Source of the DNA: Calditrichota bacterium
GTDB lineage: Bacteria > Calditrichota > Calditrichia > Calditrichales > Calditrichaceae
Length of the DNA stretch: 64,000 bases
Direction of reading: 5' to 3'
NCBI GenBank assembly: GCA_024278755.1
Contig: JAJRSO010000041.1
Location: 1-64,000 of the forward strand
The notes under the pieces were generated by a model. The model ran no database searches. It was given only the letters and a program-made list of their open reading frames with translations, and was not told the origin of the DNA. The position numbers and the translations under genes are program-made. The stretch's first letter is position 1; every line of letters begins with the position of its first letter. Below are positions 1-64,000 of this stretch, one piece after another.

Positions 1-271
1 TGATTTCCAGCAGCTGCGTATCGTAACCCGAAGCCGTGGCTTCCAGTATTCCGGCGCCGTCGTAGGTAATATCGTAGGGATAGACGAGATTATTGATTTT
101 GGCTGGGATAGTCACCGGGGGCCGGGGGTTGTTTATGACAATCGTATCGGTTGTGGAAGCCAAAAGCGGCTTTCCGTTAAAGAAGAAGAAATCGGCGCAG
201 ACAATACCGCCCATACCGAGCAGGCTTTTTTTAAGAAATGTTCTGCGTTTAATCGTGGTTGTCTTTTTCAT
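1..271 (-). CDS. Tat-exported protein, N-terminal part (runs off the left edge)
   Basis: Only the first 90 residues are in the window. The ATG at 271 lies 8 bases after a GAGG on the minus strand, which favours it over the in-frame ATG at 277. The protein opens with a twin-arginine signal: R9-R10 in KRRTFLKKS, then a hydrophobic GMGGIVCADFFFF stretch and a small-residue LLAS region. Export in folded form through the Tat pathway is therefore likely, often a mark of a cofactor-containing or periplasmic enzyme. The visible mature part (TIVINNPRPPVTIPAKI and onward) matches no family I recognise, so no function is given. It faces a repeat-rich intergenic stretch and shows no operon partner inside the window. 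Confidence 0.75.
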   Translation of the reverse strand, partial: MKKTTTIKRRTFLKKSLLGMGGIVCADFFFFNGKPLLASTTDTIVINNPRPPVTIPAKINNLVYPYDITYDGAGILEATASGYDTQLLEI

Positions 272-370
272 AAACATTTCCTCAAGGTGAAGTTAAACGA
301 ATTTAAAATAATATTCGGATATACTATTATAATGACCATATCATAAAAAAACAAATTATAAAAAAAATTT

Positions 371-745
371 CTAATTGCCAATTACCAATTTCCAAGTGCG
401 ACACCCCTGTCATTCTGAGCGAAGCGAAGAATCCCCTGCAGGTTTGGCGGAGCTAATAAGGATTCTTCGCCCCGCTGAAGCGGGACTCAGAATGACAGGC
501 ATGGCACAATCCGTCCCCCCTTAAAAAAGGGGGTTAGGGGGTTATTCCGATAAATTACCTCCCCCCTGTCATTGCGAGCGGTACGCAGTAAAGCGAAGCA
601 ATCCCATGCAGAGCCGGAAAGGATTCTTCATCCCGATGAATCGGGACTCGGAATGACGAGTGGAACAAGGGGGAAAAATTCGTACCGCCTGCGGCGCCCC
701 TCCCTTTTACATAAGGGAGGAGATGGGGTGGGTTATCAATCCCGT
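371..745. repeat. cluster of palindromic intergenic repeats
   Basis: This gene-free stretch holds three stem-forming units. Unit 1 pairs 407-435 (core CATTCTGAGCGAAGCGAAGA) with 460-498, with a smaller GC hairpin in the right arm at 471-484. Unit 2 pairs 567-605 (core CATTGCGAGCGG) with 620-657, again with a small hairpin near 632-646. Unit 3 has C-rich and G-rich arms (514-541 and about 698-738) resembling the element at 7521-7633. The layout fits dispersed, probably non-coding genomic repeats. I see no transposase and no target-site duplications. The rest of 272-770 is AT-rich with no credible gene. Confidence 0.7.
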
Positions 746-771
746 GAAATTCAATAAAATATCGCATATTG

Positions 772-1084
772 TTACAAAGCTCTTTGCGGTTCGTAGCCTG
801 TTTGGTATATTTCCAGCACACGCTCGTCGGGCTGCAGATAGACCATATCCCTGCCCGGCATGTCGTCCACACGCGCCACGCCGTTATTGGCCTGGTATTT
901 AAAGCCGTCCCTATCCGAAATGACCTTTATGGCTGCGCAGATGCGCCCGTTGGCGTCGCGGATGTTGGAACCCACAAACTCATAAGAAGATTTTTGCGCC
1001 TTGCCGCTTACGCTCATTTGGGTTTGAGCAAAAGAAAAAGAGAGCAGACTCAAGATAAAAGATAAACATCGAAAAGCGTTTCAT
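772..1084 (-). pseudogene. small exported protein with a frameshift in its signal peptide and a short C-terminus
   Basis: A 93-codon frame begins at 1053 with MSLLSFSFAQTQ, the tail of a signal peptide cut at an AQ site. The missing start of that signal is in another frame just upstream: ATG at 1084, six bases after an AGGGA, gives MKRFSMFIF. One extra base near 1056-1062 separates the halves. Joined, they would read MKRFSMFIF then ILSLLSFSFAQTQ, a normal Sec signal. The mature part (SSYEFVGSNIRDANGRI to YLQPDERVLEIYQTGYEP) looks like a small beta-rich domain, loosely PEGA-like. It stops abruptly after GYEPQRAL, next to the repeat cluster, so the 3' end may also be lost. Function unknown. Confidence 0.55.
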
Positions 1085-1271
1085 AGGCATTCCCTGCGAA
1101 GTAACTTTAAATATGTGATTTAATAACTTTAATCATAATGAACGTATTATTGCTCACTAATTTGAGGAATTAAGCGCTTAAATAAAAACCAGGCTTTAGG
1201 TTAAAAAAGAAAATGCTAAAAACTTGGGTAAGGCTGCTAACATTGGATTAAATGCGATCAAGTCTTTTTCA

Positions 1272-1799
1272 TTAATGAGTTGTTTCTTCTTTATAAATAA
1301 CGCGTAAACGGTTAAAAAAATCGATTGCCGTTTGTTGTTGATAATCGGGATAGGTCCATGGCAGCGCCCGATATGATTTTTTAGAATAGGTCAGGTGCAA
1401 ATCGCCATAAATTCCCCTGCCAAGATAGAGCCGGTGGCTGTAATCCTTTGTGGTGGCCAGAACTACTTTGGCTTCCGTCAGATAGCCGGGATCAATATTT
1501 ACCGTTCGCTGCCCTTTTTCTAAAGATTTCCGCTCAAATTCGTTGGTTTTGATTTTTATATCCACCAAAGACTCCGCAGGCATCAGGTTTTTAAAGGCAA
1601 TAAAATATTTATTCAGCGTCGCGCCCATTTCAGCTTCATAATAATTGGTAAAATCGGATTCCAAAAACCGTTCGGATTTTAAAACTATCGCTCCCAGTAA
1701 TTCTTCCAATTGTTCCAGCGCCTTTTGTCCGGCCGTTTCGGCGCTATAGCAAACGGCCGCAAATACTTTTACCGGCAAATGTTTTTTTATTTTTCCCAT
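1272..1799 (-). CDS. DUF4416 family protein
   Basis: This 175-residue protein has the DUF4416 pattern: an N-terminal section with LKSERFLESDFTNYYEAEMG (about residues 40-59), then NIDPGYLTEAKVVLATTKD, HRLYLGRGIYGDLHL and the C-terminal LPWTYPDYQ box. Length matches the family. The molecular role is not established; it is soluble with no signal or membrane segment. It lies just downstream of the acyl-CoA synthetase gene but behind a terminator-like hairpin whose T-run ends about 12 bases before the start. No Shine-Dalgarno sequence is visible before the ATG at 1799, so it may depend on readthrough of that hairpin or on its own promoter. Confidence 0.8.
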   Translation of the reverse strand: MGKIKKHLPVKVFAAVCYSAETAGQKALEQLEELLGAIVLKSERFLESDFTNYYEAEMGATLNKYFIAFKNLMPAESLVDIKIKTNEFERKSLEKGQRTVNIDPGYLTEAKVVLATTKDYSHRLYLGRGIYGDLHLTYSKKSYRALPWTYPDYQQQTAIDFFNRLRVIYKEETTH

Positions 1800-1811
1800 A
1801 ATTTTTTTAAA

Positions 1812-1842
1812 TAAAAAAGGGAGCTTTCGCTCCCCCTTTTTA
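1812..1842 (-). terminator. intrinsic terminator or attenuator after the acyl-CoA synthetase gene
   Basis: On the minus strand GGGAGC, a GAAA tetraloop and GCTCCC are followed by TTTTTT. A-runs and T-runs on both sides would let it work in either direction. It lies between the stop of the acyl-CoA synthetase (1856) and the start of the DUF4416 gene (1799). Confidence 0.8.
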
Positions 1843-1855
1843 GGATTCTGTTTGC

Positions 1856-3652
1856 TTATACTTCGTACATGGCGTCGATTTTATCTTTATAATTGGCCTC
1901 AACTACTTTCCTTTTTACCTTTAATGAAGGCGTTAGTTCATGGCTTTCGATAGTAAAAGGATGCTCGGCAAAGATAAATTTCTTAATGGTTTCATAACGG
2001 GCCAGATTGGTCGAAAGCCGCTCAATCTCTTCCGCCACTTTTTCTTTTACTCCGTCCAGGGTAATCAGTTCTTCGTACGAGGAATAGGATTTCCCGTTCT
2101 CTTCGGCCCATCGCTGGAACCCCTCTTCCGAAGGCACGATAACGGCGGTGCAGAATTTTCGTTTATCGCCGATCATTAGCGCCTGATCGATGAGCGGACT
2201 GCCCACAAAACTGTTTTCGATGGGTTGCGGAGCAATGTTTTTCCCGCCGGACGTAACGATGATATTCTTTTTACGGTCGGTAATTTTTAACATGCCGTCT
2301 TCATCGATATGACCGATATCTCCGGTATAAAACCAACCGTCGGCATCAATGGCTTCTTTAGTTTCGGCTTCTTTATGATAGTATCCCACCATCACATGGT
2401 CGCCGCGGGTCAGAATTTCGCCGTCCTCGGCGATTTTTACCTCCACATTGGGCAGAACCGGGCCGGTTGTACCAAATTTAAAGTTATCCATTAAATTTAC
2501 ACTGATAACCGGCGAAGTTTCCGTTAACCCGTATCCTTCCAGAATTTTCATTCCGGCTGCGCCGAAAAATTCCGCAATCTCCGCGTTTAATGGCGCGCCG
2601 CCACTGATAAAGAAACGAATACGGCCGCCCACTTTTTCATACAGTTTCCCAAATACCAGTTTGTATGCGAGGTTCCGCTTAAACTGCAAGCCGCCGCTTA
2701 TTTTTTCTTTGCGCATGATTTTATTAACATATTCCTTGCCAACGCCAAGCGCCCAATAAAAGATTTTACGTTTCACCGGGGATCCGGTTTCCACGGCTTC
2801 GATAACACGCCCGTATATCTTTTCGTACAGACGCGGAACGGAAACCATAACGCTCGGCTTGACCTCGCCCATATTTTCGGCCACCGTATCAATACTTTCG
2901 GCATAGGCTACAGCCGAGCCGTTATAACAGCTCAGGTAGTGACCGGCCATTCGTTCCAATACATGGCTTAGGGGCAAAAAAGATAAGAAAAGGTCTTCGG
3001 AATAGACGTCAATTACGCTACTGGAATCTTCGACGTTAAATAGAAAATTTCGGTGTGTTAAAATGGCGCCTTTGGGTTCGCCGGTAGTGCCGGACGTATA
3101 AATGATGGTAGCCCATGCGTCCGTATCAACCTTTTTTATTGCTTCGGAAAGATAATCCGGATTCTCCTTAATAAATGAATCGCCCAGCTCTTCCAGTTGT
3201 TTAAGGGTTCGCCAGGAATCTCCCAGTCCTTTTTCGGGCATATCCATAATAAACGTATTTTCAACCGTCTTCAAATTGTTGCTAATTTCATTTATTTTTT
3301 CCGCCTGAATTTCATTTTCAACAATGACCGCTTTCGCTTCGGAATCATTCAGAATGTATTCCACTTGTTCGGGAAGCAACGAGGGATAGACGGGAACCAT
3401 AATCGCACCGATGGAAAGAACGGCATAATCGATAAATGCCCAATGGAAACGATTTCCGGAAACAATCGCTACCCGGTCACCACTTCCCACGCCAATGGAC
3501 GCCAAACCGGCGGCTATCCGCTCTACTTCGGCGGCCGCTTCCTGAAAGGTGATACTTTTCCAGGCGCCATCCTGCTTATACATATAGGCTGTTTTATCCG
3601 GGAATTCTTTCCGGTTAGAAAAGAACATCTCTGCCAGATTTTGGTATTTCAT
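1856..3652 (-). CDS. fadD: long-chain fatty acid--CoA ligase (AMP-forming)
   Basis: This 598-residue adenylate-forming enzyme would convert a fatty acid, ATP and CoA to acyl-CoA through an acyl-AMP intermediate. The P-loop-like AMP-binding motif YTSGTTGEPKG is at 185-195, followed by THRNF. The A5 motif GYGLTETSP lies near the middle, and WFYTGDIGHIDEDGMLKITD near residue 440 holds the hinge aspartate and the DRKK box. The C-terminal SLKVKRKVV segment carries the catalytic lysine region. Length and the long insertion between motifs fit the long-chain FACS clade rather than acetyl-CoA synthetases. An AGGAGG five bases before ATG 3652 supports the start. It lacks a signal peptide; a peripheral inner-membrane location is usual for the family. 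Chain length is not decided by sequence. Confidence 0.92.
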   Translation of the reverse strand: MKYQNLAEMFFSNRKEFPDKTAYMYKQDGAWKSITFQEAAAEVERIAAGLASIGVGSGDRVAIVSGNRFHWAFIDYAVLSIGAIMVPVYPSLLPEQVEYILNDSEAKAVIVENEIQAEKINEISNNLKTVENTFIMDMPEKGLGDSWRTLKQLEELGDSFIKENPDYLSEAIKKVDTDAWATIIYTSGTTGEPKGAILTHRNFLFNVEDSSSVIDVYSEDLFLSFLPLSHVLERMAGHYLSCYNGSAVAYAESIDTVAENMGEVKPSVMVSVPRLYEKIYGRVIEAVETGSPVKRKIFYWALGVGKEYVNKIMRKEKISGGLQFKRNLAYKLVFGKLYEKVGGRIRFFISGGAPLNAEIAEFFGAAGMKILEGYGLTETSPVISVNLMDNFKFGTTGPVLPNVEVKIAEDGEILTRGDHVMVGYYHKEAETKEAIDADGWFYTGDIGHIDEDGMLKITDRKKNIIVTSGGKNIAPQPIENSFVGSPLIDQALMIGDKRKFCTAVIVPSEEGFQRWAEENGKSYSSYEELITLDGVKEKVAEEIERLSTNLARYETIKKFIFAEHPFTIESHELTPSLKVKRKVVEANYKDKIDAMYEV

Positions 3653-3722
3653 CTTACCTCCTGCGATTTAAGTTAGGGCGGGTCGTCAACTTAGAAAAAT
3701 ATAGGGTGTAAAAATAAAACAA

Positions 3723-4901
3723 TCAAGCCGTTTTTATCATCAGTCGCCGTACCCTTTTTTGAAAGGCCTGCTGTCGTTCCTGCGGTGCGGAATAGGGGTT
3801 AAGCTCAAACAGCCGCTGCATATTTTCCATCGCTCTCTGGCTGTATCTCAGCGCTATCGTGAAGTCTTTTTTCTGATGCTCATAGTATTTTGCCAATTCT
3901 TCGAGGGCAAAAAAAAGATATTCTTTTGTTTCCAGCAACTCTTCCCACAACACAAGCGCCTCTTGCCAGTGTTCGGCCCGTTTGGCAAGCAGGCTTTTCC
4001 ACAATTTAATTTTATCCGGCAATTCTTTTTTCTGAGTGTCAAATATTCCGCAGATGCGCTCAAACTCTTCTCCGTCGTTCAGCTCAAATGCCAGCCGCGC
4101 CATACGAATCAAAACCGTATCGTCATTCGCTATTGCCGGGTTTGCTTCAATTTTAGAAATTAAAACGATCAGTTCGGCCAGGGAAATAATATCGAGATAG
4201 TTGTGTTCAATAATTTTTTTTACGTCATGAAGCGCCCCACTGCGCAAAAAGGTAAAATAGGCCTCGGGAATATAAGCGCCGGGAATATCACCCGTACGGG
4301 TACGATTCAGATAGTTCCGCTCGATGGCGGTCAGTTCCAGTGACGGTTGGCTATCTTTCCACAATCGGCGGGAAAGGTGGAGCAGGTCGATATGTTTAAA
4401 GCGTTTCCAATCCATCTGAAAGCGGTTTAAAATGAAACGGTTGCGCAACAGCGGCAAGTCATAGCTTTTACCATTAAAGGAAACGAGACAGGAAAAACGG
4501 GAAAATAAGTCTTGCAAATACCGAAAGAGATAGTATTCGCGTCCGTAGTCTGGCAAAAAAAACTGTTCAACGGTAAAGGTTTCCTCTTTAAAATATCCGA
4601 ACCCTAATAAAAACGGATAGGTCCCCGCTCCGCCGGCCAATCCCGTTGTTTCCAAATCAAAAAAAAGACATTCATTGAGCGGCAGCGGATTATTAATTTC
4701 ATATTTCGAAAGCAGCTTTAGTCCTGCCTCCTGTGGAAAAGCGAAAGAATGATAGCGGGATATTTTTAGATAGGGCGCCGTGGGAGCGCAAAGCTCGGCC
4801 TTAAAAATTTCCTGCAACGCCGCAAGAGCGGACTGTGCTCCTGTTTTTCGAATTGGTTTTTCCGAAGATCGGTAAAAATCGAGCTTCTTTTTTATATCCA
4901 T
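3723..4901 (-). CDS. mrfB: RNase H-like DEDDh exonuclease with TPRs (MrfB/YprB family)
   Basis: The 392-residue protein has a YprB-type ribonuclease H-like exonuclease domain at about residues 75-245. The DEDDh residues can be placed: D82 and E84 in FFDLETTG, D148 in SFNGKSYDLPLL, and H233/D237 in EHNYLDIISL. The C-terminal third (from about 255) is helical with TPR-like pairs such as LFFALEELAKYYEHQKKDF. Domain order and length match Bacillus subtilis MrfB (YprB, about 413 residues), which acts with the helicase MrfA in a nucleotide-excision-independent response to mitomycin C damage. The putative mrfA lies 51 bases upstream on the same strand, as in Bacillus, which supports a joint repair role. 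No clear Shine-Dalgarno precedes ATG 4901. Confidence 0.85.
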   Translation of the reverse strand: MDIKKKLDFYRSSEKPIRKTGAQSALAALQEIFKAELCAPTAPYLKISRYHSFAFPQEAGLKLLSKYEINNPLPLNECLFFDLETTGLAGGAGTYPFLLGFGYFKEETFTVEQFFLPDYGREYYLFRYLQDLFSRFSCLVSFNGKSYDLPLLRNRFILNRFQMDWKRFKHIDLLHLSRRLWKDSQPSLELTAIERNYLNRTRTGDIPGAYIPEAYFTFLRSGALHDVKKIIEHNYLDIISLAELIVLISKIEANPAIANDDTVLIRMARLAFELNDGEEFERICGIFDTQKKELPDKIKLWKSLLAKRAEHWQEALVLWEELLETKEYLFFALEELAKYYEHQKKDFTIALRYSQRAMENMQRLFELNPYSAPQERQQAFQKRVRRLMIKTA

Positions 4902-4952
4902 AACAAATAGCGCCGTCTTTTCATTTTCCTTTGAGGCTGTTTAAATACCCTA

Positions 4953-7226
4953 TTAAAGCTGAAGCATTTCCAGTATTTTTAAGGCGCTCTCCTTGCCAAA
5001 TAATCCCCCTTCCAGTGAAGGACCGGTGCAGGACGGACAGCCTTGCTTGCACACGCAACCGGCAATATGATCATTTACTGCCTTAAGAACCACAGAATCA
5101 ATGGAAAACAGTTTCTTACTGAGCCCGATGCCGCCCTGAAATTTATCATACACATAAATCGTCGGCTTGTGCGTAAAGGGATCGTTTACGCGCGGAATAA
5201 CCGCAATATCAGAAATATCACACATGATGTACAAGGGGATCAGGTTTTTTAAGGCATGCGCTATACCCTTCAGACCTTCGCCGATTACCGATTCTTTGAA
5301 AAACGGATCCACAAATAAATCATCGGAAAACTCCCACCAAAGCGTCGTGGTCTGCATTTCCATTTCGGGCAGATACACCCGGCCGTTACCGATATTTTCG
5401 TGGGTATGAAATTTTATTTTTTTGTATCCGGTGGTCACTCGGGTTATGGCTGCTTCTCCATAATATTTTTGGTATCCCCTGTTTTCATTCTGGCTTTCCT
5501 GCACAATATCCAGCACTTTTAAATCGGTTTTGGTAATGGCATCCGTATAATAATCCACATCCACTTCGTGCACATACGCCTTCTTTTCGTCCCAGTCCAG
5601 GTCATCCACATGAAACTGCACGCTGCTGTGGATGTAAATGGCCTCTTTGTGCACCATTTCCGGCGCGGCAAATAAATCAATTTCACCGATTACCCGGGAA
5701 TCGTATCCACCGGTGTCGATAATCACTACATTTTCGGCAGCGGTGCTGCGCAGGCTAACCTCATCGGCCGGATAGATTTCGCGCATCCAAAAATATTTGC
5801 CGTCGGTTTTGCGCAGAACGTTTTCTTCCACTAAAAAATCCAGTAATTGCGGCGTAATGTCCGGTGTAAAACGTTCTTCTTCGGTAAACGGCAACTCAAA
5901 CGCGGCGCATTTTAAATGACTCATCAGAACCGTTAAATTTTCCCGGTCGATTTGCGCTGTTTCGGGATTTTTTTTGAAAAAATAATCGGGATGTTCGATG
6001 ATATACTGATCCAACGGCGCGCTGGAAGCGGTTAAAATGGTTAGCGAAGCAGACTGCCGCCGTCCCGCGCGTCCCGCCTGCTGCCAGGTGCTGGAAACCG
6101 AGCCGGGCCAGCCGGCCATGATGGCCACATCCAACTGTCCGATATCAATTCCAAGCTCCAGAGCGTTTGTACTTACTACCACCTGTATCTGCCCGTTCTT
6201 GAGTCCCTGTTCCACCGCCCGGCGTTCTTTGGGTAAATATCCGCCACGGTACCCGCGCACTTTATCGGGATTAATTTTAAGCTGTTTCGCCACTTCCCGC
6301 AAATAGGTTGTTAACACCTCCACCCGTAAACGGCTACGCGCGAAAATAATCATTTGCGCGCCCGTTGGCATAATCTTACGGGCGATCTGCTTCACTTCCG
6401 AAACCACGCCCCGGCGCAAGCCCAGCTCGCGATTGACTACCGGCTGATTATAAAACAGAAAATGCTTTACACCGCGCGGGGCGCCGTTATTATCAATGAG
6501 AATTGTTTTTTCTTCGATGAGATTTTCGGCCAGTTGCTGCGGATTGGCAATGGTGGCGCTGGAACAGATGAACTGGGGCTGGCTGCCGTAAAAGGCACAG
6601 ATGCGTTTTAAGCGGCGGAGGACGTTGGCAAGATGGCTGCCGAAGACGCCGCGGTAAGCGTGAATTTCGTCAATCACTATAAATTTCAGGTTTTCAAATA
6701 GTTTAATCCATAGGGTATGGTGCGGCAGAATACCCTGGTGCAGCATATCGGGATTGGTCACTACGATGTGCCCTGCCGAGCGGATGGTACGCCGGATATC
6801 ACGCGGGGTATCGCCATCGAAGGTGTGGGTTTTAATATTCACATCCAGCAGACGCACCAAATCCTGCGCCTCTTTCACCTGATCCTGAGATAAGGCTTTG
6901 GTGGGGAAAAGGTAGACGGCCCGGCTTTCCGGATGGTTCAGTATTTCCTGAAATACGGGCAGATTGTAACTGAGCGTTTTACCCGAAGCGGTGGGAGTAA
7001 CCACCACGGCATTATGCCCTTTTTGCACCTGGTTAAAGGTCTCGCACTGGTGCGTATACAGACGGGAAATGTTTTTTTTAAGTAAGGCGTTTTTAAGACG
7101 CACGTCTAAATTCTCCGGGAAATCCGCGTACACGGCTTCTTTAGAATCCAACACCATCCATTTGGTAAGATTCTTCTGGAATTCCGAATCGTTTCCTAAA
7201 TAATCTATTAATTGTTCGAGGTTCAT
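4953..7226 (-). CDS. mrfA: DEAD/DEAH-box helicase with DUF1998 zinc domain (MrfA/YprA family)
   Basis: A superfamily 2 helicase of 757 residues from ATG 7226. The Walker A box TPTASGKT is near residues 78-85 and the DEIH box (VIDEIHAYRGVFG) near 186. The helicase C domain carries STNALELGIDIG and QQAGRAGRR. The C-terminal DUF1998 region ends with four cysteines in GCVCKQGCPSC (about 724-733), the zinc or iron-sulfur site typical of MrfA. Family members unwind DNA 3' to 5' and work with MrfB in repair of mitomycin adducts. The start at 7226 gives MNLEQLIDYL, aligning with the usual N-terminus. In-frame ATGs at 7247 and 7256 would add 7 or 10 residues but would overlap the preceding reading frame. 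Confidence 0.88.
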   Translation of the reverse strand: MNLEQLIDYLGNDSEFQKNLTKWMVLDSKEAVYADFPENLDVRLKNALLKKNISRLYTHQCETFNQVQKGHNAVVVTPTASGKTLSYNLPVFQEILNHPESRAVYLFPTKALSQDQVKEAQDLVRLLDVNIKTHTFDGDTPRDIRRTIRSAGHIVVTNPDMLHQGILPHHTLWIKLFENLKFIVIDEIHAYRGVFGSHLANVLRRLKRICAFYGSQPQFICSSATIANPQQLAENLIEEKTILIDNNGAPRGVKHFLFYNQPVVNRELGLRRGVVSEVKQIARKIMPTGAQMIIFARSRLRVEVLTTYLREVAKQLKINPDKVRGYRGGYLPKERRAVEQGLKNGQIQVVVSTNALELGIDIGQLDVAIMAGWPGSVSSTWQQAGRAGRRQSASLTILTASSAPLDQYIIEHPDYFFKKNPETAQIDRENLTVLMSHLKCAAFELPFTEEERFTPDITPQLLDFLVEENVLRKTDGKYFWMREIYPADEVSLRSTAAENVVIIDTGGYDSRVIGEIDLFAAPEMVHKEAIYIHSSVQFHVDDLDWDEKKAYVHEVDVDYYTDAITKTDLKVLDIVQESQNENRGYQKYYGEAAITRVTTGYKKIKFHTHENIGNGRVYLPEMEMQTTTLWWEFSDDLFVDPFFKESVIGEGLKGIAHALKNLIPLYIMCDISDIAVIPRVNDPFTHKPTIYVYDKFQGGIGLSKKLFSIDSVVLKAVNDHIAGCVCKQGCPSCTGPSLEGGLFGKESALKILEMLQL

Positions 7227-7227
7227 T

Positions 7228-7485
7228 TTATTCCGAACTATCTCCATCGTTTCCATTCATTTGTTCATCAGTATAGACACTTTTACGTAATTTTTCAACC
7301 GCTTTACCGTAAAAGATAGCGTATGTCGGTCTTTTAATTTTTGACGATTTCGGATCGTGTGGAATAAATGCATCGATGAAACGGAACCAGATTGTTTTGC
7401 AGGGAACATTTATTTTTTCGGCTCTATGTTGATCCGTGTGGGTAAAGGGCCAAAGCTTCGTGTCTGCCTGTAAAGTGTCGCCGCA
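7228..7485 (-). pseudogene. 5'-truncated reading frame of unknown function, stop-coupled to mrfA
   Basis: Between a TAA at 7486-7488 and its own TAA at 7228-7230 lies an 85-codon frame with no ATG, GTG or TTG before its methionine near the C-terminal end. The translation has protein-like composition, for example TLQADTKLWPFTHTDQHRAE, VPCKTIWFRFIDAFIPHD and RPTYAIFYGKAVEKL. I do not recognise the family. The stop lies one base before the mrfA ATG at 7226, as in translationally coupled genes. It is either the 3' remnant of a gene once in an operon with mrfA or a gene whose start was lost by mutation. Upstream there is only repeat DNA. Confidence 0.45.
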
Positions 7486-7520
7486 TTACATAAATATCAA
7501 ATGACAGAATATAATTTTTA

Positions 7521-7633
7521 ATAACCCACCTGTCCCGATACTCGGGACACCCTCCCTGATATCAGGGAGGGAAGGTTCGGCGGCAGCCGAACAGGGAGGG
7601 TCAAACGCTTTGAAGCGCTACACAATGGGTATT
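7521..7633. repeat. nested palindrome element in the mrfA upstream region
   Basis: Four perfect or near-perfect inverted repeats are stacked here: TGTCCCGA/TCGGGACA at 7531-7549, an 11+11 palindrome at 7550-7571 centred on GATATC, GTTCGGC/GCCGAAC at 7575-7592, and AACGCTT/AAGCG at about 7604-7616. Outer arms ATAACCCA (7521) and TGGGTATT (about 7626) enclose them. The C-rich and G-rich arms recur at about 698-738, so this is a dispersed family. No coding capacity. Confidence 0.7.
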
Positions 7634-8011
7634 GACGATGTTTGGGATCTTGTTCTTTCAAAAATTATTTGTGTTTTGCTATTCTGTTTTTTCCACCCGT
7701 ATAATTTAAAACAATTTTATTACCCACACAAAACGACATAGGCCCATTTTTTTAAAACAAGTACGCAAATTTACACAGCTTTTCACGGATGGAGCGATAA
7801 AAGATAACGCCGGTTTTCACCGCAATATAACGGGTATTTTATAAAAATTAGATTGAAAGCGCTCGCGTTAATTCGTGATATTTACGGCTTTTATAGTGGA
7901 CCATCGATTTGTACAATAGCAATAAACTGTGCAGGTCTTTTATGGGCCTGCCTATATAAAATCAGGGATATTAAACGACTTCTTCTACAAAAATGTAACT
8001 TGCCTGAATAC
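7634..8011. other. gene-free AT-rich stretch, nothing recognised
   Basis: I find no credible coding frame, RNA gene or repeat here. Short frames on both strands lack ribosome sites and family resemblance. The stretch separates the mrfA region from the terminator of the TolB-like lipoprotein gene, both transcribed leftward, so a promoter for the truncated frame or mrfA could lie here, but I cannot point to one. Confidence 0.5.
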
Positions 8012-8040
8012 AAAAAAGCCCGGAAATGTTTACCGGGCTT
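8012..8040 (-). terminator. intrinsic terminator of the mltG-uvrD-TPR-TolB operon
   Basis: On the minus strand AAGCCCGG and CCGGGCTT form an 8-bp stem around TAAACATTT, followed by TTTTTTG. It lies 35 bases after the stop of the TolB-like lipoprotein gene. Confidence 0.9.
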
Positions 8041-8074
8041 ACAAAATGATTTATCTCGTTTTATATTTCAGATT

Positions 8075-9415
8075 TTACCGAACCGCCTGAATGGCCTGGT
8101 CAATTTTGGCCACCACGTCCGGAATACTCAGCGACGAGGCTTGGACGTTTAGATCCATTATATAAATATCATAATCCCCCCCCCGGTTAGAATGAAACAG
8201 AATCTTTTGACCATCGGGTGAAAAAACAGGGTTCAAATCATCGGCGGCATTGGACGTTAACCGCTGCTGAGCCGAACCGTCGGCATTCATCATATACAAT
8301 TCGTAATTTCCATCCCGGTTGGAAAAGAAGACAATTTTGTCACCATTAGGAGAGACATCCGGCCCGGCATCCTGATAACCGGGATTGAAGGTAAGCTGGC
8401 GCACATTTTGTCCTTTTAAGTCCATGCGGTAGATGGCTTTATCACCATCGCGGTTCGAATCAAAATAGATAATCCCCTTATCTTCCGTACTGCCGGGCGC
8501 AATGCATGGGCTGCCGTTATTGGATTCGGAATGCGCTAATTCCAGCTGGAAACGTCCGTCGGCTTCCATTATGAAGATATTTCCAAAAAGCTGATAAAAA
8601 GGCACTTCGCGTAAATCATTGCGTTCGGAAACAAACAAAATAAATTTTCCATCGGAAGAATATTTGGGATGCCAGTCATCGGAACCGTTGGTTGTTAAAT
8701 TCGTTTCTCGACCGGAAGCGAGATCTTTAATAAAAATATCGCGCAGTTTTTGCTCCGCATCCACATCCCGGTGATCTTCAACGGTAGAGGTATAAAGCAA
8801 CGTTTTTCCATCCGGCGAATAAGAGGGATTCCCCTCCTGTGCATCGGACTGAACCAGCGGCTGCCGGGTTTGCGCGGCCACATCGTATTCGAATATATCC
8901 CAGTTTCCATTAGGATCGGCCTGATAGACAATTTTCGAACCGTCTGCAGAAAAGGCGCCAAAGGCTTGCTGTCCGCTTCCGCCGATAAGCGTTTCCACCT
9001 GGAACGCGTCTGCAAATTTAGGGGCAATGCGGTCTAAATAAGTCTGGCCCTCCAATCCCTGTAAAACCTCTTTATAGGCACGATAGGCTTTTACTTTATC
9101 GCCGGCATTCAGGGCTGTTTCGGCATACAGATATTTTGCTTCGGCGTTATTCGGGTCTAAGTTCATCGCCTCTTCCAGTGTTTTCATTGCTTCGAGGCTG
9201 TGTCCGTTTTCGCTGTATACAAGGGCAAGCTGTCTGCGGTATTCCTGGTTGGCCGGTTTTTCTTCAATCTTATCCTGCAAGTCTTTTACCTTGGCCTGTA
9301 ACTGCACATCGCCTTCGAGGCTGCCGGATTCAGCGGCTGTCTGCTTAGAGCCTGAACATGAAAAAATCAACCCTGTTAAAATTAACAGGCCTAAAAATTT
9401 AACGTTTCTGTACAT
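8075..9415 (-). CDS. lipoprotein with TPRs and a TolB-like beta-propeller
   Basis: A 446-residue lipoprotein: signal MYRNVKFLGLLILTGLIFSC with lipobox Cys20. Residues about 60-130 hold helical TPR-like repeats (LALVYSENGHSLEAMKTLEE). From about 145 to 430 there are PD40/WD40-like blades of the TolB type, seen in SPDGKTLLYTS, SSDGKFILFVS, SPNGDKIVFFSNRDGNYELY and SPDGQKILFHS. Such propellers usually bind protein or carbohydrate partners in the periplasm. It is not the canonical TolB of a tol-pal operon: no tolQRA or pal is nearby and TPRs replace the TolB N-domain. It follows a very large TPR protein by 9 bases, so the two may form one envelope complex (inference). AAGGAG six bases before ATG 9415 supports the start. 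Confidence 0.85.
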   Translation of the reverse strand: MYRNVKFLGLLILTGLIFSCSGSKQTAAESGSLEGDVQLQAKVKDLQDKIEEKPANQEYRRQLALVYSENGHSLEAMKTLEEAMNLDPNNAEAKYLYAETALNAGDKVKAYRAYKEVLQGLEGQTYLDRIAPKFADAFQVETLIGGSGQQAFGAFSADGSKIVYQADPNGNWDIFEYDVAAQTRQPLVQSDAQEGNPSYSPDGKTLLYTSTVEDHRDVDAEQKLRDIFIKDLASGRETNLTTNGSDDWHPKYSSDGKFILFVSERNDLREVPFYQLFGNIFIMEADGRFQLELAHSESNNGSPCIAPGSTEDKGIIYFDSNRDGDKAIYRMDLKGQNVRQLTFNPGYQDAGPDVSPNGDKIVFFSNRDGNYELYMMNADGSAQQRLTSNAADDLNPVFSPDGQKILFHSNRGGDYDIYIMDLNVQASSLSIPDVVAKIDQAIQAVR

Positions 9416-9424
9416 AATGACTCC

Positions 9425-12400
9425 TTATTGAATCTGTTTGATTCTTTTTTCTGCTTCTCTTTTCAAAATCAGGTCAATTCCGGGGCGTCGGATAATCTCT
9501 TTATACATACGCACCGCATCGTCAATGCGTCCCAGTTTTTCATAACTCTGTCCGGAATAATACAATGCGCTGGCCTCCCACTGCAATTTTGTCTTCCGTG
9601 AAAGTAAAGGAATTTTTACAAATTCTGCAATGGCATTTTCATATTGTCCGCCCTTTAACAAGGCTTCGCCAATATAAAACTGTATCTCCGGCTCCCGTTC
9701 GGAATCTGCCTCAATTTTAATTTTTTTTAGGTAATCGACAGCATTTTGAAATTGATTAAGATTAATATACGATTGGGCGATAATTATTTTTTTATCCATC
9801 ACATCCGGCCTATCCGGAAACTTATCCACAAATTGCCGCGACAGGGCCTGCGCGGCATCCCAAAAACCGGTAAGCGTATATGTTTTAATCAGGTTGGATG
9901 AAATATTTGCTTCCAGTTTTGTATCGGGACGGGCTTTTAAGGCATTTTTAAACATTGTAATGGCATTATCATATTTTTCCGTCCTAAAATAGAGCGTGCC
10001 CAGTGTATTCAACGCTGCGGCCAGCTTATTACTGGAAGGATAGTTGCCGTAAAACTTACTTAATATTTTAAACGCCTCTTCCGTTTTATTCAGCGTTACA
10101 TTTATCAGGGCCAGCGTATAATCGGCATCATCCAAATAGTCGGAAGATTTGTATTTCTTTTTTACTTCGTGCAGGAGTTTTTCGGCCTTTTTGTAGTTTT
10201 TATTCAGGCGGTAATAATCGGCCAGTTCCACAATAAAGCGCGCCGGATTGTTTTTCTTTTTCGGATATTTCTTTTTATAGTTTTGAATGGCTGATTTACT
10301 CTCTTTTATTTTCCCGGAGCGAATAAGCGAAACAATATATTTAGCAGCGATTTCTTCAATTTTCTGCGGATCGTTTTCTCTTGCCGGCAAGGTTTTGTAC
10401 ACCGCAGCCGCCCGGGTGTAATCTCCCTGATTAAAATAGATCTCCCCCAGATACAATTGCGCCCGGGTGAATAAATCCGGATTATCATTCGTTACTTCTT
10501 TAAAATTATCGGCGGCGGCCTGCTTTTTATGCAGGGAAAAATAGATTTTACCCAAACCAAAACGGGCGTCATTCTGATATTTACCGCGGGCCGTTAATTT
10601 TAGATACTGTTTGTAACGTTTAAGAGCCTCATGCGGTTCTTCCAATCCCTCATAAGCACTGGCCAGATAGAATATTTTATCATAAACAGAAGCTTCTAAA
10701 AAGGCCAGACTTAGCACCTCATCTTCAAGAAAAGGCGCGTTGAGCGCCGGTTTCAGAACCGAAACGGCCTGCTTGTATTCTCCGGCTTTTACTAATAAAA
10801 ATCCGATATGCCGGGCGGCCCGCAAGGCCTGAGGCGCATAATAGTACCGAGCGCTTAGTTTGGCGTTTAACTGTGCCGCTTCTTTAAACAGGCCTTTCTG
10901 TTCATAATCTGCGGCAACGCGATACAACGCCTCGGCGGCAGAGTGGGCATAGGGATATTCCGAAGCGATCTTTTTAAACAGTTCCAGCGCCTTCGGGGGA
11001 TTACTTTCCTGCAACGCCTGCGCATAAGCAAACAGATATTCCGGATAAAAATCCGAATCAGCATATTTCTGAACTAATTGCCTGAAAAAGGCAAAGGAGT
11101 CTTTTGCATATGCCGTATCGAAGGCCGTGCGGTAGGCCAGGTTCCGCAGCCACTCTTCATCAAAATCACTGTCGGGATATTTTGCCAGTAAAGAGTGCAA
11201 CAGCTTTCTCTGTTCCCCGATAGAAGTCGTATCTTCGTTAATCTTCAGTTCCACAAGACGCCAGGCCGCTTCGTCGGCAGCCGAACAACTTTTCTTATTT
11301 CGCAGCGCTAATGTATACTGTTGTCTGGCTTTTTCCCGCAGTTTTTTTTCTGCCGTTTGTCCCGCTAAACGGCTTTGATTTAAATAGGCGTTTCCCAAAA
11401 ACAAATGGAGATCGCCCGTAAAAGAAGAACTATCCTGTAAGGCGGTAAGAAATTGTTGTTCGGCTTTTTTGGGCTTTTTTAATTCCTTTAAATAGATGCG
11501 CCCCAGTTTAAACTGTAACGCTTTTGTATCCGCGCCGTTTACCATCGCTGCCGTTACGTCGGCAAGACTCTCCACAACCCCGTTTTTATTGATAATTTTA
11601 TACTCATTTAAAAAAGAGAGCCGTTCCAGTGAAGCGGAATAATGCGGAGATGCGCCAAATTCCGAAATAATTTTTTTATAATAATAAATACTCTCCTGAA
11701 AATCATCCGTTTGCTCATATGCCTGGGCCAGATAAAATAGTAGATCGTCTTTTTCCGCAAAGTTTTCCCGCAGCAGAGTAAGCGGCTGCAGTAAAGGAAT
11801 GACCTCTCTCCAACGACCGGATTTAATCAGTAATTCTGCCAGTTGAACGGAATTACGAGCCTCTGCTTTAACGTTTCCACCTTTTCCGCGACGGGCATTT
11901 AAAACAGAAATAGCCTCGGCATATTGTTTGTCTGCCACAAGCCAGGATAGGTAAACGGAATCGGTAGCGGTATAAAAAACAGACGTTTTGTCTTTTGATT
12001 TTTCCAGGCTGCTATTCAATACTTTTCGCGCCGCATCGGCATTGTTCTGTTTTCGCAAACAAAGGGCAATTTTTAACTGTACAGATTGATCGGCCGGATT
12101 TCCATCGTTAGCATATACCGCTTCATATTCCTTTTGCGCTTTTCCATAAGCCCGTTGCGTATAATAAATATTTCCCAGCATTTCATGAATTTGCCGGTCG
12201 TTTTCGCCCTTTAAACCGGAAAGAAGCAGATTGGCCGCTTCCTTATACTTCTTTTCGGCGGTATAAAGCCGGCTGAGCAACAACAATGCATCCTGCCGGT
12301 GAACGGATGTCGGATAAGTTGTAATAAGATGATTTAAATATTCTTTTGCCGGTTGCGAATATCCCTGCGTTGATTTTATCTTTGCCGCCACCAGGTCTGC

Positions 12401-13027
12401 TTCGGCCAGCGTCTCATCCGTTACCTGCATTTTAAAAACCCGCTGAATAACCTGAGCCGCTTTATCCGCCTGCTCCCGGAGCAGGAGACAAAAGGCCGAT
12501 TTAACCAACGACGGCCCGTAAAAAGAAGAGGATGTATACTGATCGCCGATGACGCCAAAGGTCTGAAACGCTTCATTATAGCGCTTGTCATTTAATAGCA
12601 GTGCGCCCGCTTTATACAGCCCTTCCGGCGCCAGCGCGCTTTTTGGATACAACAACCGGACGGTTTGGTAGGATTTTACCGCTTCATCCCGTTCCTGCAG
12701 CATTTCACTGCAAAAACCGGTTTGAAGCCAGGCGTCCGGCGCTTTGGCGCTTTTAGGATATCCGACGGCGAGAGATTGAAAAACAGCTCTGGCCTTATCG
12801 TATTTTTTTAGTTTTAGAAAGGACATTCCCGCAAAATAATAAGCCTGATCGGCCTTTGGGCTGCCGGGATAATTGGTATAGAATTTAATGAATTGCTGAG
12901 CCGCCAAATCATAAAACGATTGATTGTATAGTTTTAACGGATACGAAAAATCACTGCTCTCTGTTACATCCTGGGCAAAAAGAGCGGTAGTGTATATCAG
13001 AACAATTAAAAGTAATTTCTTTAGCAT
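9425..13027 (-). CDS. large exported TPR-repeat protein
   Basis: A 1200-residue protein with a Sec signal (MLKKLLLIVLIYTTALFAQ, cleavage about residue 19) and then almost only tetratricopeptide-like helix pairs to the C-terminus. Examples are SFYDLAAQQFIKFYTNYPGS, ADQAYYFAGMSFLKLKKYDK, AVRMYKEIIRRPGIDLILKR and many copies of the A-x-Y-x-x-G pattern. Repeats of the YbgF/BamD subtype (YP-x-S-x-x-A) dominate at the N-terminus. Function is unassigned; a periplasmic scaffold is the natural reading. The 12-base gap from the helicase gene and 9-base gap to the TolB-like lipoprotein place it in one operon. No strong Shine-Dalgarno precedes ATG 13027. Comparable giant TPR proteins are common in this superphylum. 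Confidence 0.82.
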   Translation of the reverse strand: MLKKLLLIVLIYTTALFAQDVTESSDFSYPLKLYNQSFYDLAAQQFIKFYTNYPGSPKADQAYYFAGMSFLKLKKYDKARAVFQSLAVGYPKSAKAPDAWLQTGFCSEMLQERDEAVKSYQTVRLLYPKSALAPEGLYKAGALLLNDKRYNEAFQTFGVIGDQYTSSSFYGPSLVKSAFCLLLREQADKAAQVIQRVFKMQVTDETLAEADLVAAKIKSTQGYSQPAKEYLNHLITTYPTSVHRQDALLLLSRLYTAEKKYKEAANLLLSGLKGENDRQIHEMLGNIYYTQRAYGKAQKEYEAVYANDGNPADQSVQLKIALCLRKQNNADAARKVLNSSLEKSKDKTSVFYTATDSVYLSWLVADKQYAEAISVLNARRGKGGNVKAEARNSVQLAELLIKSGRWREVIPLLQPLTLLRENFAEKDDLLFYLAQAYEQTDDFQESIYYYKKIISEFGASPHYSASLERLSFLNEYKIINKNGVVESLADVTAAMVNGADTKALQFKLGRIYLKELKKPKKAEQQFLTALQDSSSFTGDLHLFLGNAYLNQSRLAGQTAEKKLREKARQQYTLALRNKKSCSAADEAAWRLVELKINEDTTSIGEQRKLLHSLLAKYPDSDFDEEWLRNLAYRTAFDTAYAKDSFAFFRQLVQKYADSDFYPEYLFAYAQALQESNPPKALELFKKIASEYPYAHSAAEALYRVAADYEQKGLFKEAAQLNAKLSARYYYAPQALRAARHIGFLLVKAGEYKQAVSVLKPALNAPFLEDEVLSLAFLEASVYDKIFYLASAYEGLEEPHEALKRYKQYLKLTARGKYQNDARFGLGKIYFSLHKKQAAADNFKEVTNDNPDLFTRAQLYLGEIYFNQGDYTRAAAVYKTLPARENDPQKIEEIAAKYIVSLIRSGKIKESKSAIQNYKKKYPKKKNNPARFIVELADYYRLNKNYKKAEKLLHEVKKKYKSSDYLDDADYTLALINVTLNKTEEAFKILSKFYGNYPSSNKLAAALNTLGTLYFRTEKYDNAITMFKNALKARPDTKLEANISSNLIKTYTLTGFWDAAQALSRQFVDKFPDRPDVMDKKIIIAQSYINLNQFQNAVDYLKKIKIEADSEREPEIQFYIGEALLKGGQYENAIAEFVKIPLLSRKTKLQWEASALYYSGQSYEKLGRIDDAVRMYKEIIRRPGIDLILKREAEKRIKQIQ

Positions 13028-13039
13028 CGCATACTTTCA

Positions 13040-15256
13040 TTAATTTTCAATGGGTGAAAGATTGGCATACGCCTTTAGCAATTTTTTTGTAATATCGTCA
13101 TTTATAAAATGGACGGTAATTTTCATTTTATCCCCATGACCTTCGAGCCCCAAAATTTGACCTTTACCAAAAGTAGAATGGTACACCGGCTGGCCAATCC
13201 GATAGAAGAGTTCATCCGGATCCTGTGAGGTATGCGCATTAAAATAACTTTGTATCTTCTTTCGCCGCGAAGTGCTCTTCTTTTTGGAAGTGCGGCGTAC
13301 GGTTTTTTTACTACTGTCGTATTGCAGCAGTTCGTCCGGAATCTCATCGAGGAACAACGAGGGCATGGTATCCATATAAGCGCCATATTTACGCCTGCGG
13401 GCGGCGTAGCACAGATACAGCGCTTTTTGAGCGCGTGTCATGCCCACATACATCAAACGTCTTTCCTCTTCCAATTCCTGTAAATTGGTTTCGTGCGTCT
13501 TTTGTAGTGGTAAAAGTCCCATCTCCAGCCCGGTAATGCATACAACGGGAAATTCTAATCCTTTGGAAGAATGCAGTGTCATTAAGGTCACTGCGTTGGA
13601 GTCCGAATTCCAGCCATCTACATCACTCATTAACATTACTTCTTCCAGATACGAAGCAAGGCTGTCATCTTTTTCGGTTTTTTTTCGCTCCGAAACAAAT
13701 TGCGCCACGCTGTTAAATAATTCTTTAATATTATTTACCCTGCTCTCGGCCTCATACTGGTCATATTCGGTTTGGTAATGGTGAATAATGCCGGATTCCG
13801 ATGCAAGAGTCGAGGTCAGTTCCACGGCCGAAAGCTCACTGCTTAAGCCGATAAATTTTTTAATCAAGTCGTAAAACTCAACGACACGGGCAATCATCGC
13901 AGCCGAAATAGAAGCGACCTCCTGTACTCTTCCCATAGCTTCAAAAAGATTAATATTTTCAATATCCGCAAATTTTTCAATTTTTTGCACGGTTGTTTCA
14001 CCAATACCGCGCAGCGGGAAATTAACAATCCGCTTAAGCGCAATATCGTCCGCCGGATTGACAATAAGTTTCAGATAGGCCAGAATATCTTTAATCTCTT
14101 TACGGTCGTAAAATTTTACACTGCCGATGATGGTATACGAAATAGCATTACGCCGCAGCAAATCTTCCATTACCCTGCTCTGAGCGTTCGTTCGGTAAAG
14201 GATGGCAATATCACGGAAGTTCCGTTTATTGGTATATAATTCCGTATGAATAATATCAATAATGTGTTTTGCTTCTTCGGTTTCGTCCGTAGCCATAAAA
14301 ACCGATATAGGTTCACCTTGTTCCAGTTTTGTCCAAAGATTTTTGCCGATTCGTTCCTTATTGTGTTCCACCAGAGCGTTTGCAGCTTCCAGAATATTAC
14401 TGTTCGAACGGTAGTTTTCTTCCAGTTTGTAGGTTTTGGCCTCGGGAAAATCTTTATTAAAATCCAGGATATTACTAATATCCGCACCGCGCCAGCCGTA
14501 AATCGCCTGGTCTTCATCACCCACAACACAAATATTTTTTTGTTCACTTACCAGTTTTTGCAGCAGCAGATATTGCGTATGATTGGTATCCTGATACTCA
14601 TCAACCATAATGTATTTAAACTTTGCAACGTATTTTTCGTGGATTTCCGGTTTTTCTGTAAACAGTTCGATGGGTTTCATGAGCAGATCATCAAAATCCA
14701 GGGCATTATTTGCTTTAAGATACGCCTGATACTTTTTATAAATATCGGGAAGCAATCCCTCAAAATCACGATCGTCTTCGGCCTTTATATCCGTTGGATA
14801 TAAAAACTTATTTTTTAATCTTGATAGGCGAGACTGTAGCATTTTAGGTGGATATTTTTGCTGAGGCAAACCGACCATACTCAACACTTTTTTAAGAGCC
14901 CGCACCTGGTCATCCACATCGTAAATGGTAAAGTTTTTTTCATATCCCGCGGCGGCGGCTTCTATTCGCAGTATGCGTGCGGCCATGGAATGGAATGTGC
15001 CAATCCAGGAAGGTGCGACGTCGCTGCCCAAAAGTTCGGCAATGCGGCTTTTCATCTCTTTTGCGGCCTTATTGGTAAACGTCAGTGCTAAAATTTGTGA
15101 CGGATGAACCTTTTTCTTTTTGATAAGGTTGGCAATTCGATAGGTTAAGGTTCGCGTTTTTCCGCTGCCTGCGCCGGCCAAAATAAGCATTGGCCCTTCG
15201 GTGTTTTGCGCGGCTTTTTTTTGGACATCATTTAAATCTGCTAATGAAAACGCCAT
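13040..15256 (-). CDS. uvrD: UvrD/PcrA-type ATP-dependent DNA helicase
   Basis: The 738-residue superfamily 1A helicase has LNDVQKKAA (Q motif) and Walker A GAGSGKT at 28-34. It then shows LTFTNKAAKEM (Ia), GTFHSMAARIL (Ib), VDEYQDTN (II), GDEDQAIYGWRGAD (III), LEENYRSN (IV), VTLMTLHSSKGLEFP (V) and EERRLMYVGMTRAQKALYL (VI). A C-terminal Tudor-like tail (PVYHSTFGKGQILGLEG) is typical of PcrA/UvrD. It unwinds DNA 3' to 5' in excision and mismatch repair and removes RecA or stalled RNA polymerase. AGGAAG before ATG 15256 supports the start. The mltG gene ends 5 bases upstream, so it is co-transcribed with a cell-wall enzyme; no functional link is implied. Confidence 0.94.
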   Translation of the reverse strand: MAFSLADLNDVQKKAAQNTEGPMLILAGAGSGKTRTLTYRIANLIKKKKVHPSQILALTFTNKAAKEMKSRIAELLGSDVAPSWIGTFHSMAARILRIEAAAAGYEKNFTIYDVDDQVRALKKVLSMVGLPQQKYPPKMLQSRLSRLKNKFLYPTDIKAEDDRDFEGLLPDIYKKYQAYLKANNALDFDDLLMKPIELFTEKPEIHEKYVAKFKYIMVDEYQDTNHTQYLLLQKLVSEQKNICVVGDEDQAIYGWRGADISNILDFNKDFPEAKTYKLEENYRSNSNILEAANALVEHNKERIGKNLWTKLEQGEPISVFMATDETEEAKHIIDIIHTELYTNKRNFRDIAILYRTNAQSRVMEDLLRRNAISYTIIGSVKFYDRKEIKDILAYLKLIVNPADDIALKRIVNFPLRGIGETTVQKIEKFADIENINLFEAMGRVQEVASISAAMIARVVEFYDLIKKFIGLSSELSAVELTSTLASESGIIHHYQTEYDQYEAESRVNNIKELFNSVAQFVSERKKTEKDDSLASYLEEVMLMSDVDGWNSDSNAVTLMTLHSSKGLEFPVVCITGLEMGLLPLQKTHETNLQELEEERRLMYVGMTRAQKALYLCYAARRRKYGAYMDTMPSLFLDEIPDELLQYDSSKKTVRRTSKKKSTSRRKKIQSYFNAHTSQDPDELFYRIGQPVYHSTFGKGQILGLEGHGDKMKITVHFINDDITKKLLKAYANLSPIEN

Positions 15257-15261
15257 TGAGT

Positions 15262-16302
15262 CTACTTCCTTTTCTGATAGTATTTTTTGCGGGCTTCTTC
15301 CCTGCGCACTTTATCGAAGGCAGCTTTTGCCCGGATGTGTTCCGATGAAGTGCGTGAAAACACATGACTCCCGTCTCCCTTTGCCACAAAATATAAAAAC
15401 TTTGTCTGCGCCGGGAAAAGCGCGGCTAATATGGAAGCCTTACCGGGGTTATTTATCGGCCCGGGTGGAAGCCCCGCATAGCGGTATGTGTTGTATGGTG
15501 AATCAATTTCTAAATCTCGGTATAATAAACGGCGCGGGCCGTCCTTAAGAATAAACTGAATGGTCGGGTCTGCCTGCAAGCGCATTTTTCTACGTAGGCG
15601 ATTCCAGTAAACCGAGGCAATTACCGGTCGTTCGGAATCCAGCATAGCCTCTCCCTCAATAATTGATGCGAGGGTTAATATCTGATGCATACTGTATCCG
15701 CTCTGTTTTAATCGCGCCTGAACCGAATCGGGTTTAAATAAAGCAATCGTTCGGCGAACCAGATAGCGTAACACTTGTTTTTCGTTTATTCCAAAAGAAA
15801 ACGTATAGGTATCGGGCAATAAATACCCATTAAGTGTCTCCCCAGGAATACCTGTATTTAAACTAAAATCCGCGTCTTTTATCAAAGAATCCAAAACTAT
15901 TTTTTTTAAACGAAGTTTTCGGCTAAGTTCATTCGTTATCCTATCGGAACCCCAGCCTTCAATCAGTGTTACATGCACTTCTTCCGGCTTTGCTTCCGCT
16001 AAAAAACGAACAAGCTGCGGATAATTCAGATCGTTGGGAACAATAAAAAGCCCGGCTTTGATTTTTGTTTCACATCCCAGAGTTTTGGCCCACAATAAAA
16101 ACAATTTATCCTGGCGGATTAATCCGTGCTTTTTAAGGCTGTCCGCTATCTGAACGAGCAGGGCGCCGCGCGGAATAACGATTTCGGTTTTACGGATTGT
16201 TTTATCTTTATCCGCAGGTATCTGAAAATATTCATACACCTTAAAAACAAATAGCGGTAACAGAAGCAAAACAATTAAAATACTTTTTCTTTTTCCGCTC
16301 AA
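15262..16302 (-). CDS. mltG: endolytic murein transglycosylase MltG (YceG-like)
   Basis: A 346-residue inner-membrane protein: one N-terminal membrane segment (about 8-22), a LysM-like subdomain, then the YceG domain. The catalytic glutamate lies in LASIIEGEA (about 211-219). Other family boxes are LNGYLLPDTYTF (158-169) and YAGLPPGPINNPG near residue 295. MltG cleaves nascent glycan strands within the chain and ends elongation. The start is a TTG at 16302 that overlaps the chorismate mutase stop by four bases (TTGA), so translational coupling is likely. The gene continues without a gap into the helicase gene. Confidence 0.92.
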   Translation of the reverse strand: MSGKRKSILIVLLLLPLFVFKVYEYFQIPADKDKTIRKTEIVIPRGALLVQIADSLKKHGLIRQDKLFLLWAKTLGCETKIKAGLFIVPNDLNYPQLVRFLAEAKPEEVHVTLIEGWGSDRITNELSRKLRLKKIVLDSLIKDADFSLNTGIPGETLNGYLLPDTYTFSFGINEKQVLRYLVRRTIALFKPDSVQARLKQSGYSMHQILTLASIIEGEAMLDSERPVIASVYWNRLRRKMRLQADPTIQFILKDGPRRLLYRDLEIDSPYNTYRYAGLPPGPINNPGKASILAALFPAQTKFLYFVAKGDGSHVFSRTSSEHIRAKAAFDKVRREEARKKYYQKRK

Positions 16303-16595
16303 GTGGTATTTCTCTTTTGAAAATTTTCCTGTTCCAGGCGGCGCGATTCGTCGATAATACGTTCATATAACCGGCTGATGGCATCTGCGCTGAGAGGGCC
16401 GGGGTTAAAGGTTTGCACATGCGCAATTACCTGCTCTTCCCTACTCGGTACATAAACCGGAAAACCCAAACGACGCTTAATAACGCCGATGCTGTCGGCA
16501 CATTGGGCACGTTTGTTGAGCAGCTCCACTATCTGACGATCATAGGCGTCAATTTTCTGGCGCAGCCCATCTATTTTTTTAAGTTCCGATTTCAA
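16299..16595 (-). CDS. chorismate mutase, AroQ type
   Basis: A 98-residue all-helical AroQ-fold protein that converts chorismate to prephenate, the first step toward phenylalanine and tyrosine. The pattern KIDGLRQKIDAYDRQIVELL-NKRAQCADSIGVIKRR is characteristic, with the paired basic residues of helix 1 and the loop, followed by the YVPSREEQV box and a C-terminal IDESRRLEQ. The only plausible start is TTG 16595, five bases after GGTAGG. It is a stand-alone domain with no prephenate dehydratase or DAHP synthase attached. The four-base overlap with mltG puts this amino-acid gene at the head of a cell-wall/repair operon. Confidence 0.85.
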   Translation of the reverse strand: MKSELKKIDGLRQKIDAYDRQIVELLNKRAQCADSIGVIKRRLGFPVYVPSREEQVIAHVQTFNPGPLSADAISRLYERIIDESRRLEQENFQKRNTT

Positions 16596-16783
16596 GCAAA
16601 CCTACCCATATTACCCATAAAATGATTTGGGAAGATAGCGTAATTCGGCTTTAAAATCCAGTTTTTTTCAGACCTTCTTTTTAAAATGGAAATGGGCGTT
16701 TAAATATGAAAAGTCCCGCTAAAATATAGCCAAATTGAAGATTACGAAATATACAATTACCCGCTAATGCAATTGTTTTTTAT

Positions 16784-17812
16784 TCAGATTAAGTTTGATA
16801 GGTCGATCAATTTCTGCAAGGTTGCCTTTGCCGCGCCGCTATCAATGGATTGCTTTGCTAAGATAAGTCCTTCTTCGAGGGTGCCTACTTTTCCGCTTAT
16901 ACGGATGGCGGCCGCGGAATTAAGAAGTACAACATCTCTCGGCGCTCCCGATTCTCCATTTAACACGGATTCCATAAACTGTATATTCTCTTTGCAGGAA
17001 TTCGTCTGAATGCGTTTTACCGGAACCGGCGTTAATCCGAAATCGGCGGGATGAATTTCATATTCACTTATTTTACCATTCAATAATTCCACTATATGGG
17101 TCGGCCCGCAGATAGAAATCTCATCCAGTCCCTCCAGTCCGTGCACGGCCATTATATGTTCGGCCCCGAGTTCTTTCATAACTTCTACAACGGTATACAT
17201 TACATTCATATCGCTCACCCCCACCACCTGACGCTTGGTACGCGCCGGATTGGTCATAGGACCGATTAAATTAAAAATAGTCCAGGCGCCAATTTCACGG
17301 CGCGGTCCTAATAAATAGGGTTGGGATTTATTAAATTTTTCGGCAAAAAGAAAAGCAATACCAGCTTCGTTAAAACATTTTTGCAAAATCGGGGAGGGCA
17401 TATCCACCCGAACCCCCAGAGCGGTAAGTAAATCGGAACTCCCGCATTTGCTGGAAACACTCTTTTGGCCGTGTTTTGCAACTTTAACTCCGGCGCCGGC
17501 GGTAACGAGCGCTGAAGTGGTAGAAATATTAAATGTGTGTAAATTATCTCCACCGGTACCACAGGTATCCACCATGTTTTTATAGTGCATGCTAAGCGAA
17601 TCGGATTTACTGGCAACGGCCTCGGCCGCTCCGGTTATTTCATCTACGGTTTCGCCTTTCATACGCAAAGCTACAAGATAAGCGGAAATCTGCGCTTCGC
17701 TGGCATTCTCTTCAATTATCTCCGTCATCACGCTGCGGCTCTCCTCGCGTGAAAGGTCTTTTCCTTTCATTAACCGGTTGACGGCAGCCTTAACGATACT
17801 GCTACTTTTGAT
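16784..17812 (-). CDS. trpD: anthranilate phosphoribosyltransferase TrpD, apparent ATC start
   Basis: TrpD joins anthranilate to phosphoribosyl pyrophosphate in tryptophan synthesis. Family motifs are clear: CGTGGD (84-89), NISTTSALVTAGAGVKVAKHG and SVSSKCGSSDLL (near 100-129), and the RREIGAWTIFNLIGPMTNPA box. The start is odd. A perfect AAAGGAG (17819-17825) is followed after six bases by ATC at 17812, and no ATG, GTG or TTG lies at that spacing. An ATC start gives 342 residues, the usual TrpD length, beginning (M)KSSSIVKAAVNRLMKGKDLS. The next upstream ATG in frame, 17881, lies 53 bases inside the preceding gene and would add 23 residues. No other trp genes are in the window, so tryptophan genes are scattered in this genome. 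Confidence 0.85.
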   Translation of the reverse strand: MKSSSIVKAAVNRLMKGKDLSREESRSVMTEIIEENASEAQISAYLVALRMKGETVDEITGAAEAVASKSDSLSMHYKNMVDTCGTGGDNLHTFNISTTSALVTAGAGVKVAKHGQKSVSSKCGSSDLLTALGVRVDMPSPILQKCFNEAGIAFLFAEKFNKSQPYLLGPRREIGAWTIFNLIGPMTNPARTKRQVVGVSDMNVMYTVVEVMKELGAEHIMAVHGLEGLDEISICGPTHIVELLNGKISEYEIHPADFGLTPVPVKRIQTNSCKENIQFMESVLNGESGAPRDVVLLNSAAAIRISGKVGTLEEGLILAKQSIDSGAAKATLQKLIDLSNLI

Positions 17813-17828
17813 AGCACACTCCTTTATT

Positions 17829-18683
17829 CTATTTAATTTGCCATTTTTCGATAATTTTAAGTACAGTCGTATCGGGCGCAATCTTCATTGGCACAGGAAT
17901 ATCCGTTACATTTACCTGCATATTTTCACCTGCACGCGAGATAAAAATTTCTTTGATATATTCACCGTCGACTACCCCACCAATAACAAACGGGCGGGTT
18001 TTTAACTGTTTTATATTGGATTGGGCATGTGCAAGAAGGATAATATCAATTGCGGGATATACTTTAATAAAATGACGCAATGCCGATTTTGCCCCGTGAA
18101 AGATAACAATTGTTAGTTGATTTTTTTTAAACTGTTGGTAGTAATAATCGAAGAGAGTCCTGCTCAGTGTTAAGGCAGAAGGTTTTTTTGCAGTATCAAA
18201 TGCACTTTCATCTAACCAGCTTAAAATACGCAGATTCGCAACCGGAAAAACTTTCTGTCGTTGAACTTCCGGCAAATTGGCATTTGAAGCCAAAAGATAA
18301 CGGCTAAAAAAATCTTTGTTGGTTTCGAGAAATGCCATACCTTCCGTTAATTCCTGATCACCAAGCGCAACCAAATCCGGATCCATGCGCAGGTAGATTT
18401 CCATCACCGCCCGATTAATATCGGGATAACTGTACGAATTAAGGAAATCGCCCCCGTCCACAACAATACTATGTTTATTTTCGTTTCTTTTTTTGTTAAT
18501 CAAAGGAAGCATCTGGGCAAGTCCGCCCAAAGGGGGTTCTCCGCAGCCGCAGTTTTGCAACATCGCATTGACATTTGAAAAAAAGAGGATTTGCGCATCA
18601 GCAGGCTGATTCTGGGCATAACTATGCCGGAAGACGCCGGCGCTAAGAACAAATATAAGCAATAGGTAAATTGAACGGTTCAT
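17829..18683 (-). CDS. exported metallophosphatase-like protein (UshA/5'-nucleotidase N-domain type)
   Basis: A 284-residue protein with a Sec signal (MNRSIYLLLIFVLSAGVFRH, cut after SYA near 23). The mature part has the layout of calcineurin-like 5'-nucleotidase domains found beside cytochromes: a NCGCGEPPLGGLAQM box (44-58), VVDGGDFL (about 74-81), DPDLVALGDQEL, and late LLAHAQSNIKQL and IGGVVDGEYIKEIF. However, the metal ligands are degraded. There is no N-terminal DxH pair, no NHE/NHD motif, and the second histidine motif is LLAHAQ rather than GHxH. Phosphatase activity is therefore doubtful, and a structural or sensing role is possible. It precedes trpD, probably on the same transcript. 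No Shine-Dalgarno is visible before ATG 18683. Confidence 0.65.
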   Translation of the reverse strand: MNRSIYLLLIFVLSAGVFRHSYAQNQPADAQILFFSNVNAMLQNCGCGEPPLGGLAQMLPLINKKRNENKHSIVVDGGDFLNSYSYPDINRAVMEIYLRMDPDLVALGDQELTEGMAFLETNKDFFSRYLLASNANLPEVQRQKVFPVANLRILSWLDESAFDTAKKPSALTLSRTLFDYYYQQFKKNQLTIVIFHGAKSALRHFIKVYPAIDIILLAHAQSNIKQLKTRPFVIGGVVDGEYIKEIFISRAGENMQVNVTDIPVPMKIAPDTTVLKIIEKWQIK

Positions 18684-18725
18684 ATAAAAGCAGACATTTA
18701 TGGCCTGTCCATATGCAGACCCGTA

Positions 18726-18767
18726 TAAAAACGAGCCGGTACAAAAAATACTTATTCGAACCGGCTC
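18726..18767 (-). terminator. intrinsic terminator after the STAS gene
   Basis: On the minus strand GAGCCGGT pairs with ACCGGCTC (18760-18767 with 18733-18740), followed by GTTTTTATA. It lies six bases beyond the STAS stop codon and ends the secD-secF-STAS transcript. Confidence 0.85.
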
Positions 18768-18772
18768 CTGTT

Positions 18773-19108
18773 TTACATTTCCGAAAGAGCAGAATCTATG
18801 TCGGGATAGATTGCAAACACACTCAAAAGCTTGGTGATTTTAAGAAGATTCATAATTCGCTCGGAAACATTGGTAAGGCTCAGCGCCCCGCCGTTGTTTT
18901 TAAGCGTTGTAATAGCCGCAATCAAAATACCCAAGCCAGAACTATTCATCCAGTCAACGGCGTTTAAATCAATGATTATCTTTTTGCTGCCGGTATCGAT
19001 AAGCTCATGAATCCGGTCATTAATTTCCGTCGCTTCGGGACCGCCCATTATTTTACCGGATAAGGTAATAATTGTAATTCCGTTTTTTTCCGAAGATGAA
19101 TAACTCAT
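18773..19108 (-). CDS. STAS-domain anti-sigma factor antagonist
   Basis: A 111-residue single STAS domain of the SpoIIAA/RsbV type. The phosphorylation site is the serine in MNSSGLGIL (S57). Such proteins sequester an anti-sigma kinase when unphosphorylated and release it when the serine is phosphorylated. The C-terminal ITKLLSVFAIYPDIDSALSE helix is typical. No cognate kinase or PP2C phosphatase lies nearby, so its partner is elsewhere. AGGAG seven bases before ATG 19108 supports the start. It follows secF by 16 bases, and a terminator follows it. Confidence 0.9.
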   Translation of the reverse strand: MSYSSSEKNGITIITLSGKIMGGPEATEINDRIHELIDTGSKKIIIDLNAVDWMNSSGLGILIAAITTLKNNGGALSLTNVSERIMNLLKITKLLSVFAIYPDIDSALSEM

Positions 19109-19124
19109 TTGCTCTCCTAAAAAA

Positions 19125-20018
19125 TCAGGCTTTTTTAGTATTCCAGTCTACCACGATAGAACTGGCCACAAAAATTGATGAATAGGTACCCACAACAATA
19201 CCGATGATCAATGCCAAAGCAAAGGTACGCAATACTTCTCCGCCAAATAAATCGAGAACAACCACCACAATTAAGGAGGTTAACGAAGTCATAATGGTTC
19301 GGCTAAGCGTATCGTTGATACTGGTATTTACTGTGCCGGCAAGGTCGGCAAGATTCTTTTTTGACGCTTTTAAATTTTCGCGAATACGGTCATAAACCAC
19401 AATCGTATCGTTGAGCGAGTACCCCACAATAGTCAAAACAGCGGCAATAATCGGTGCGGAAATTTCCAGGTTAAAAACCGAGAAAATTCCCATGGTGATA
19501 GTCACATCATGAATCAGGGCCACAATGGCGCCAATGGAAAATTTAAATTCAAACCGCCACATAACATAAAACAAAATAAGTACCATCGCCCAAAAAATCG
19601 CGGCAAGCGCATCCAATATCAGTTCATGCCCGATCTTCGGCCCCACTGTTTCAACACGCTCTACGATAAACGGATTGTCTGCCAATCCTTTTTCCAGCAA
19701 TCCTTCGACCTTTGTAATAGCATCTTTATCATGATTTTGCAGACCGATACGAATCATCAATTCACGTTCATTACCATAATGTTTAATTTCGGCATCACCA
19801 AATTTATGCTCACTTAATATGCCGCGTACCTGTTCGATAACCACATCTTTTTCAAATTTTAACTGAACAATTGTACCGCCGGTAAAATCTACATTATAGC
19901 GGGGACCGCCGTGCAGAATAAGTGAAATAATTGAAATAAGAATCAGCGTGCCGCTGAGAACATAGGCAAATTTTCGTTTATTAATAATTTGATAGTTTGT
20001 ATTTGTGAATAACTGCAT
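19125..20018 (-). CDS. secF: protein translocase subunit SecF
   Basis: A 297-residue inner-membrane protein that with SecD uses the proton gradient to complete Sec-dependent export. It has an N-terminal membrane segment (about 17-36), a short periplasmic domain with VDFTGGTIVQLKF (43-55), then five further membrane segments. Conserved transmembrane motifs are AVLTIVGYSLNDTIVVYDRIREN and SRTIMTSLTSLIVVVVLDLFGG, the SecF signature. Length is normal. It follows secD with a 33-base gap and precedes the STAS gene. Confidence 0.95.
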   Translation of the reverse strand: MQLFTNTNYQIINKRKFAYVLSGTLILISIISLILHGGPRYNVDFTGGTIVQLKFEKDVVIEQVRGILSEHKFGDAEIKHYGNERELMIRIGLQNHDKDAITKVEGLLEKGLADNPFIVERVETVGPKIGHELILDALAAIFWAMVLILFYVMWRFEFKFSIGAIVALIHDVTITMGIFSVFNLEISAPIIAAVLTIVGYSLNDTIVVYDRIRENLKASKKNLADLAGTVNTSINDTLSRTIMTSLTSLIVVVVLDLFGGEVLRTFALALIIGIVVGTYSSIFVASSIVVDWNTKKA

Positions 20019-20051
20019 TTCTTTTCTATCTCCTCCACCCGTATTTCAGGA

Positions 20052-21935
20052 TTATATACTCAATTTTGTAATATTTCTCTTTTCCAGGGTGTAATCAAAA
20101 ATCACACGGGTTACTACAATAGCGGTAAACATACTGGCTGCGATACCAATCATCAGAGTTAAAGCAAATCCCTGAATAGGTCCGGAACCGTACGTGTAAA
20201 GAACCATACCGGCAATAAAAGTAGTAACATTGGCATCCAAAATCGTAATAAATGCTTTCCCATATCCCACATCAATGGCCGCCCGCACCGTTTTACCTCT
20301 GCGAAGTTCTTCGCGGATACGTTCAAAAATGAGCACGTTTGCATCCACTGCCATACCGATTGTTAAAATAATACCTGCAATTCCCGGAAGAGTCAGGGTT
20401 GCATGAAAATAGGCCATAACCGCCATAATCAGAATAATATTCAGGGTCAGGGCAAAATCGGCAACCAACCCGGCGAGTTTATAATACAGGGCCATAAACA
20501 AGACGACTAAAAGCAGGCCCAGCAATGCCGAGTAACTACCGGCATCAATCGAATCTTTACCAAGCGAAGGGCCAACAGTCCGTTCTTCCAGCGTATGAAC
20601 CGGCGCAGGCAGAGCGCCGGCTTTTAAAACAATGGCTAAATCGCGGGCTTCATTCATCTTGTCCAGACCGGTAATACGCGCCCGGCCGCCGGTGATTTTT
20701 GCTTGTAAATTGGGGGCCAAAAAGACTTTATTATCTAAAATGATAGCAAGACGTCTGCCAATATTGGCGCCGGTAACCCGTGCAAATACACGCGCGCCGT
20801 CATCATTTAAATTTAGGGAAACTTCAAATTTGCCAATAGAGGACGGATCGTTGGGATTGCCGGTATGGGGCGCTGCATCCGTAATGTAGGAACCGGTTAG
20901 CTCCACATGGCTGTTGACCAGATAGACCTGATAATATTTATCCTGATACGCCGGTTTCGCGCTCCAGATAAATTCGGCATTGCCGGCTTCGGAATGAATA
21001 ATTTTCTGCACTTCTTCCATGGCAATAATTTTACGGAATTTTTCCTCTTTTTCTACCGGAACCAAGATGGTTTGTTTGCTGCGCGGATCAAGGAAAAACA
21101 GGTTTTCTTCAAACAGACTCGAATGGGGGTCTGTAACAGCAATGGTGGAATCGTTTTTAGTGGAATCGATGCCGAACATGGCTTCCGCACTCGTTACATC
21201 CGAATCCTGCTTCGCGGTTTCGGTATCTGTTATCTCTGCCGAATCAATTGGTGAAATTTTTGATAGAATGAAACTATTAATTTTTTCCGCTACCTGTCCG
21301 GAAATAACGTCATCTTTTAGAAGTTTAAATTCCAGCAGAGCGGTACGGCCTATCAGCTTACGAACACGGGTCGGGTCGGTAACGCCGGCAAGCTCCACAA
21401 TAATCCGGCTTTCGCCCACTTTTTGAATAATCGGTTCGGCAACACCAAATTCGTCCACGCGGTTTCGTAAGATTTCCAAGGAACGATTGACGGCTTCACT
21501 GCTCTGTGTTTTCAGAAAATCAAGTACATCGCTTTCGGTGCGACGCTCGGAATTGGAATAAAAACGGGCAATATTAATCCCTTTTTCCTTTAAAATCCGA
21601 TTAAACACTATAATAAAGTTTTCATCGGTTTCCTTTACTTCTTTGTCCGCCTGTTCCAGCGCTTCGGTAAATTCGGTTGTTTTGTTTTTTGCCAGTTTAT
21701 CAAGCAGTTCCTTAATATCGACTTCCAACACAACATGCATACCGCCCTGGAGATCGAGACCGAGATTAATCGCTTTTGACTTTAAGTTAAAGTACTCTTT
21801 TTTATTGTCTAACTTCAGTGCACTCTTTTGTTCATCGGTCATACTATTGAATTTATAGGTTGGATATAGTAAGTAGACAGCTCCGATTAAAACAATAAGA
21901 ATGAAAATGAATTTCGTTGTGGTTTTCGACTTCAT
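20052..21935 (-). CDS. secD: protein translocase subunit SecD
   Basis: A 627-residue inner-membrane protein, partner of SecF. The N-terminal membrane segment (about 9-25) is followed by the P1 domain opening with LGLDLQGGMHVVLEV and containing LEILRNRVDEFGVAEP and GRTALLEFKLL. The transmembrane half includes GIAGIILTIGMAVDANVLIF and ERIREELRRGKTVRAAI. A roughly 80-residue insertion (about 225-305, rich in D, S and T) lengthens P1 relative to Escherichia coli, as in related phyla. AGGAGG is visible, but 13 bases before ATG 21935, which is long. The 292 bases between here and ligA hold nothing I can identify. Confidence 0.95.
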   Translation of the reverse strand: MKSKTTTKFIFILIVLIGAVYLLYPTYKFNSMTDEQKSALKLDNKKEYFNLKSKAINLGLDLQGGMHVVLEVDIKELLDKLAKNKTTEFTEALEQADKEVKETDENFIIVFNRILKEKGINIARFYSNSERRTESDVLDFLKTQSSEAVNRSLEILRNRVDEFGVAEPIIQKVGESRIIVELAGVTDPTRVRKLIGRTALLEFKLLKDDVISGQVAEKINSFILSKISPIDSAEITDTETAKQDSDVTSAEAMFGIDSTKNDSTIAVTDPHSSLFEENLFFLDPRSKQTILVPVEKEEKFRKIIAMEEVQKIIHSEAGNAEFIWSAKPAYQDKYYQVYLVNSHVELTGSYITDAAPHTGNPNDPSSIGKFEVSLNLNDDGARVFARVTGANIGRRLAIILDNKVFLAPNLQAKITGGRARITGLDKMNEARDLAIVLKAGALPAPVHTLEERTVGPSLGKDSIDAGSYSALLGLLLVVLFMALYYKLAGLVADFALTLNIILIMAVMAYFHATLTLPGIAGIILTIGMAVDANVLIFERIREELRRGKTVRAAIDVGYGKAFITILDANVTTFIAGMVLYTYGSGPIQGFALTLMIGIAASMFTAIVVTRVIFDYTLEKRNITKLSI

Positions 21936-22227
21936 TTAACTGTACTAACCTCCTGTATTGATATTATTTGTTTGTATTCTCAAAAGACGAGTAATTTAGG
22001 TTGAGTGACTTATAAAGTCAATTCTTAATCCTGTTCGCAAACAGGGATGCTTCCCCAAAAAATAGTTATGTCCGGAATAATAATGGTGTGACTTCTTTTG
22101 ATTAATGATTAACGAAGTAGAAAGATGCACTACGAAGTCTTATGGGATTCGTAGCGATAAAAGTCTGCTATCTATACGCATTAATCGTTGTTCTGGCTTA
22201 TTTTGACTTTCAAAACAGGAAGATATG

Positions 22228-24822
<2,595 letters not shown>

Positions 24823-25443
24823 ATGAAACAGTACGTTCTTACATTTCTTTCATTACTTCTACCGGCGCTTGTTTCCTGTACCAACCCATTTACAACGCGC
24901 GCGGGTCAGGTAGAAAAACCCCAAACGGGGGAAGTGGAGTATTTAAGTCCTAATGAACCGGAGAACGTAATTAAGAATTTTATTCTCGCAATTAAAAACA
25001 AGAATCTTAATGAATATATGAACTGTTTTTCTCCTGCCGGACAGGAACGTTTTAGGTTTGAGCCGGAGCCGTTTTATTTAAATGAATTTTTAACCAGAGG
25101 CTGGACGCTTTCGGACGAGGAAGACTATTTTGACCGCTTACGGGCCTCCGTATTGCGCCTAAACTTTACATGGAGAGATGTGGATGAACCGGCGTTGCGT
25201 CCGGTTTTTATTTCGGCGCCCAACGATTCGGTGGAAAGCGATGTAACGCCCTATTCCATGTTAGTCACCTTTAATATCGATTCGGCCAAGACCTATGAAG
25301 GAACTGCATTTTTTAAACTCTACCACGACCAGGAAATGCAAAAATGGCATATCTACTACTGGGAAGACAAGGCGCTGGATGAAAATAAGGCGGACATTAC
25401 AATTACTGCATTAAAAGTGTTCTACAATAAAAAAAGTTTATAA
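24823..25443 (+). CDS. lipoprotein of unknown function, probable NTF2-like fold
   Basis: A 206-residue lipoprotein: signal MKQYVLTFLSLLLPALVSC with lipobox Cys19. After a linker, the domain begins with PENVIKNFILAIKNKNLNEY, the opening helix pattern of NTF2/SnoaL-like folds, and ends with FKLYHDQEMQKWHIYYWED, the usual last strands. No catalytic residues can be named. The stop overlaps the next ATG by one base (TAATG), so the two lipoproteins are translationally coupled and probably work together. The fold assignment is inference from secondary-structure pattern only. Confidence 0.75.
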   Translation: MKQYVLTFLSLLLPALVSCTNPFTTRAGQVEKPQTGEVEYLSPNEPENVIKNFILAIKNKNLNEYMNCFSPAGQERFRFEPEPFYLNEFLTRGWTLSDEEDYFDRLRASVLRLNFTWRDVDEPALRPVFISAPNDSVESDVTPYSMLVTFNIDSAKTYEGTAFFKLYHDQEMQKWHIYYWEDKALDENKADITITALKVFYNKKSL

Positions 25444-25985
25444 TGAAAAAACGGTACTTAAATTTATTATTTCTCTTGCCAATGTTTTTTTACAGCGGGT
25501 GCCAAAACCTGTTTGCACCCGGGTTAACCAATAAAGACCTAAATGCAAACCAGTTTTTAACCGAACAAAAAACGGCCGAAGACGTGCTTGTTAATCTTAG
25601 TTACGCCTATAATTTTAAAGATTCCCTGGTGTATGCGGATTTGCTGGACAGTAGTTTTAGATTTATATTTACGGACTTCACCAAAGACCCCGTTATACAG
25701 GATGACTGGGGACGGGATGTGGATATTAAAACCACGATGGGACTTTTTCGTCATTTTGAAACGGTTAATCTCGTTTGGGACGGCACCATTGAAGACCGTT
25801 TTGAAAATGATGAAAAAACCGAGAAAACCATCTGGAAATCCTTTAAATTAACGCTGGACGGCGGAATCGAGATATCCACTGTTTCGGGAGAAGCCATTTT
25901 TTCATTTAAAAAATTTCTGCTCAATCCCCCGGATACCGCTTCAATCTGGCGCATTACCAAGTGGATTGACCGACAGTCTTTTTAA
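25443..25985 (+). CDS. second lipoprotein, distant paralogue of its neighbour
   Basis: A 180-residue lipoprotein: signal MKKRYLNLLFLLPMFFYSGC with lipobox Cys20. The mature layout repeats that of the upstream gene: a helix with TAEDVLVNLSYAYNFKDSLVYADLLD, a central FRFIFTDF strand, and a closing strand with SIWRITKWIDRQSF. A common origin with the upstream lipoprotein is likely though identity is low. No function is known. The start shares a base with the previous stop, and the pdxJ-like gene follows after 17 bases. Confidence 0.75.
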   Translation: MKKRYLNLLFLLPMFFYSGCQNLFAPGLTNKDLNANQFLTEQKTAEDVLVNLSYAYNFKDSLVYADLLDSSFRFIFTDFTKDPVIQDDWGRDVDIKTTMGLFRHFETVNLVWDGTIEDRFENDEKTEKTIWKSFKLTLDGGIEISTVSGEAIFSFKKFLLNPPDTASIWRITKWIDRQSF

Positions 25986-26002
25986 TTAAACACGGAGTTT
26001 TC

Positions 26003-26713
26003 ATGCCACGATTTGCTTTAGATATCGATACCATCGCTTTTATTCGAAATATGCTGGACGGAAAAAACCCGGATCCGGTTCATGCACTCGTGCTGGCCGA
26101 ACTGGGTGGCGCCGAAAGTATTGTTTGTTATTTACGGGATGATCTGAAAACGGTTAACGAGGCCGATGTACAGCTTTTGCGTCAGGTCGTAAAAAGCTAT
26201 CTCAATGTGCGCAGTAATATTACCGAAGATAATATTCGCACTCTGATGCGCATTAAGCCGGATATGATTACTTTTGTTGCACCGGGCGATGTTTCCAATG
26301 TCGAGGCGCAATCGGTTGATTTGAATATGTATTCGGAACAGGTGAAAGATTTTACGGCCGAATTCCGTTCCAGCGGTATTTTAAGTTCCGTCTTGCTCGA
26401 TCCGTCCCTGGCTCAGGTAAAAATGGCCGCGAAACTGTAATTTGATTATGTGGAATTTAATGCAGCCGGGTTGGCAGATGCGCCGGACATGAACGAAGAG
26501 CTTGAAATACTGGAAGAAATATCGGGACTTACCGTCGCCGCCAATAAACTGGGAATGGGTGTGAACATTAGCGGCGGGATTGGTTATGATAATATAAAAG
26601 ACATCAGCCGGATCGATTTTCTGGAAGATATCATTGCAGGAAGGCCGGTATTTACCAAGAGCCTCTCCATTGGTATAGAACAGGCAGTTCGAGACCTCAT
26701 TGCTTTAATCTGA
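26003..26713 (+). pseudogene. PdxJ-like protein without catalytic residues, interrupted by TAA
   Basis: The 237-codon frame aligns end to end with pyridoxine 5'-phosphate synthase PdxJ (NPDPVHALVLAELGGAESI, VQLLRQVVKSYLNV, late GMGVNISGGIGYDNIKDI and DIIAGRPVFT). A TAA at 26438-26440, where PdxJ usually has glycine, splits it after AAKL; FDYVEFNAAG continues in the same frame. The residues that make PdxJ an enzyme are also replaced: the histidine of NIDH is T10, the histidine of HLRED is Y43, the glutamate of NLEMA is R70, and the histidine of AGHG is G191. It is thus a diverged paralogue, probably not a vitamin B6 enzyme, that is now broken or read through. GGAG before ATG 26003 supports the start. 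Marked pseudogene because of the stop. Confidence 0.75.
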
Positions 26714-26723
26714 ATGGCGGCCA

Positions 26724-29195
26724 ATGAAAACTAAACTTTTTTTTATACTTGTTGCTGTCTGCTCGTGGCAGGTTTCCGCTCAAAACCGTACACCGCTTAC
26801 GGCCTTGTACAATTCTACAAACATAATCGAACAGAACGCTTCCGAAATAGGTCCATTGCAGTGGCAGGCGCAAAAAACAATGGGCTGGAAAAATATTTCG
26901 TTTCCCTTTTTCCAAACAAACAAGCGGCAAACGCGTCTGCGCGCCGCTTTTAAAATTTCCGCCGGACAAGACTCCATACCGCTGATACTTCGCGCGGGAG
27001 GGATTTCCGGTAATCTCTCTGTATATTTAAACGGCCACCTGATCCGCTTTCATCCTAACAGCACGGCTCCTTTTGATTTCCGGCTGCCCGCCGACGAGCT
27101 GAAAGAAGAAAACCTGCTACTGCTTGTTCTAAAAAGACCTTCAGACGCAACCATGGGATTTCCGCAATTCACCCGGATTTATACGGAACACGCATATCTC
27201 GGCTTAAAAGAACGCGTAAAACTATTTTCCGTCCGTAAAGAACCGCTTCGGAATTTCAGTATGAAAATTGAGAAACAAACAGCCGTAGCCGAACTTTATT
27301 ATTCCTACGATATCCAGTTGCCGCCATCTAAATACAAATATCGAATCGAAGAAAGTTTTATGCCAAAGGGTTCTAAACGAACACGTTTTGTATCCGGCGG
27401 CAGCAGACATATTGAAGGACGGCTAGCCGTAAAAAATGACAATCTCTGGTCCCCCGATAATCCGGTATTGTTGCAAACACGCATTAAAATTTTCGATAAA
27501 AAAAGCGCCCTGTTCGATAACATCTTTCAGTTTGGGTTGCGCAACCTTACCCTAAAATCAGACGGTATTTTTATTAATGGCCAGCCGACGCCGATAAACG
27601 GTATCAACTATCATAACGACGCCTGGCGTTTAAAAAACGGTAATTACCATAAAATCATATCGAACGATTTTAAAACGATTAAAGAAATGGGCTTTAACGC
27701 CGTTCGTCTGCCCCGTTACCTGCCGGACCGCACCATGCTTCAGGTGGCCGATTCCATCGGTTTGATGCTTTTTGGCGAATTGCCTATCTTGCGCTATCCG
27801 CCGCCCCTGTTTTTTAACAATGACCTTTTGGAACACGCAAAGGCGGCGATCAACAACCTGGCAGGCCCGAGTCTTTCTCACCCAAGCCTTACCGCTATTG
27901 GACTGGGACAGGAAATTTCCCTAAACGAAGCGGCCACGCAAAAGTTTATGTTTATCTTAAAAGATATCGTAAATATCAAATTAAAAGTACTCACTTACGT
28001 CTCCCCCTTTCCCGATGAAACGCTGCCTATTGAAAAAATAGCCGATTTTTATATGCTCGATATTCACCGGCCCTTACACCGCTATTCCGAGGAACATATC
28101 CCCCGACCGGATGGATTTCTTTTAGCAGGGAAAATCGGCTGTATTCGCAACGAACCGGCGGTAAAATGGGATACGGATCCGGTTTCCCAGGAACGGATTA
28201 CCTTTTTTAAACGGGAATTTGACGCGCTGTTTAGTACCTATGGCCTCAACGGCGGCTTTGTAGAAAGCTATATGGACTGGCATTTATCCCTGCCCTATCA
28301 ATTTTCCACTCCAAGTACAGACTCTGTTTTTATATATCCCAGCGGACTTTTAGACAGCAACCGTTATGCAAAACAATGGCTATTTGATTTTAAGCCTTTA
28401 TGGAGCCACAACACAACGCATCTGCTAAAAAGCCCGCCGGTAAAAAAGCGATCTAATTTTTATTCCCTTTTAGTAATTTTTAGCTCGATTATCTTTTTTG
28501 GTGTGTATCGGCGCATGCCGCGGTTAAACGAAAACATGCGCAAAGCCGTACGTCATCCCTACGGTTTTTTTGTAGATCTGCGCGAACGCCGTATCATCCC
28601 GCTTTTCAACTCGTTTTGGGTGGGCGGATACGCAGCGCTTTTACTAAGCAGTATCTTTAGTTCCGTTATTTTTTATCATCACGATTCTTTTATACTACAG
28701 GAATTTTCGGCTGTTTTGCTAAGTCCGTTCGGCTTGTACAAAGGGTTTTTAAGCATCAGCTCGAATCCGTTGTATCTGACGCTGATTATCTTTTCTCTTT
28801 TAATGCTGTATCCCATTTTAGTCAGTTTTATGTTAAAACTAACGGCCATTTTTATTGGTCTTCGCATCCGTCTGCGGCAGGCGCTCGCTGTCGGCTTATG
28901 GTCCGGCGTTCCGCTCTTGTTTTTACTGCCGGTAAGTATTTTCAGTTTTCAGCTATTAGGCTTCGACACATGGAATTTCTATCTGTTTATCCTTGTTTTT
29001 CTTTTTGTGATTTGGGCGCATTTCCGCATTATCAACGGAATTCGCGTTCTGTTTATTACAAAAGGCAGTAAAGTTTTAACGGCTATCCTCTTGTCTTATA
29101 CCATCCCTTTTATTATCTTTTGGGTTGTTTTTAAACCAACCGCTTACTGGCTGGAATACCTTTCTCTTTTAGTCAGATCCGGCAGTCTGTTTTAA
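26724..29195 (+). CDS. glycoside hydrolase family 2-like ectodomain fused to a multi-pass membrane domain
   Basis: The 823-residue protein has a Sec signal (cut near 19, VSAQ). Residues about 40-270 are beta-rich and resemble the sugar-binding and immunoglobulin-like domains of family 2 glycosidases (LSVYLNGHLI; LWSPDNPVLLQTRI). Then a TIM-barrel-like part starts with ING-INYHNDAW and TIKEMGFNAVRLPRYLPDR. Possible acid/base E is in GLGQEISL, and a possible nucleophile E in GFVESYMDW. From about 580 on there are about six membrane segments (LLVIFSSIIFFGV, ALLLSSIFSSVIFY, TLIIFSLLMLYPILVSFML and others) in a Yip1-like arrangement. The fusion of a periplasmic glycosidase-like head with such a membrane part is unfamiliar to me. 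Activity is unproven because the GH2 NE motif reads QE. Confidence 0.7.
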   Translation: MKTKLFFILVAVCSWQVSAQNRTPLTALYNSTNIIEQNASEIGPLQWQAQKTMGWKNISFPFFQTNKRQTRLRAAFKISAGQDSIPLILRAGGISGNLSVYLNGHLIRFHPNSTAPFDFRLPADELKEENLLLLVLKRPSDATMGFPQFTRIYTEHAYLGLKERVKLFSVRKEPLRNFSMKIEKQTAVAELYYSYDIQLPPSKYKYRIEESFMPKGSKRTRFVSGGSRHIEGRLAVKNDNLWSPDNPVLLQTRIKIFDKKSALFDNIFQFGLRNLTLKSDGIFINGQPTPINGINYHNDAWRLKNGNYHKIISNDFKTIKEMGFNAVRLPRYLPDRTMLQVADSIGLMLFGELPILRYPPPLFFNNDLLEHAKAAINNLAGPSLSHPSLTAIGLGQEISLNEAATQKFMFILKDIVNIKLKVLTYVSPFPDETLPIEKIADFYMLDIHRPLHRYSEEHIPRPDGFLLAGKIGCIRNEPAVKWDTDPVSQERITFFKREFDALFSTYGLNGGFVESYMDWHLSLPYQFSTPSTDSVFIYPSGLLDSNRYAKQWLFDFKPLWSHNTTHLLKSPPVKKRSNFYSLLVIFSSIIFFGVYRRMPRLNENMRKAVRHPYGFFVDLRERRIIPLFNSFWVGGYAALLLSSIFSSVIFYHHDSFILQEFSAVLLSPFGLYKGFLSISSNPLYLTLIIFSLLMLYPILVSFMLKLTAIFIGLRIRLRQALAVGLWSGVPLLFLLPVSIFSFQLLGFDTWNFYLFILVFLFVIWAHFRIINGIRVLFITKGSKVLTAILLSYTIPFIIFWVVFKPTAYWLEYLSLLVRSGSLF

Positions 29196-29215
29196 ACCCC
29201 ATATCACGGAGATAA

Positions 29216-32200
29216 ATGTATCTTTCTAAATTAAAAATTATGGGTTTTAAGTCTTTTGCGACAAAAACCCAGATGGATTTCAATCCCGGAATGTCCTGTA
29301 TTATCGGCCCTAACGGCTCCGGTAAATCCAATATTGTGGATGCCATTCGCTGGGTACTGGGCGAGCAGCGTACCACCGCTCTGCGCAGCGATAAAATGGA
29401 AAATGTTATTTTTAACGGCACCCGCCAGCGTAAGCCGACGGGGATGGCCGAAGTTTCGATGACTATTGACAATACTAACAATATTTTAAAAACCGAATAT
29501 AGGCAGGTAGTTATAACCCGCCGTTTGTATAAATCCGGGGAAAGCCAGTATTTGCTCAACAACACGCCGGTACGCTTAAAAGATATCATCGATATATTGA
29601 TGGACAGCGGACTGGGCGCTAATTCATATTCAATTATCGAACTGAAGATGGTCGAGAGCATTCTTAGTGAGAACCGTGCCGAAAGGCGTCTTCTTTTCGA
29701 AGAAGCGGCCGGTGTAGTCAAATATAAAATCCGCCGTAAATCGGCCCTGCGAAAACTTGAAGCCACCCGCACCGATCTTACCCGTCTCGAAGATATCATC
29801 GGCGAAATTCAGAAAACGGTCAATTCGCTTTCGCGACAGGTAGGAAAAGCGCGTCGTTATCTGGCTTACACCGAAGAGTTAAAAAATACCGATGTGGAGC
29901 TTTCCCGTTTTCGCTATAACCGTTTGCTGGAAGAAATCCGCCCGCTTAAACTTCAACTCGAAGAAGTGAGTAAAGTAAAAGAAGCCAGCCACTCTCAAAT
30001 TACTATCGACGAAGCGTTATTAGAAGATTACAAGCGCGAGCTTATCCGGCGTGAACAGGAATTACAGGAACTAAATATAAAGCTTCAGGAAATCGACACC
30101 CGTATCGCCGAATTAAATAAAGATCAGGCCGTTTCCGAAACCAAAACGGAGGAAATGGGCAAAAACCGCCAGCGTTTTTTGCAGGATATCAGCGATTTAA
30201 AGCAAAAAATTAAAATTATGCTGGAAAATCTCGAAGAATTTAAGCAAGAATACGACGCCTTAAGCGAGCAAAAAGAAGCCGTTGAAAGCCGCTATAACAA
30301 AGTGGAAGCCGAACGGCGCTCGGAACTTGAAAAACTGCAGGACGAAAAGAAGGAAATCGACCGCCTTAATCAGACCTTCCGCAACCAGTTAAACGCCCTG
30401 TCTTCACAAAAAGAAGAATTCCGCCAAAAAAAATACCAGTTGGAGTTCAACAGCGAACAACTAAAAAGTCTGTAAGAAAAAATAACTCTGTACGAACTGG
30501 CCGCTAAAGATTTAAAAAAAGCGCGCCGGCAAATAAGCGAAAAGAAAGAATCGCTTAGCATCGAAGAAAAGAACATAAAAGAACAAATAGAAAAGCTGCG
30601 TACAGATCAGAAAGCCCTTAAAGAAACTCTGGCCGTTTCTTACAAGGAAAAGAATAAAGCGCTGGCCGAACTGGAAACCTTTCGTTCCCGCAAGCAGTTT
30701 TTTGAACAGATCATCGGCAGCTACGAAGGTCATTCCAAAAGCACTCAGTTTGTAATGAACCAAAAGGATCAGCTGCATGGAATTCATGGCACGGTTGCCG
30801 ACATTCTTTCGGTTAATGAGAAATATGCGCTTGCGCTTGAAATTATCTTAGGTGATACTTTAAATTTTATCCTTGTCGATTCGCTTGCGGACGCTAAAAA
30901 CGTTATTCGTCTGGTAAAAGAAGAACAAAAAGGACGTATTACGCTGATTCCCATGGATCAGTTAAAATCTATTCCCGAACAGCAGCCTGCGCATGCTGAT
31001 GTAAACTTTATCTCCGAACATATTCAATATGATTCTCAATATGCTCGTTTGCTGCACTTACTTGTGGGCGATGTGGCTTTGGCGGACGATTTGGAAGAAG
31101 CCGTACAGTTATCCAGGCAGTTTCCGTGGCTGCGGTTTATCACGCCGGAAGGTGAAACCGTTAATTTTAATCGCGAGATTGCCGGTGGCTCCAGTGCAAA
31201 AAAAGGCGCTTCGGTTATCGGCCGGAAAGATCAGCTTAAAAAATATTCCAAACTGATTCGCGAGGCAGAGCAGCAATTATCCGCTTTTCAGGAAAAGATT
31301 GAACTGCTTCAGGAAGAGGAAGTAGAAAACAATAAAAAAACAGAAATCCTCGCCGATTCTGCCCTGCATCTGCGCAACCAACTAATAGAACAGGACAAAC
31401 AGGAACATCAGTTATTGTACGAAGTGAATAAGCTTCAGGAAACCCGCGCCGAAGACGATGCTCAAAAAGTTCAGCTTACCAAAGATATTAGCGCTCTCAA
31501 GCTCTATTTAAAAGAACTCGAAGTGGTTGTGGAAAGCGGTCAGAAAAAGCTTAACGAAGTGGAAAAGGAAACAATTAAACGTACAAATGAATATGAAGAG
31601 AAATCCGAAACTCTGCAACTATTAACGGAAGAAGTGCAAAAAGCGCGGTTAAACGTGAGCAGCTTGCAAAACCAGTTAACCAATCGCAGAAATGATATCG
31701 AACGTACAAGCGCCGCCGTCCGGGAAATGAATGCCAGCATCCGTCGAAGAGAAAATGAAATTGAACAAATCGATAAATTAGTCGTAAAACTTAAAGATGG
31801 CTCCGAACAACGCATTGCCGAAAAGAGTAGAATATGGGACGATCGGGACAAACTGGATGCTCAAAAGAATCAATTTGAACAAGGTTTACAGGAAACCCGC
31901 GATAAAATTATCGATATTGAACAGCAAACCAAAACGTACCGAAAACAGCATGATTCCTCGCTGGAAACAAGCCGGACGCTGGAATTACAGATTAGCGAGA
32001 ACCGTGTAAAAGCTGAAAATCTGCGAGAATACGTTTTAAAAGAATATGCGCAGGATTTGGAAATCGGCATTCCATACGAAGATTTTGACGCCGATGAAGC
32101 CGAAACAAAAATAGAAACCCTGCGGGAACGCATTAAACATCTTGGCCCGGTTAACCCCCTCGCTGTTTCGGAATACGATAAAGAGAAAGAACGCCTGGAT

Positions 32201-32734
32201 TTTTTGAGTGGTCAGCGGGACGACCTTTTAAAGGCAGAGCAAATGCTTTTAGAAACAATCGACAAAATAAACAAAACGGCGCGCAGCCAGTTTTTGGAAA
32301 CTTACGAAGCCATTAAAATTAATTTCGAAAGGGTGTTTAAATCCTTCTTTGAAAATGGCGAAGGTACTCTTTCGATGGACGCCGGTGAAGATCCTCTCGA
32401 GGCAGATATAGAAATAAACGTCCGTACCAAAGGTAAGCGGCCGCAAACATTAACCCTGCTTTCGGGCGGAGAAAAAACACTTACGGCCATTTCCCTGTTA
32501 TTTGCAATTTATTTAGTAAAACCGAGTCCTTTTTGTATTTTGGATGAAGTGGACGCGCCGCTGGATGATGTAAATATCAGCCGCTTTACACAGGCGCTTA
32601 AGGATTTTTCGGAACATACCCAGTTTATTGTTATTACACACAACAAGCGTACAATGGAGGCCTCATCGACAATGTACGGGGTAACCATGGAAGAGGAAGG
32701 CGTTTCAAAATTAGTTTCAGTTAAATTTACATAA
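29216..32734 (+). pseudogene. smc: chromosome segregation ATPase SMC, interrupted by TAA at codon 420
   Basis: The 1173-codon frame gives a full-length SMC. It has an N-terminal ATPase with Walker A GPNGSGKSN (31-39) and Q-loop region, coiled coil (about 170-510), hinge (about 515-680, starting HGIHGTVADILSV), second coiled coil, and C-terminal signature LSGGEKTLTA (1082-1091) with Walker B FCILDEVDAP. SMC with ScpAB compacts and separates chromosomes. At 30473-30475 the first coiled coil reads CTG TAA GAA: an in-frame stop, with coiled-coil sequence (EKITLYELAAKDLKKARR) resuming at once in the same frame. The fragments are 419 and about 752 codons. The second has no start until M514, so the two could not rebuild a working SMC without readthrough. 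GGAG before ATG 29216 supports the start. Confidence 0.9.
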
Positions 32735-32743
32735 AGGCACCAT

Positions 32744-34123
32744 ATGAAAAAGTTATTTATTCTTTTAATCCTGCCCGCGCTGGTTTCCGCGCAACTGCAG
32801 TTTATTCCCATAAGTGCAGATTATGCCTCTTTTACATCCAACGACAGCAGTAGCTTTGTGCAGGTTTATCTATCGCTGTACCAGGGGCACCTAAAGTATC
32901 AGTACAGCGCCGACAGCATTTTATCCGCTTCGTTTACAACAACGCTAAAAATTACTCAGAACGATTCGGTCGTACGCAGTTTATCGCATAATTATCAGAA
33001 CACTATTAGCGACACGAATTCCTTTAAAAGCTATAACCAGTTTGTTGATATTTTTAATATCGAAATTGCACAAGGTACTTACAAAGCCCGGGTTCAGATA
33101 AAGGATAATTCTTCCAAATTGCAGGGTGAATATGTTTTTGATTTAAGCACTGTTTCACCGCAAAAAAAATTCTACTTTTCCGACATTGAGCTCTGCTCCA
33201 AGATCGAAACCAATAGCACAGAATCCATGTTTTCCAAAAACGGACTTAAAGTCATACCAAATCCAAAAGGGATTTATGACATTTTAAACCCGTTGTTCTA
33301 TTACTACATTGAGCTCAATAATCTGAACTATTCCGAAGGCGCAGACAACACCTACCTTTTTAGTTACACAATTACCAATGCCAACGGCGATACGGTTCGT
33401 AAAAAAGAGCCCAAACTTAAAAAAATTGCAGCTACAAATATGGTTGAAATCGGCGGAATGAATGTCATTGCCCTACCCAGAGGCGCCTACCTCTTTACGG
33501 CTAAAGCCGAAGATCCCAACGATGGTTCCGTTGATATTATTCAGAAAAAATTTACCGTTTATAAGCCGGATAAAAAGGGTGTTGCACGCCAAGGCGATAA
33601 ACTTCCGGAAATTGCCAATTACTATATCGGAATGAGTAAAGAACAGTTAAGAGAAGAATTTGCCGAAGCCAGATACATATCGAGTCGCCAGGAAATGAAC
33701 GTTTTTAAAAAGATTGAAAATGACCAGGTGGCTATGCAAAAATTTTTAACCAGTTTTTGGGTTCGTAAAGACAGAGAGAATCAGGTCCCTGTGGGTTCTT
33801 ATCGAAGAACTTATATGAAACGGGTTGAAACGGCAAATGCAAAATACCGTTCTATGGGAATCCCCGGATGGAAATCCGACCAGGGACGCGTATACATTTT
33901 ATATGGTGAACCGGATGAATATGAACGTAACCCTAATACGGTAGATATGCTTCCCCACGTCATCTGGTATTATCATAGCCTCGAAGGCGGAGCAAAATTT
34001 ATCTTTGCCGATGAAGAAGGATTCGGTCAATATCGTTTAATCCATTCCACGTACCGCAAGGAACTTCAGAATCCAAACTGGGAACAAATCATTTCCAAAA
34101 ACACGGGCACTTCACCGTATTAA
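32744..34123 (+). CDS. GWxTD domain-containing exported protein
   Basis: A 459-residue protein with a Sec signal (MKKLFILLILPALVSA). An N-terminal beta-rich half is followed by the GWxTD domain at about 315-459: FLTSFWVRKDRENQVPVGSY, then GIPGWKSDQGRVYILYGEPD (the name motif in the variant GWKSD), ending in a strand-rich tail with FIFADEEGFGQYRLIHSTYR. The domain is typical of the FCB superphylum, usually in exported or outer-membrane-associated proteins; its function is unknown. It follows smc by 9 bases and ends at a strong bidirectional terminator. Confidence 0.88.
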   Translation: MKKLFILLILPALVSAQLQFIPISADYASFTSNDSSSFVQVYLSLYQGHLKYQYSADSILSASFTTTLKITQNDSVVRSLSHNYQNTISDTNSFKSYNQFVDIFNIEIAQGTYKARVQIKDNSSKLQGEYVFDLSTVSPQKKFYFSDIELCSKIETNSTESMFSKNGLKVIPNPKGIYDILNPLFYYYIELNNLNYSEGADNTYLFSYTITNANGDTVRKKEPKLKKIAATNMVEIGGMNVIALPRGAYLFTAKAEDPNDGSVDIIQKKFTVYKPDKKGVARQGDKLPEIANYYIGMSKEQLREEFAEARYISSRQEMNVFKKIENDQVAMQKFLTSFWVRKDRENQVPVGSYRRTYMKRVETANAKYRSMGIPGWKSDQGRVYILYGEPDEYERNPNTVDMLPHVIWYYHSLEGGAKFIFADEEGFGQYRLIHSTYRKELQNPNWEQIISKNTGTSPY

Positions 34124-34124
34124 T

Positions 34125-34163
34125 AAAAAAGCCCGTGCCGGATATCCGGTACGGGCTTTTTTA
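34125..34163. terminator. bidirectional terminator between the GWxTD gene and nadK
   Basis: GCCCGTGCCGGA and TCCGGTACGGGC form a 12-bp stem with one G-T pair around TA, flanked by AAAAAA and TTTTTT. It serves the rightward GWxTD gene and the leftward nadK gene, whose stop codon lies in its T-run. Confidence 0.92.
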
Positions 34164-35072
34164 TTCAGACTCGGAATTGTGGTAAGACCATCGGTTTTTA
34201 TTTCTGAAATCCTCTCCCCAGCGCAGCTTACTGCGCATGGTTTCAAAAAATTCCCGCTCTTTCATCTTCACTAATTTTACGGAATAATCGGCTTTTTTAA
34301 ATTCCAGCTCTGTTCCGCTGGGCAGTGAAGCTGCTGTAAAACCATCACAGATTAGGCTCACTTCCTTATGTTCGGTGGCCACTCGGATCTTTATTAAAGA
34401 GGTATCCGGAATGACCACGGGACGGTTGGTTAAAGAGTGTGGACAGATGGGATTGATAATAAAAACGCTGCTCTGAGGAATTACAATCGGCCCTCCGGCA
34501 GATAACGAATATCCGGTGGAACCGCTCGGCGTGGAAAGTATAAGCGCGTCGGCAATATAGGAATTTAACAGGTGCCCATCGATGGCCGTATTGATTTCGA
34601 TAACTCTGCTAAAACCCGCTTTGTCGATTACAAAATCATTAAATGCGGTAAAGCTTTGTTTCCCGTTATTTACCCGACAGTTCAATAGGCTACGCTCTTC
34701 TATTAAATACCGGCCTTCGATTATCGCTTTTATGTGTTCTAAAAATCCTTCCGGCGGTGTGTCTGCTAAAAATCCAAGTCCGCCCAAATTAACGCCTAAA
34801 ACCGGTATCCCGCGAGGGCCGATGGCTTTTACCGTCCGTAGAATTGTACCGTCTCCGCCCAGTGTAAAAATAACCTGAGCAGCTTCTAAAATAGCCTGCT
34901 CGCTACGATATGGGATATGGGAATAGTGTGTATCCGTATATGGCGAATCATAATCACGTAAAAAAAAGGTAGCCTTCGGTTTTGTTTTTTTTATCCAGCT
35001 ATTCAACTACTCCAAGGGCTGCCGAACCTGTTCTTTGCGCGGATTAACGAAAATACCAATAGTAATATTCAA
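34161..35072 (-). pseudogene. nadK: NAD kinase, interrupted by TAG near the N-terminus
   Basis: NadK phosphorylates NAD to NADP. With its N-terminus the frame has 303 residues, the family length: TTG 35072 starts NITIGIFVNPRKEQVRQPLE, the expected first strand and loop. A TAG at 35007-35009 follows, then LNSWIKKTKPKATFF continues in frame. Downstream the family motifs are intact: FTLGGDGTILRTV (GGDG near 72-75), VNLGGLGFLAD, and ALILSTPSGSTGYSLSAGGPIV. A TTG directly after the TAG could restart translation, giving 281 residues without the first Rossmann strand. NadK is essential in nearly all bacteria. It lies 14 bases after xseB and ends at the terminator shared with the GWxTD gene. Confidence 0.85.
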
Positions 35073-35085
35073 AATAAAATATCCG

Positions 35086-35307
35086 TCAAAAAGAAGAAAG
35101 ATTGAATTCACCGGAAGGTGATTCTTCCAGTTCTTTTACTTTTATTTCTGCCTTGTCCAATAATTCCAGACAAAATTTTACCAGATTTTTCCCCTCGTCA
35201 AACGACTTAATGCTCTCTTCTAACGGGATATCTCCCGCTTCAAGCTGCTTAACAAGTTCTTCGAGACGATTTAATGCAAGTTCAAACGTCATTTTTTTCT
35301 TAGGCAT
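35086..35307 (-). CDS. xseB: exodeoxyribonuclease VII small subunit
   Basis: This 73-residue helical hairpin protein binds in several copies to XseA. The family pattern FELALNRLEELVKQLEAGDI-PLEESIKSFDEGKNLVKFC is complete and length is normal. The start overlaps the xseA stop by eight bases, consistent with coupled translation. Confidence 0.93.
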   Translation of the reverse strand: MPKKKMTFELALNRLEELVKQLEAGDIPLEESIKSFDEGKNLVKFCLELLDKAEIKVKELEESPSGEFNLSSF

Positions 35308-36511
35308 TTTCCGTGTCCTTGTTAATTTTTATTACACTGCTGCTAAAACGACCATGCGCAACCTCGGTCTCAAGAACATCCATCATACGCAGAGCGTCCG
35401 CATCTTTTAGTACAACGCCATTCTTGTAGGTAATGCTGTAGCCGCGTTTTAATACCTGCTTGGGGTTTAATCCGTCTAAACGTTTTTCGAGTTGTGTTAC
35501 TACATTTTTGCGTTGGTTAAGCTGAAAAAAACCTGCTTGCGCTAATTTAGTATCAAGATCGTCAACTTGCAAAGCTAATTGCCGAATACGGTCTTCAATT
35601 CGTCTCAGACCATAACTATTTGCCAGCGAAGCAACCGCTGTTTTCAGCTGCCTGATATAATTTTCAAGGTTTCGGGATAAACGTTCCTTTAAATATAAAA
35701 CTTGCCCGCGGATTTCTGTATAATCCGGTACGGCAAGTTCCGCCGCAGCCGACGGTGTGGCCGCCCGTAAATCGGCGGTAAAATCGGTGATGCTAAAATC
35801 AATCTCATGCCCCACAGCCGAAATAACAGGAATTTTACTGTTATAAACCGCACGAGCGGTAATCTCTTCGTTAAATGCCCACAGATCTTCAAGCGAACCA
35901 CCGCCACGGCCAACAATAAGCACATCCACCTCTCCCCACCGATTAAACAGCTCAACAGCGGCGGCAATTTCTTCGGCAGCGCCTTCGCCCTGTACTTTGG
36001 CCGGTTTGACTATTATTTCCAAATGAGGCGCCCGGCGTTTGAGTACGTTCAAAATATCACGGATGGCTGCTCCGGTCGACGAGGTTACGATACCGATTCT
36101 GGAAGGGAAAGGAGGTAATGGTTTTTTATGTTCGGCATCAAAAAGGCCCTCGTCTTTCAGTTTTTGTTTTAGCTGTTCAAAGGCCAGTTGTAGTTTTCCG
36201 ACGCCTGCGGGCTGCATGCGCATAATATCAATCTGATAGCGACCGGATTTTTCATATAGGCGGATACTGCCGAATGCCTGCACTTTCATTCCGTCTTCCA
36301 GCCGAAAATGCATCTGAGAGGCTCTGGAACGCCACATAACGGCAGATATCTGCGCTCCGCTGTCTTTTAGCGTAAAATAATAATGCCCCGAATAGTGCGC
36401 CTTAAAATTGGAAACTTCGCCTTCTATCCATAGCGGAGCAATATTTTCTTCTAACAGGAGTTTTATGGAATGCGTAATTTCACTTACGGAATAAATTTCA
36501 TCAAGCGGCAT
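35300..36511 (-). CDS. xseA: exodeoxyribonuclease VII large subunit
   Basis: The 403-residue catalytic subunit of the single-strand exonuclease that trims DNA in repair. An N-terminal OB fold (IAPLWIEGEVSNFKAHYSGH to FTLKDSGAQISAVMWRS, about 20-65) is followed by the catalytic core with GIVTSSTGAAIRDILNVLKRR, VDVLIVGRGGGSLEDLWAFN and AVGHEIDFSITDFTADLRAATP. A helical C-terminal region for XseB binding then ends with LNPKQVLKRGYSI. Length is slightly short of Escherichia coli (456), as in related phyla. GGGGAT before ATG 36511 supports the start. Confidence 0.95.
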   Translation of the reverse strand: MPLDEIYSVSEITHSIKLLLEENIAPLWIEGEVSNFKAHYSGHYYFTLKDSGAQISAVMWRSRASQMHFRLEDGMKVQAFGSIRLYEKSGRYQIDIMRMQPAGVGKLQLAFEQLKQKLKDEGLFDAEHKKPLPPFPSRIGIVTSSTGAAIRDILNVLKRRAPHLEIIVKPAKVQGEGAAEEIAAAVELFNRWGEVDVLIVGRGGGSLEDLWAFNEEITARAVYNSKIPVISAVGHEIDFSITDFTADLRAATPSAAAELAVPDYTEIRGQVLYLKERLSRNLENYIRQLKTAVASLANSYGLRRIEDRIRQLALQVDDLDTKLAQAGFFQLNQRKNVVTQLEKRLDGLNPKQVLKRGYSITYKNGVVLKDADALRMMDVLETEVAHGRFSSSVIKINKDTENA

Positions 36512-36538
36512 TTGCTATCCCCACAATATTAAATAAAG

Positions 36539-36573
36539 AAAAAGGCTCATTAAAACAATGAACCTTTTTCTTT
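36539..36573 (-). terminator. terminator after the 31-residue basic protein gene
   Basis: On the minus strand AAAGGTTCATT and AATGAGCCTTT (one G-T pair) close a GTTTT loop and are followed by TTC and a short T-run. It lies between the tiny gene's stop (36573) and the xseA start (36511). Confidence 0.75.
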
Positions 36574-36668
36574 TAGCGGATTTTCTTTTTATGACGATTT
36601 TTGCGTAAACGTTTTTTGCGTTTATGCGTAGCCATTTTAGCGCGTTTACGCTTTTTGCCACTAGGCAT
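36573..36668 (-). CDS. 31-residue AURKAIP1/COX24-like basic protein
   Basis: A very small gene: MPSGKKRKRAKMATHKRKKR then LRKNRHKKKIR, 18 of 31 residues being K or R. The sequence is the bacterial AURKAIP1/COX24 domain protein common in Bacteroidetes and relatives, thought to associate with the small ribosomal subunit by analogy with mitochondrial mS38. GGAGG six bases before ATG 36668 is an excellent ribosome site, and a terminator follows directly. It lies 12 bases downstream of the zinc-ribbon/TPR gene and is probably co-transcribed with it. Confidence 0.9.
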   Translation of the reverse strand: MPSGKKRKRAKMATHKRKKRLRKNRHKKKIR

Positions 36669-36680
36669 AGCCAACCTCCA

Positions 36681-37385
36681 TTATTTGGACTTACTTTGTT
36701 GATTTTCTATTTGTTTGATAAATTCCTTTGCTGCCTGCGCTTCGCGGGATTCGCTGTGCGCCGATATTAGTTTTTTCCAAACAGCGATGGCCTTATCCAC
36801 TTTATTAAGATTGTAATATATAATTCCCGCATTGTATAATCCGAACACATGATCCGGCTGAACACGCAGGGCCTCTTCTACAAATCGAAGCGCCGAATCC
36901 GGTTTATTGATATTAAAATAAGAAACACCTAAATCTATCAAAACACTGGGCTGACCGGCCCGGACAGCATTGGCATTTTTATAATAAAAAACGGCTTTAT
37001 CGAACCTGGAAATATCAAAATAGGCGTTACCAAGCTGAACATTTGTATCATAACCTGCAGGGTCTGCTTCCCAGGCGTCCTTCATGGCCTGAATCTTTTG
37101 CATCATTTCCATGGAAGGTTGACCGGCAGACATTTCCTGCCGTTGCCGGGCCGCGCCCTGCCCCTTATTTAGCTTTCTATTAAGAATATTTGCATTGTCG
37201 CTAAAGATAAGAAGAATGATTACTATGGAAACAATAAAAGCGCCGCCGATTAAAATATAAGGATCAATCCCGGACTTTGCCGTTGTGCTTTCCGCTTCCT
37301 TTACACTTAGCGCCGAACCGCATTTATTGCAGAAAAGAGCCTCTTTGCTATTCTCCGCTCCGCATTTTGAACATTTGTTCGCGAT
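36681..37385 (-). CDS. zinc-ribbon membrane protein with TPRs, apparent ATC start
   Basis: From the ATC at 37385 the frame gives 234 residues: (M)ANKCSKCGAENSKEALFCNK is a zinc ribbon (Cys 5, 8, 19, 22), a membrane segment lies at 43-61 (YILIGGAFIVSIVIILLIF), and TPRs fill about 95-225 (GNAYFDISRFDKAVFYYKNA, LGVSYFNINKPDSALRFVEE, LYNAGIIYYNLNKVDKAIAV). There is no ATG, GTG or TTG between the upstream TAA (37401-37403) and the first cysteine. AGGA lies 8 bases before ATC 37385 and 5 before ATT 37388. Starting at the internal ATG 37133 would discard the ribbon and membrane segment, so that choice is unlikely. Function unknown; an anchored scaffold facing the cytoplasm with its ribbon is inferred. 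Confidence 0.75.
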   Translation of the reverse strand: MANKCSKCGAENSKEALFCNKCGSALSVKEAESTTAKSGIDPYILIGGAFIVSIVIILLIFSDNANILNRKLNKGQGAARQRQEMSAGQPSMEMMQKIQAMKDAWEADPAGYDTNVQLGNAYFDISRFDKAVFYYKNANAVRAGQPSVLIDLGVSYFNINKPDSALRFVEEALRVQPDHVFGLYNAGIIYYNLNKVDKAIAVWKKLISAHSESREAQAAKEFIKQIENQQSKSK

Positions 37386-37454
37386 AATAACTTTCCTGTT
37401 TTAAATCTGTTTAATTAAGCCGTTAATTTTACTACGAACAGAGATTAAAGTCAA

Positions 37455-39314
37455 TTAATTATTAGTAACTTTTAAACGGTCTCCCGGCCGGATTCTGGAA
37501 GTCCGCATTTTATTCATTTTTTTAAGTTCCCGAATGGAAACATTGTATTTTTTTGATATATCCCAAAGTGTATCGCCGGGACGCACCGTATAGAACGTAC
37601 CTTTCTCCGTTTTCTTTTTTACCGCGGGGGGCGCCGTCCGTTGCCGGAATTCTTCCATATTTTCAGGAACCCATACTACAATTTTTTGTTTGGGCCGGAT
37701 ATAGTCGCCATACCTCAAACCATTCCAGATACGAATTTTACTGGCTCGCGTATTAAACGTTTCGGCAATGTCGCCTAACGTATCCCCTTTTTTTACCACA
37801 TATACTTTCTTTTTATGGCCCGGAACATTTTTAACTATGGTTTTACGGCGATATTTGCTCTTCTTGTGATATTTGCTCTTATACGAATTACGGGCGGCAT
37901 AATAGGCCGCTTTATTTTGCGGGACGGGAATCAATAAATAATGCCCTGCCCGGATGAAATTCCCACGCAGCTTATTAGCCGATTTAATCACGGCCATAGA
38001 AGTATGATATTTTCGCGCAATCGTCGAAAGCGCTTCCCCGCTTTTAATACGGTGCCGTACCCAGGAACGTTTTTTATTATCCGGAATTTTGGCATATCCG
38101 GTTTTAAATTTATCCTTTGTGCCTTTGGGCAGGTAGAGTGTAAAATTTTTAATTCCCGGCGGGGTTACCCAGCGCAATACAGCCGGATTCAGTTCACGGA
38201 TATACGCGTACGTGGTATCCGTTAATTTTGCGGCAATATTTAGATCCAGCGATTCGGAAACATGTACCGTATCCATCTCTAACGGCGCCTGCTTTTTTAC
38301 AAAGAAGCCAAACTTTTCCGGCTCTCTGGCAATTATGGCAGCGGCAAGATAGGTTGGAACATAATTTCGGGTTTGACGCGGCAGCCGGCGCAGCTTCCAG
38401 AAATCCCTGGTTTTATAGCGGCGCATGTTGCGTTCCACTTTTCGCGGGTTGCAGTTATACCCGGCAAGGACCAGATACCAGTCTCCGAACCGATCGTATA
38501 AATCGGAAAGATGCTGGGCAGCGGCATTGCTCGACTTCAACACATCACGGCGCTCATCAAACCACCAGTTGTGGCGCAAATCATAGTATCTTCCGGTGGC
38601 CGAAATAAACTGCCACATGCCCACGGCTCTGGCATACGACCGTGCCCGGGGATTAAAGCCGCTTTCGATCATGGCTAGGTAGATCAGCTCTTCCGGAACA
38701 TCTTTCTCACGAAAAATACGGCGAACCAAGTCTTCATATTTTCCGCTGCGTTCCAACCAGCGCGTAAATACAAAGCGACCTTTTGTCTGAAAATACTTAA
38801 TGGCCAATCGCACTTTTCGGTTTAATGTAAACGGAAAACCGCTGGACGAATCTATGAATGTCGATTCTCCGTTGAGCGCCGAATCCGCCAGTGAAAATTC
38901 CTCTATCTCGGTAATGTCCTGGCGTACCTCCTCCGCTTCGAGTGGCTCGTATGAATTTAAATAGATTTTTTCGTATTGCCGGTTCATTTCTTTTAAAACC
39001 GTATCGTATTTGGGCCAGCTTTGCAGCAGGTTGCGCTCTTCATCACTAAACCGGGCAATCTGTTCGAAGGCCTGGTTAAAATAGATTTCCGCACCCAACG
39101 TATCGCGTTCCTGCAGTTTCCTTTCGGCGGAGGTTTTATACGATAAGATCGAATCCAGACGTTCGGCTATTTGCTGTGAAATCCAAATATCGGCCGGCAT
39201 ATCCTTAGGAAAATAATTTTGCTGTACACTATTTGTTTTAATCGTCTCCGGTTGTTGACAAGACCAAAGCAAGCCGGAGAGTACGAATATGATTGTCAAT
39301 CCTTTGAATTTCAA
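37455..39314 (-). CDS. mltD: MltD-like lytic transglycosylase lipoprotein with three LysM domains
   Basis: A 619-residue lipoprotein (lipobox Cys19 in LLWSC). An N-terminal helical part (about 40-190) precedes the SLT domain (about 195-320), with catalytic E217 in LAMIESGFNPRARS and the family boxes AVGMWQFISATGRYY and LVLAGYNCNPRKVERNM. Three LysM repeats bind peptidoglycan: near 420 (HRIKSGEALSTIARKY), near 505 (YVVKKGDTLGDIAETF) and at the C-terminus (YTVRPGDTLWDISKKY). It cleaves glycan strands to anhydromuropeptides from the outer membrane. The gene follows rfaE2 by four bases, so LPS-heptose and murein genes share a transcript. Confidence 0.93.
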   Translation of the reverse strand: MKFKGLTIIFVLSGLLWSCQQPETIKTNSVQQNYFPKDMPADIWISQQIAERLDSILSYKTSAERKLQERDTLGAEIYFNQAFEQIARFSDEERNLLQSWPKYDTVLKEMNRQYEKIYLNSYEPLEAEEVRQDITEIEEFSLADSALNGESTFIDSSSGFPFTLNRKVRLAIKYFQTKGRFVFTRWLERSGKYEDLVRRIFREKDVPEELIYLAMIESGFNPRARSYARAVGMWQFISATGRYYDLRHNWWFDERRDVLKSSNAAAQHLSDLYDRFGDWYLVLAGYNCNPRKVERNMRRYKTRDFWKLRRLPRQTRNYVPTYLAAAIIAREPEKFGFFVKKQAPLEMDTVHVSESLDLNIAAKLTDTTYAYIRELNPAVLRWVTPPGIKNFTLYLPKGTKDKFKTGYAKIPDNKKRSWVRHRIKSGEALSTIARKYHTSMAVIKSANKLRGNFIRAGHYLLIPVPQNKAAYYAARNSYKSKYHKKSKYRRKTIVKNVPGHKKKVYVVKKGDTLGDIAETFNTRASKIRIWNGLRYGDYIRPKQKIVVWVPENMEEFRQRTAPPAVKKKTEKGTFYTVRPGDTLWDISKKYNVSIRELKKMNKMRTSRIRPGDRLKVTNN

Positions 39315-39318
39315 ATGT

Positions 39319-39801
39319 TTACCTTTCTGATTGCCGCTTCATTTTGTTTAAAATATTCGTCGTGGAACGTCCCATAATAAGCGGAATGGTCATAACCCGT
39401 CCGCCATAAGCCTGAACAATCTCGTGTCCCACAATCGTTTCGATAGTATAGTCGCCGCCTTTTACTAAAATATCCGGCTTAATAGTCGCGATTAATTTTA
39501 AAGGGGTATCCTCTTCAAACAGACATACGGCGTCTACCGCTTCGAGACGGCTTAAAACAAAAGCTCTGTCCTCTTCGTTTACCAAAGGACGTTTCGGCCC
39601 TTTTAGCCGGCGCACGGAAGCGTCCGAATTAAGTCCTAACACTAAATAATCACCCAAAGCCCGGGCCTGCTCCAGCAGTTCCACATTGCCGCGATGTATA
39701 ATATCAAAACAACCGTTTGTAAAAACTATCGTTTTTCTTCAGTTTGCCCGAATTGTTTCGATAAAAACGGCGCTTTCCGCCGCGCTTAAAATATCATGCA
39801 T
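39319..39801 (-). pseudogene. rfaE2: heptose-1-phosphate adenylyltransferase RfaE2, interrupted by TGA
   Basis: This nucleotidyltransferase activates heptose-1-phosphate to ADP-heptose for the LPS core. The frame from ATG 39801 has 160 residues, the family length. It starts MHDILSAAESAVFIETIRAN, then TGA (39739-39741), then RKTIVFTNGCFDIIHRGNVE in the same frame. The catalytic loop TNGCFDIIHRGN lies after the stop and is lost if translation restarts at GTG 39684. The rest is intact: LGLNSDASVRRLKGPKRPL, ILVKGGDY and IMGRSTTNIL. Glycine is common at the stop position, and GGA to TGA is one change. The gene follows rfaE1 by six bases. Confidence 0.85.
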
Positions 39802-39807
39802 AACTCA

Positions 39808-40788
39808 TCAATTCCGTAACAAATCGTCTATTAATACCTGCGGCTGAACCGGGACAATCCCCACTTCGCCGCAAACAATTCCGGCGGCATGATTCGCGCA
39901 AACGGCCGCTTCCAGAATCTAAGCATCGGCGCTCAGCGCAGCGGTCATCACGGCAATCACCGTATCTCCGGCGCCCGAAACATCGGCGACTTTTCGCGTT
40001 TTTACCGGAAGATGAATCGTTTGTTTCTGTTCTTCAAATATCGAAATCCCGTCTGCCCCACGGGTGAGCATAACCGTTCTGGCCTTTAATTTTTGCAAGA
40101 GTGTGCGTCCGGCTTTTTCTATCTGTTCTTCCTTTTCCAATGGTAACCCAAGCGCGCGAGCCGTTTCGATTATATTCGGTTTAAAAACCGTGGCGCCTCC
40201 ATATTCCAGAAAATTGTTGAATTTGGGATCGACGGTTATAATTTTTTTTGCACGTTTGGAATAATCTAAAATATAACGAATAAAACCCGCGCTCAGCAAC
40301 CCTTTATTATAGTCTTCCAGAATAATCGCGTCGGCATCGGGTGCGAGGTAGTCAAACCGGGTGCGTAGTTCCTGTTCCAGTAGTTCATTCCCATAAAGGA
40401 TCTGTTCATGATCAATGCGTACAATATGTTGATTATCCCCGATAACGCGGGTTTTAATGGTGGTCGGCCGGTCGGTGGTTTGAATAAAACCGGTGTTGTC
40501 CAGACCGGCTTTCTCAATTAAATCAAGAAAAATACCGGCATTGTGGTCTCGCCCAAGAAGTCCCATCGTAACGGGTTTGCAGCCAAGCGTTTTTAAATTA
40601 AGCGTCACATTGGCGGCGCCGCCAAAATGATAGGTTTCGGATTCCATATCCACAACAGGAACCGGCGCTTCCGGTGAAATGCGCTTTACCGCACCCCTCA
40701 GGTAGCGGTCAATCATCACATCTCCCACAACCAGAATACGTTTCCCTTTTATTTCATTAAAAATGGTTTCGATACGTTCGGCCAGCAT
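39808..40788 (-). pseudogene. rfaE1: heptose-7-phosphate kinase RfaE1, interrupted by TAG near the C-terminus
   Basis: A PfkB-family kinase that makes heptose-1,7-bisphosphate from heptose-7-phosphate in ADP-heptose synthesis. Motifs include KRILVVGDVMIDRYLRG, the glycine-rich FGGAANVTLNLKTLG and the anion-hole/catalytic DVSGAGDTVIAVMTAA. A TAG at 39919-39921 ends the frame after ALSADA, but ILEAAVCANHAAGIVCGEVG continues in frame for 36 codons to TGA 39808. That tail is the normal C-terminal region, restoring a 326-residue length. The truncated protein keeps the DVSGAGD motif yet lacks the last helices that pack under the ATP site. With rfaE2 and mltD it forms a compact operon. Confidence 0.87.
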
Positions 40789-40812
40789 TGTTTCTGCTCG
40801 TTTCCTAATTAC

Positions 40813-42381
40813 TTATTCCGGTCGGGGAATGGTTATTGTGAATGTGGTGCCTTTATTCACTTCCGTTTCAAAATTAATTTCCGCACCATACGAGGCCAGT
40901 GAAGTTTTGGCCAGACTTAACCCCAGGCCTGTTCCTCTTGGAGCGTCGGGATTTTCCTTTAAATCGACTTGCAGCGGCTTAGTGGTAAAAAAGGGCGAGA
41001 ATAGTTTCTTTTGATCTTCTTCTTTAATACCGGGGCCGCTGTCCTTAACTCGGATTATAATGGAATCGTCAGTCAGTTCCGTAGAGATGGCTATTTCACG
41101 TATCGGACTATCGTAAACGGCATCAATGGCATTTTGAATGATATGAAGAAGGCTTTGTGAAAAATCGCTGTAGATACCCTGAACCGGAGGCAGGTAATCG
41201 GCAAATGTAAACTCTTTTTTGACATGGTGTTTAAAGAAGAGATTGGCATTTAAAAAAGCAAGTTCTTCCTGAAGTAATTGATTTAAATCGATCTCAACAA
41301 TTTTCGAATTCTGCGTATCGTGCCCTTTTTTGGCGATTGTCTGAATAATTTCGGACATTCGTGCGGTCTGTCGGAGAATGATGTCGGTTTCCCGCAGGTC
41401 GGGATGACTTAGTTTAAGCAGTTCGGCATTCCCCTGGATAATGGAAATAGGTGTATTCAGATTATGCGAAATTCCCGCCGTCAGACGCCCGATGGCAGAA
41501 AGTTTATGTTCATTAAGCAATTGCAGTTCTAACTGGCGCTCTCGAAGCTTGGATTGCTCCCGCTCGGAAATATCAACCACCATGCCTTCAATGGCAGGCG
41601 CACCCTGAAAAGTTACGGCATCGGCCCACATTTCTACCATGCGCTCCGTACCGTCTGGTGTTATGACCTTAAACACAACGCTGCCATCGGGAACGGTTCC
41701 CTGCCGAATTGCCTTTAGGTGAAGATTTACTTCGTCCATATATTCCGGACAAACAAAATCCTGAATCCGTTTATTTTTTAGCATGGCGGCGGCTTTGTAG
41801 CCAAAGAGTTTGCACATTTTCTGATTGATATACCCGAAACTGCCATTCTGCAGGATAAATATGCCTACGAGTGTCTGTTCAAGTAAGCTGCGATATTTTG
41901 ATTCCGACTCCTGTAATTCCGAGATTTTTTTCTGGATCATCTTTTCCAATTCGGTTTGATATAACAGGCGTTGCCCTTCCAGGTCTTCCTGCTCTTCGGT
42001 AAGCCTGTTTTTCATAACCGCATTGTGCACTACCTGCTGCAATTGTTTTTGCTTAAACGGCTTTATCAGATAATCATACACTTCTAAGCGGATAGCCTTA
42101 CGGGCCGTATCCAGTTCGGAGCTTCCCGTAATGATGATAACCGGTGTTTTTATACCCTGTTCGTGTATTTTGGTAATAAACTGAATACCGTCCATATCGG
42201 GCAAAAAAACATCCACCAGCAGAGCGGAGAATTTTTCCTTCTGTAATATTTTATCCGCTTCTTCCGCTGTTTCGCAGGTGGTCACTTCGAAATTACTAAG
42301 ATTCAAAAAGGAACGCAGCATATCCCGAATAGCGGCGTCATCATCCACTACAAGGATATTTTCTTTAATATTTTTACTCAT
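40813..42381 (-). CDS. hybrid signalling protein: receiver, PAS, histidine kinase
   Basis: A 522-residue soluble protein. The receiver domain (about 8-120) has acceptor D57 in LLVDVFLPDMDG and the conserved lysine in LIKPF. Then come a short coiled coil, a PAS domain (about 160-275, ending VVDISEREQ), a dimerisation domain with phospho-acceptor H306 in GISHNLNTPISII, and an ATPase domain with DSGPGIKEEDQKKLF and GTGLGLSLAKT. A receiver in front of the kinase lets one phosphorelay control another. There is no DNA-binding output, and the cognate sensor or regulator is not nearby. The start overlaps the small membrane protein gene by eight bases. Target unknown. Confidence 0.9.
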   Translation of the reverse strand: MSKNIKENILVVDDDAAIRDMLRSFLNLSNFEVTTCETAEEADKILQKEKFSALLVDVFLPDMDGIQFITKIHEQGIKTPVIIITGSSELDTARKAIRLEVYDYLIKPFKQKQLQQVVHNAVMKNRLTEEQEDLEGQRLLYQTELEKMIQKKISELQESESKYRSLLEQTLVGIFILQNGSFGYINQKMCKLFGYKAAAMLKNKRIQDFVCPEYMDEVNLHLKAIRQGTVPDGSVVFKVITPDGTERMVEMWADAVTFQGAPAIEGMVVDISEREQSKLRERQLELQLLNEHKLSAIGRLTAGISHNLNTPISIIQGNAELLKLSHPDLRETDIILRQTARMSEIIQTIAKKGHDTQNSKIVEIDLNQLLQEELAFLNANLFFKHHVKKEFTFADYLPPVQGIYSDFSQSLLHIIQNAIDAVYDSPIREIAISTELTDDSIIIRVKDSGPGIKEEDQKKLFSPFFTTKPLQVDLKENPDAPRGTGLGLSLAKTSLASYGAEINFETEVNKGTTFTITIPRPE

Positions 42382-42673
42382 GAACCACCCGGGCTAATAA
42401 AGATTTTACCGTATCGCTTATAAATTCTATAATGATAAATATAATTAAATCAATAAAACCAATCAAAAAAAGCACCTTGGTAATTTTATCGAGAAACGGC
42501 GAATTAAACTCCGGCAATATTAACACCGAGGCAAATGTAACGCCCACTATCCAGCTCATGGCTCGTAAAATTATCTTATATATCCGCAATACACCGGGGC
42601 TATATTCCGGCTCTTTATCCAATGCCCTAATTTTTTTCTTCTCTTCATGCGCTTTATTACTTTTGTTTGCCAT
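42374..42673 (-). CDS. small two-TM membrane protein of unknown function
   Basis: From ATG 42673 (AGGGA seven bases upstream) the protein has 99 residues: a charged N-terminus (ANKSNKAHEEKKKIRALD), a membrane segment around MSWIVGVTFASVLIL, and a second around VLFLIGFIDLIIFIIIEFI. In-frame ATGs further upstream would run into the preceding gene and are less likely. No family recognised. It lies between ggt and the hybrid kinase, overlapping the latter by eight bases, so it could be a membrane partner of the kinase (inference from position only). Confidence 0.7.
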   Translation of the reverse strand: MANKSNKAHEEKKKIRALDKEPEYSPGVLRIYKIILRAMSWIVGVTFASVLILPEFNSPFLDKITKVLFLIGFIDLIIFIIIEFISDTVKSLLARVVHE

Positions 42674-42686
42674 ACGTATTCCCTGT

Positions 42687-44381
42687 TTAGTACCCTGCTG
42701 CTTTTCCGTCACTCCGGGGATCGCTCCATCCGGAATATGTTTTTGTTTTTTTATTAAATAAGATACCCTGGGCATACCCCATATACGTTTTGTATTCCAG
42801 CTTATACCCGCTATTTTCCAGATTGTTTCGCGTATCTTTACTAAATCGCTCCCGCTCCATAAAAATTACATCCGGCTTCCACTGGTGATGGAATCGCGGA
42901 TTCTCAATGGCCTGCCGTATGTTCATTTTATGGTCGATCACATTGGAGATAACCTGAGCAACGGTCGTAATAATTTTCGAACCGCCTGGCCCGCCGATAA
43001 CCAAGAACAAAGAATCATTTTTCGTTATGATGGTCGGTGTCATGGAACTAAGCATACGTTTTTCGGAGGTAATTGAATTGGCCACAGTGCCCACCAAACC
43101 GTAACTATTAGGAAAACCCGGTTTAATGCTGAAATCGTCCATTTCATTATTCAGTAAAACACCTGTTCCTTCGGCCACCGCGCGGGAACCGTAATTTCCG
43201 TTCAGGGTAAAGGTGTTCGATACCGCATTTCCCCAACGATCCGTTATAGAAAAATGTGTGGTTTGGTCCGATTCACGCCCGCGAATCGGCTTCACTTTAA
43301 TGGAATCGGAGCATCCGGCGCTAAAATAGTGCAAACTCTGCTTTATGGTTTTAGCATATTTTTTAGAAATGAGACGCGCCTGAGGATTTTCTACAAAATC
43401 CGGGTCACCCAGCCATTGGGCCCTGTCGGCATAAGCCTGCCGTTCAATTTCCACCCAAAGCCGGATCTGTGCGGAACTGTTAATATCCATTTTGGAGACC
43501 TCAAACAACTCAAGCGTATTCAGAATTTCACTTAAAACAATTCCGCCGGAACTGGGCGGGGGCATGGAATAAAAGGTGTACCCACGGTAAGTGCCTTCGA
43601 TAGCTTCACGCCAGACCGGCTTATACCTGTGCAGGTCTTCTTCCGTTATCAGACCTCCGTTATGTTGCATATCCAATGCAATCCTACCAGCCGTTTTCCC
43701 GTAATAAAAGCCCGCCGCGCCCTTCTTTGCAATGCGCTTCAGTGTTTTGGACAAATCCTTCTGAACGAGCCGGTCACCGGTTTTAAAGGGTTCCCCTTTT
43801 TTAGTAAAAATAGTCTTTGAAGATGAAAATTTATTAAAATCTTCGGTTGCGCTTTGCAGAGCCGCCGCCTGAAAGGCATCGATGACAAAACCTGTTTCGG
43901 CAAGTTTAATGGCCGGCGCAAGAAGGCGCTTCCATTTTAAACGGCCGAATTTTTTGTGTGCTTCCCAGAGTCCTGCCACCGTTCCGGGAACGCCGGCCGC
44001 ACGATAACCTAAAGTAGAGGCTTTATCAATTACCGTTCCGGAAGAATCGAGATACATATCGCGCGAGGCGGCAATGGGCGCTTTTTCGCGATAGTCCAAT
44101 GCAAATATATTGTTTGCGGCATTTCTGAAAATCATAAATCCGCCGCCGCCCAGATTTCCGGCATTGGGGTAGGTAACGGCGAGGGTAAACGCAACGGCAA
44201 CAGAGGCATCTACGGCATTGCCGCCTTCTTTAAGCACTTGCAGGCCTACATTACAGGCGATGGGTTCACCACAAACCACCATTCCGTTTTTGGCCTTAAC
44301 CGGCCGAAATCCTTCTATGGCAAACGAAGATGAAAAAAGCAGAAAGGCAATGCTAAAACCAGTTAAAACTGTTTTGCTCAT
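42687..44381 (-). CDS. ggt: gamma-glutamyltransferase
   Basis: The 564-residue proenzyme has a Sec signal (about 1-21) and the family order EALDYREKAP-like LDYREKAPIAAS, AVGVPGTVAGLWE-like GYRAAGVPGTVAGLWEAH and MPPPSSGGIVLSEILN. The autocleavage site follows: T374 in DQTTHFSITD becomes the N-terminal nucleophile. Downstream, GVLLNNEMDDF and VIGGPGGSKIITTV complete the site. It splits glutathione and gamma-glutamyl compounds in the periplasm. The start overlaps the thioredoxin-like gene's stop by four bases. The pairing with a thioredoxin-like lipoprotein suggests a thiol-related role (inference). Confidence 0.95.
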   Translation of the reverse strand: MSKTVLTGFSIAFLLFSSSFAIEGFRPVKAKNGMVVCGEPIACNVGLQVLKEGGNAVDASVAVAFTLAVTYPNAGNLGGGGFMIFRNAANNIFALDYREKAPIAASRDMYLDSSGTVIDKASTLGYRAAGVPGTVAGLWEAHKKFGRLKWKRLLAPAIKLAETGFVIDAFQAAALQSATEDFNKFSSSKTIFTKKGEPFKTGDRLVQKDLSKTLKRIAKKGAAGFYYGKTAGRIALDMQHNGGLITEEDLHRYKPVWREAIEGTYRGYTFYSMPPPSSGGIVLSEILNTLELFEVSKMDINSSAQIRLWVEIERQAYADRAQWLGDPDFVENPQARLISKKYAKTIKQSLHYFSAGCSDSIKVKPIRGRESDQTTHFSITDRWGNAVSNTFTLNGNYGSRAVAEGTGVLLNNEMDDFSIKPGFPNSYGLVGTVANSITSEKRMLSSMTPTIITKNDSLFLVIGGPGGSKIITTVAQVISNVIDHKMNIRQAIENPRFHHQWKPDVIFMERERFSKDTRNNLENSGYKLEYKTYMGYAQGILFNKKTKTYSGWSDPRSDGKAAGY

Positions 44382-44893
44382 TTGGCGGTACCGTTAAGAA
44401 TAACGTTTATATCCTGTTCAAGTAAAAGCGCCTCCGGCGATTCTACAATACGCCCTATTTCATTTCCATTCTTAAAAAAGATAAAGGTCGGCACCCGTTT
44501 TATTTCATATGTTTCCGCTAAACCGGATTCAAGTTTTAGCTTGCGATCAACGGCAAATAGTTCCATGCTCAGTTTATCCATAAGTCCGGCTTCCTTAATA
44601 ATTTTTAAAAAGCGCGGTACTTCCCGGCGACTATCCGAACACCATGTTGCTAAAAATATTTTCACATCAAAATTATCCTGCACTGAGGCGATCTGTTTTA
44701 TCACGTCCGGGCTTACTTTATATTGCGCTTCGTTTTTTTTCCACTGCGGATAATCAAAATAAAGTTGTGAAACGGAAATTGGGCCGTAAAGCATTTCGAT
44801 ATCGTTTTTAATTACTTTTTTACTGGTTAGCGATACGGCGCAGGAAATGATAAAAAATACAAGAACGGCGCTAATGAGTAGCCGACGAATCAT
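44378..44893 (-). CDS. thioredoxin-like lipoprotein with a CSDS active site
   Basis: The 171-residue protein has a signal with lipobox Cys18 (LVFFIISC). The thioredoxin fold follows: strand KIFLATWCSDSRREVPRFL with C85 and S88 where CxxC is usual, then LSMELFAVDRK, and the cis-proline strand RVPTFIFFKNGNEIGRI. With one cysteine it may form mixed disulfides but not a CxxC disulfide, so it is either a monothiol enzyme or a binding protein. It overlaps rodZ by 23 bases upstream and ggt by four bases downstream, so the three are probably coupled. Confidence 0.82.
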   Translation of the reverse strand: MIRRLLISAVLVFFIISCAVSLTSKKVIKNDIEMLYGPISVSQLYFDYPQWKKNEAQYKVSPDVIKQIASVQDNFDVKIFLATWCSDSRREVPRFLKIIKEAGLMDKLSMELFAVDRKLKLESGLAETYEIKRVPTFIFFKNGNEIGRIVESPEALLLEQDINVILNGTAK

Positions 44894-45713
44894 TCTTTAC
44901 TTCTTTCTTTTTTATTTGTTTAACAATTTTGGAAACAATTCCTTGTGGCGAAATCAGCAACCGGGTAATGACCTGTCCTTCTTTTCCCAGAACACCGGTC
45001 GGTTTTCCATTTATTGTAAATGTAATCCCAGCGGCATTACCAATCAAAAAATTCAATAGCGAATCGGCGGTTAACGATACTTTTTCATTTTCGGCTAATA
45101 GGTATTCGGTTGTGTCCGCCCGGTCTTTTATAACCCGAAGCCAGGTACGCTGTACGGCGGTTAAACGGGCGGTAACATTAACGCTGTCGACAATTGTATT
45201 AGTCTGTTTTTGCACAGCTTCTTTTTCCTGTTCCAAAAGTATCTGTTCGGCAATTTTTTGTACAGAAAGTTCCTGGATCTGTTCTGTTTCCGCAGCGTCG
45301 TCCACGCTTACAGAATTAATTGCCAGAACCGCAAAGATAACGGCAACCACCAGTAGCGGCGCAACAATATAAATGGTTTTAATTAAGCGCGATTTTCGCT
45401 GTTCCTGCTTCTCCACCCGAATTCGTCGAACGGTGGAAGTATGCAGCGGAAGGGACTCCTGAACCGCTTTTTCAAATTCGCCCCAGTACATTTCTTCGTT
45501 TTCGGGCTGTACAAAAGACAGATAGGTTTTAAAAAATAATTTTTTATAAACCCCGGGGATTTCATCCAGACCGCCCGACTCAAGCGCTTCTAAAAAGCGC
45601 ATGTGAATCTTGGATTTTGCCGAAATCGTTTCTAACTTAATTCTTTTCTCGATCCGGATTTCTTTCAGCTGTTCAAAATACGGAACTTGTTTTTCGTATT
45701 TTTGCTCATCCAT
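44871..45713 (-). CDS. rodZ: RodZ-like helix-turn-helix membrane protein
   Basis: From ATG 45713 (GAGG six bases upstream) the protein has 280 residues. The N-terminal helix-turn-helix (FEQLKEIRIEKRIKLETIS to FLEALESGGLDEIPGVYKK) is the cytoplasmic RodZ domain that binds MreB. A membrane segment lies at about 112-132 (TIYIVAPLLVVAVIFAVLAI). The periplasmic part ends with a DUF4115 domain (TWLRVIKDRADTTEYLLAEN, NAAGITFTINGKPTGVLG). RodZ links the MreB cytoskeleton to the wall machinery. An upstream ATG (45725) would overlap recJ further and is less likely. Confidence 0.9.
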   Translation of the reverse strand: MDEQKYEKQVPYFEQLKEIRIEKRIKLETISAKSKIHMRFLEALESGGLDEIPGVYKKLFFKTYLSFVQPENEEMYWGEFEKAVQESLPLHTSTVRRIRVEKQEQRKSRLIKTIYIVAPLLVVAVIFAVLAINSVSVDDAAETEQIQELSVQKIAEQILLEQEKEAVQKQTNTIVDSVNVTARLTAVQRTWLRVIKDRADTTEYLLAENEKVSLTADSLLNFLIGNAAGITFTINGKPTGVLGKEGQVITRLLISPQGIVSKIVKQIKKKEVKNDSSATH

Positions 45714-47415
45714 CAGACACCTCAAAATCTTTTATTTTCATTTGAATCGTCGTTTGTCCGCTCCATTTGGATTCTTCAATTACATAAGCGCAATTGATTC
45801 GGTTCTTCGGTTTATTGATAATTTCCACATATTCTCCAAGCCGGTAGCCTATGGCGTCTACAACAACCCCATCCTGTTTAAATTTAACTTTCAGATGGTT
45901 CTTTCCTACAACAATCGCCTTGCCGTACACTTGCAGGTTTTTTGAAACAAACACGGGACGCATATTTAACGGCCCCGAAGGAGACAGTTTTTTAACACTG
46001 TTAAAAAAAGAGGCCGTTAACTGACTGAATGAAATTTCGGCATCTATATTCAGTTTTGCTACCATTTCTTTAATTTCCAATTCGTCTGCAGAACTCCGGT
46101 TAATTTCCTCGTCCAAAACGGCAATGTCTTCTTCGGTAATGGTAATTCCGGCGGCATAACGGTGACCGCCAAAGCTGATAAATAGATGTTCCAGATGTTT
46201 TAAGGCGGAATAAATATTAAAATTTGAGGTGGAGCGGGCAGAGCCTTTTCCGATGCCATCCTGAATGGAAAGCAAAATACTGGGGCGGTTGTATTTTTCC
46301 ATGATTCTGGAAGCCACAATGCCAACCACTCCCGGATGCCAATCCTTTTTAGCGAGGACAAGGATACGTTTGGAATGAATATCAATATTTTTTTCTACCA
46401 TCTCCTGCGCTTCGTTAAAAGTCATTTCATCGATTTTTTTTCGGGCATTATTTTCTTTTTCCATAATGCGGGCAATATTACGAGCCTGTTGTAAACTTTT
46501 GGCTGCCAGCAGATGAACCGCTTTTTTTGCATTGGAAATACGCCCCACGGCATTTATGCGCGGTGCAATAACGAAAACAATCGTACTAACGGAAATACGT
46601 TTTTCAATTAACCCGCAAATTTCGAGCAAAGCAAAAATACCCGGCCGGGGATTGCTCTGTAATATTTTCAGCCCGCTTTTAACCAGAATTCTGTTTTCAT
46701 CAATTAACGGAACAATATCTGCAGCGGTGCCAACGGCAACCAAATCCAAATAATGCTTGGGAAAAGAGGGGTCCATTTCGAGCCGCTGACACAGCCCTTG
46801 CAGCACTTTATAAGCGACACCGCATCCGGCCAGTTCTTTAAAGGGATAGGTACAGGTATCTAGCTTGGGATCGATAATGGCTGCGGCGGCCGGCAGCATT
46901 AAACCCGGTTCATGATGATCCGTTATAATAACATCAATGCCAAGGCTTTTTGCATAAACCGACTCCTCTACCGCCGTTATACCGCAATCGACCGTGATAA
47001 TTAAAGAGACCTGACGTTCTTTGGCCGCATCAATTCCGTCCTGCGACAGTCCGTATCCTTCCTGAAAACGGCTGGGAATAAAAAACGATACTTTCCCTCC
47101 CAGTTTAAAAATCCCATCGTATAAAATAGCCACAGAGGTTACGCCGTCCACGTCGTAATCACCGTAGATCATAATATTTTCACCGCTGCGCATGGCTTTA
47201 ATAATACGGCTAACGGCAATATCCATTTCTTTAAATAAAAACGGATCGTACAGGTTTTCCAGATTGGGTTCGAAAAAACGCAGAAGCGCTTCTGAAGACG
47301 AGATGTTGCGTTGTTCTAATATTTGTGCAATAACCGGGTGAATATCAAACTTTTTAATATCCTTTTCTGATATTTTCCGCGATACGCGTTCCGGATATAT
47401 CCATTGATACAACAT
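45706..47415 (-). CDS. recJ: single-stranded-DNA-specific exonuclease RecJ
   Basis: The 569-residue DHH-family nuclease degrades single-stranded DNA 5' to 3' in recombination and repair. Metal-binding motifs are visible: IYGDYDVDGVTS (D86, D88, D90), VDCGIT (near 143) and ITDHHEPG (DHH 166-168). The DHHA1 region has SFGGHRYAAGITI, and a C-terminal OB-like domain ends with VKFKQDGVVVDAIGYRLGE. Length is normal. GGAG seven bases before ATG 47415 supports the start. RNase P RNA ends about 20 bases upstream on the same strand. Confidence 0.94.
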   Translation of the reverse strand: MLYQWIYPERVSRKISEKDIKKFDIHPVIAQILEQRNISSSEALLRFFEPNLENLYDPFLFKEMDIAVSRIIKAMRSGENIMIYGDYDVDGVTSVAILYDGIFKLGGKVSFFIPSRFQEGYGLSQDGIDAAKERQVSLIITVDCGITAVEESVYAKSLGIDVIITDHHEPGLMLPAAAAIIDPKLDTCTYPFKELAGCGVAYKVLQGLCQRLEMDPSFPKHYLDLVAVGTAADIVPLIDENRILVKSGLKILQSNPRPGIFALLEICGLIEKRISVSTIVFVIAPRINAVGRISNAKKAVHLLAAKSLQQARNIARIMEKENNARKKIDEMTFNEAQEMVEKNIDIHSKRILVLAKKDWHPGVVGIVASRIMEKYNRPSILLSIQDGIGKGSARSTSNFNIYSALKHLEHLFISFGGHRYAAGITITEEDIAVLDEEINRSSADELEIKEMVAKLNIDAEISFSQLTASFFNSVKKLSPSGPLNMRPVFVSKNLQVYGKAIVVGKNHLKVKFKQDGVVVDAIGYRLGEYVEIINKPKNRINCAYVIEESKWSGQTTIQMKIKDFEVSDG

Positions 47416-47431
47416 GGCCGCTCCAAAAGAA

Positions 47432-47857
47432 AAATCCAGACAAATCGATAAGCCGAATTCTGTTACCGCAAAACGGGACGGCAGCCATTTATCTTAACAA
47501 ACCGTTACCGGCCTGCTTAAGCAGCCTACCCCGAAGAATATCCCGGAAATCCGGGAAATACACCGGGCTGTGTACATCCGTATACTCGGAATTCTTCTAT
47601 ATTTGGCCTTGCATCAAATTGGGTTTATCCTGCCTTTGCTTATTAAGTACCTGAAACAGGTATCCCTGACGGGACAAAGCGGTGGGCTCTTACCCCGCCT
47701 TTTCACCCTTATCCCGAATCTCGGGACGGTTTATTTTCTGTGACACTTTCCGTCTGCGTTAAACGCAGCCTCTGATTTTTCAGAGAATTTTGCCCTGTGA
47801 TGTTCGGACTTTCCTCCCCGCGCCTGAATGCGCAGAGCGGCTGCCTGATTCGCCTGG
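47432..47857 (-). ncRNA. rnpB: RNase P RNA, bacterial type A
   Basis: Catalytic RNA that matures tRNA 5' ends. The 5' half has the universal GGGGAGGAAAGTCCGAACAT (about 47797-47817), and the 3' half ends with ACAGAATTCGGCTTA (near 47450-47464), the other half of the P4 core. The ends pair as P1: CCAGGCGAATC at 47857 with GATTTGTCTGG ending at 47436, 11 bp with G-T pairs. Internal hairpins such as GTTTCAGGTAC and CCCGGATTTCCGGG fit the specificity and peripheral arms. It fills the otherwise gene-free gap between the zinc-ribbon gene and recJ. Exact ends are estimated from P1. Confidence 0.95.
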
Positions 47858-47870
47858 ATATTTATAGTAT

Positions 47871-48584
47871 TTATGAATTTGATTCATCCCACACAAGAAT
47901 CCTGCCACAGTATTCGCATGTGTATATTTTTTTCATCTTTTTTACTTCTACTACTTTTTGCGGTGGAATAAACGAAAAACATCCGCCGCAATTATTGCCT
48001 GAAATTCGGGCGATCCCCTGCCCGCCTCTGGCTTTGCGCACCAATTCGTAGCTTTTTATAATTTCGGGACTGGAGCGCTGAATAACTATATCACGTTCCT
48101 GCCGTAACAGGTTTTCTTCTTCGGCCGTGGCATTTAGTGTTGTCTGTAATTCCGCTTTATTTTCTTCCAGTTCATCCTTTAGCTGGGAAACTTCCGAATC
48201 CAGTTCACTTATCATACTGTCGAGCTCCAGTATCTTTTCAGAAATTGTTAACAGCTCATTTTCACTCTCGGCCTGAGTCTCTTTTACCGCGTCGGTTTCC
48301 GTGGTTATGGCATCGTACTCTTTATTGGTTTTTACCTGATACAGTTGTTCTTCGTACTTGGTTAGTTTTTCTTTCAGCTCATCCAGCAACAGTTCCAGTT
48401 CTCGCTGACGAACCTTTGAGGTTTTAAGTTCCTCTTTACGTCGTTTCAGCTCTCCGTTTTTTACTTCCAGTTTTGCCTGAAGTTCCTCCACTATCAGCGG
48501 TAAATCACCGCGTTCCTCCATTAATTCGTCTAAACGGGTATCAACTTCCTGCAGTTCAATCAGTGAATACAGTGTTTTTTGCAC
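47871..48584 (-). CDS. coiled-coil protein with C-terminal zinc ribbon (COG1579 type)
   Basis: The first roughly 165 residues form a long antiparallel coiled coil (LIVEELQAKLEVKNGELKRR; LDSMISELDSEVSQLKDELE), followed by a C4 zinc ribbon with Cys pairs in NNCGGCFSF and YTCEYCGRIL. This is the widespread COG1579/CT398 layout; relatives are linked to sigma-54 and type III secretion or nucleic-acid binding, but no fixed function exists. GTG 48584 lies eight bases after AGGAG and is preferred over TTG 48590, which is only two bases after it. The rnpB gene begins 14 bases after the stop. Confidence 0.87.
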   Translation of the reverse strand: MQKTLYSLIELQEVDTRLDELMEERGDLPLIVEELQAKLEVKNGELKRRKEELKTSKVRQRELELLLDELKEKLTKYEEQLYQVKTNKEYDAITTETDAVKETQAESENELLTISEKILELDSMISELDSEVSQLKDELEENKAELQTTLNATAEEENLLRQERDIVIQRSSPEIIKSYELVRKARGGQGIARISGNNCGGCFSFIPPQKVVEVKKMKKIYTCEYCGRILVWDESNS

Positions 48585-48603
48585 AGCCAAATCTCCTCTC
48601 TAT

Positions 48604-48643
48604 AAAAAAAAAGTGCACCTGCCGAATGGACAAATGCACTTTT
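48604..48643 (-). terminator. terminator after the tRNA gene
   Basis: On the minus strand AAAGTGCA and TGCACTTT form an 8-bp stem around a 17-base loop, followed by nine Ts. It lies between the tRNA and the zinc-ribbon gene. Confidence 0.88.
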
Positions 48644-48711
48644 AAAAATTTATTTCATATTCTTTTTTAACCGGAAAAACAATTTCAATCTACCGCCTGT
48701 TAAATGAATTG

Positions 48712-48785
48712 TGGGCCCACAGGGACTTGAACCCCGGACCAGCCGATTATGAGTCGGCTGCTCTAACCAACTGAGCTATGGGCCC
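48712..48785 (-). tRNA. tRNA with CAU anticodon (elongator Met, or Ile if modified)
   Basis: The 74-base cloverleaf is complete. The acceptor GGGCCCA pairs with TGGGCCC, the D arm has AGCTCAGTTGGTTAGAGC, and the anticodon stem GCCGA/TCGGC holds loop CTCATAA (anticodon CAT). The T arm has GGTTCAAGTCC, and the discriminator base is A. CCA is not encoded. The first base pair is G-C, so it is not initiator tRNA. CTCATAA occurs in both elongator Met and lysidine-modified Ile tRNAs, and I cannot separate them by eye. Confidence 0.95.
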
Positions 48786-48822
48786 GATTAGTAATTCACT
48801 CGAGCTGTTAAAGTTATAAAAG

Positions 48823-50997
48823 CTATTTATTGAAATCAAATTTATTTCGGCTAAAATGCGTTCTCAAAAAGCTTTTTTTATTAGCCGGATGCAGCAGGAT
48901 TCCTCTTTGCCGCTTATCCGGAAATAGTGATATGGTTTTGTACCCATCCGCCTCGGAAACAGCCGCTCCGTTAAATGTGGAATTGATGATTATTACAAAT
49001 GTGTTCTGCTCCGGACGCACCTCGCGCAAAGGCCGGACAGAGGGATAAAATCCAAAGGCCGCATAAAAATACCGGGCCGTTTCACGGGGGGGGGCATCAC
49101 TGTAAACAAGCAGACGATTTTGCAATGCTTCTGCTGCAGTGTACAGCAAACTCTCAACATATCCGTCTCCCGTTTGAACAGGCACCACATAACCGTCGCT
49201 ATACCGGCCGTTTAAACGATATTCTCTGTTCACCTGTACTGGAGCTTCGTTTTTGGGATGGTTTATATTAAGGGTAAATCGATTTGATTTTTTTTGCCCC
49301 GCCACCGATAACTGCGTTTTTTCCTGCAGAATATGAAAGGAATCAAAGGTCCAGCCGTGAATGAATGCAGGCATGCTGAGACTTGGCATAGCGCCCCATT
49401 CATTAAAAGCAGCGGCTTCCGTTTGACTTGCCGCTTTAGAAACCGGAATGTAAAAAACAGGATAATGCCCGGACTGCGCTTTCATTTTCTGTCCGTTAAT
49501 GTAAAATGTGTCCGTATCGTTTTTTCCGCGAATATGTACCTGAAAGCGATCTTTTTTACGTAAAAACTTTAAGCGCACACGGTTCAGTACAACTTCGAAC
49601 TGGCGCCAGAGCAACGGAAGTGAAAGAAGAACAGAATCGATTTTAATCTCTGCTCTGCTGATTTTTGAAGTAGCTAAGGGCGGCCGAAACAGATTGGGGG
49701 TTATCGTTAAATGGCTATCGGACAAATTAAAATCAAACTGTACCGCCTGATCAATAGAGAAACGGATTCCTTTATCCCATTGAAATTTGGTAAATACTTT
49801 TTTGTGTTGCCAAACCAGAGCCAGGACAGTATCGGATTCCTTCAGTATGAGTTTCCGTATATTTGCCGCCTTAAAAAACGGAATAAATGCAAGCTGTCCG
49901 CTATCGGGATAATACGGCGTCAATTCTTTAAGCTGCAAAAAAAGCCCCGCCGCACCTCTCATCGGCTCCGGCAAAAATTCCGAAAGGAGTTTTTTATATT
50001 TTGTATACCAGAAGAAGGAGCGTTTTAATGCAATAGCCGCAAATGCGACAAATTGCCCGGGATGATTGCCCATCTCTTTTTTTAACCATAAACGGTAAGC
50101 CGGATAGTGGAGATATTGCCAATAATTCTGAATGGCCGAATCATCCGAAAGATTTCCTAAATAGTGTTCCAAAAATCCGTTGTCTGCATTTTTTGAAACC
50201 GGCTCTTTTTGTTTAGCGCTCCGAATTGAATCAAACCGGGCAAAGAGCTTTTGTAATCCGGGCTCTACAGATTCTTTAAAGTTGAACTGTTTGTAAAACC
50301 GATCTAATTCAGAATACCAGCCAAAATGGAGATATATTTCCTGCAACCAGATAAAGGTCTGTATCCACTTCTTCGGAGATTCATCTACTGAAAACTGTAT
50401 CTCGCGGTTTGGACCAACCGAACGAAGCGTGGACCAAAAGACGTCGATCCGCTGCATTTCTGCGCTATCGGACAAACGTAACCGACTTAAGGGATGGAGG
50501 CTGTATTCCCGCTCCAATACCTCTTTCAGAAATCTTTTAATACTGCTCATTTCGTGCTTATCCCGCTGTGGGAAAAGCCAGATTATCTGCGCTTCCTCGC
50601 AAGAAAGAACATACTCATGCCCGGATAGCTGGTTCGGTTCTTTCGTAGAAACCATCGTCAGTCCATCGGCAATGCTTAGACGAAGCGTTTGCTTTTTGGA
50701 ATTTGTTATGGGATCAATCAGAAGCAGAATCGTGTCAAAATATTCGATAGCACGAACCCGAACAGCGGACGATAAAAAAGTTTGAATATAAATACGGGTC
50801 TGCGGGAAACGCTGCAGAAAGCGCTCGATAGCCGGATCATTTTCAAAAACAATAGTGTACGATTCATCCCGGCCTTTTAAGGTATGTACAGGAAGTGTCC
50901 GGTAAAAAGAAACAGGGGCTGCATGCGGCTGATAGCGAAAAGTAAGTCCGCATCTGCACCAGTTTTCAATATATTCGAAAAGTTGATTTGTATTCAC
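48823..50997 (-). CDS. protein of unknown function, 724 residues
   Basis: I do not recognise this family. The start is GTG 50997 (NTNQLFEYIENWCRCGLTFR) without a visible Shine-Dalgarno. There is no signal peptide or convincing membrane segment, which is surprising given its place beside rseP. The N-terminal third includes YTIVFENDPAIERFLQRFPQ and TRIYIQTFLSSAVRVRAIEY, looking like a mixed alpha/beta domain. The middle (about 200-370) is helical and rich in W, Y and F. The C-terminal half (about 390-600) is strand-rich. The end, with YFYAAFGFYPSVRPLREVRP and NTFVIIINSTFNGAAV, again looks alpha/beta. Composition is normal for the window. A large orphan is best kept as hypothetical. Confidence 0.8.
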   Translation of the reverse strand: MNTNQLFEYIENWCRCGLTFRYQPHAAPVSFYRTLPVHTLKGRDESYTIVFENDPAIERFLQRFPQTRIYIQTFLSSAVRVRAIEYFDTILLLIDPITNSKKQTLRLSIADGLTMVSTKEPNQLSGHEYVLSCEEAQIIWLFPQRDKHEMSSIKRFLKEVLEREYSLHPLSRLRLSDSAEMQRIDVFWSTLRSVGPNREIQFSVDESPKKWIQTFIWLQEIYLHFGWYSELDRFYKQFNFKESVEPGLQKLFARFDSIRSAKQKEPVSKNADNGFLEHYLGNLSDDSAIQNYWQYLHYPAYRLWLKKEMGNHPGQFVAFAAIALKRSFFWYTKYKKLLSEFLPEPMRGAAGLFLQLKELTPYYPDSGQLAFIPFFKAANIRKLILKESDTVLALVWQHKKVFTKFQWDKGIRFSIDQAVQFDFNLSDSHLTITPNLFRPPLATSKISRAEIKIDSVLLSLPLLWRQFEVVLNRVRLKFLRKKDRFQVHIRGKNDTDTFYINGQKMKAQSGHYPVFYIPVSKAASQTEAAAFNEWGAMPSLSMPAFIHGWTFDSFHILQEKTQLSVAGQKKSNRFTLNINHPKNEAPVQVNREYRLNGRYSDGYVVPVQTGDGYVESLLYTAAEALQNRLLVYSDAPPRETARYFYAAFGFYPSVRPLREVRPEQNTFVIIINSTFNGAAVSEADGYKTISLFPDKRQRGILLHPANKKSFLRTHFSRNKFDFNK

Positions 50998-51014
50998 AGG
51001 CAGCTGAACCGTAG

Positions 51015-52331
51015 TTAAAAGAACAGGCGGCTTAAATCTACATAAACAACTAAAATAATCAATGATAAAAGAATCGCCATACCAATTTGTTGTATTTTTA
51101 ATTTTACCTTAATCGGTAACGGACGTCCCATTATCCCCTCAATAAGTAAAAAGAACAAATGCCCGCCATCCAGCGCGGGAATGGGAAGGATATTAAAAAA
51201 GGCCAGCATAGCACTTAAAGCGGCAATCAGATACCACAAATAGGTCCACCCGGCATGGGCGGCGTCTCCGGCCATTTTGGCTATCATAATCGGACCGCCA
51301 ATAATTTCTTTTGCCGATTTGGTTCCGCTGACAACCCAGTAGATACTGCGTACATTGAGGGCCATTAAATCCCAGGTGCGCACGAATCCGGCCAAAATTG
51401 ACCGCCCCAGTCCAACTTTCAGATGTTCATAGTAATAGCCAACACCAATTTTCCCAATCCGGACGATTTTACCATCTTCTGTTTTTTCTTCAAAAGCATG
51501 CGGTTTAATGTTACCGTGCAGGGTCTGCCCGTCTCGCTGATAGGTTATTTCAATTTCCTCATCGGGATGCGCCCGGATGGCTTCGGTCATTTCCATCCAG
51601 TCAGAAACCGGTTGACCGGCGATGGAAATGATTGTATCTCCTTTTTTAAGCCCAAGTTTTCCGGCCGGCATACTGGCGGTTACATCGCCTACCTTAGCTG
51701 AAAATAATGGCACAATATTTAAAAGCTCACCGCCCTTTTCGCCAAACCATTCTTTTTTATATTCCAGCGTAATCTGCTTTCCGTCGCGTAACACATCAAA
51801 GAAAATTTGTGTGTTCAGGTTTTGCAGAAAAACATCCTGAATTTCATTCCAGCTATATACGGGAGTTCCGTTTATGGCCAGTATTTTATCGCGTTCTTTA
51901 AAACCGATTTGAGACGCAATCCCCTGTTCGGGCACTGCGGCGACTGAGGTAGTGGGAATGCGCTGTTCGCCTTCGGAATAGGTTAAAAAGGCCATGATGG
52001 CAATTGCGGTAACCAGGTTCATTACAACGCCGGCGGAGATGATTACAATTCTGCGCCAAACCGGTTTTGAATTAAATTCATAATCGGCGCCGGTTACATT
52101 TTCATCCAGGCTTTCGTCAATAAAGCCGGCCATTTTTACAAAGCCGCCCAATGGAATGGCCGAAATTGAAAACTCGGTTTCTCCAATTTTTTTAGAATAG
52201 ACCGTGGGAGGGAAACCGATTGAAAACTTGTCTACACGCACGCCCATCCACTTGGCCGCAAGGAAATGACCCAGTTCATGTACAATAACCAAAAAACTGA
52301 ATACAAAGACAACAGCAATAATATTGAGCAT
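51015..52331 (-). CDS. rseP: site-2 intramembrane metalloprotease RseP
   Basis: The 438-residue inner-membrane protease cuts anti-sigma factors and signal peptides inside the membrane. The zinc motif HELGH is at 18-22 (VHELGHFLAAKWMG), the second ligand site is NILPIPALDGGHLFFLLIE near residue 390, and two PDZ domains lie between (FKERDKILAINGTPVYSWNE; GLKKGDTIISIAGQPVSDWM). The order and length are those of RseP/MmpA. It lies between the outer-membrane protein gene and the 724-residue orphan, in the bamA-lpx neighbourhood where rseP is usually found. Confidence 0.95.
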   Translation of the reverse strand: MLNIIAVVFVFSFLVIVHELGHFLAAKWMGVRVDKFSIGFPPTVYSKKIGETEFSISAIPLGGFVKMAGFIDESLDENVTGADYEFNSKPVWRRIVIISAGVVMNLVTAIAIMAFLTYSEGEQRIPTTSVAAVPEQGIASQIGFKERDKILAINGTPVYSWNEIQDVFLQNLNTQIFFDVLRDGKQITLEYKKEWFGEKGGELLNIVPLFSAKVGDVTASMPAGKLGLKKGDTIISIAGQPVSDWMEMTEAIRAHPDEEIEITYQRDGQTLHGNIKPHAFEEKTEDGKIVRIGKIGVGYYYEHLKVGLGRSILAGFVRTWDLMALNVRSIYWVVSGTKSAKEIIGGPIMIAKMAGDAAHAGWTYLWYLIAALSAMLAFFNILPIPALDGGHLFFLLIEGIMGRPLPIKVKLKIQQIGMAILLSLIILVVYVDLSRLFF

Positions 52332-52349
52332 ATTTTTCTCTTTTTAAAT

Positions 52350-52416
52350 ACCAAAAACCGGGCATGCCCGGTTTATATAAAAATCCATCGTTCCGAAATA
52401 GTATTGAAACGATGGA
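52350..52416 (-). terminator. tandem terminator hairpins after the outer-membrane protein gene
   Basis: Two hairpins in series on the minus strand: CCATCGTTTC with GGAACGATGG (52386-52415) followed by ATTTTTATA, then AAACCGGGC/GCCCGGTTT (52354-52375) followed by TTTGG. They end the transcript from the envelope cluster before rseP. Confidence 0.8.
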
Positions 52417-52463
52417 AATATATACAAAAATAAGCTCCGCAAAAAGGCAGCGCTTAAAAAAAA

Positions 52464-53336
52464 TTACAGAACGATCATTACCCCTGCGCCTAATGAACTG
52501 TACTCGCCAATATTATAATCGACATGTACATTTAGTAAGAGTAGGGTCAGGCTTACGCCGAGATTATAGCGCAGGCCATTTTTCCCGTCAACAACAACAT
52601 CGCCTAAATCATTAACCCCGGGTAAGTCAAAGGCATCCGTTTTAACGGTCATCGAAGAACGGTCAAATCCGGCGCCGCCATATACGGAAACAGGAAACAA
52701 CGGAATGGATACCGATGCCTGAAAGTTCATGCTAAACGTGCCGGCGTCAATAATATCGCCCAGCGTAAATTTATGATAGGCTGCCTGAATACTAAAATCG
52801 AGTGGTAACAGCCCAATGGGCAGCAATTCACTCAAACCGTATTTTAAACCGCCGCCAAAAACGGTAAGGTCACCGACGTCGGATAGATTTACTTTTGTAA
52901 AACGGGCGGTCGCTTCTAAATTGGCAATTAGCCCCACATTGGCATGCAGCATAGGCAATGCAAAAAAATCAGCATTTGTACCCGGAATTGCCAGCTGGTT
53001 ATCCGGATCATCGGTTCCGAAAACGGTAGGCACGTTTCCATCAATGGCGGCATTGGTACTCTTAAACGATTTTCCCCCATCCGGAATCGGCACATACACA
53101 GCGCTTAAACCAATATCAAAACGCGGAAAGCCTTTTGTGCCTCCTCTGTGATAAAGAGCCCCGCCCAGAGCGGTTCCCAGAGAAGTAGACAACGGCTGGA
53201 CATATCCCTTGATATAGTTTTCGCCATATCCGTTTGCAAGAATATCGGAGAGGTAATCTTCAACAGACTGCGCTTTAAGTCCGGCGGTTGCAATCAATAA
53301 TAATCCTGTAATTACTAATAATGAAAGACGTTTCAT
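52464..53336 (-). CDS. outer-membrane beta-barrel-like protein, possibly DUF6588 family
   Basis: A 290-residue exported protein (signal MKRLSLLVITGLLLIATAGL, cut after KAQ). The mature protein opens SVEDYLSDILANGYGENYIK-GYVQPLSTSLGTALGG, then alternates strands such as FDIGLSAVYVPIPDG, VNLSDVGDLTVFGGGLKYGL and FQASVSIPLFPVSVYGGAGF, ending GLRYNLGVSLTLLLLNVHVDYNIGEYSSLGAGVMIVL. The repeated aromatic/glycine strands indicate a small barrel. I lean to the DUF6588 family from the N-terminal pattern but cannot confirm it. AGGAGG five bases before the ATG supports the start. The C-terminus is VMIVL rather than a terminal aromatic residue. Confidence 0.75.
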   Translation of the reverse strand: MKRLSLLVITGLLLIATAGLKAQSVEDYLSDILANGYGENYIKGYVQPLSTSLGTALGGALYHRGGTKGFPRFDIGLSAVYVPIPDGGKSFKSTNAAIDGNVPTVFGTDDPDNQLAIPGTNADFFALPMLHANVGLIANLEATARFTKVNLSDVGDLTVFGGGLKYGLSELLPIGLLPLDFSIQAAYHKFTLGDIIDAGTFSMNFQASVSIPLFPVSVYGGAGFDRSSMTVKTDAFDLPGVNDLGDVVVDGKNGLRYNLGVSLTLLLLNVHVDYNIGEYSSLGAGVMIVL

Positions 53337-53377
53337 TGTACCTCCTATGATATGTTTTAGGTGCGTTTTTAACCTTT

Positions 53378-54202
53378 TTAAATTATAAACGGATTACACA
53401 TTTTTTGGGCTTCAATCAATTCGTTATATGCCGTATTTTTTAAATATATTGAATTTACCCCGCTACAGGCAAATTGTTCTTTAATGGCCTCGCTCAATTT
53501 TTGTGCACTCATTTTACGTGAATTTATTTCCTTTAAACTAACTGCGCTTTGATGCAGCGCATCGGAAAGCGTTTTTTTTTCCGTTTCATTAATTGATAAA
53601 TATTTTAAAACCTCTGTTTGTGACCCGGATAAAAGAATAGAACCATGCTGCAACAGGCTGCTCGGAAATAATTTTTGAGCGCTGCCAACTACTTTTTTTT
53701 GCCGGTATTTTATTTCCGCAAATGCTGATCGGTTAAAACAGGCAAATGATTTTTTTGAATCTTGCAGATAGTTTCCGGCCTCTTCGCCGGTATTCAGTTC
53801 CACATTATACCCCAGTCTGCGTAAAGCTTCCGCTAAAATCCAATGAAATATCCTGTAAATTTCGTGATGGCGAAGCTGGCCGCCCGGAATGATTAAACTG
53901 TATGTCAGTTCCCGCGCATGTAAAACCGCGCTTCCGCCGGTTGGACGACGTACCAGATCGATACCGTTTTGCCTTAACTGTTGACGGTTAATTAAACCGG
54001 CATCCTGATGTTTGCCAAGCGAAAGACAAGAGGGTTCCCAGCCGTAAAAACGCAAAATGGGATCAGACTCCGTACCCGCGTTTTCGGCCAGAAAAAAATC
54101 GAGCGCCATATTTACAGCGCCTGTGAATTTCTGAAAAGGAATTATACGCAGCCGGCCTTCGGGAGCCAACGCGGAAACATCAGCGGATAATGCCACGTTC
54201 AC
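53378..54202 (-). CDS. lipoate--protein ligase-like (BPL/LplA/LipB family) protein
   Basis: A 274-residue member of the biotin/lipoyl transferase fold. RRPTGGSAVLHARELTYSL (about 85-103) is the substrate loop, and KKVVGSAQKLFPSSLLQHGS (about 169-188) carries the lysine that binds acyl-AMP. These enzymes attach lipoate or octanoate to dehydrogenase subunits, but the fold is shared by octanoyl-transfer proteins, so the reaction cannot be fixed. The start is GTG 54202 overlapping the lpxA stop, or GTG 54196, which has better spacing from AAAGG. Its place between lpxA and an outer-membrane protein looks accidental to lipid A synthesis. Confidence 0.85.
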   Translation of the reverse strand: MNVALSADVSALAPEGRLRIIPFQKFTGAVNMALDFFLAENAGTESDPILRFYGWEPSCLSLGKHQDAGLINRQQLRQNGIDLVRRPTGGSAVLHARELTYSLIIPGGQLRHHEIYRIFHWILAEALRRLGYNVELNTGEEAGNYLQDSKKSFACFNRSAFAEIKYRQKKVVGSAQKLFPSSLLQHGSILLSGSQTEVLKYLSINETEKKTLSDALHQSAVSLKEINSRKMSAQKLSEAIKEQFACSGVNSIYLKNTAYNELIEAQKMCNPFII

Positions 54203-54953
54203 TGCCTTTTAGAAAATCAATCAGATGGCGCAGTTCCGGAATCATTTCAAGCTCCTGCTCCATCCTCTGTATGGCCTGAGCTTTGGTGAGTTTTTGGCGG
54301 TAAAGCATTTTATAAGCCTTTTTAAGCGTAGCCAGCGCTTCTTTACTAAAACCGCGCCGGCTTAGACCGACCGTGTTTAAACCGCCATAGGTAAGCGGCT
54401 CGCCCATCGCTAAAATGAAGGGAGGCACATCTTTGGTAATAGCGGACATGCCGCCGATAAAGCAATGACCGCCGATATGCACAAACTGATGGATTGCGCA
54501 CATGCCGCCTACGCCTACATAATCTTCGATTATAACATGTCCGGCCATATTTACCGCATTGGCAATCACCACATTATTCCCTATCTGGCAGTCATGCGCC
54601 GTGTGAGAATAAGCCATAAGCAGACAATTATCGCCAACCCGGGTTGTCCAGCTGTGATCCGTTCCGCGATTTACCGTGGCATACTCGCGAACGGTCGTGT
54701 TATCACCGATGGACACAAATGTTTTTTCATTACTAAATTTAAGGTCCTGAGGGATGCTGCCAATAACCGCGCCGGAAAAAATGCGGCTTTTTTTACCGAT
54801 AGTTGTACCCGATGCAATAACCGCGTGCGGATGAATTTCGCAACCGTCGCCAATTTTAACGTCCGCCTCGATAATGGCAAAGGGGCCAATCTGAACATCG
54901 ACTCCGATTTCCGCTTTAGGATCGATTATGGCCGATGGATGAATTTGTGTCAC
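54180..54953 (-). CDS. lpxA: UDP-N-acetylglucosamine acyltransferase LpxA
   Basis: The first enzyme of lipid A synthesis, moving a hydroxyacyl chain from ACP to UDP-GlcNAc. The 257-residue protein is a left-handed parallel beta-helix with hexapeptide repeats (IHPSAIIDPKAEIGVDVQIG) and the catalytic H120 in AYSHTAHDCQIGNN. The family box FALAMGEP-like PPFILAMGEPLTYGGLNTVG and a helical C-terminus (EALATLKKAYKMLYRQKLTK) follow. GTG 54953 lies five bases after GGGAG. It follows lpxC-fabZ and precedes the lipoate-ligase-like gene. Confidence 0.96.
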   Translation of the reverse strand: MTQIHPSAIIDPKAEIGVDVQIGPFAIIEADVKIGDGCEIHPHAVIASGTTIGKKSRIFSGAVIGSIPQDLKFSNEKTFVSIGDNTTVREYATVNRGTDHSWTTRVGDNCLLMAYSHTAHDCQIGNNVVIANAVNMAGHVIIEDYVGVGGMCAIHQFVHIGGHCFIGGMSAITKDVPPFILAMGEPLTYGGLNTVGLSRRGFSKEALATLKKAYKMLYRQKLTKAQAIQRMEQELEMIPELRHLIDFLKGSERGIIR

Positions 54954-54992
54954 CGATACTCCCGATTCTTTAAAACTTGTATTTAACGTTAA

Positions 54993-56408
54993 TTAACCGT
55001 TACTATCAACGACGGCGGCCATCATTTCGGCTTCGCAGACTAATTCACCTTTTACATAGGTTTTACCGGCCATTTTGAAGGTAGAACGCCGGTTTTTTAA
55101 CATAATCAATTCCATTACCAACTGATCGCCCGGTTGAACAATCTTACGGAATTTCACATTATCGATTCCCATAAAAAAGACCAGTTTATTGCCCACATCC
55201 ACCTGCTCGTTCAGTAGCAGAATGCCGCCCACCTGAGCCATTGCCTCTACAATTAAAACTCCGGGCATAACCGGTTTTTGTGGAAAATGTCCCTCAAAAA
55301 AGGGTTCGTTGGTGGTAACATTTTTAATCCCCACCGCTTTCTTTTCCGGTTCCAGCTCAATGATTGAGTCGACCAGCAGGAATGGATAGCGGTGCGGCAG
55401 AATCTTTTTAATGGCGTTAATATCAAAAACAACGCCTTTTTTACTGACATCCTGATATTTACGGGTCAGCGTTTGTTTTTTATAATAATTACGTAACAAT
55501 CGGGCAAATTCGATATTGTTTTGATGTCCCGGTCGTGCCGCCAGAATTTGGGCTTTTATATTGACGCCGGCCAGGGCCAAGTCGCCGAGCAAATCAAGTA
55601 ATTTATGACGGCTTGGTTCATTACGAAAACGCAGAGTTTTATTGTTTAAAATACCGTTGGTCCCCAATTCCACATTTTAATCGATATCAAACATCTTTTT
55701 AAGACGCTGCATATCGTTATCATCCAAATCCCGATCCACGATAACAACGGCCGAATCCAAATCGCCGCCCTTTATCAGGCCCTGTTCGGCCAGCATCTCC
55801 ACTTCATGCAAGAAACAGAAGGTACGGGCCGGTGCAAATTCGGAAATAAATTCTTTTTCCATAGAAAACAGGCCGGAATGCTGGCTGCCAAGCGCTGGGT
55901 TTTTATAATCAACCATTACCGTTAAACGATAATCGTCGGTGGGAAGCGCTGCGTATTCGATTCCACGCTGTTCGTCCGAAAAGCCCAACGGTTCTTCCAC
56001 AACAAGATACTCTTTGATGGCATCCTGTTCTTCAATGCCGGCCTCAAGCAGACGGTTTACAAAGGGCATAGCCGAGCCATCACCGATAGGCGGCTCGTTT
56101 CCTTCCAGTTCTATCAATACATTGTCAAGTTCCAGCCCGGCAAGGGCGGCGAGAACATGTTCGACCGTATGCACTTCCACCCCGTCTTTTTTAAGCGTTG
56201 TACCCCGCAGGCTTTCCAGTTCATGATCTTGCACAACGTAATCTACAAGGGCGGGAATTGCCGGAGCATTCTCAACATCGGTGCGTAAAAACCGGAATCC
56301 GAAATTTTCCGCTGCCGGTTTAAACGTTATTTTAGTCTTGTTTCCGGTATGCAGTCCGCGGCCTTCAAAAGAGACTTCTTTTTTAATCGTTCGCTGTTTC
56401 TTGTCCAT
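54993..56408 (-). pseudogene. lpxC-fabZ: bifunctional LpxC deacetylase / FabZ dehydratase, interrupted by TAA
   Basis: A single frame of 472 codons covers LpxC (lipid A second step, zinc deacetylase) and FabZ (hydroxyacyl-ACP dehydratase), the fusion known from Bacteroidetes and relatives. LpxC zinc ligands are H84 in VHTVEHVLAALAG and, past the break, H268/D272 in SRHKLLDLLGDLALAG. FabZ follows: ILPHRYPFLLVD with catalytic His and PGVLIVEAMAQVGG with catalytic Glu. TAA at 55677-55679 reads GAT TAA AAT between FDID and NVELGTNGILNN, so the first zinc ligand is separated from the others. The downstream piece could restart at GTG 55673, giving the LpxC tail plus FabZ, but neither part could make intact LpxC. 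Start ATG 56408 is inside the end of lpxD; ATG 56435 is an alternative. Confidence 0.9.
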
Positions 56409-57447
56409 CAATACCCCGTGATTCTTCCAATTCATTTTTTAAGACAGCTAATTCTTTTTCTAAAATTTTGATACGCTGTAGCATCTGCGGCAGACGGCGC
56501 ATACTAATTTCCATCCGTTTATATTTTGTGATGGGCATCGCCGGCATTCCCCACATAACCGATTTTTCGGGAACATTATTGATGATTGCGCTTTTCCCGG
56601 CAATGGAGCTGCCGTTTCCCACTTTAATATGCCCGACGATTGCGGCATGTCCCCCAATAGAGACATTATCACCCACTTCTGCACTGCCGGCAATGCCCGA
56701 CTGGGCGGCCATAACTGTGTGTTTCCCCACAATAACGTTATGCGCTATCTGAATCAGATTATCAAGCTTTGTTCCCTGCCGGATTATCGTTTCACCCAGT
56801 GTTGCCCGGTCAATCGTTGTATTGGCGCCCACTTCCACATCGTCTTCAATTATCACAATACCCATCTGCGGAATTTTGAAATATTTTCCTTCATACGGGG
56901 CAAAACCAAATCCGTCGCTGCCAACCACACATCCGTTTTGCAAAATCACCCGGTTACCGATTACACAGTTTTCCCGAACGGAAACATTGGGGTATAAAAC
57001 ACAATTATTCCCCACTTTTGCATTTTCCAGCAGAACGACTCCCGGGTATAAAACCGTATTCTCCCCCACTGAAACATTGGGGCCGATATAAACAAACTGT
57101 GCAGCGCGTACGGTTTCGTGTACATGCGCTGTTTTGTCGATAAATGTAAATTCGGATATGCCCCGGATAGAGGTATGCCGTTCCGGTTCAAATATTTTAA
57201 GCACCTGCACAAAGGCAGCATAAGCATTAGGCACGACGATATACGGTAATCCCACCCCATCATATACCTGGTCAAGCAGAACGGCGCTGGCCTTGGTTTT
57301 ACTCAGAAAATGCTTATACTTTAAATTGGAAAGGAAGGTGATCTCACCTTCCTTTGCAGTTTCTATCTTTGCCGGCCCGGTTATTTCCATTTCTTCCGGG
57401 CCATATACTTTACCGCCAAGCAAGCCGGCAATTTCATTTAAAGTCAT
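56383..57447 (-). CDS. lpxD: UDP-3-O-acylglucosamine N-acyltransferase LpxD
   Basis: The third lipid A enzyme adds the second hydroxyacyl chain. The 354-residue protein has an N-terminal uridine-binding domain (FLSNLKYKHFLSKTKASAVL), a beta-helix of hexapeptide repeats (VGENTVLYPGVVLLENAKVG), and catalytic H236 in NLIQIAHNVIVGKH. It ends with a coiled C-terminal helix that overlaps the lpxC-fabZ start. GGAAAG before ATG 57447 and the 10-base gap from skp place it in the bamA-skp-lpxD-lpxC-lpxA order usual in Gram-negatives. Confidence 0.96.
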   Translation of the reverse strand: MTLNEIAGLLGGKVYGPEEMEITGPAKIETAKEGEITFLSNLKYKHFLSKTKASAVLLDQVYDGVGLPYIVVPNAYAAFVQVLKIFEPERHTSIRGISEFTFIDKTAHVHETVRAAQFVYIGPNVSVGENTVLYPGVVLLENAKVGNNCVLYPNVSVRENCVIGNRVILQNGCVVGSDGFGFAPYEGKYFKIPQMGIVIIEDDVEVGANTTIDRATLGETIIRQGTKLDNLIQIAHNVIVGKHTVMAAQSGIAGSAEVGDNVSIGGHAAIVGHIKVGNGSSIAGKSAIINNVPEKSVMWGMPAMPITKYKRMEISMRRLPQMLQRIKILEKELAVLKNELEESRGIDGQETAND

Positions 57448-57457
57448 GGGCTTTCCG

Positions 57458-57982
57458 TTATTTACCAGAAGCCTTATTCAGTTCTTCGAGGATACGATCG
57501 GTAATATCAAACTTAGGATTGGCATGCACTAAGGCGCCGGAAGAAGCATCAAAAATAAAATCATATTCTTCTTCATTGCCGATTTTTTCGATCAAGGCGT
57601 TAATTTTATCAATAATAGGTTTGGTCAGTTCCATACTTTTTTTATAGAACTCACCTTCAGGTCCCAGTTTTTCATACTTAAAGCGTTCGATATCCTGCGC
57701 CTTTTGCTGGGCGTTTCGCATTTTTTCCTGTTTCTTTTCGGGACTCAACAACAGGCTTTGCGAATCGATTTCCTGTAGCATATCATTATACTCTTTGAGC
57801 ATTTTCTGATAGTCTGTATCATATCCGCTACGAATTTCGTTCAGTTTGGTCTGCACATCAATATATTCCTGATACTGAGCTAAAACCTTTTGCGATTGAA
57901 CATAGGCAAATTTTTGGGCAAAAACCGGTATGGAAATCATCATAGAGACTAAAATTAACAAGATTGATTTGTTGAACTTCAC
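57458..57982 (-). CDS. skp: periplasmic chaperone Skp/OmpH-like
   Basis: A 174-residue exported protein (signal MKFNKSILLILVSMMISIPV, cut after FAQK). The mature part is mostly coiled coil (YVQSQKVLAQYQEYIDVQTK, EKKQEKMRNAQQKAQDIERF) with a closing strand (DFIFDASSGALVHANPKFD). It holds unfolded outer-membrane proteins in the periplasm and delivers them to BamA. GTG 57982 lies seven bases after AGGAGG. It lies between bamA and lpxD. Confidence 0.92.
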   Translation of the reverse strand: MKFNKSILLILVSMMISIPVFAQKFAYVQSQKVLAQYQEYIDVQTKLNEIRSGYDTDYQKMLKEYNDMLQEIDSQSLLLSPEKKQEKMRNAQQKAQDIERFKYEKLGPEGEFYKKSMELTKPIIDKINALIEKIGNEEEYDFIFDASSGALVHANPKFDITDRILEELNKASGK

Positions 57983-58037
57983 AAGTTCCTCCTTAAGAGT
58001 AAATGATTAATAAATATCTTTTAATATATAAAAAAAC

Positions 58038-60365
58038 TTAAAAACGACCAAATTGAAAATGCACTTTCCACTTTCCGGAACGTTGTAAATTATCATTATA
58101 ATAATCAAAGCCGTATCCAAAGTCGATTCCGATAATTCCAATCATCGGCATAAACAGACGCACGCCTACACCTACAGAACGATACAAATCGAAGGGGTTG
58201 GTTTGTCCGATCTCTTCCCATACATTTCCGGCGTCGGCAAAGAGCAGACCGAAGATAGTCGGGTTCGGCGCGATGGGAAAACGCAGTTCGAGGGAAGTTT
58301 TAAACATGGATTTACCGCCTTTAGGGCTTCCTCCCGCAGTGAGCGGGCCGATTTGTCCGTCATCGTAACCGCGTAAGCCTTCGGAAAAACCGAGGCCGCT
58401 CCCGCCAAGATAAAAATATTCGCCATAAAGAATATTGGTTTGATTAGTCAGCTTTTTCAGGATGCCGTACTTGTTTTGACTGTACAAAACCAGCCCAAAT
58501 GGAAGCGGAACAAACCACTCTGCCGAGAGATTCACTTTAAAAAAGTCCTGATCACCACCGAGGATACCGCCGGATAATTCGGTGCTGATGGAATGCGAAG
58601 AACCGCGCGTGGGAAATTCCGGATTATTACGGCTGTCTCTGGAAAAAACCTGAGTAATACTTACCTGTTGGCTGGCGCCGCTTTTTCCATAGTACTGACG
58701 ATAGCGATCGGCCAGTTCCGGATCGCGTATATTGTCAATGCGCGATTGAGCATAGCGTAAAATCCAGTCCCCGCGGAAATAGTTATCCGGCCAGTAAAAA
58801 CGTCGTCCTAAGTGCAGCGAGGCGCCGCGATCATTCTGATCCCAGGGATAGTAGCCGCCGCCGCGACGGGTATCGAATATGGAAAATCCGCCAAGGGTCG
58901 GCGTATCAAATAACCAAGGTTCGGTAAAACTGATGGAAATGGAACGGTAGATGGAGCCAAACTGCCAGTCGAATACGAGACGCTGTCCACCGCCGCCGGA
59001 AAAGGGATGGGCCAGTGAAAAATTGTTAAAGGTCAGCCCCACGCTTCCTATCATGCCGTCCCGCTGACTGTAACCGGCAGACATATTGGCCATATCGGTG
59101 GATTTTTCTTTGACATCCAGAACGAGGTTGACATTTTTATCGTCATTGGGTAAAAGTTTTACATCGGGATTGGCATAGGCAAAATAATTTAAAATGGTGA
59201 CGTCCCGGATGGAGCGTTCCAGTTTACTGCTGTTAAAAACATCGCCCGGATGAATTTTAAACTCCCGGCGGATAACCTTTTCTTCCGTTTTATCATTTCC
59301 GTTGATAACGATCTCTTTGATATGAACCACATGACCTTCGATAATTCTAAAAAGGATGTTTAGGGTATCGGTATGTACCGGTGTTTCTTTGGGCTGAATA
59401 TTAGCAAAAAGATAACCTTGATTGTAGTACATTTTCTGCAGGCGGTCACGAACGCCTTCATCGTATTTCTTTTGGTTGTACAAATCCCCTTTTTCTATAT
59501 CAAGATTCTCCAGCAGCACCTCGTCGCTAAAGATAACATTTCCTTCGAAACTGATATCGCCAAAATAATATTTATTCCCTTCGTTCACCCAGATATCAAT
59601 GTATAAATCCGAGCGGTCTTCGCTGTATGATAACGAATCCTTTATAATTTCCGCATCCCGATAGCCGTTTTCTTTTAGATAAAGAACGATCTTATCTTTA
59701 TCTTCTTTATATTTTTTCGGGTCAAAATCGGCGCTGCGCCACCAGCGGTCTTCTTTAATCTCATCCATCGCGTCCAGCAAGTCGTCCGAATCGATATTCG
59801 TATTGCCATGAAAGGTTATTTTTTCGACCTGAACTTCGCTACCTTCGTCAATAGTGATATTTAAATTGACGTAATTTTTGCCTGCTTTAACCGTGTCGAT
59901 GGCAACTTCCGCCAGAAGATATCCTTCTTCGTGATATTTTTTAAGCAGAAATTTTTTCATCTTTGCTGTACGATATGGCGTAATGACCATACCGCGATAG
60001 GTATCCAGTTCATCTTCCACCTCGTCTTTCGACAGGGCGTCAAATCCTTCAATCTTCACTTCGCGTAAACGGGGGTACTCTTTCACTTTAATAAACAGAT
60101 CGAGCCCCTCAAGGCTCTGATTGGTGACATATATCTGAATATCCGAAAAGATATTCAGGGACCACAAATTACGTACGGCCTGCTGGATATCTTCACCGCT
60201 CACGTTAACGCCGGAAATCAGGCCCGAGTTTAAGCGAATCATAGCGGCATCCGCCGTAATATTTCCATCCACCGTTATAGAGTTAAGTTTCACTTTGTGG
60301 GTTTGGGCCTGCACAGCTGCCATTGTAAAAAGTGTAATAAGAAAAACCCGAATTAACTTCTGCAC
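58038..60365 (-). CDS. bamA: outer-membrane protein assembly factor BamA
   Basis: The 775-residue core of the BAM complex inserts outer-membrane proteins. After a signal (MQKLIRVFLITLFTMAAVQA) come five POTRA domains (about 25-345) with repeats like LREVKIEGFDALSKDEVEDE, VEKITFHGNTNIDSDDLLDA and IKEIVINGNDKTEEKVIRRE, then the Omp85 barrel. The loop-6 motif lies in EGLRGYDDGQIGPL, and the final residue is F as for barrel proteins (FQFGRF). The start is GTG 60365, five bases after GGAGG; the longer frame from TTG 60377 would translate that ribosome site. It follows tamB by 16 bases. Confidence 0.95.
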   Translation of the reverse strand: MQKLIRVFLITLFTMAAVQAQTHKVKLNSITVDGNITADAAMIRLNSGLISGVNVSGEDIQQAVRNLWSLNIFSDIQIYVTNQSLEGLDLFIKVKEYPRLREVKIEGFDALSKDEVEDELDTYRGMVITPYRTAKMKKFLLKKYHEEGYLLAEVAIDTVKAGKNYVNLNITIDEGSEVQVEKITFHGNTNIDSDDLLDAMDEIKEDRWWRSADFDPKKYKEDKDKIVLYLKENGYRDAEIIKDSLSYSEDRSDLYIDIWVNEGNKYYFGDISFEGNVIFSDEVLLENLDIEKGDLYNQKKYDEGVRDRLQKMYYNQGYLFANIQPKETPVHTDTLNILFRIIEGHVVHIKEIVINGNDKTEEKVIRREFKIHPGDVFNSSKLERSIRDVTILNYFAYANPDVKLLPNDDKNVNLVLDVKEKSTDMANMSAGYSQRDGMIGSVGLTFNNFSLAHPFSGGGGQRLVFDWQFGSIYRSISISFTEPWLFDTPTLGGFSIFDTRRGGGYYPWDQNDRGASLHLGRRFYWPDNYFRGDWILRYAQSRIDNIRDPELADRYRQYYGKSGASQQVSITQVFSRDSRNNPEFPTRGSSHSISTELSGGILGGDQDFFKVNLSAEWFVPLPFGLVLYSQNKYGILKKLTNQTNILYGEYFYLGGSGLGFSEGLRGYDDGQIGPLTAGGSPKGGKSMFKTSLELRFPIAPNPTIFGLLFADAGNVWEEIGQTNPFDLYRSVGVGVRLFMPMIGIIGIDFGYGFDYYNDNLQRSGKWKVHFQFGRF

Positions 60366-60381
60366 TATTTCCTCCAAAAAA

Positions 60382-63300
60382 TTAAAAAGTAAAGGATTGT
60401 CTTAATCGTATTTTAAAGTCATTTAAATACTGTTTTTCATTTGTGAGTCTGTGATAACGCATCAACTCACGGTCAAACTCAAATTCTACCAAAACGTTCC
60501 GTAAAAAACGATATTCTATCCCAAACGAGTGATTTATATCCAGTTCCGGTTCGTCTTGATTATATACGGAAACCAGTTGCCCTGTATAGGTTAAATAGAG
60601 ATCTTTGGACAGATATTTACCGATGGTAATGTCCGAACTTTGCATCAAAAACAGGTATGATGCATTTGATACAAAAGGGTTAAAGAACAGATGTTCATTT
60701 GAATTATACCCAAAACTGGAAAAGAATAAATTCTTTGCAATATTAGAATTGATTCGCACCATATCCACCCCGAGCCCTTGTTCCAAAACCCGTTCAATAG
60801 GCCTGAGTAAAGGCCGAATTAAATAACGTTCGGTAATCGAACCGCCCACGCTGGTTGCTTTTTCTTTTATATTGGATACGGTAAACCCCATATACGATAA
60901 CACCTGTTCCTGATCTTCGCCAATCTGCGGATCTGCCGACTCCAGTTTAAAACGAAAATCCTCAAGACTGCCCTGATGTTTTTCAATATTTGTTTCAGAA
61001 TCCACCGCGTACAATTTTAAATAAATTGTTTTGGGAATGGCTCCCACGCTGTCTCTAACGGTGGTCCAGGCTCTTCCGGAAATCAGAGGATACGGATCCC
61101 AGTCCGTAAATTCAACCGAGAAAAAATCCACTTTAAAATTTTGATCCAGATATTCCAGTCGGCCGCGGCTGGAATTTAATTTACCAACCGGTTTAAAAGT
61201 GCCTTCGCTGATGATTCCCGTAAAGCGCAACCCCGGGCTGGATTCATCCATATATAGCTCGGTATTAACATTATCGATATAGGCCGGTATTTCCTTATGG
61301 TACACTACATCTTTACCCGATTTAAGCCTGACGTCCCATTCCATATTGGATAAAAATTCCACCGCGGTGGATTTTTTTCGCCGGGCGTTCGGGGAAGTGA
61401 TAAACGGATAAGTAATCCTTGTGTTAAACAGTCGTAACGTTCCGTATGCCAAGGGATGTTTTACCGGACCGGCGAAGTAAAAGTGCTCGTCGTTTTTTCT
61501 GCCTGAAAGATATAAAAACCCACTGTCCTCTTTTTTCATAAGTCCGGGAATATTAAGTTCTACCCCACCTTTTTCGGTTTTAATATCCAACACTCCAAAA
61601 TCCAGGTTAATCCCCTTAAAATACCAGGGTTTAAGCTTTCGTCCTGTTGTAGTGGTTACATTGCGTACGGTATTAAAAGTGACGGTTTTGTCGTCAACAG
61701 ATGCTTTTAAATTTATAAAATTAACCTGATTTGTACCCTTTTTCAGTTCAATCGTACCATGAATGTTCTGTACATGCGGAGCGACGGAAGCCATCCAGAG
61801 CTCACCCCGGTCAATCTTACAAATACTGCTTTTTATTTTGATCTGACCGCGGGTTCCACCCAACTCGGCCTGAATATCCGCCAGTGAGGTTCCACCCTCG
61901 AAAAAATTAACCCAGGTAGGAAGGAATGCCAGCGCGTCCCCTTTAAAATGAAGCTTCACATCGAGCGAGTCATTTTTTTTTAGCGGCAAATTCCCCTGTG
62001 CTTCCAAACTAAAATCACCCTCCCTGACTAAAGCAAGGTTACTGAAAACAATCTGGTGCCCTTCTGCCTTTAGCAATCCCTTTTTGGCGTTTAGCGCGTC
62101 GGTAAACTGAAAATCCAGATGATCGAAGGGTGTTTTATATAGTGAACCGTTTTGGATTGAACCGCTGGATGCAATTTTAGGATTCAGATACGAGCCACCC
62201 AGACTAACGGCATAAGAGGCCGAACCGTTTAAAAAATTATTTTTTGGATTGATGGCCGTTAAAACTTTTTCGATATCCACATCGGAACCGGTAAAATTCC
62301 CGCTAAGCGTTCGGTCGGTTAACGAGGCTGAAAAATTCCCTTCGGAAATAGGAACATTATTTAACGAGATTCTAAGCGAATCGACACTGATCCGTTCTTT
62401 ATCGGCATCCGCAACAATATCTGCCCGATAATAGCCAATAGTATTAAAAACAAAGCGATCGGCGCTCAATTGCGCCCTAACATGAGGTTGTTGCATCGTT
62501 CCGTCTAATCTAATCGTTCCTGAGATACGGTTTTGCTGCAAATAATCATCGGTTGCCAGCGTATCATTAATTGCGGCCGTCAGACAAAAGTCCGAAAATT
62601 TTGCCAAACCGCTAATCTTTCCATCGTCCTGCATTTCGAGGTTCACGTCTCCGTTAATACCCGCAGGGAAGTTAAAAGTACCGTTTAAAAATCCGTTTGT
62701 CAGAGAGACGTCAAAAAAGCCCAGTAAATTTTTTATTTCAAGACTGCCCCTGGCCTGTTTCTTTTCCGAAAACAGATTCCGAAGGTTTGCCGTAAGTCTC
62801 AAATCGTTATCGGAAGACTGTTTGTCCATAATTTTTATTTCGGCGCCCATGTTATCCAGCGCCCCCCGTAACCGGATTTCGGATGCGTATCGCGTAAAAA
62901 AGCGTTTCAGTACGGCTTTTGAAGTTAAAGACGCAAATGGGAATGCGGATAGCAGGGCTTCGCTTATAACCGGTTGCGAGAAAATGTTTTTTAGTTCAAT
63001 AAAGGCTTTGGAGCGGGTGGGATTGTTTTCGGCAAGCCGGATTGTTATATCTTTTTCTGTACCGGATACTCTCCCTCTAAAATGCAACAACGTATCGGCC
63101 GTATCTAAAACAGAATAGCGCCAGCCGCCGTTAAGTAGGGTCGTCTGCGTATTCAGATTCAGTTACACTCCAAATCGCTGGGTTTTATTCGTCAGCAAAT
63201 CAAAAAAAACATGCTTTTCTGACTTTAGAGATGCCAGCAAAGAGAGATTGAGATTCCCGTCTTCACTGTTCCAAATACCATGGCTACGTATTTTAACACG

Positions 63301-63999
63301 TCCCAAAGTAGACCCGAACGCCCCGATTTGCAGCTTGCCCTGACTAAAGGAGAGTTGGGCGCTTAAAGCTGTAAAATCCACTCCTTTTCCGGCAAACATA
63401 TTTTTTGCGGTAACCCGGGCATACGCTTTCTTCTCACTAAAATCATACCGCACCCGAATATTAAAATCGTTAATCCGACTTTGCAGCGCCCCCGCGGTTA
63501 ATTTATTTAGCGCCAAATGCGTAAAACGGATATTTGCCTTAACCTTTTTTTCGAGCAGATTTTCGCTTAATAAATCAAATTTAAAATCCGACCCGTTTAA
63601 TCGGCCGCTACCATTTTTTATCTTTAGCGTTTTCCCGTTTAGTCTAATTTCCCCTGTCCCATCCGATATTTGAATCTGCTTAATCCGCACTTTTAAACCG
63701 GCAATTTTTATATTTCCGTCGAAACGGGTGCTGTCTGCTAAAAAATTTTTATTTTCAATTTTAACCGAACCCGTTAAAACGCCGGCTTCGAGCCTTGTTT
63801 CCCGCGATAGAAAAGGAAGATGTAATTCATCTGCCTGCACATCCAGAAAATCCAGGTTGGTAACGGAACGGCGAACGGCGGTATGAAACATTGTAGTTAT
63901 GCGGCAGTTAGTACTTTGACTGGATAAGATACTTCCTTCCAGAACCATTTTTATCTGCGCAGAATCTCCCGGTGTAATTTGCCCCACAATATTTTTAGC
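60382..63999 (-). pseudogene. tamB: TamB-like translocation and assembly protein, C-terminal part, interrupted by TAA
   Basis: A huge periplasmic protein of the TamB/DUF490 family that with BamA-type barrels builds or supplies the outer membrane. The visible part has about 1205 codons and runs off the right edge. The C-terminus holds the DUF490 domain (YLDQNFKVDFFSVEFTDWDP, GRAWTTVRDSVG, LSYMGFTVSNIKEKATSVGG) ending LRQSFTF. Upstream are long beta-rich repeats. At 63163-63165 a TAA splits it: QRFGV TAA LNLNTQTTLLNGGWRYSV, same frame. The N-terminal fragment lacks the membrane-interacting domain. The location directly upstream of bamA is conserved for tamB-like genes in several FCB genomes. 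Confidence 0.85.
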
Positions 64000-64000
64000 C

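Follow-up and report, generated by a model that had tools for sequence, protein, structure and literature searches.

A single-copy membrane protein with a pseudo-GH2 head and a distantly Yip1-like domain in Calditrichota and other bacterial phyla

Results

Overall architecture and main reading

The window, a 64,000-nucleotide stretch of Calditrichota bacterium DNA (contig JAJRSO010000041.1; host genome size, 3.94 Mb), contains an intact open reading frame with an ATG start that encodes a protein of 823 amino acids, in which a signal peptide is followed by a GH2-like head (beta-sandwich, Ig-like domain and complete TIM barrel) and by six membrane helices (Table 1). This fusion probably has a housekeeping role at the cell envelope that is non-enzymatic and so far unrecognised, since it has been kept as a single-copy gene across at least six phyla. 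For the narrower proposal of an ancient single-copy inner-membrane pseudoglycosidase working as a non-catalytic binding or assembly module, we put the chances at about even.

The domain composition proposed in the initial annotation from the letters alone (signal peptide, sugar-binding-like and TIM-barrel-like domains, then about six membrane spans) was borne out by Pfam, profile searches, AlphaFold2 and Foldseek; the predicted structure contained both the barrel and the membrane fold, with exactly six membrane helices, and all the full-length relatives examined share this order. A chance fusion or a mis-assembly was considered and rejected: over 100 genomes have an open frame of this size, and each full-length member sampled was confirmed to carry both halves.

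Table 1. Features of the fusion gene and its neighbours in the window.
Feature	Coordinates	Strand	Basis or remark
Lipoprotein LP1, invariant Cys19 in CTNPF	24823..25443	+	Alignment
Lipoprotein LP2, invariant Cys20, homologous to LP1	25443..25985	+	Alignment
pdxJ	26003..26713	+	One in-frame TAA at 26438-26440
Pseudo-GH2 / Yip1-like fusion protein, 823 aa	26724..29195	+	Whole ORF with stop
Signal peptide, about residues 1-20	26724..26783	+	MKTKLFFILVAVCSWQVSAQ by eye; model helix 2-20
GH2 N-terminal (sugar-binding-like) beta-sandwich, about residues 39-175	26838..27248	+	Model strands
GH2 Ig-like domain, about residues 176-275	27249..27548	+	PF00703; model strands
GH2-like TIM barrel, about residues 276-540	27549..28343	+	PF02836, E 6.4e-9; DSSP of model
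Glu397, acid/base position, end of strand 4	27912..27914	+	Alignment with six ordinary GH2 proteins
Lys470 at GH2 nucleophile position, end of strand 7	28131..28133	+	Alignment with ordinary GH2 proteins
TM1, residues 579-597, predicted to run from periplasm to cytoplasm	28458..28514	+	Model; loop charge
Basic, probably amphipathic, predicted cytosolic segment, residues 598-626 (RKAVRHPYGFFVDLRERR)	28515..28601	+	Conservation; charge
Yip1-like domain, TM2-TM6, residues 627-802	28602..29129	+	Model; Yip1 profile comparison; conservation
smc, conserved next gene in Calditrichota	29216..32734	+	One in-frame TAA at 30473-30475
GWxTD-domain protein, frequent next gene after smc	32744..34123	+	PF20094, E 2.7e-14

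The head is predicted to have a GH2 fold

The Pfam model for the GH2 TIM barrel matched residues 277-358 above its curated cut-off, and weaker matches, both below cut-off, were obtained for the GH2 Ig-like domain (E 0.013) and the GH2 sugar-binding domain (E 0.18); in other family members the beta-sandwich domain is recognised by PF02837 or PF22666. With a profile of the orthologues, matches were obtained to over 100 GH2 chains of solved structure, the best at E 1.4e-40. The AlphaFold2 model, built from 32 sequences (pLDDT 85.2, pTM 0.85), displayed a signal helix, two beta domains, an eight-stranded barrel (strands 1-8 at residues 291, 326, 348, 389, 423, 442, 465 and 510, according to DSSP) and six long helices, and its top Foldseek matches in the PDB were GH2 beta-glucuronidases (8dhe, E 1.3e-26), with beta-galactosidases also found. 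Judging from the model and its GH2 sequence similarity, the head has the fold of GH2 enzymes such as 8dhe, 3fn9 and 5uj6, and its beta-sandwich, Ig-like domain and TIM barrel follow one another as they do in these enzymes; the head differs from them in being joined to a six-helix membrane region.

The GH2 catalytic pair is missing throughout the family

Catalysis in GH2 enzymes depends on a pair of glutamates, of which one follows an Asn where strand 4 ends and the other lies where strand 7 ends. As controls, six ordinary GH2 proteins encoded in Calditrichota genomes were aligned with the fusion family, and all six displayed the Asn-Glu motif and the second Glu. In contrast to ordinary GH2 enzymes, no member of the fusion family (n = 0/87) had both catalytic glutamates in the alignment: the acid/base Glu was retained in 23 members, the Asn-Glu motif in four, and Glu at the nucleophile column in a single one, strand 7 having been aligned by sequence within a divergent region. 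In the window protein the acid/base motif reads Gln396-Glu397, as had been noticed before, and Lys470 occupies the nucleophile position; the model strands at 389-398 and 465-471 agree with this alignment. The head is thus very unlikely, on its sequence, to be a working GH2 enzyme, because the catalytic pair is absent from all 87 members.

The earlier suggestion of a membrane-bound glycan enzyme is not supported, the nucleophile having been lost as well. A membrane-bound glycosidase with an altered mechanism is very improbable: the barrel is complete in the model and the 20 members sampled from families f1-f3 all retain Glu397 (as do a few genomes elsewhere), but most other members have lost the acid/base Glu, and the nucleophile position is taken by Lys, Asn, Gly, Arg and other residues. 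The Glu conserved in families f1-f3 could mean residual chemistry there, or binding only.

The membrane part is distantly related to Yip1

The AlphaFold2 model placed the membrane helices at residues 579-597, 627-651, 682-711, 729-745, 750-777 and 781-802, and the membrane part modelled alone reached a pLDDT of 90; a fold search with the membrane domain in the PDB gave nothing below E 0.9, so that it resembles no solved structure there. Residues 598-626 form the best-conserved stretch of the whole protein (mean column identity, 0.53), and Trp726, Trp764 and Arg768 of the membrane domain are almost or fully invariant. Mean net charges (n = 87) were +3.9 after TM1, +2.2 in the third loop and +3.2 in the fifth, and -0.5, +0.2, 0.0 and -0.2 at the head end, in the second and fourth loops and at the C-terminus, respectively. 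From this alternation of loop charges we infer that the head and the C-terminus lie outside, and residues 598-626 inside.

Yip1 proteins have a cytosolic N-terminus, five helices and a lumenal C-terminus (PMC6682643). The predicted topology of TM2-TM6 fits this description in the model and by charge, with five helices, a cytosolic N-terminal part and the C-terminus outside; taken with the published topology, the charges therefore suggest for TM1 the role of restoring the usual Yip1 arrangement behind an exported head. The Yip1-like part would comprise, as a distant relative, the last five helices and the basic segment before them; like members of the Yip1 family PF04893 (YIPF, bacterial YknW), it has five membrane helices behind a basic segment that contains P..F.

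The Pfam model PF04893 matched residues 630-802 of the window protein with E 0.011 and 16.1 bits, against a gathering cut-off of 28.6; 12 of the 32 orthologues matched at E up to 0.1 (best, 7e-6), and in a genome search with this model the fusion family reached at most 28.2 bits, again below the cut-off. An hhalign comparison with a profile of stand-alone Calditrichota Yip1 proteins was colinear over 180 columns (E 9.4e-5), with a probability of only 59. The relation to Yip1 noted in the initial annotation is therefore likely on the sequence comparisons, though distant. Apart from its score, the fusion differs from PF04893 proteins in that its membrane domain sits behind a pseudoenzyme and an added TM1, and separate, clear Yip1 proteins are also encoded in Calditrichota genomes. 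These stand-alone proteins are near-universal in the phylum, many having a charged N-terminal extension (e.g. G000 contig C79:42634-43251).

Two alternatives bear on the membrane part. The Yip1-like helices might form the path of a transporter or lipid-linked-glycan translocase, with the head accepting or orienting a periplasmic substrate, for which the invariant Arg768 and the Trp residues, as well as the similarity of the Yip1 clan to transporters discussed in PMC6682643, could be invoked; five or six helices only, no match to solved transporters and no transport partner genes nearby leave this a rather small chance. In the second, the protein would be a glycan-sensing receptor, whose dead head binds a periplasmic glycan while TM1 signals and the basic segment recruits a cytosolic partner. 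The segment concerned is the most conserved of the protein, GH2 heads are sugar-binding by ancestry, and a receptor role for prokaryotic Yip1 proteins has been speculated upon (PMC6682643); yet no output domain, regulator or kinase recurs alongside, and the neighbours are housekeeping genes. Of the two functions first envisaged, enzyme or receptor, only the receptor keeps some standing, as an unlikely reading.

Distribution and descent

Genomes were searched for the family with a profile of the membrane part. One copy was found in 36 of 40 Calditrichota genomes, the four genomes without it being 62 to 88% complete. Outside this phylum, 14 of about 345 genomes carried the fusion gene, and searches around five of these 14 identified it in five further phylum-level groups (8/9, 5/5, 12/13, 51/82 and 28/39 genomes), always as a single copy per genome except where a frame or contig break divides the gene. 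The full-length family profile covered all the loci outside Calditrichota that were analysed in detail but one, which is cut by a contig end.

In a tree built from 85 members, seven changes of group label were required, the least possible; it is a quick tree with long branches, and the details within it are unsure. Because it follows phylum with the minimum of label changes, ancient vertical inheritance is the simplest reading of these sequences.

A single-sequence scan of genome contigs revealed no relative, short exact patterns being unsuited to so divergent a family. An alignment query of genome contigs found 17, of which 15 were labelled Calditrichota, Calditrichia, Calditrichaceae, Caldithrix or similar, one Caldisericaceae and one unclassified bacterium. 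In two genomes of another group (L124 and L125) the fusion proteins have a lipobox-like signal at their start (FCLSC and FYSFSC, by eye), and their heads may be lipid-anchored.

Gene neighbourhood

The gene order in the window is ligA (divergent), LP1, LP2, pdxJ, the fusion gene, smc and the gene for the GWxTD protein. The gaps from LP1 to the GWxTD gene are of at most about 20 bases, which suggests that this stretch is an operon. In Calditrichota, smc lies directly 3' of the fusion gene in all evaluable loci (n = 33/33); it is also the next gene in 11 of 20 loci of one other phylum-level group and in three single lineages, but never in the remaining four groups, which have IMP dehydrogenase, rpiB or other genes in its place. 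Further neighbours include rpiB and genes for a phosphoribosyltransferase, NUDIX, FAD synthetase, arginase and a Na+/H+ antiporter. In one group (L153-L167 and L126) the IMP dehydrogenase gene guaB directly follows the fusion gene in 16 of 16 cases, and in L124 and L125 the GWxTD gene does so without smc.

A role as a partner of SMC, tying chromosome organisation to the envelope, would accord with the constant position of smc in Calditrichota and its recurrence in other lineages. Since the neighbour changes between phyla, smc being absent from this position in four groups, and the head is predicted to be periplasmic, we find such a role hardly credible.

Among the loci examined, no recurring sugar-use cluster was present beside the fusion gene. 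As the neighbours are mostly housekeeping genes, they favour a housekeeping envelope role over carbohydrate use, although a function cannot be read from neighbours alone.

The two lipoproteins upstream, whose invariant cysteines are those of the lipobox, are homologous to each other (hhalign E 3.8e-13), and LP1 belongs to no family in Pfam. LP1 was detected in 37 and LP2 in 34 of the 40 Calditrichota genomes. The two lie ahead of pdxJ and the fusion gene in families f1-f3, whereas in families f4-f6 the LP1-LP2 pair has moved as a unit, for example about 58 kb away (G025) or to another contig (G026). LP1 and LP2 are thus a separable pair, neighbours but not obligate partners of the fusion gene. 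Their co-occurrence with it across Calditrichota, proposed as a check in the initial annotation, does hold, since lipoprotein and fusion genes alike belong to the core set of the phylum, but adjacency is confined to families f1-f3; the argument drawn from co-transcribed lipoproteins consequently carries no weight for a partnership, the pair sitting elsewhere in families f4-f6.

Proposed function

The proposal of a non-catalytic binding or assembly module can be outlined as follows. The signal peptide would export the GH2-fold head to the periplasm, and TM1 would turn the chain so that the Yip1-like domain keeps its usual topology. The head, which presumably no longer cuts glycans, would bind a glycan or a protein on its surface, and the fused membrane domain would let it assemble or modulate another inner-membrane component of the envelope.

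Two systems offer analogies. In 4F2hc and rBAT, the ectodomains resemble alpha-glucosidases, have no proven activity and contribute to transporter stability and targeting (PMC8537225). YknW, a Yip1 protein of Bacillus, modulates the assembly of the ABC exporter YknXYZ (PMC4887032). Although both are analogies only, they make an assembly role reasonable. Like the fusion, 4F2hc and rBAT have a membrane-tethered ectodomain of glycosidase fold whose active site is missing or unproven, which in their case aids the transporter; unlike it, they are GH13 rather than GH2 proteins, metazoan, with one membrane helix and a separate partner chain, so that the likeness is one of mode and not of descent. A fuller version of the proposal, to which we give somewhat less than an even chance, sees in the fusion a core family derived from a common ancestor of several phyla around Calditrichota and inherited vertically, which would act as a non-catalytic envelope assembly subunit or receptor, analogous to 4F2hc and rBAT.

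Prior description and significance

The earlier statement that no enzyme with this order had been described agrees with our searches: none of the curated Pfam and NCBIfam models found describes a GH2-Yip1 combination, and no description of the fusion was found in the literature searched for GWxTD, for inactive membrane glycoside hydrolases and for Yip1 together with glycoside hydrolase. The main text of the Caldithrix abyssi genome paper makes no mention of GH2 or Yip1. The domains are of known kinds; what was unexpected is the breadth of a widely conserved, single-copy pseudoglycosidase membrane family that has no curated model. Curated models label the head as GH2 or beta-galactosidase only, and annotation is thus likely to count the protein as a carbohydrate enzyme in these phyla. 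A single-copy membrane pseudoenzyme in at least six phyla points to a common envelope function that has gone unrecognised. The function of the Yip1-like domain was left open in a 2019 review (PMC6682643), and the fusion offers a bacterial route into it.

In-frame stops in other genes of the window

Besides pdxJ and smc (Table 1), a third gene, at about position 55677 on the minus strand and presumably lpxC-fabZ-like from its motifs, is interrupted by a single in-frame TAA; all three are otherwise intact. These stops may reflect sequencing or assembly error, DNA damage or real decay. No second copy of pdxJ was found in the genome. The position of the TAA is occupied by Glu in all 16 relatives compared for pdxJ, and by Glu in many relatives of smc.
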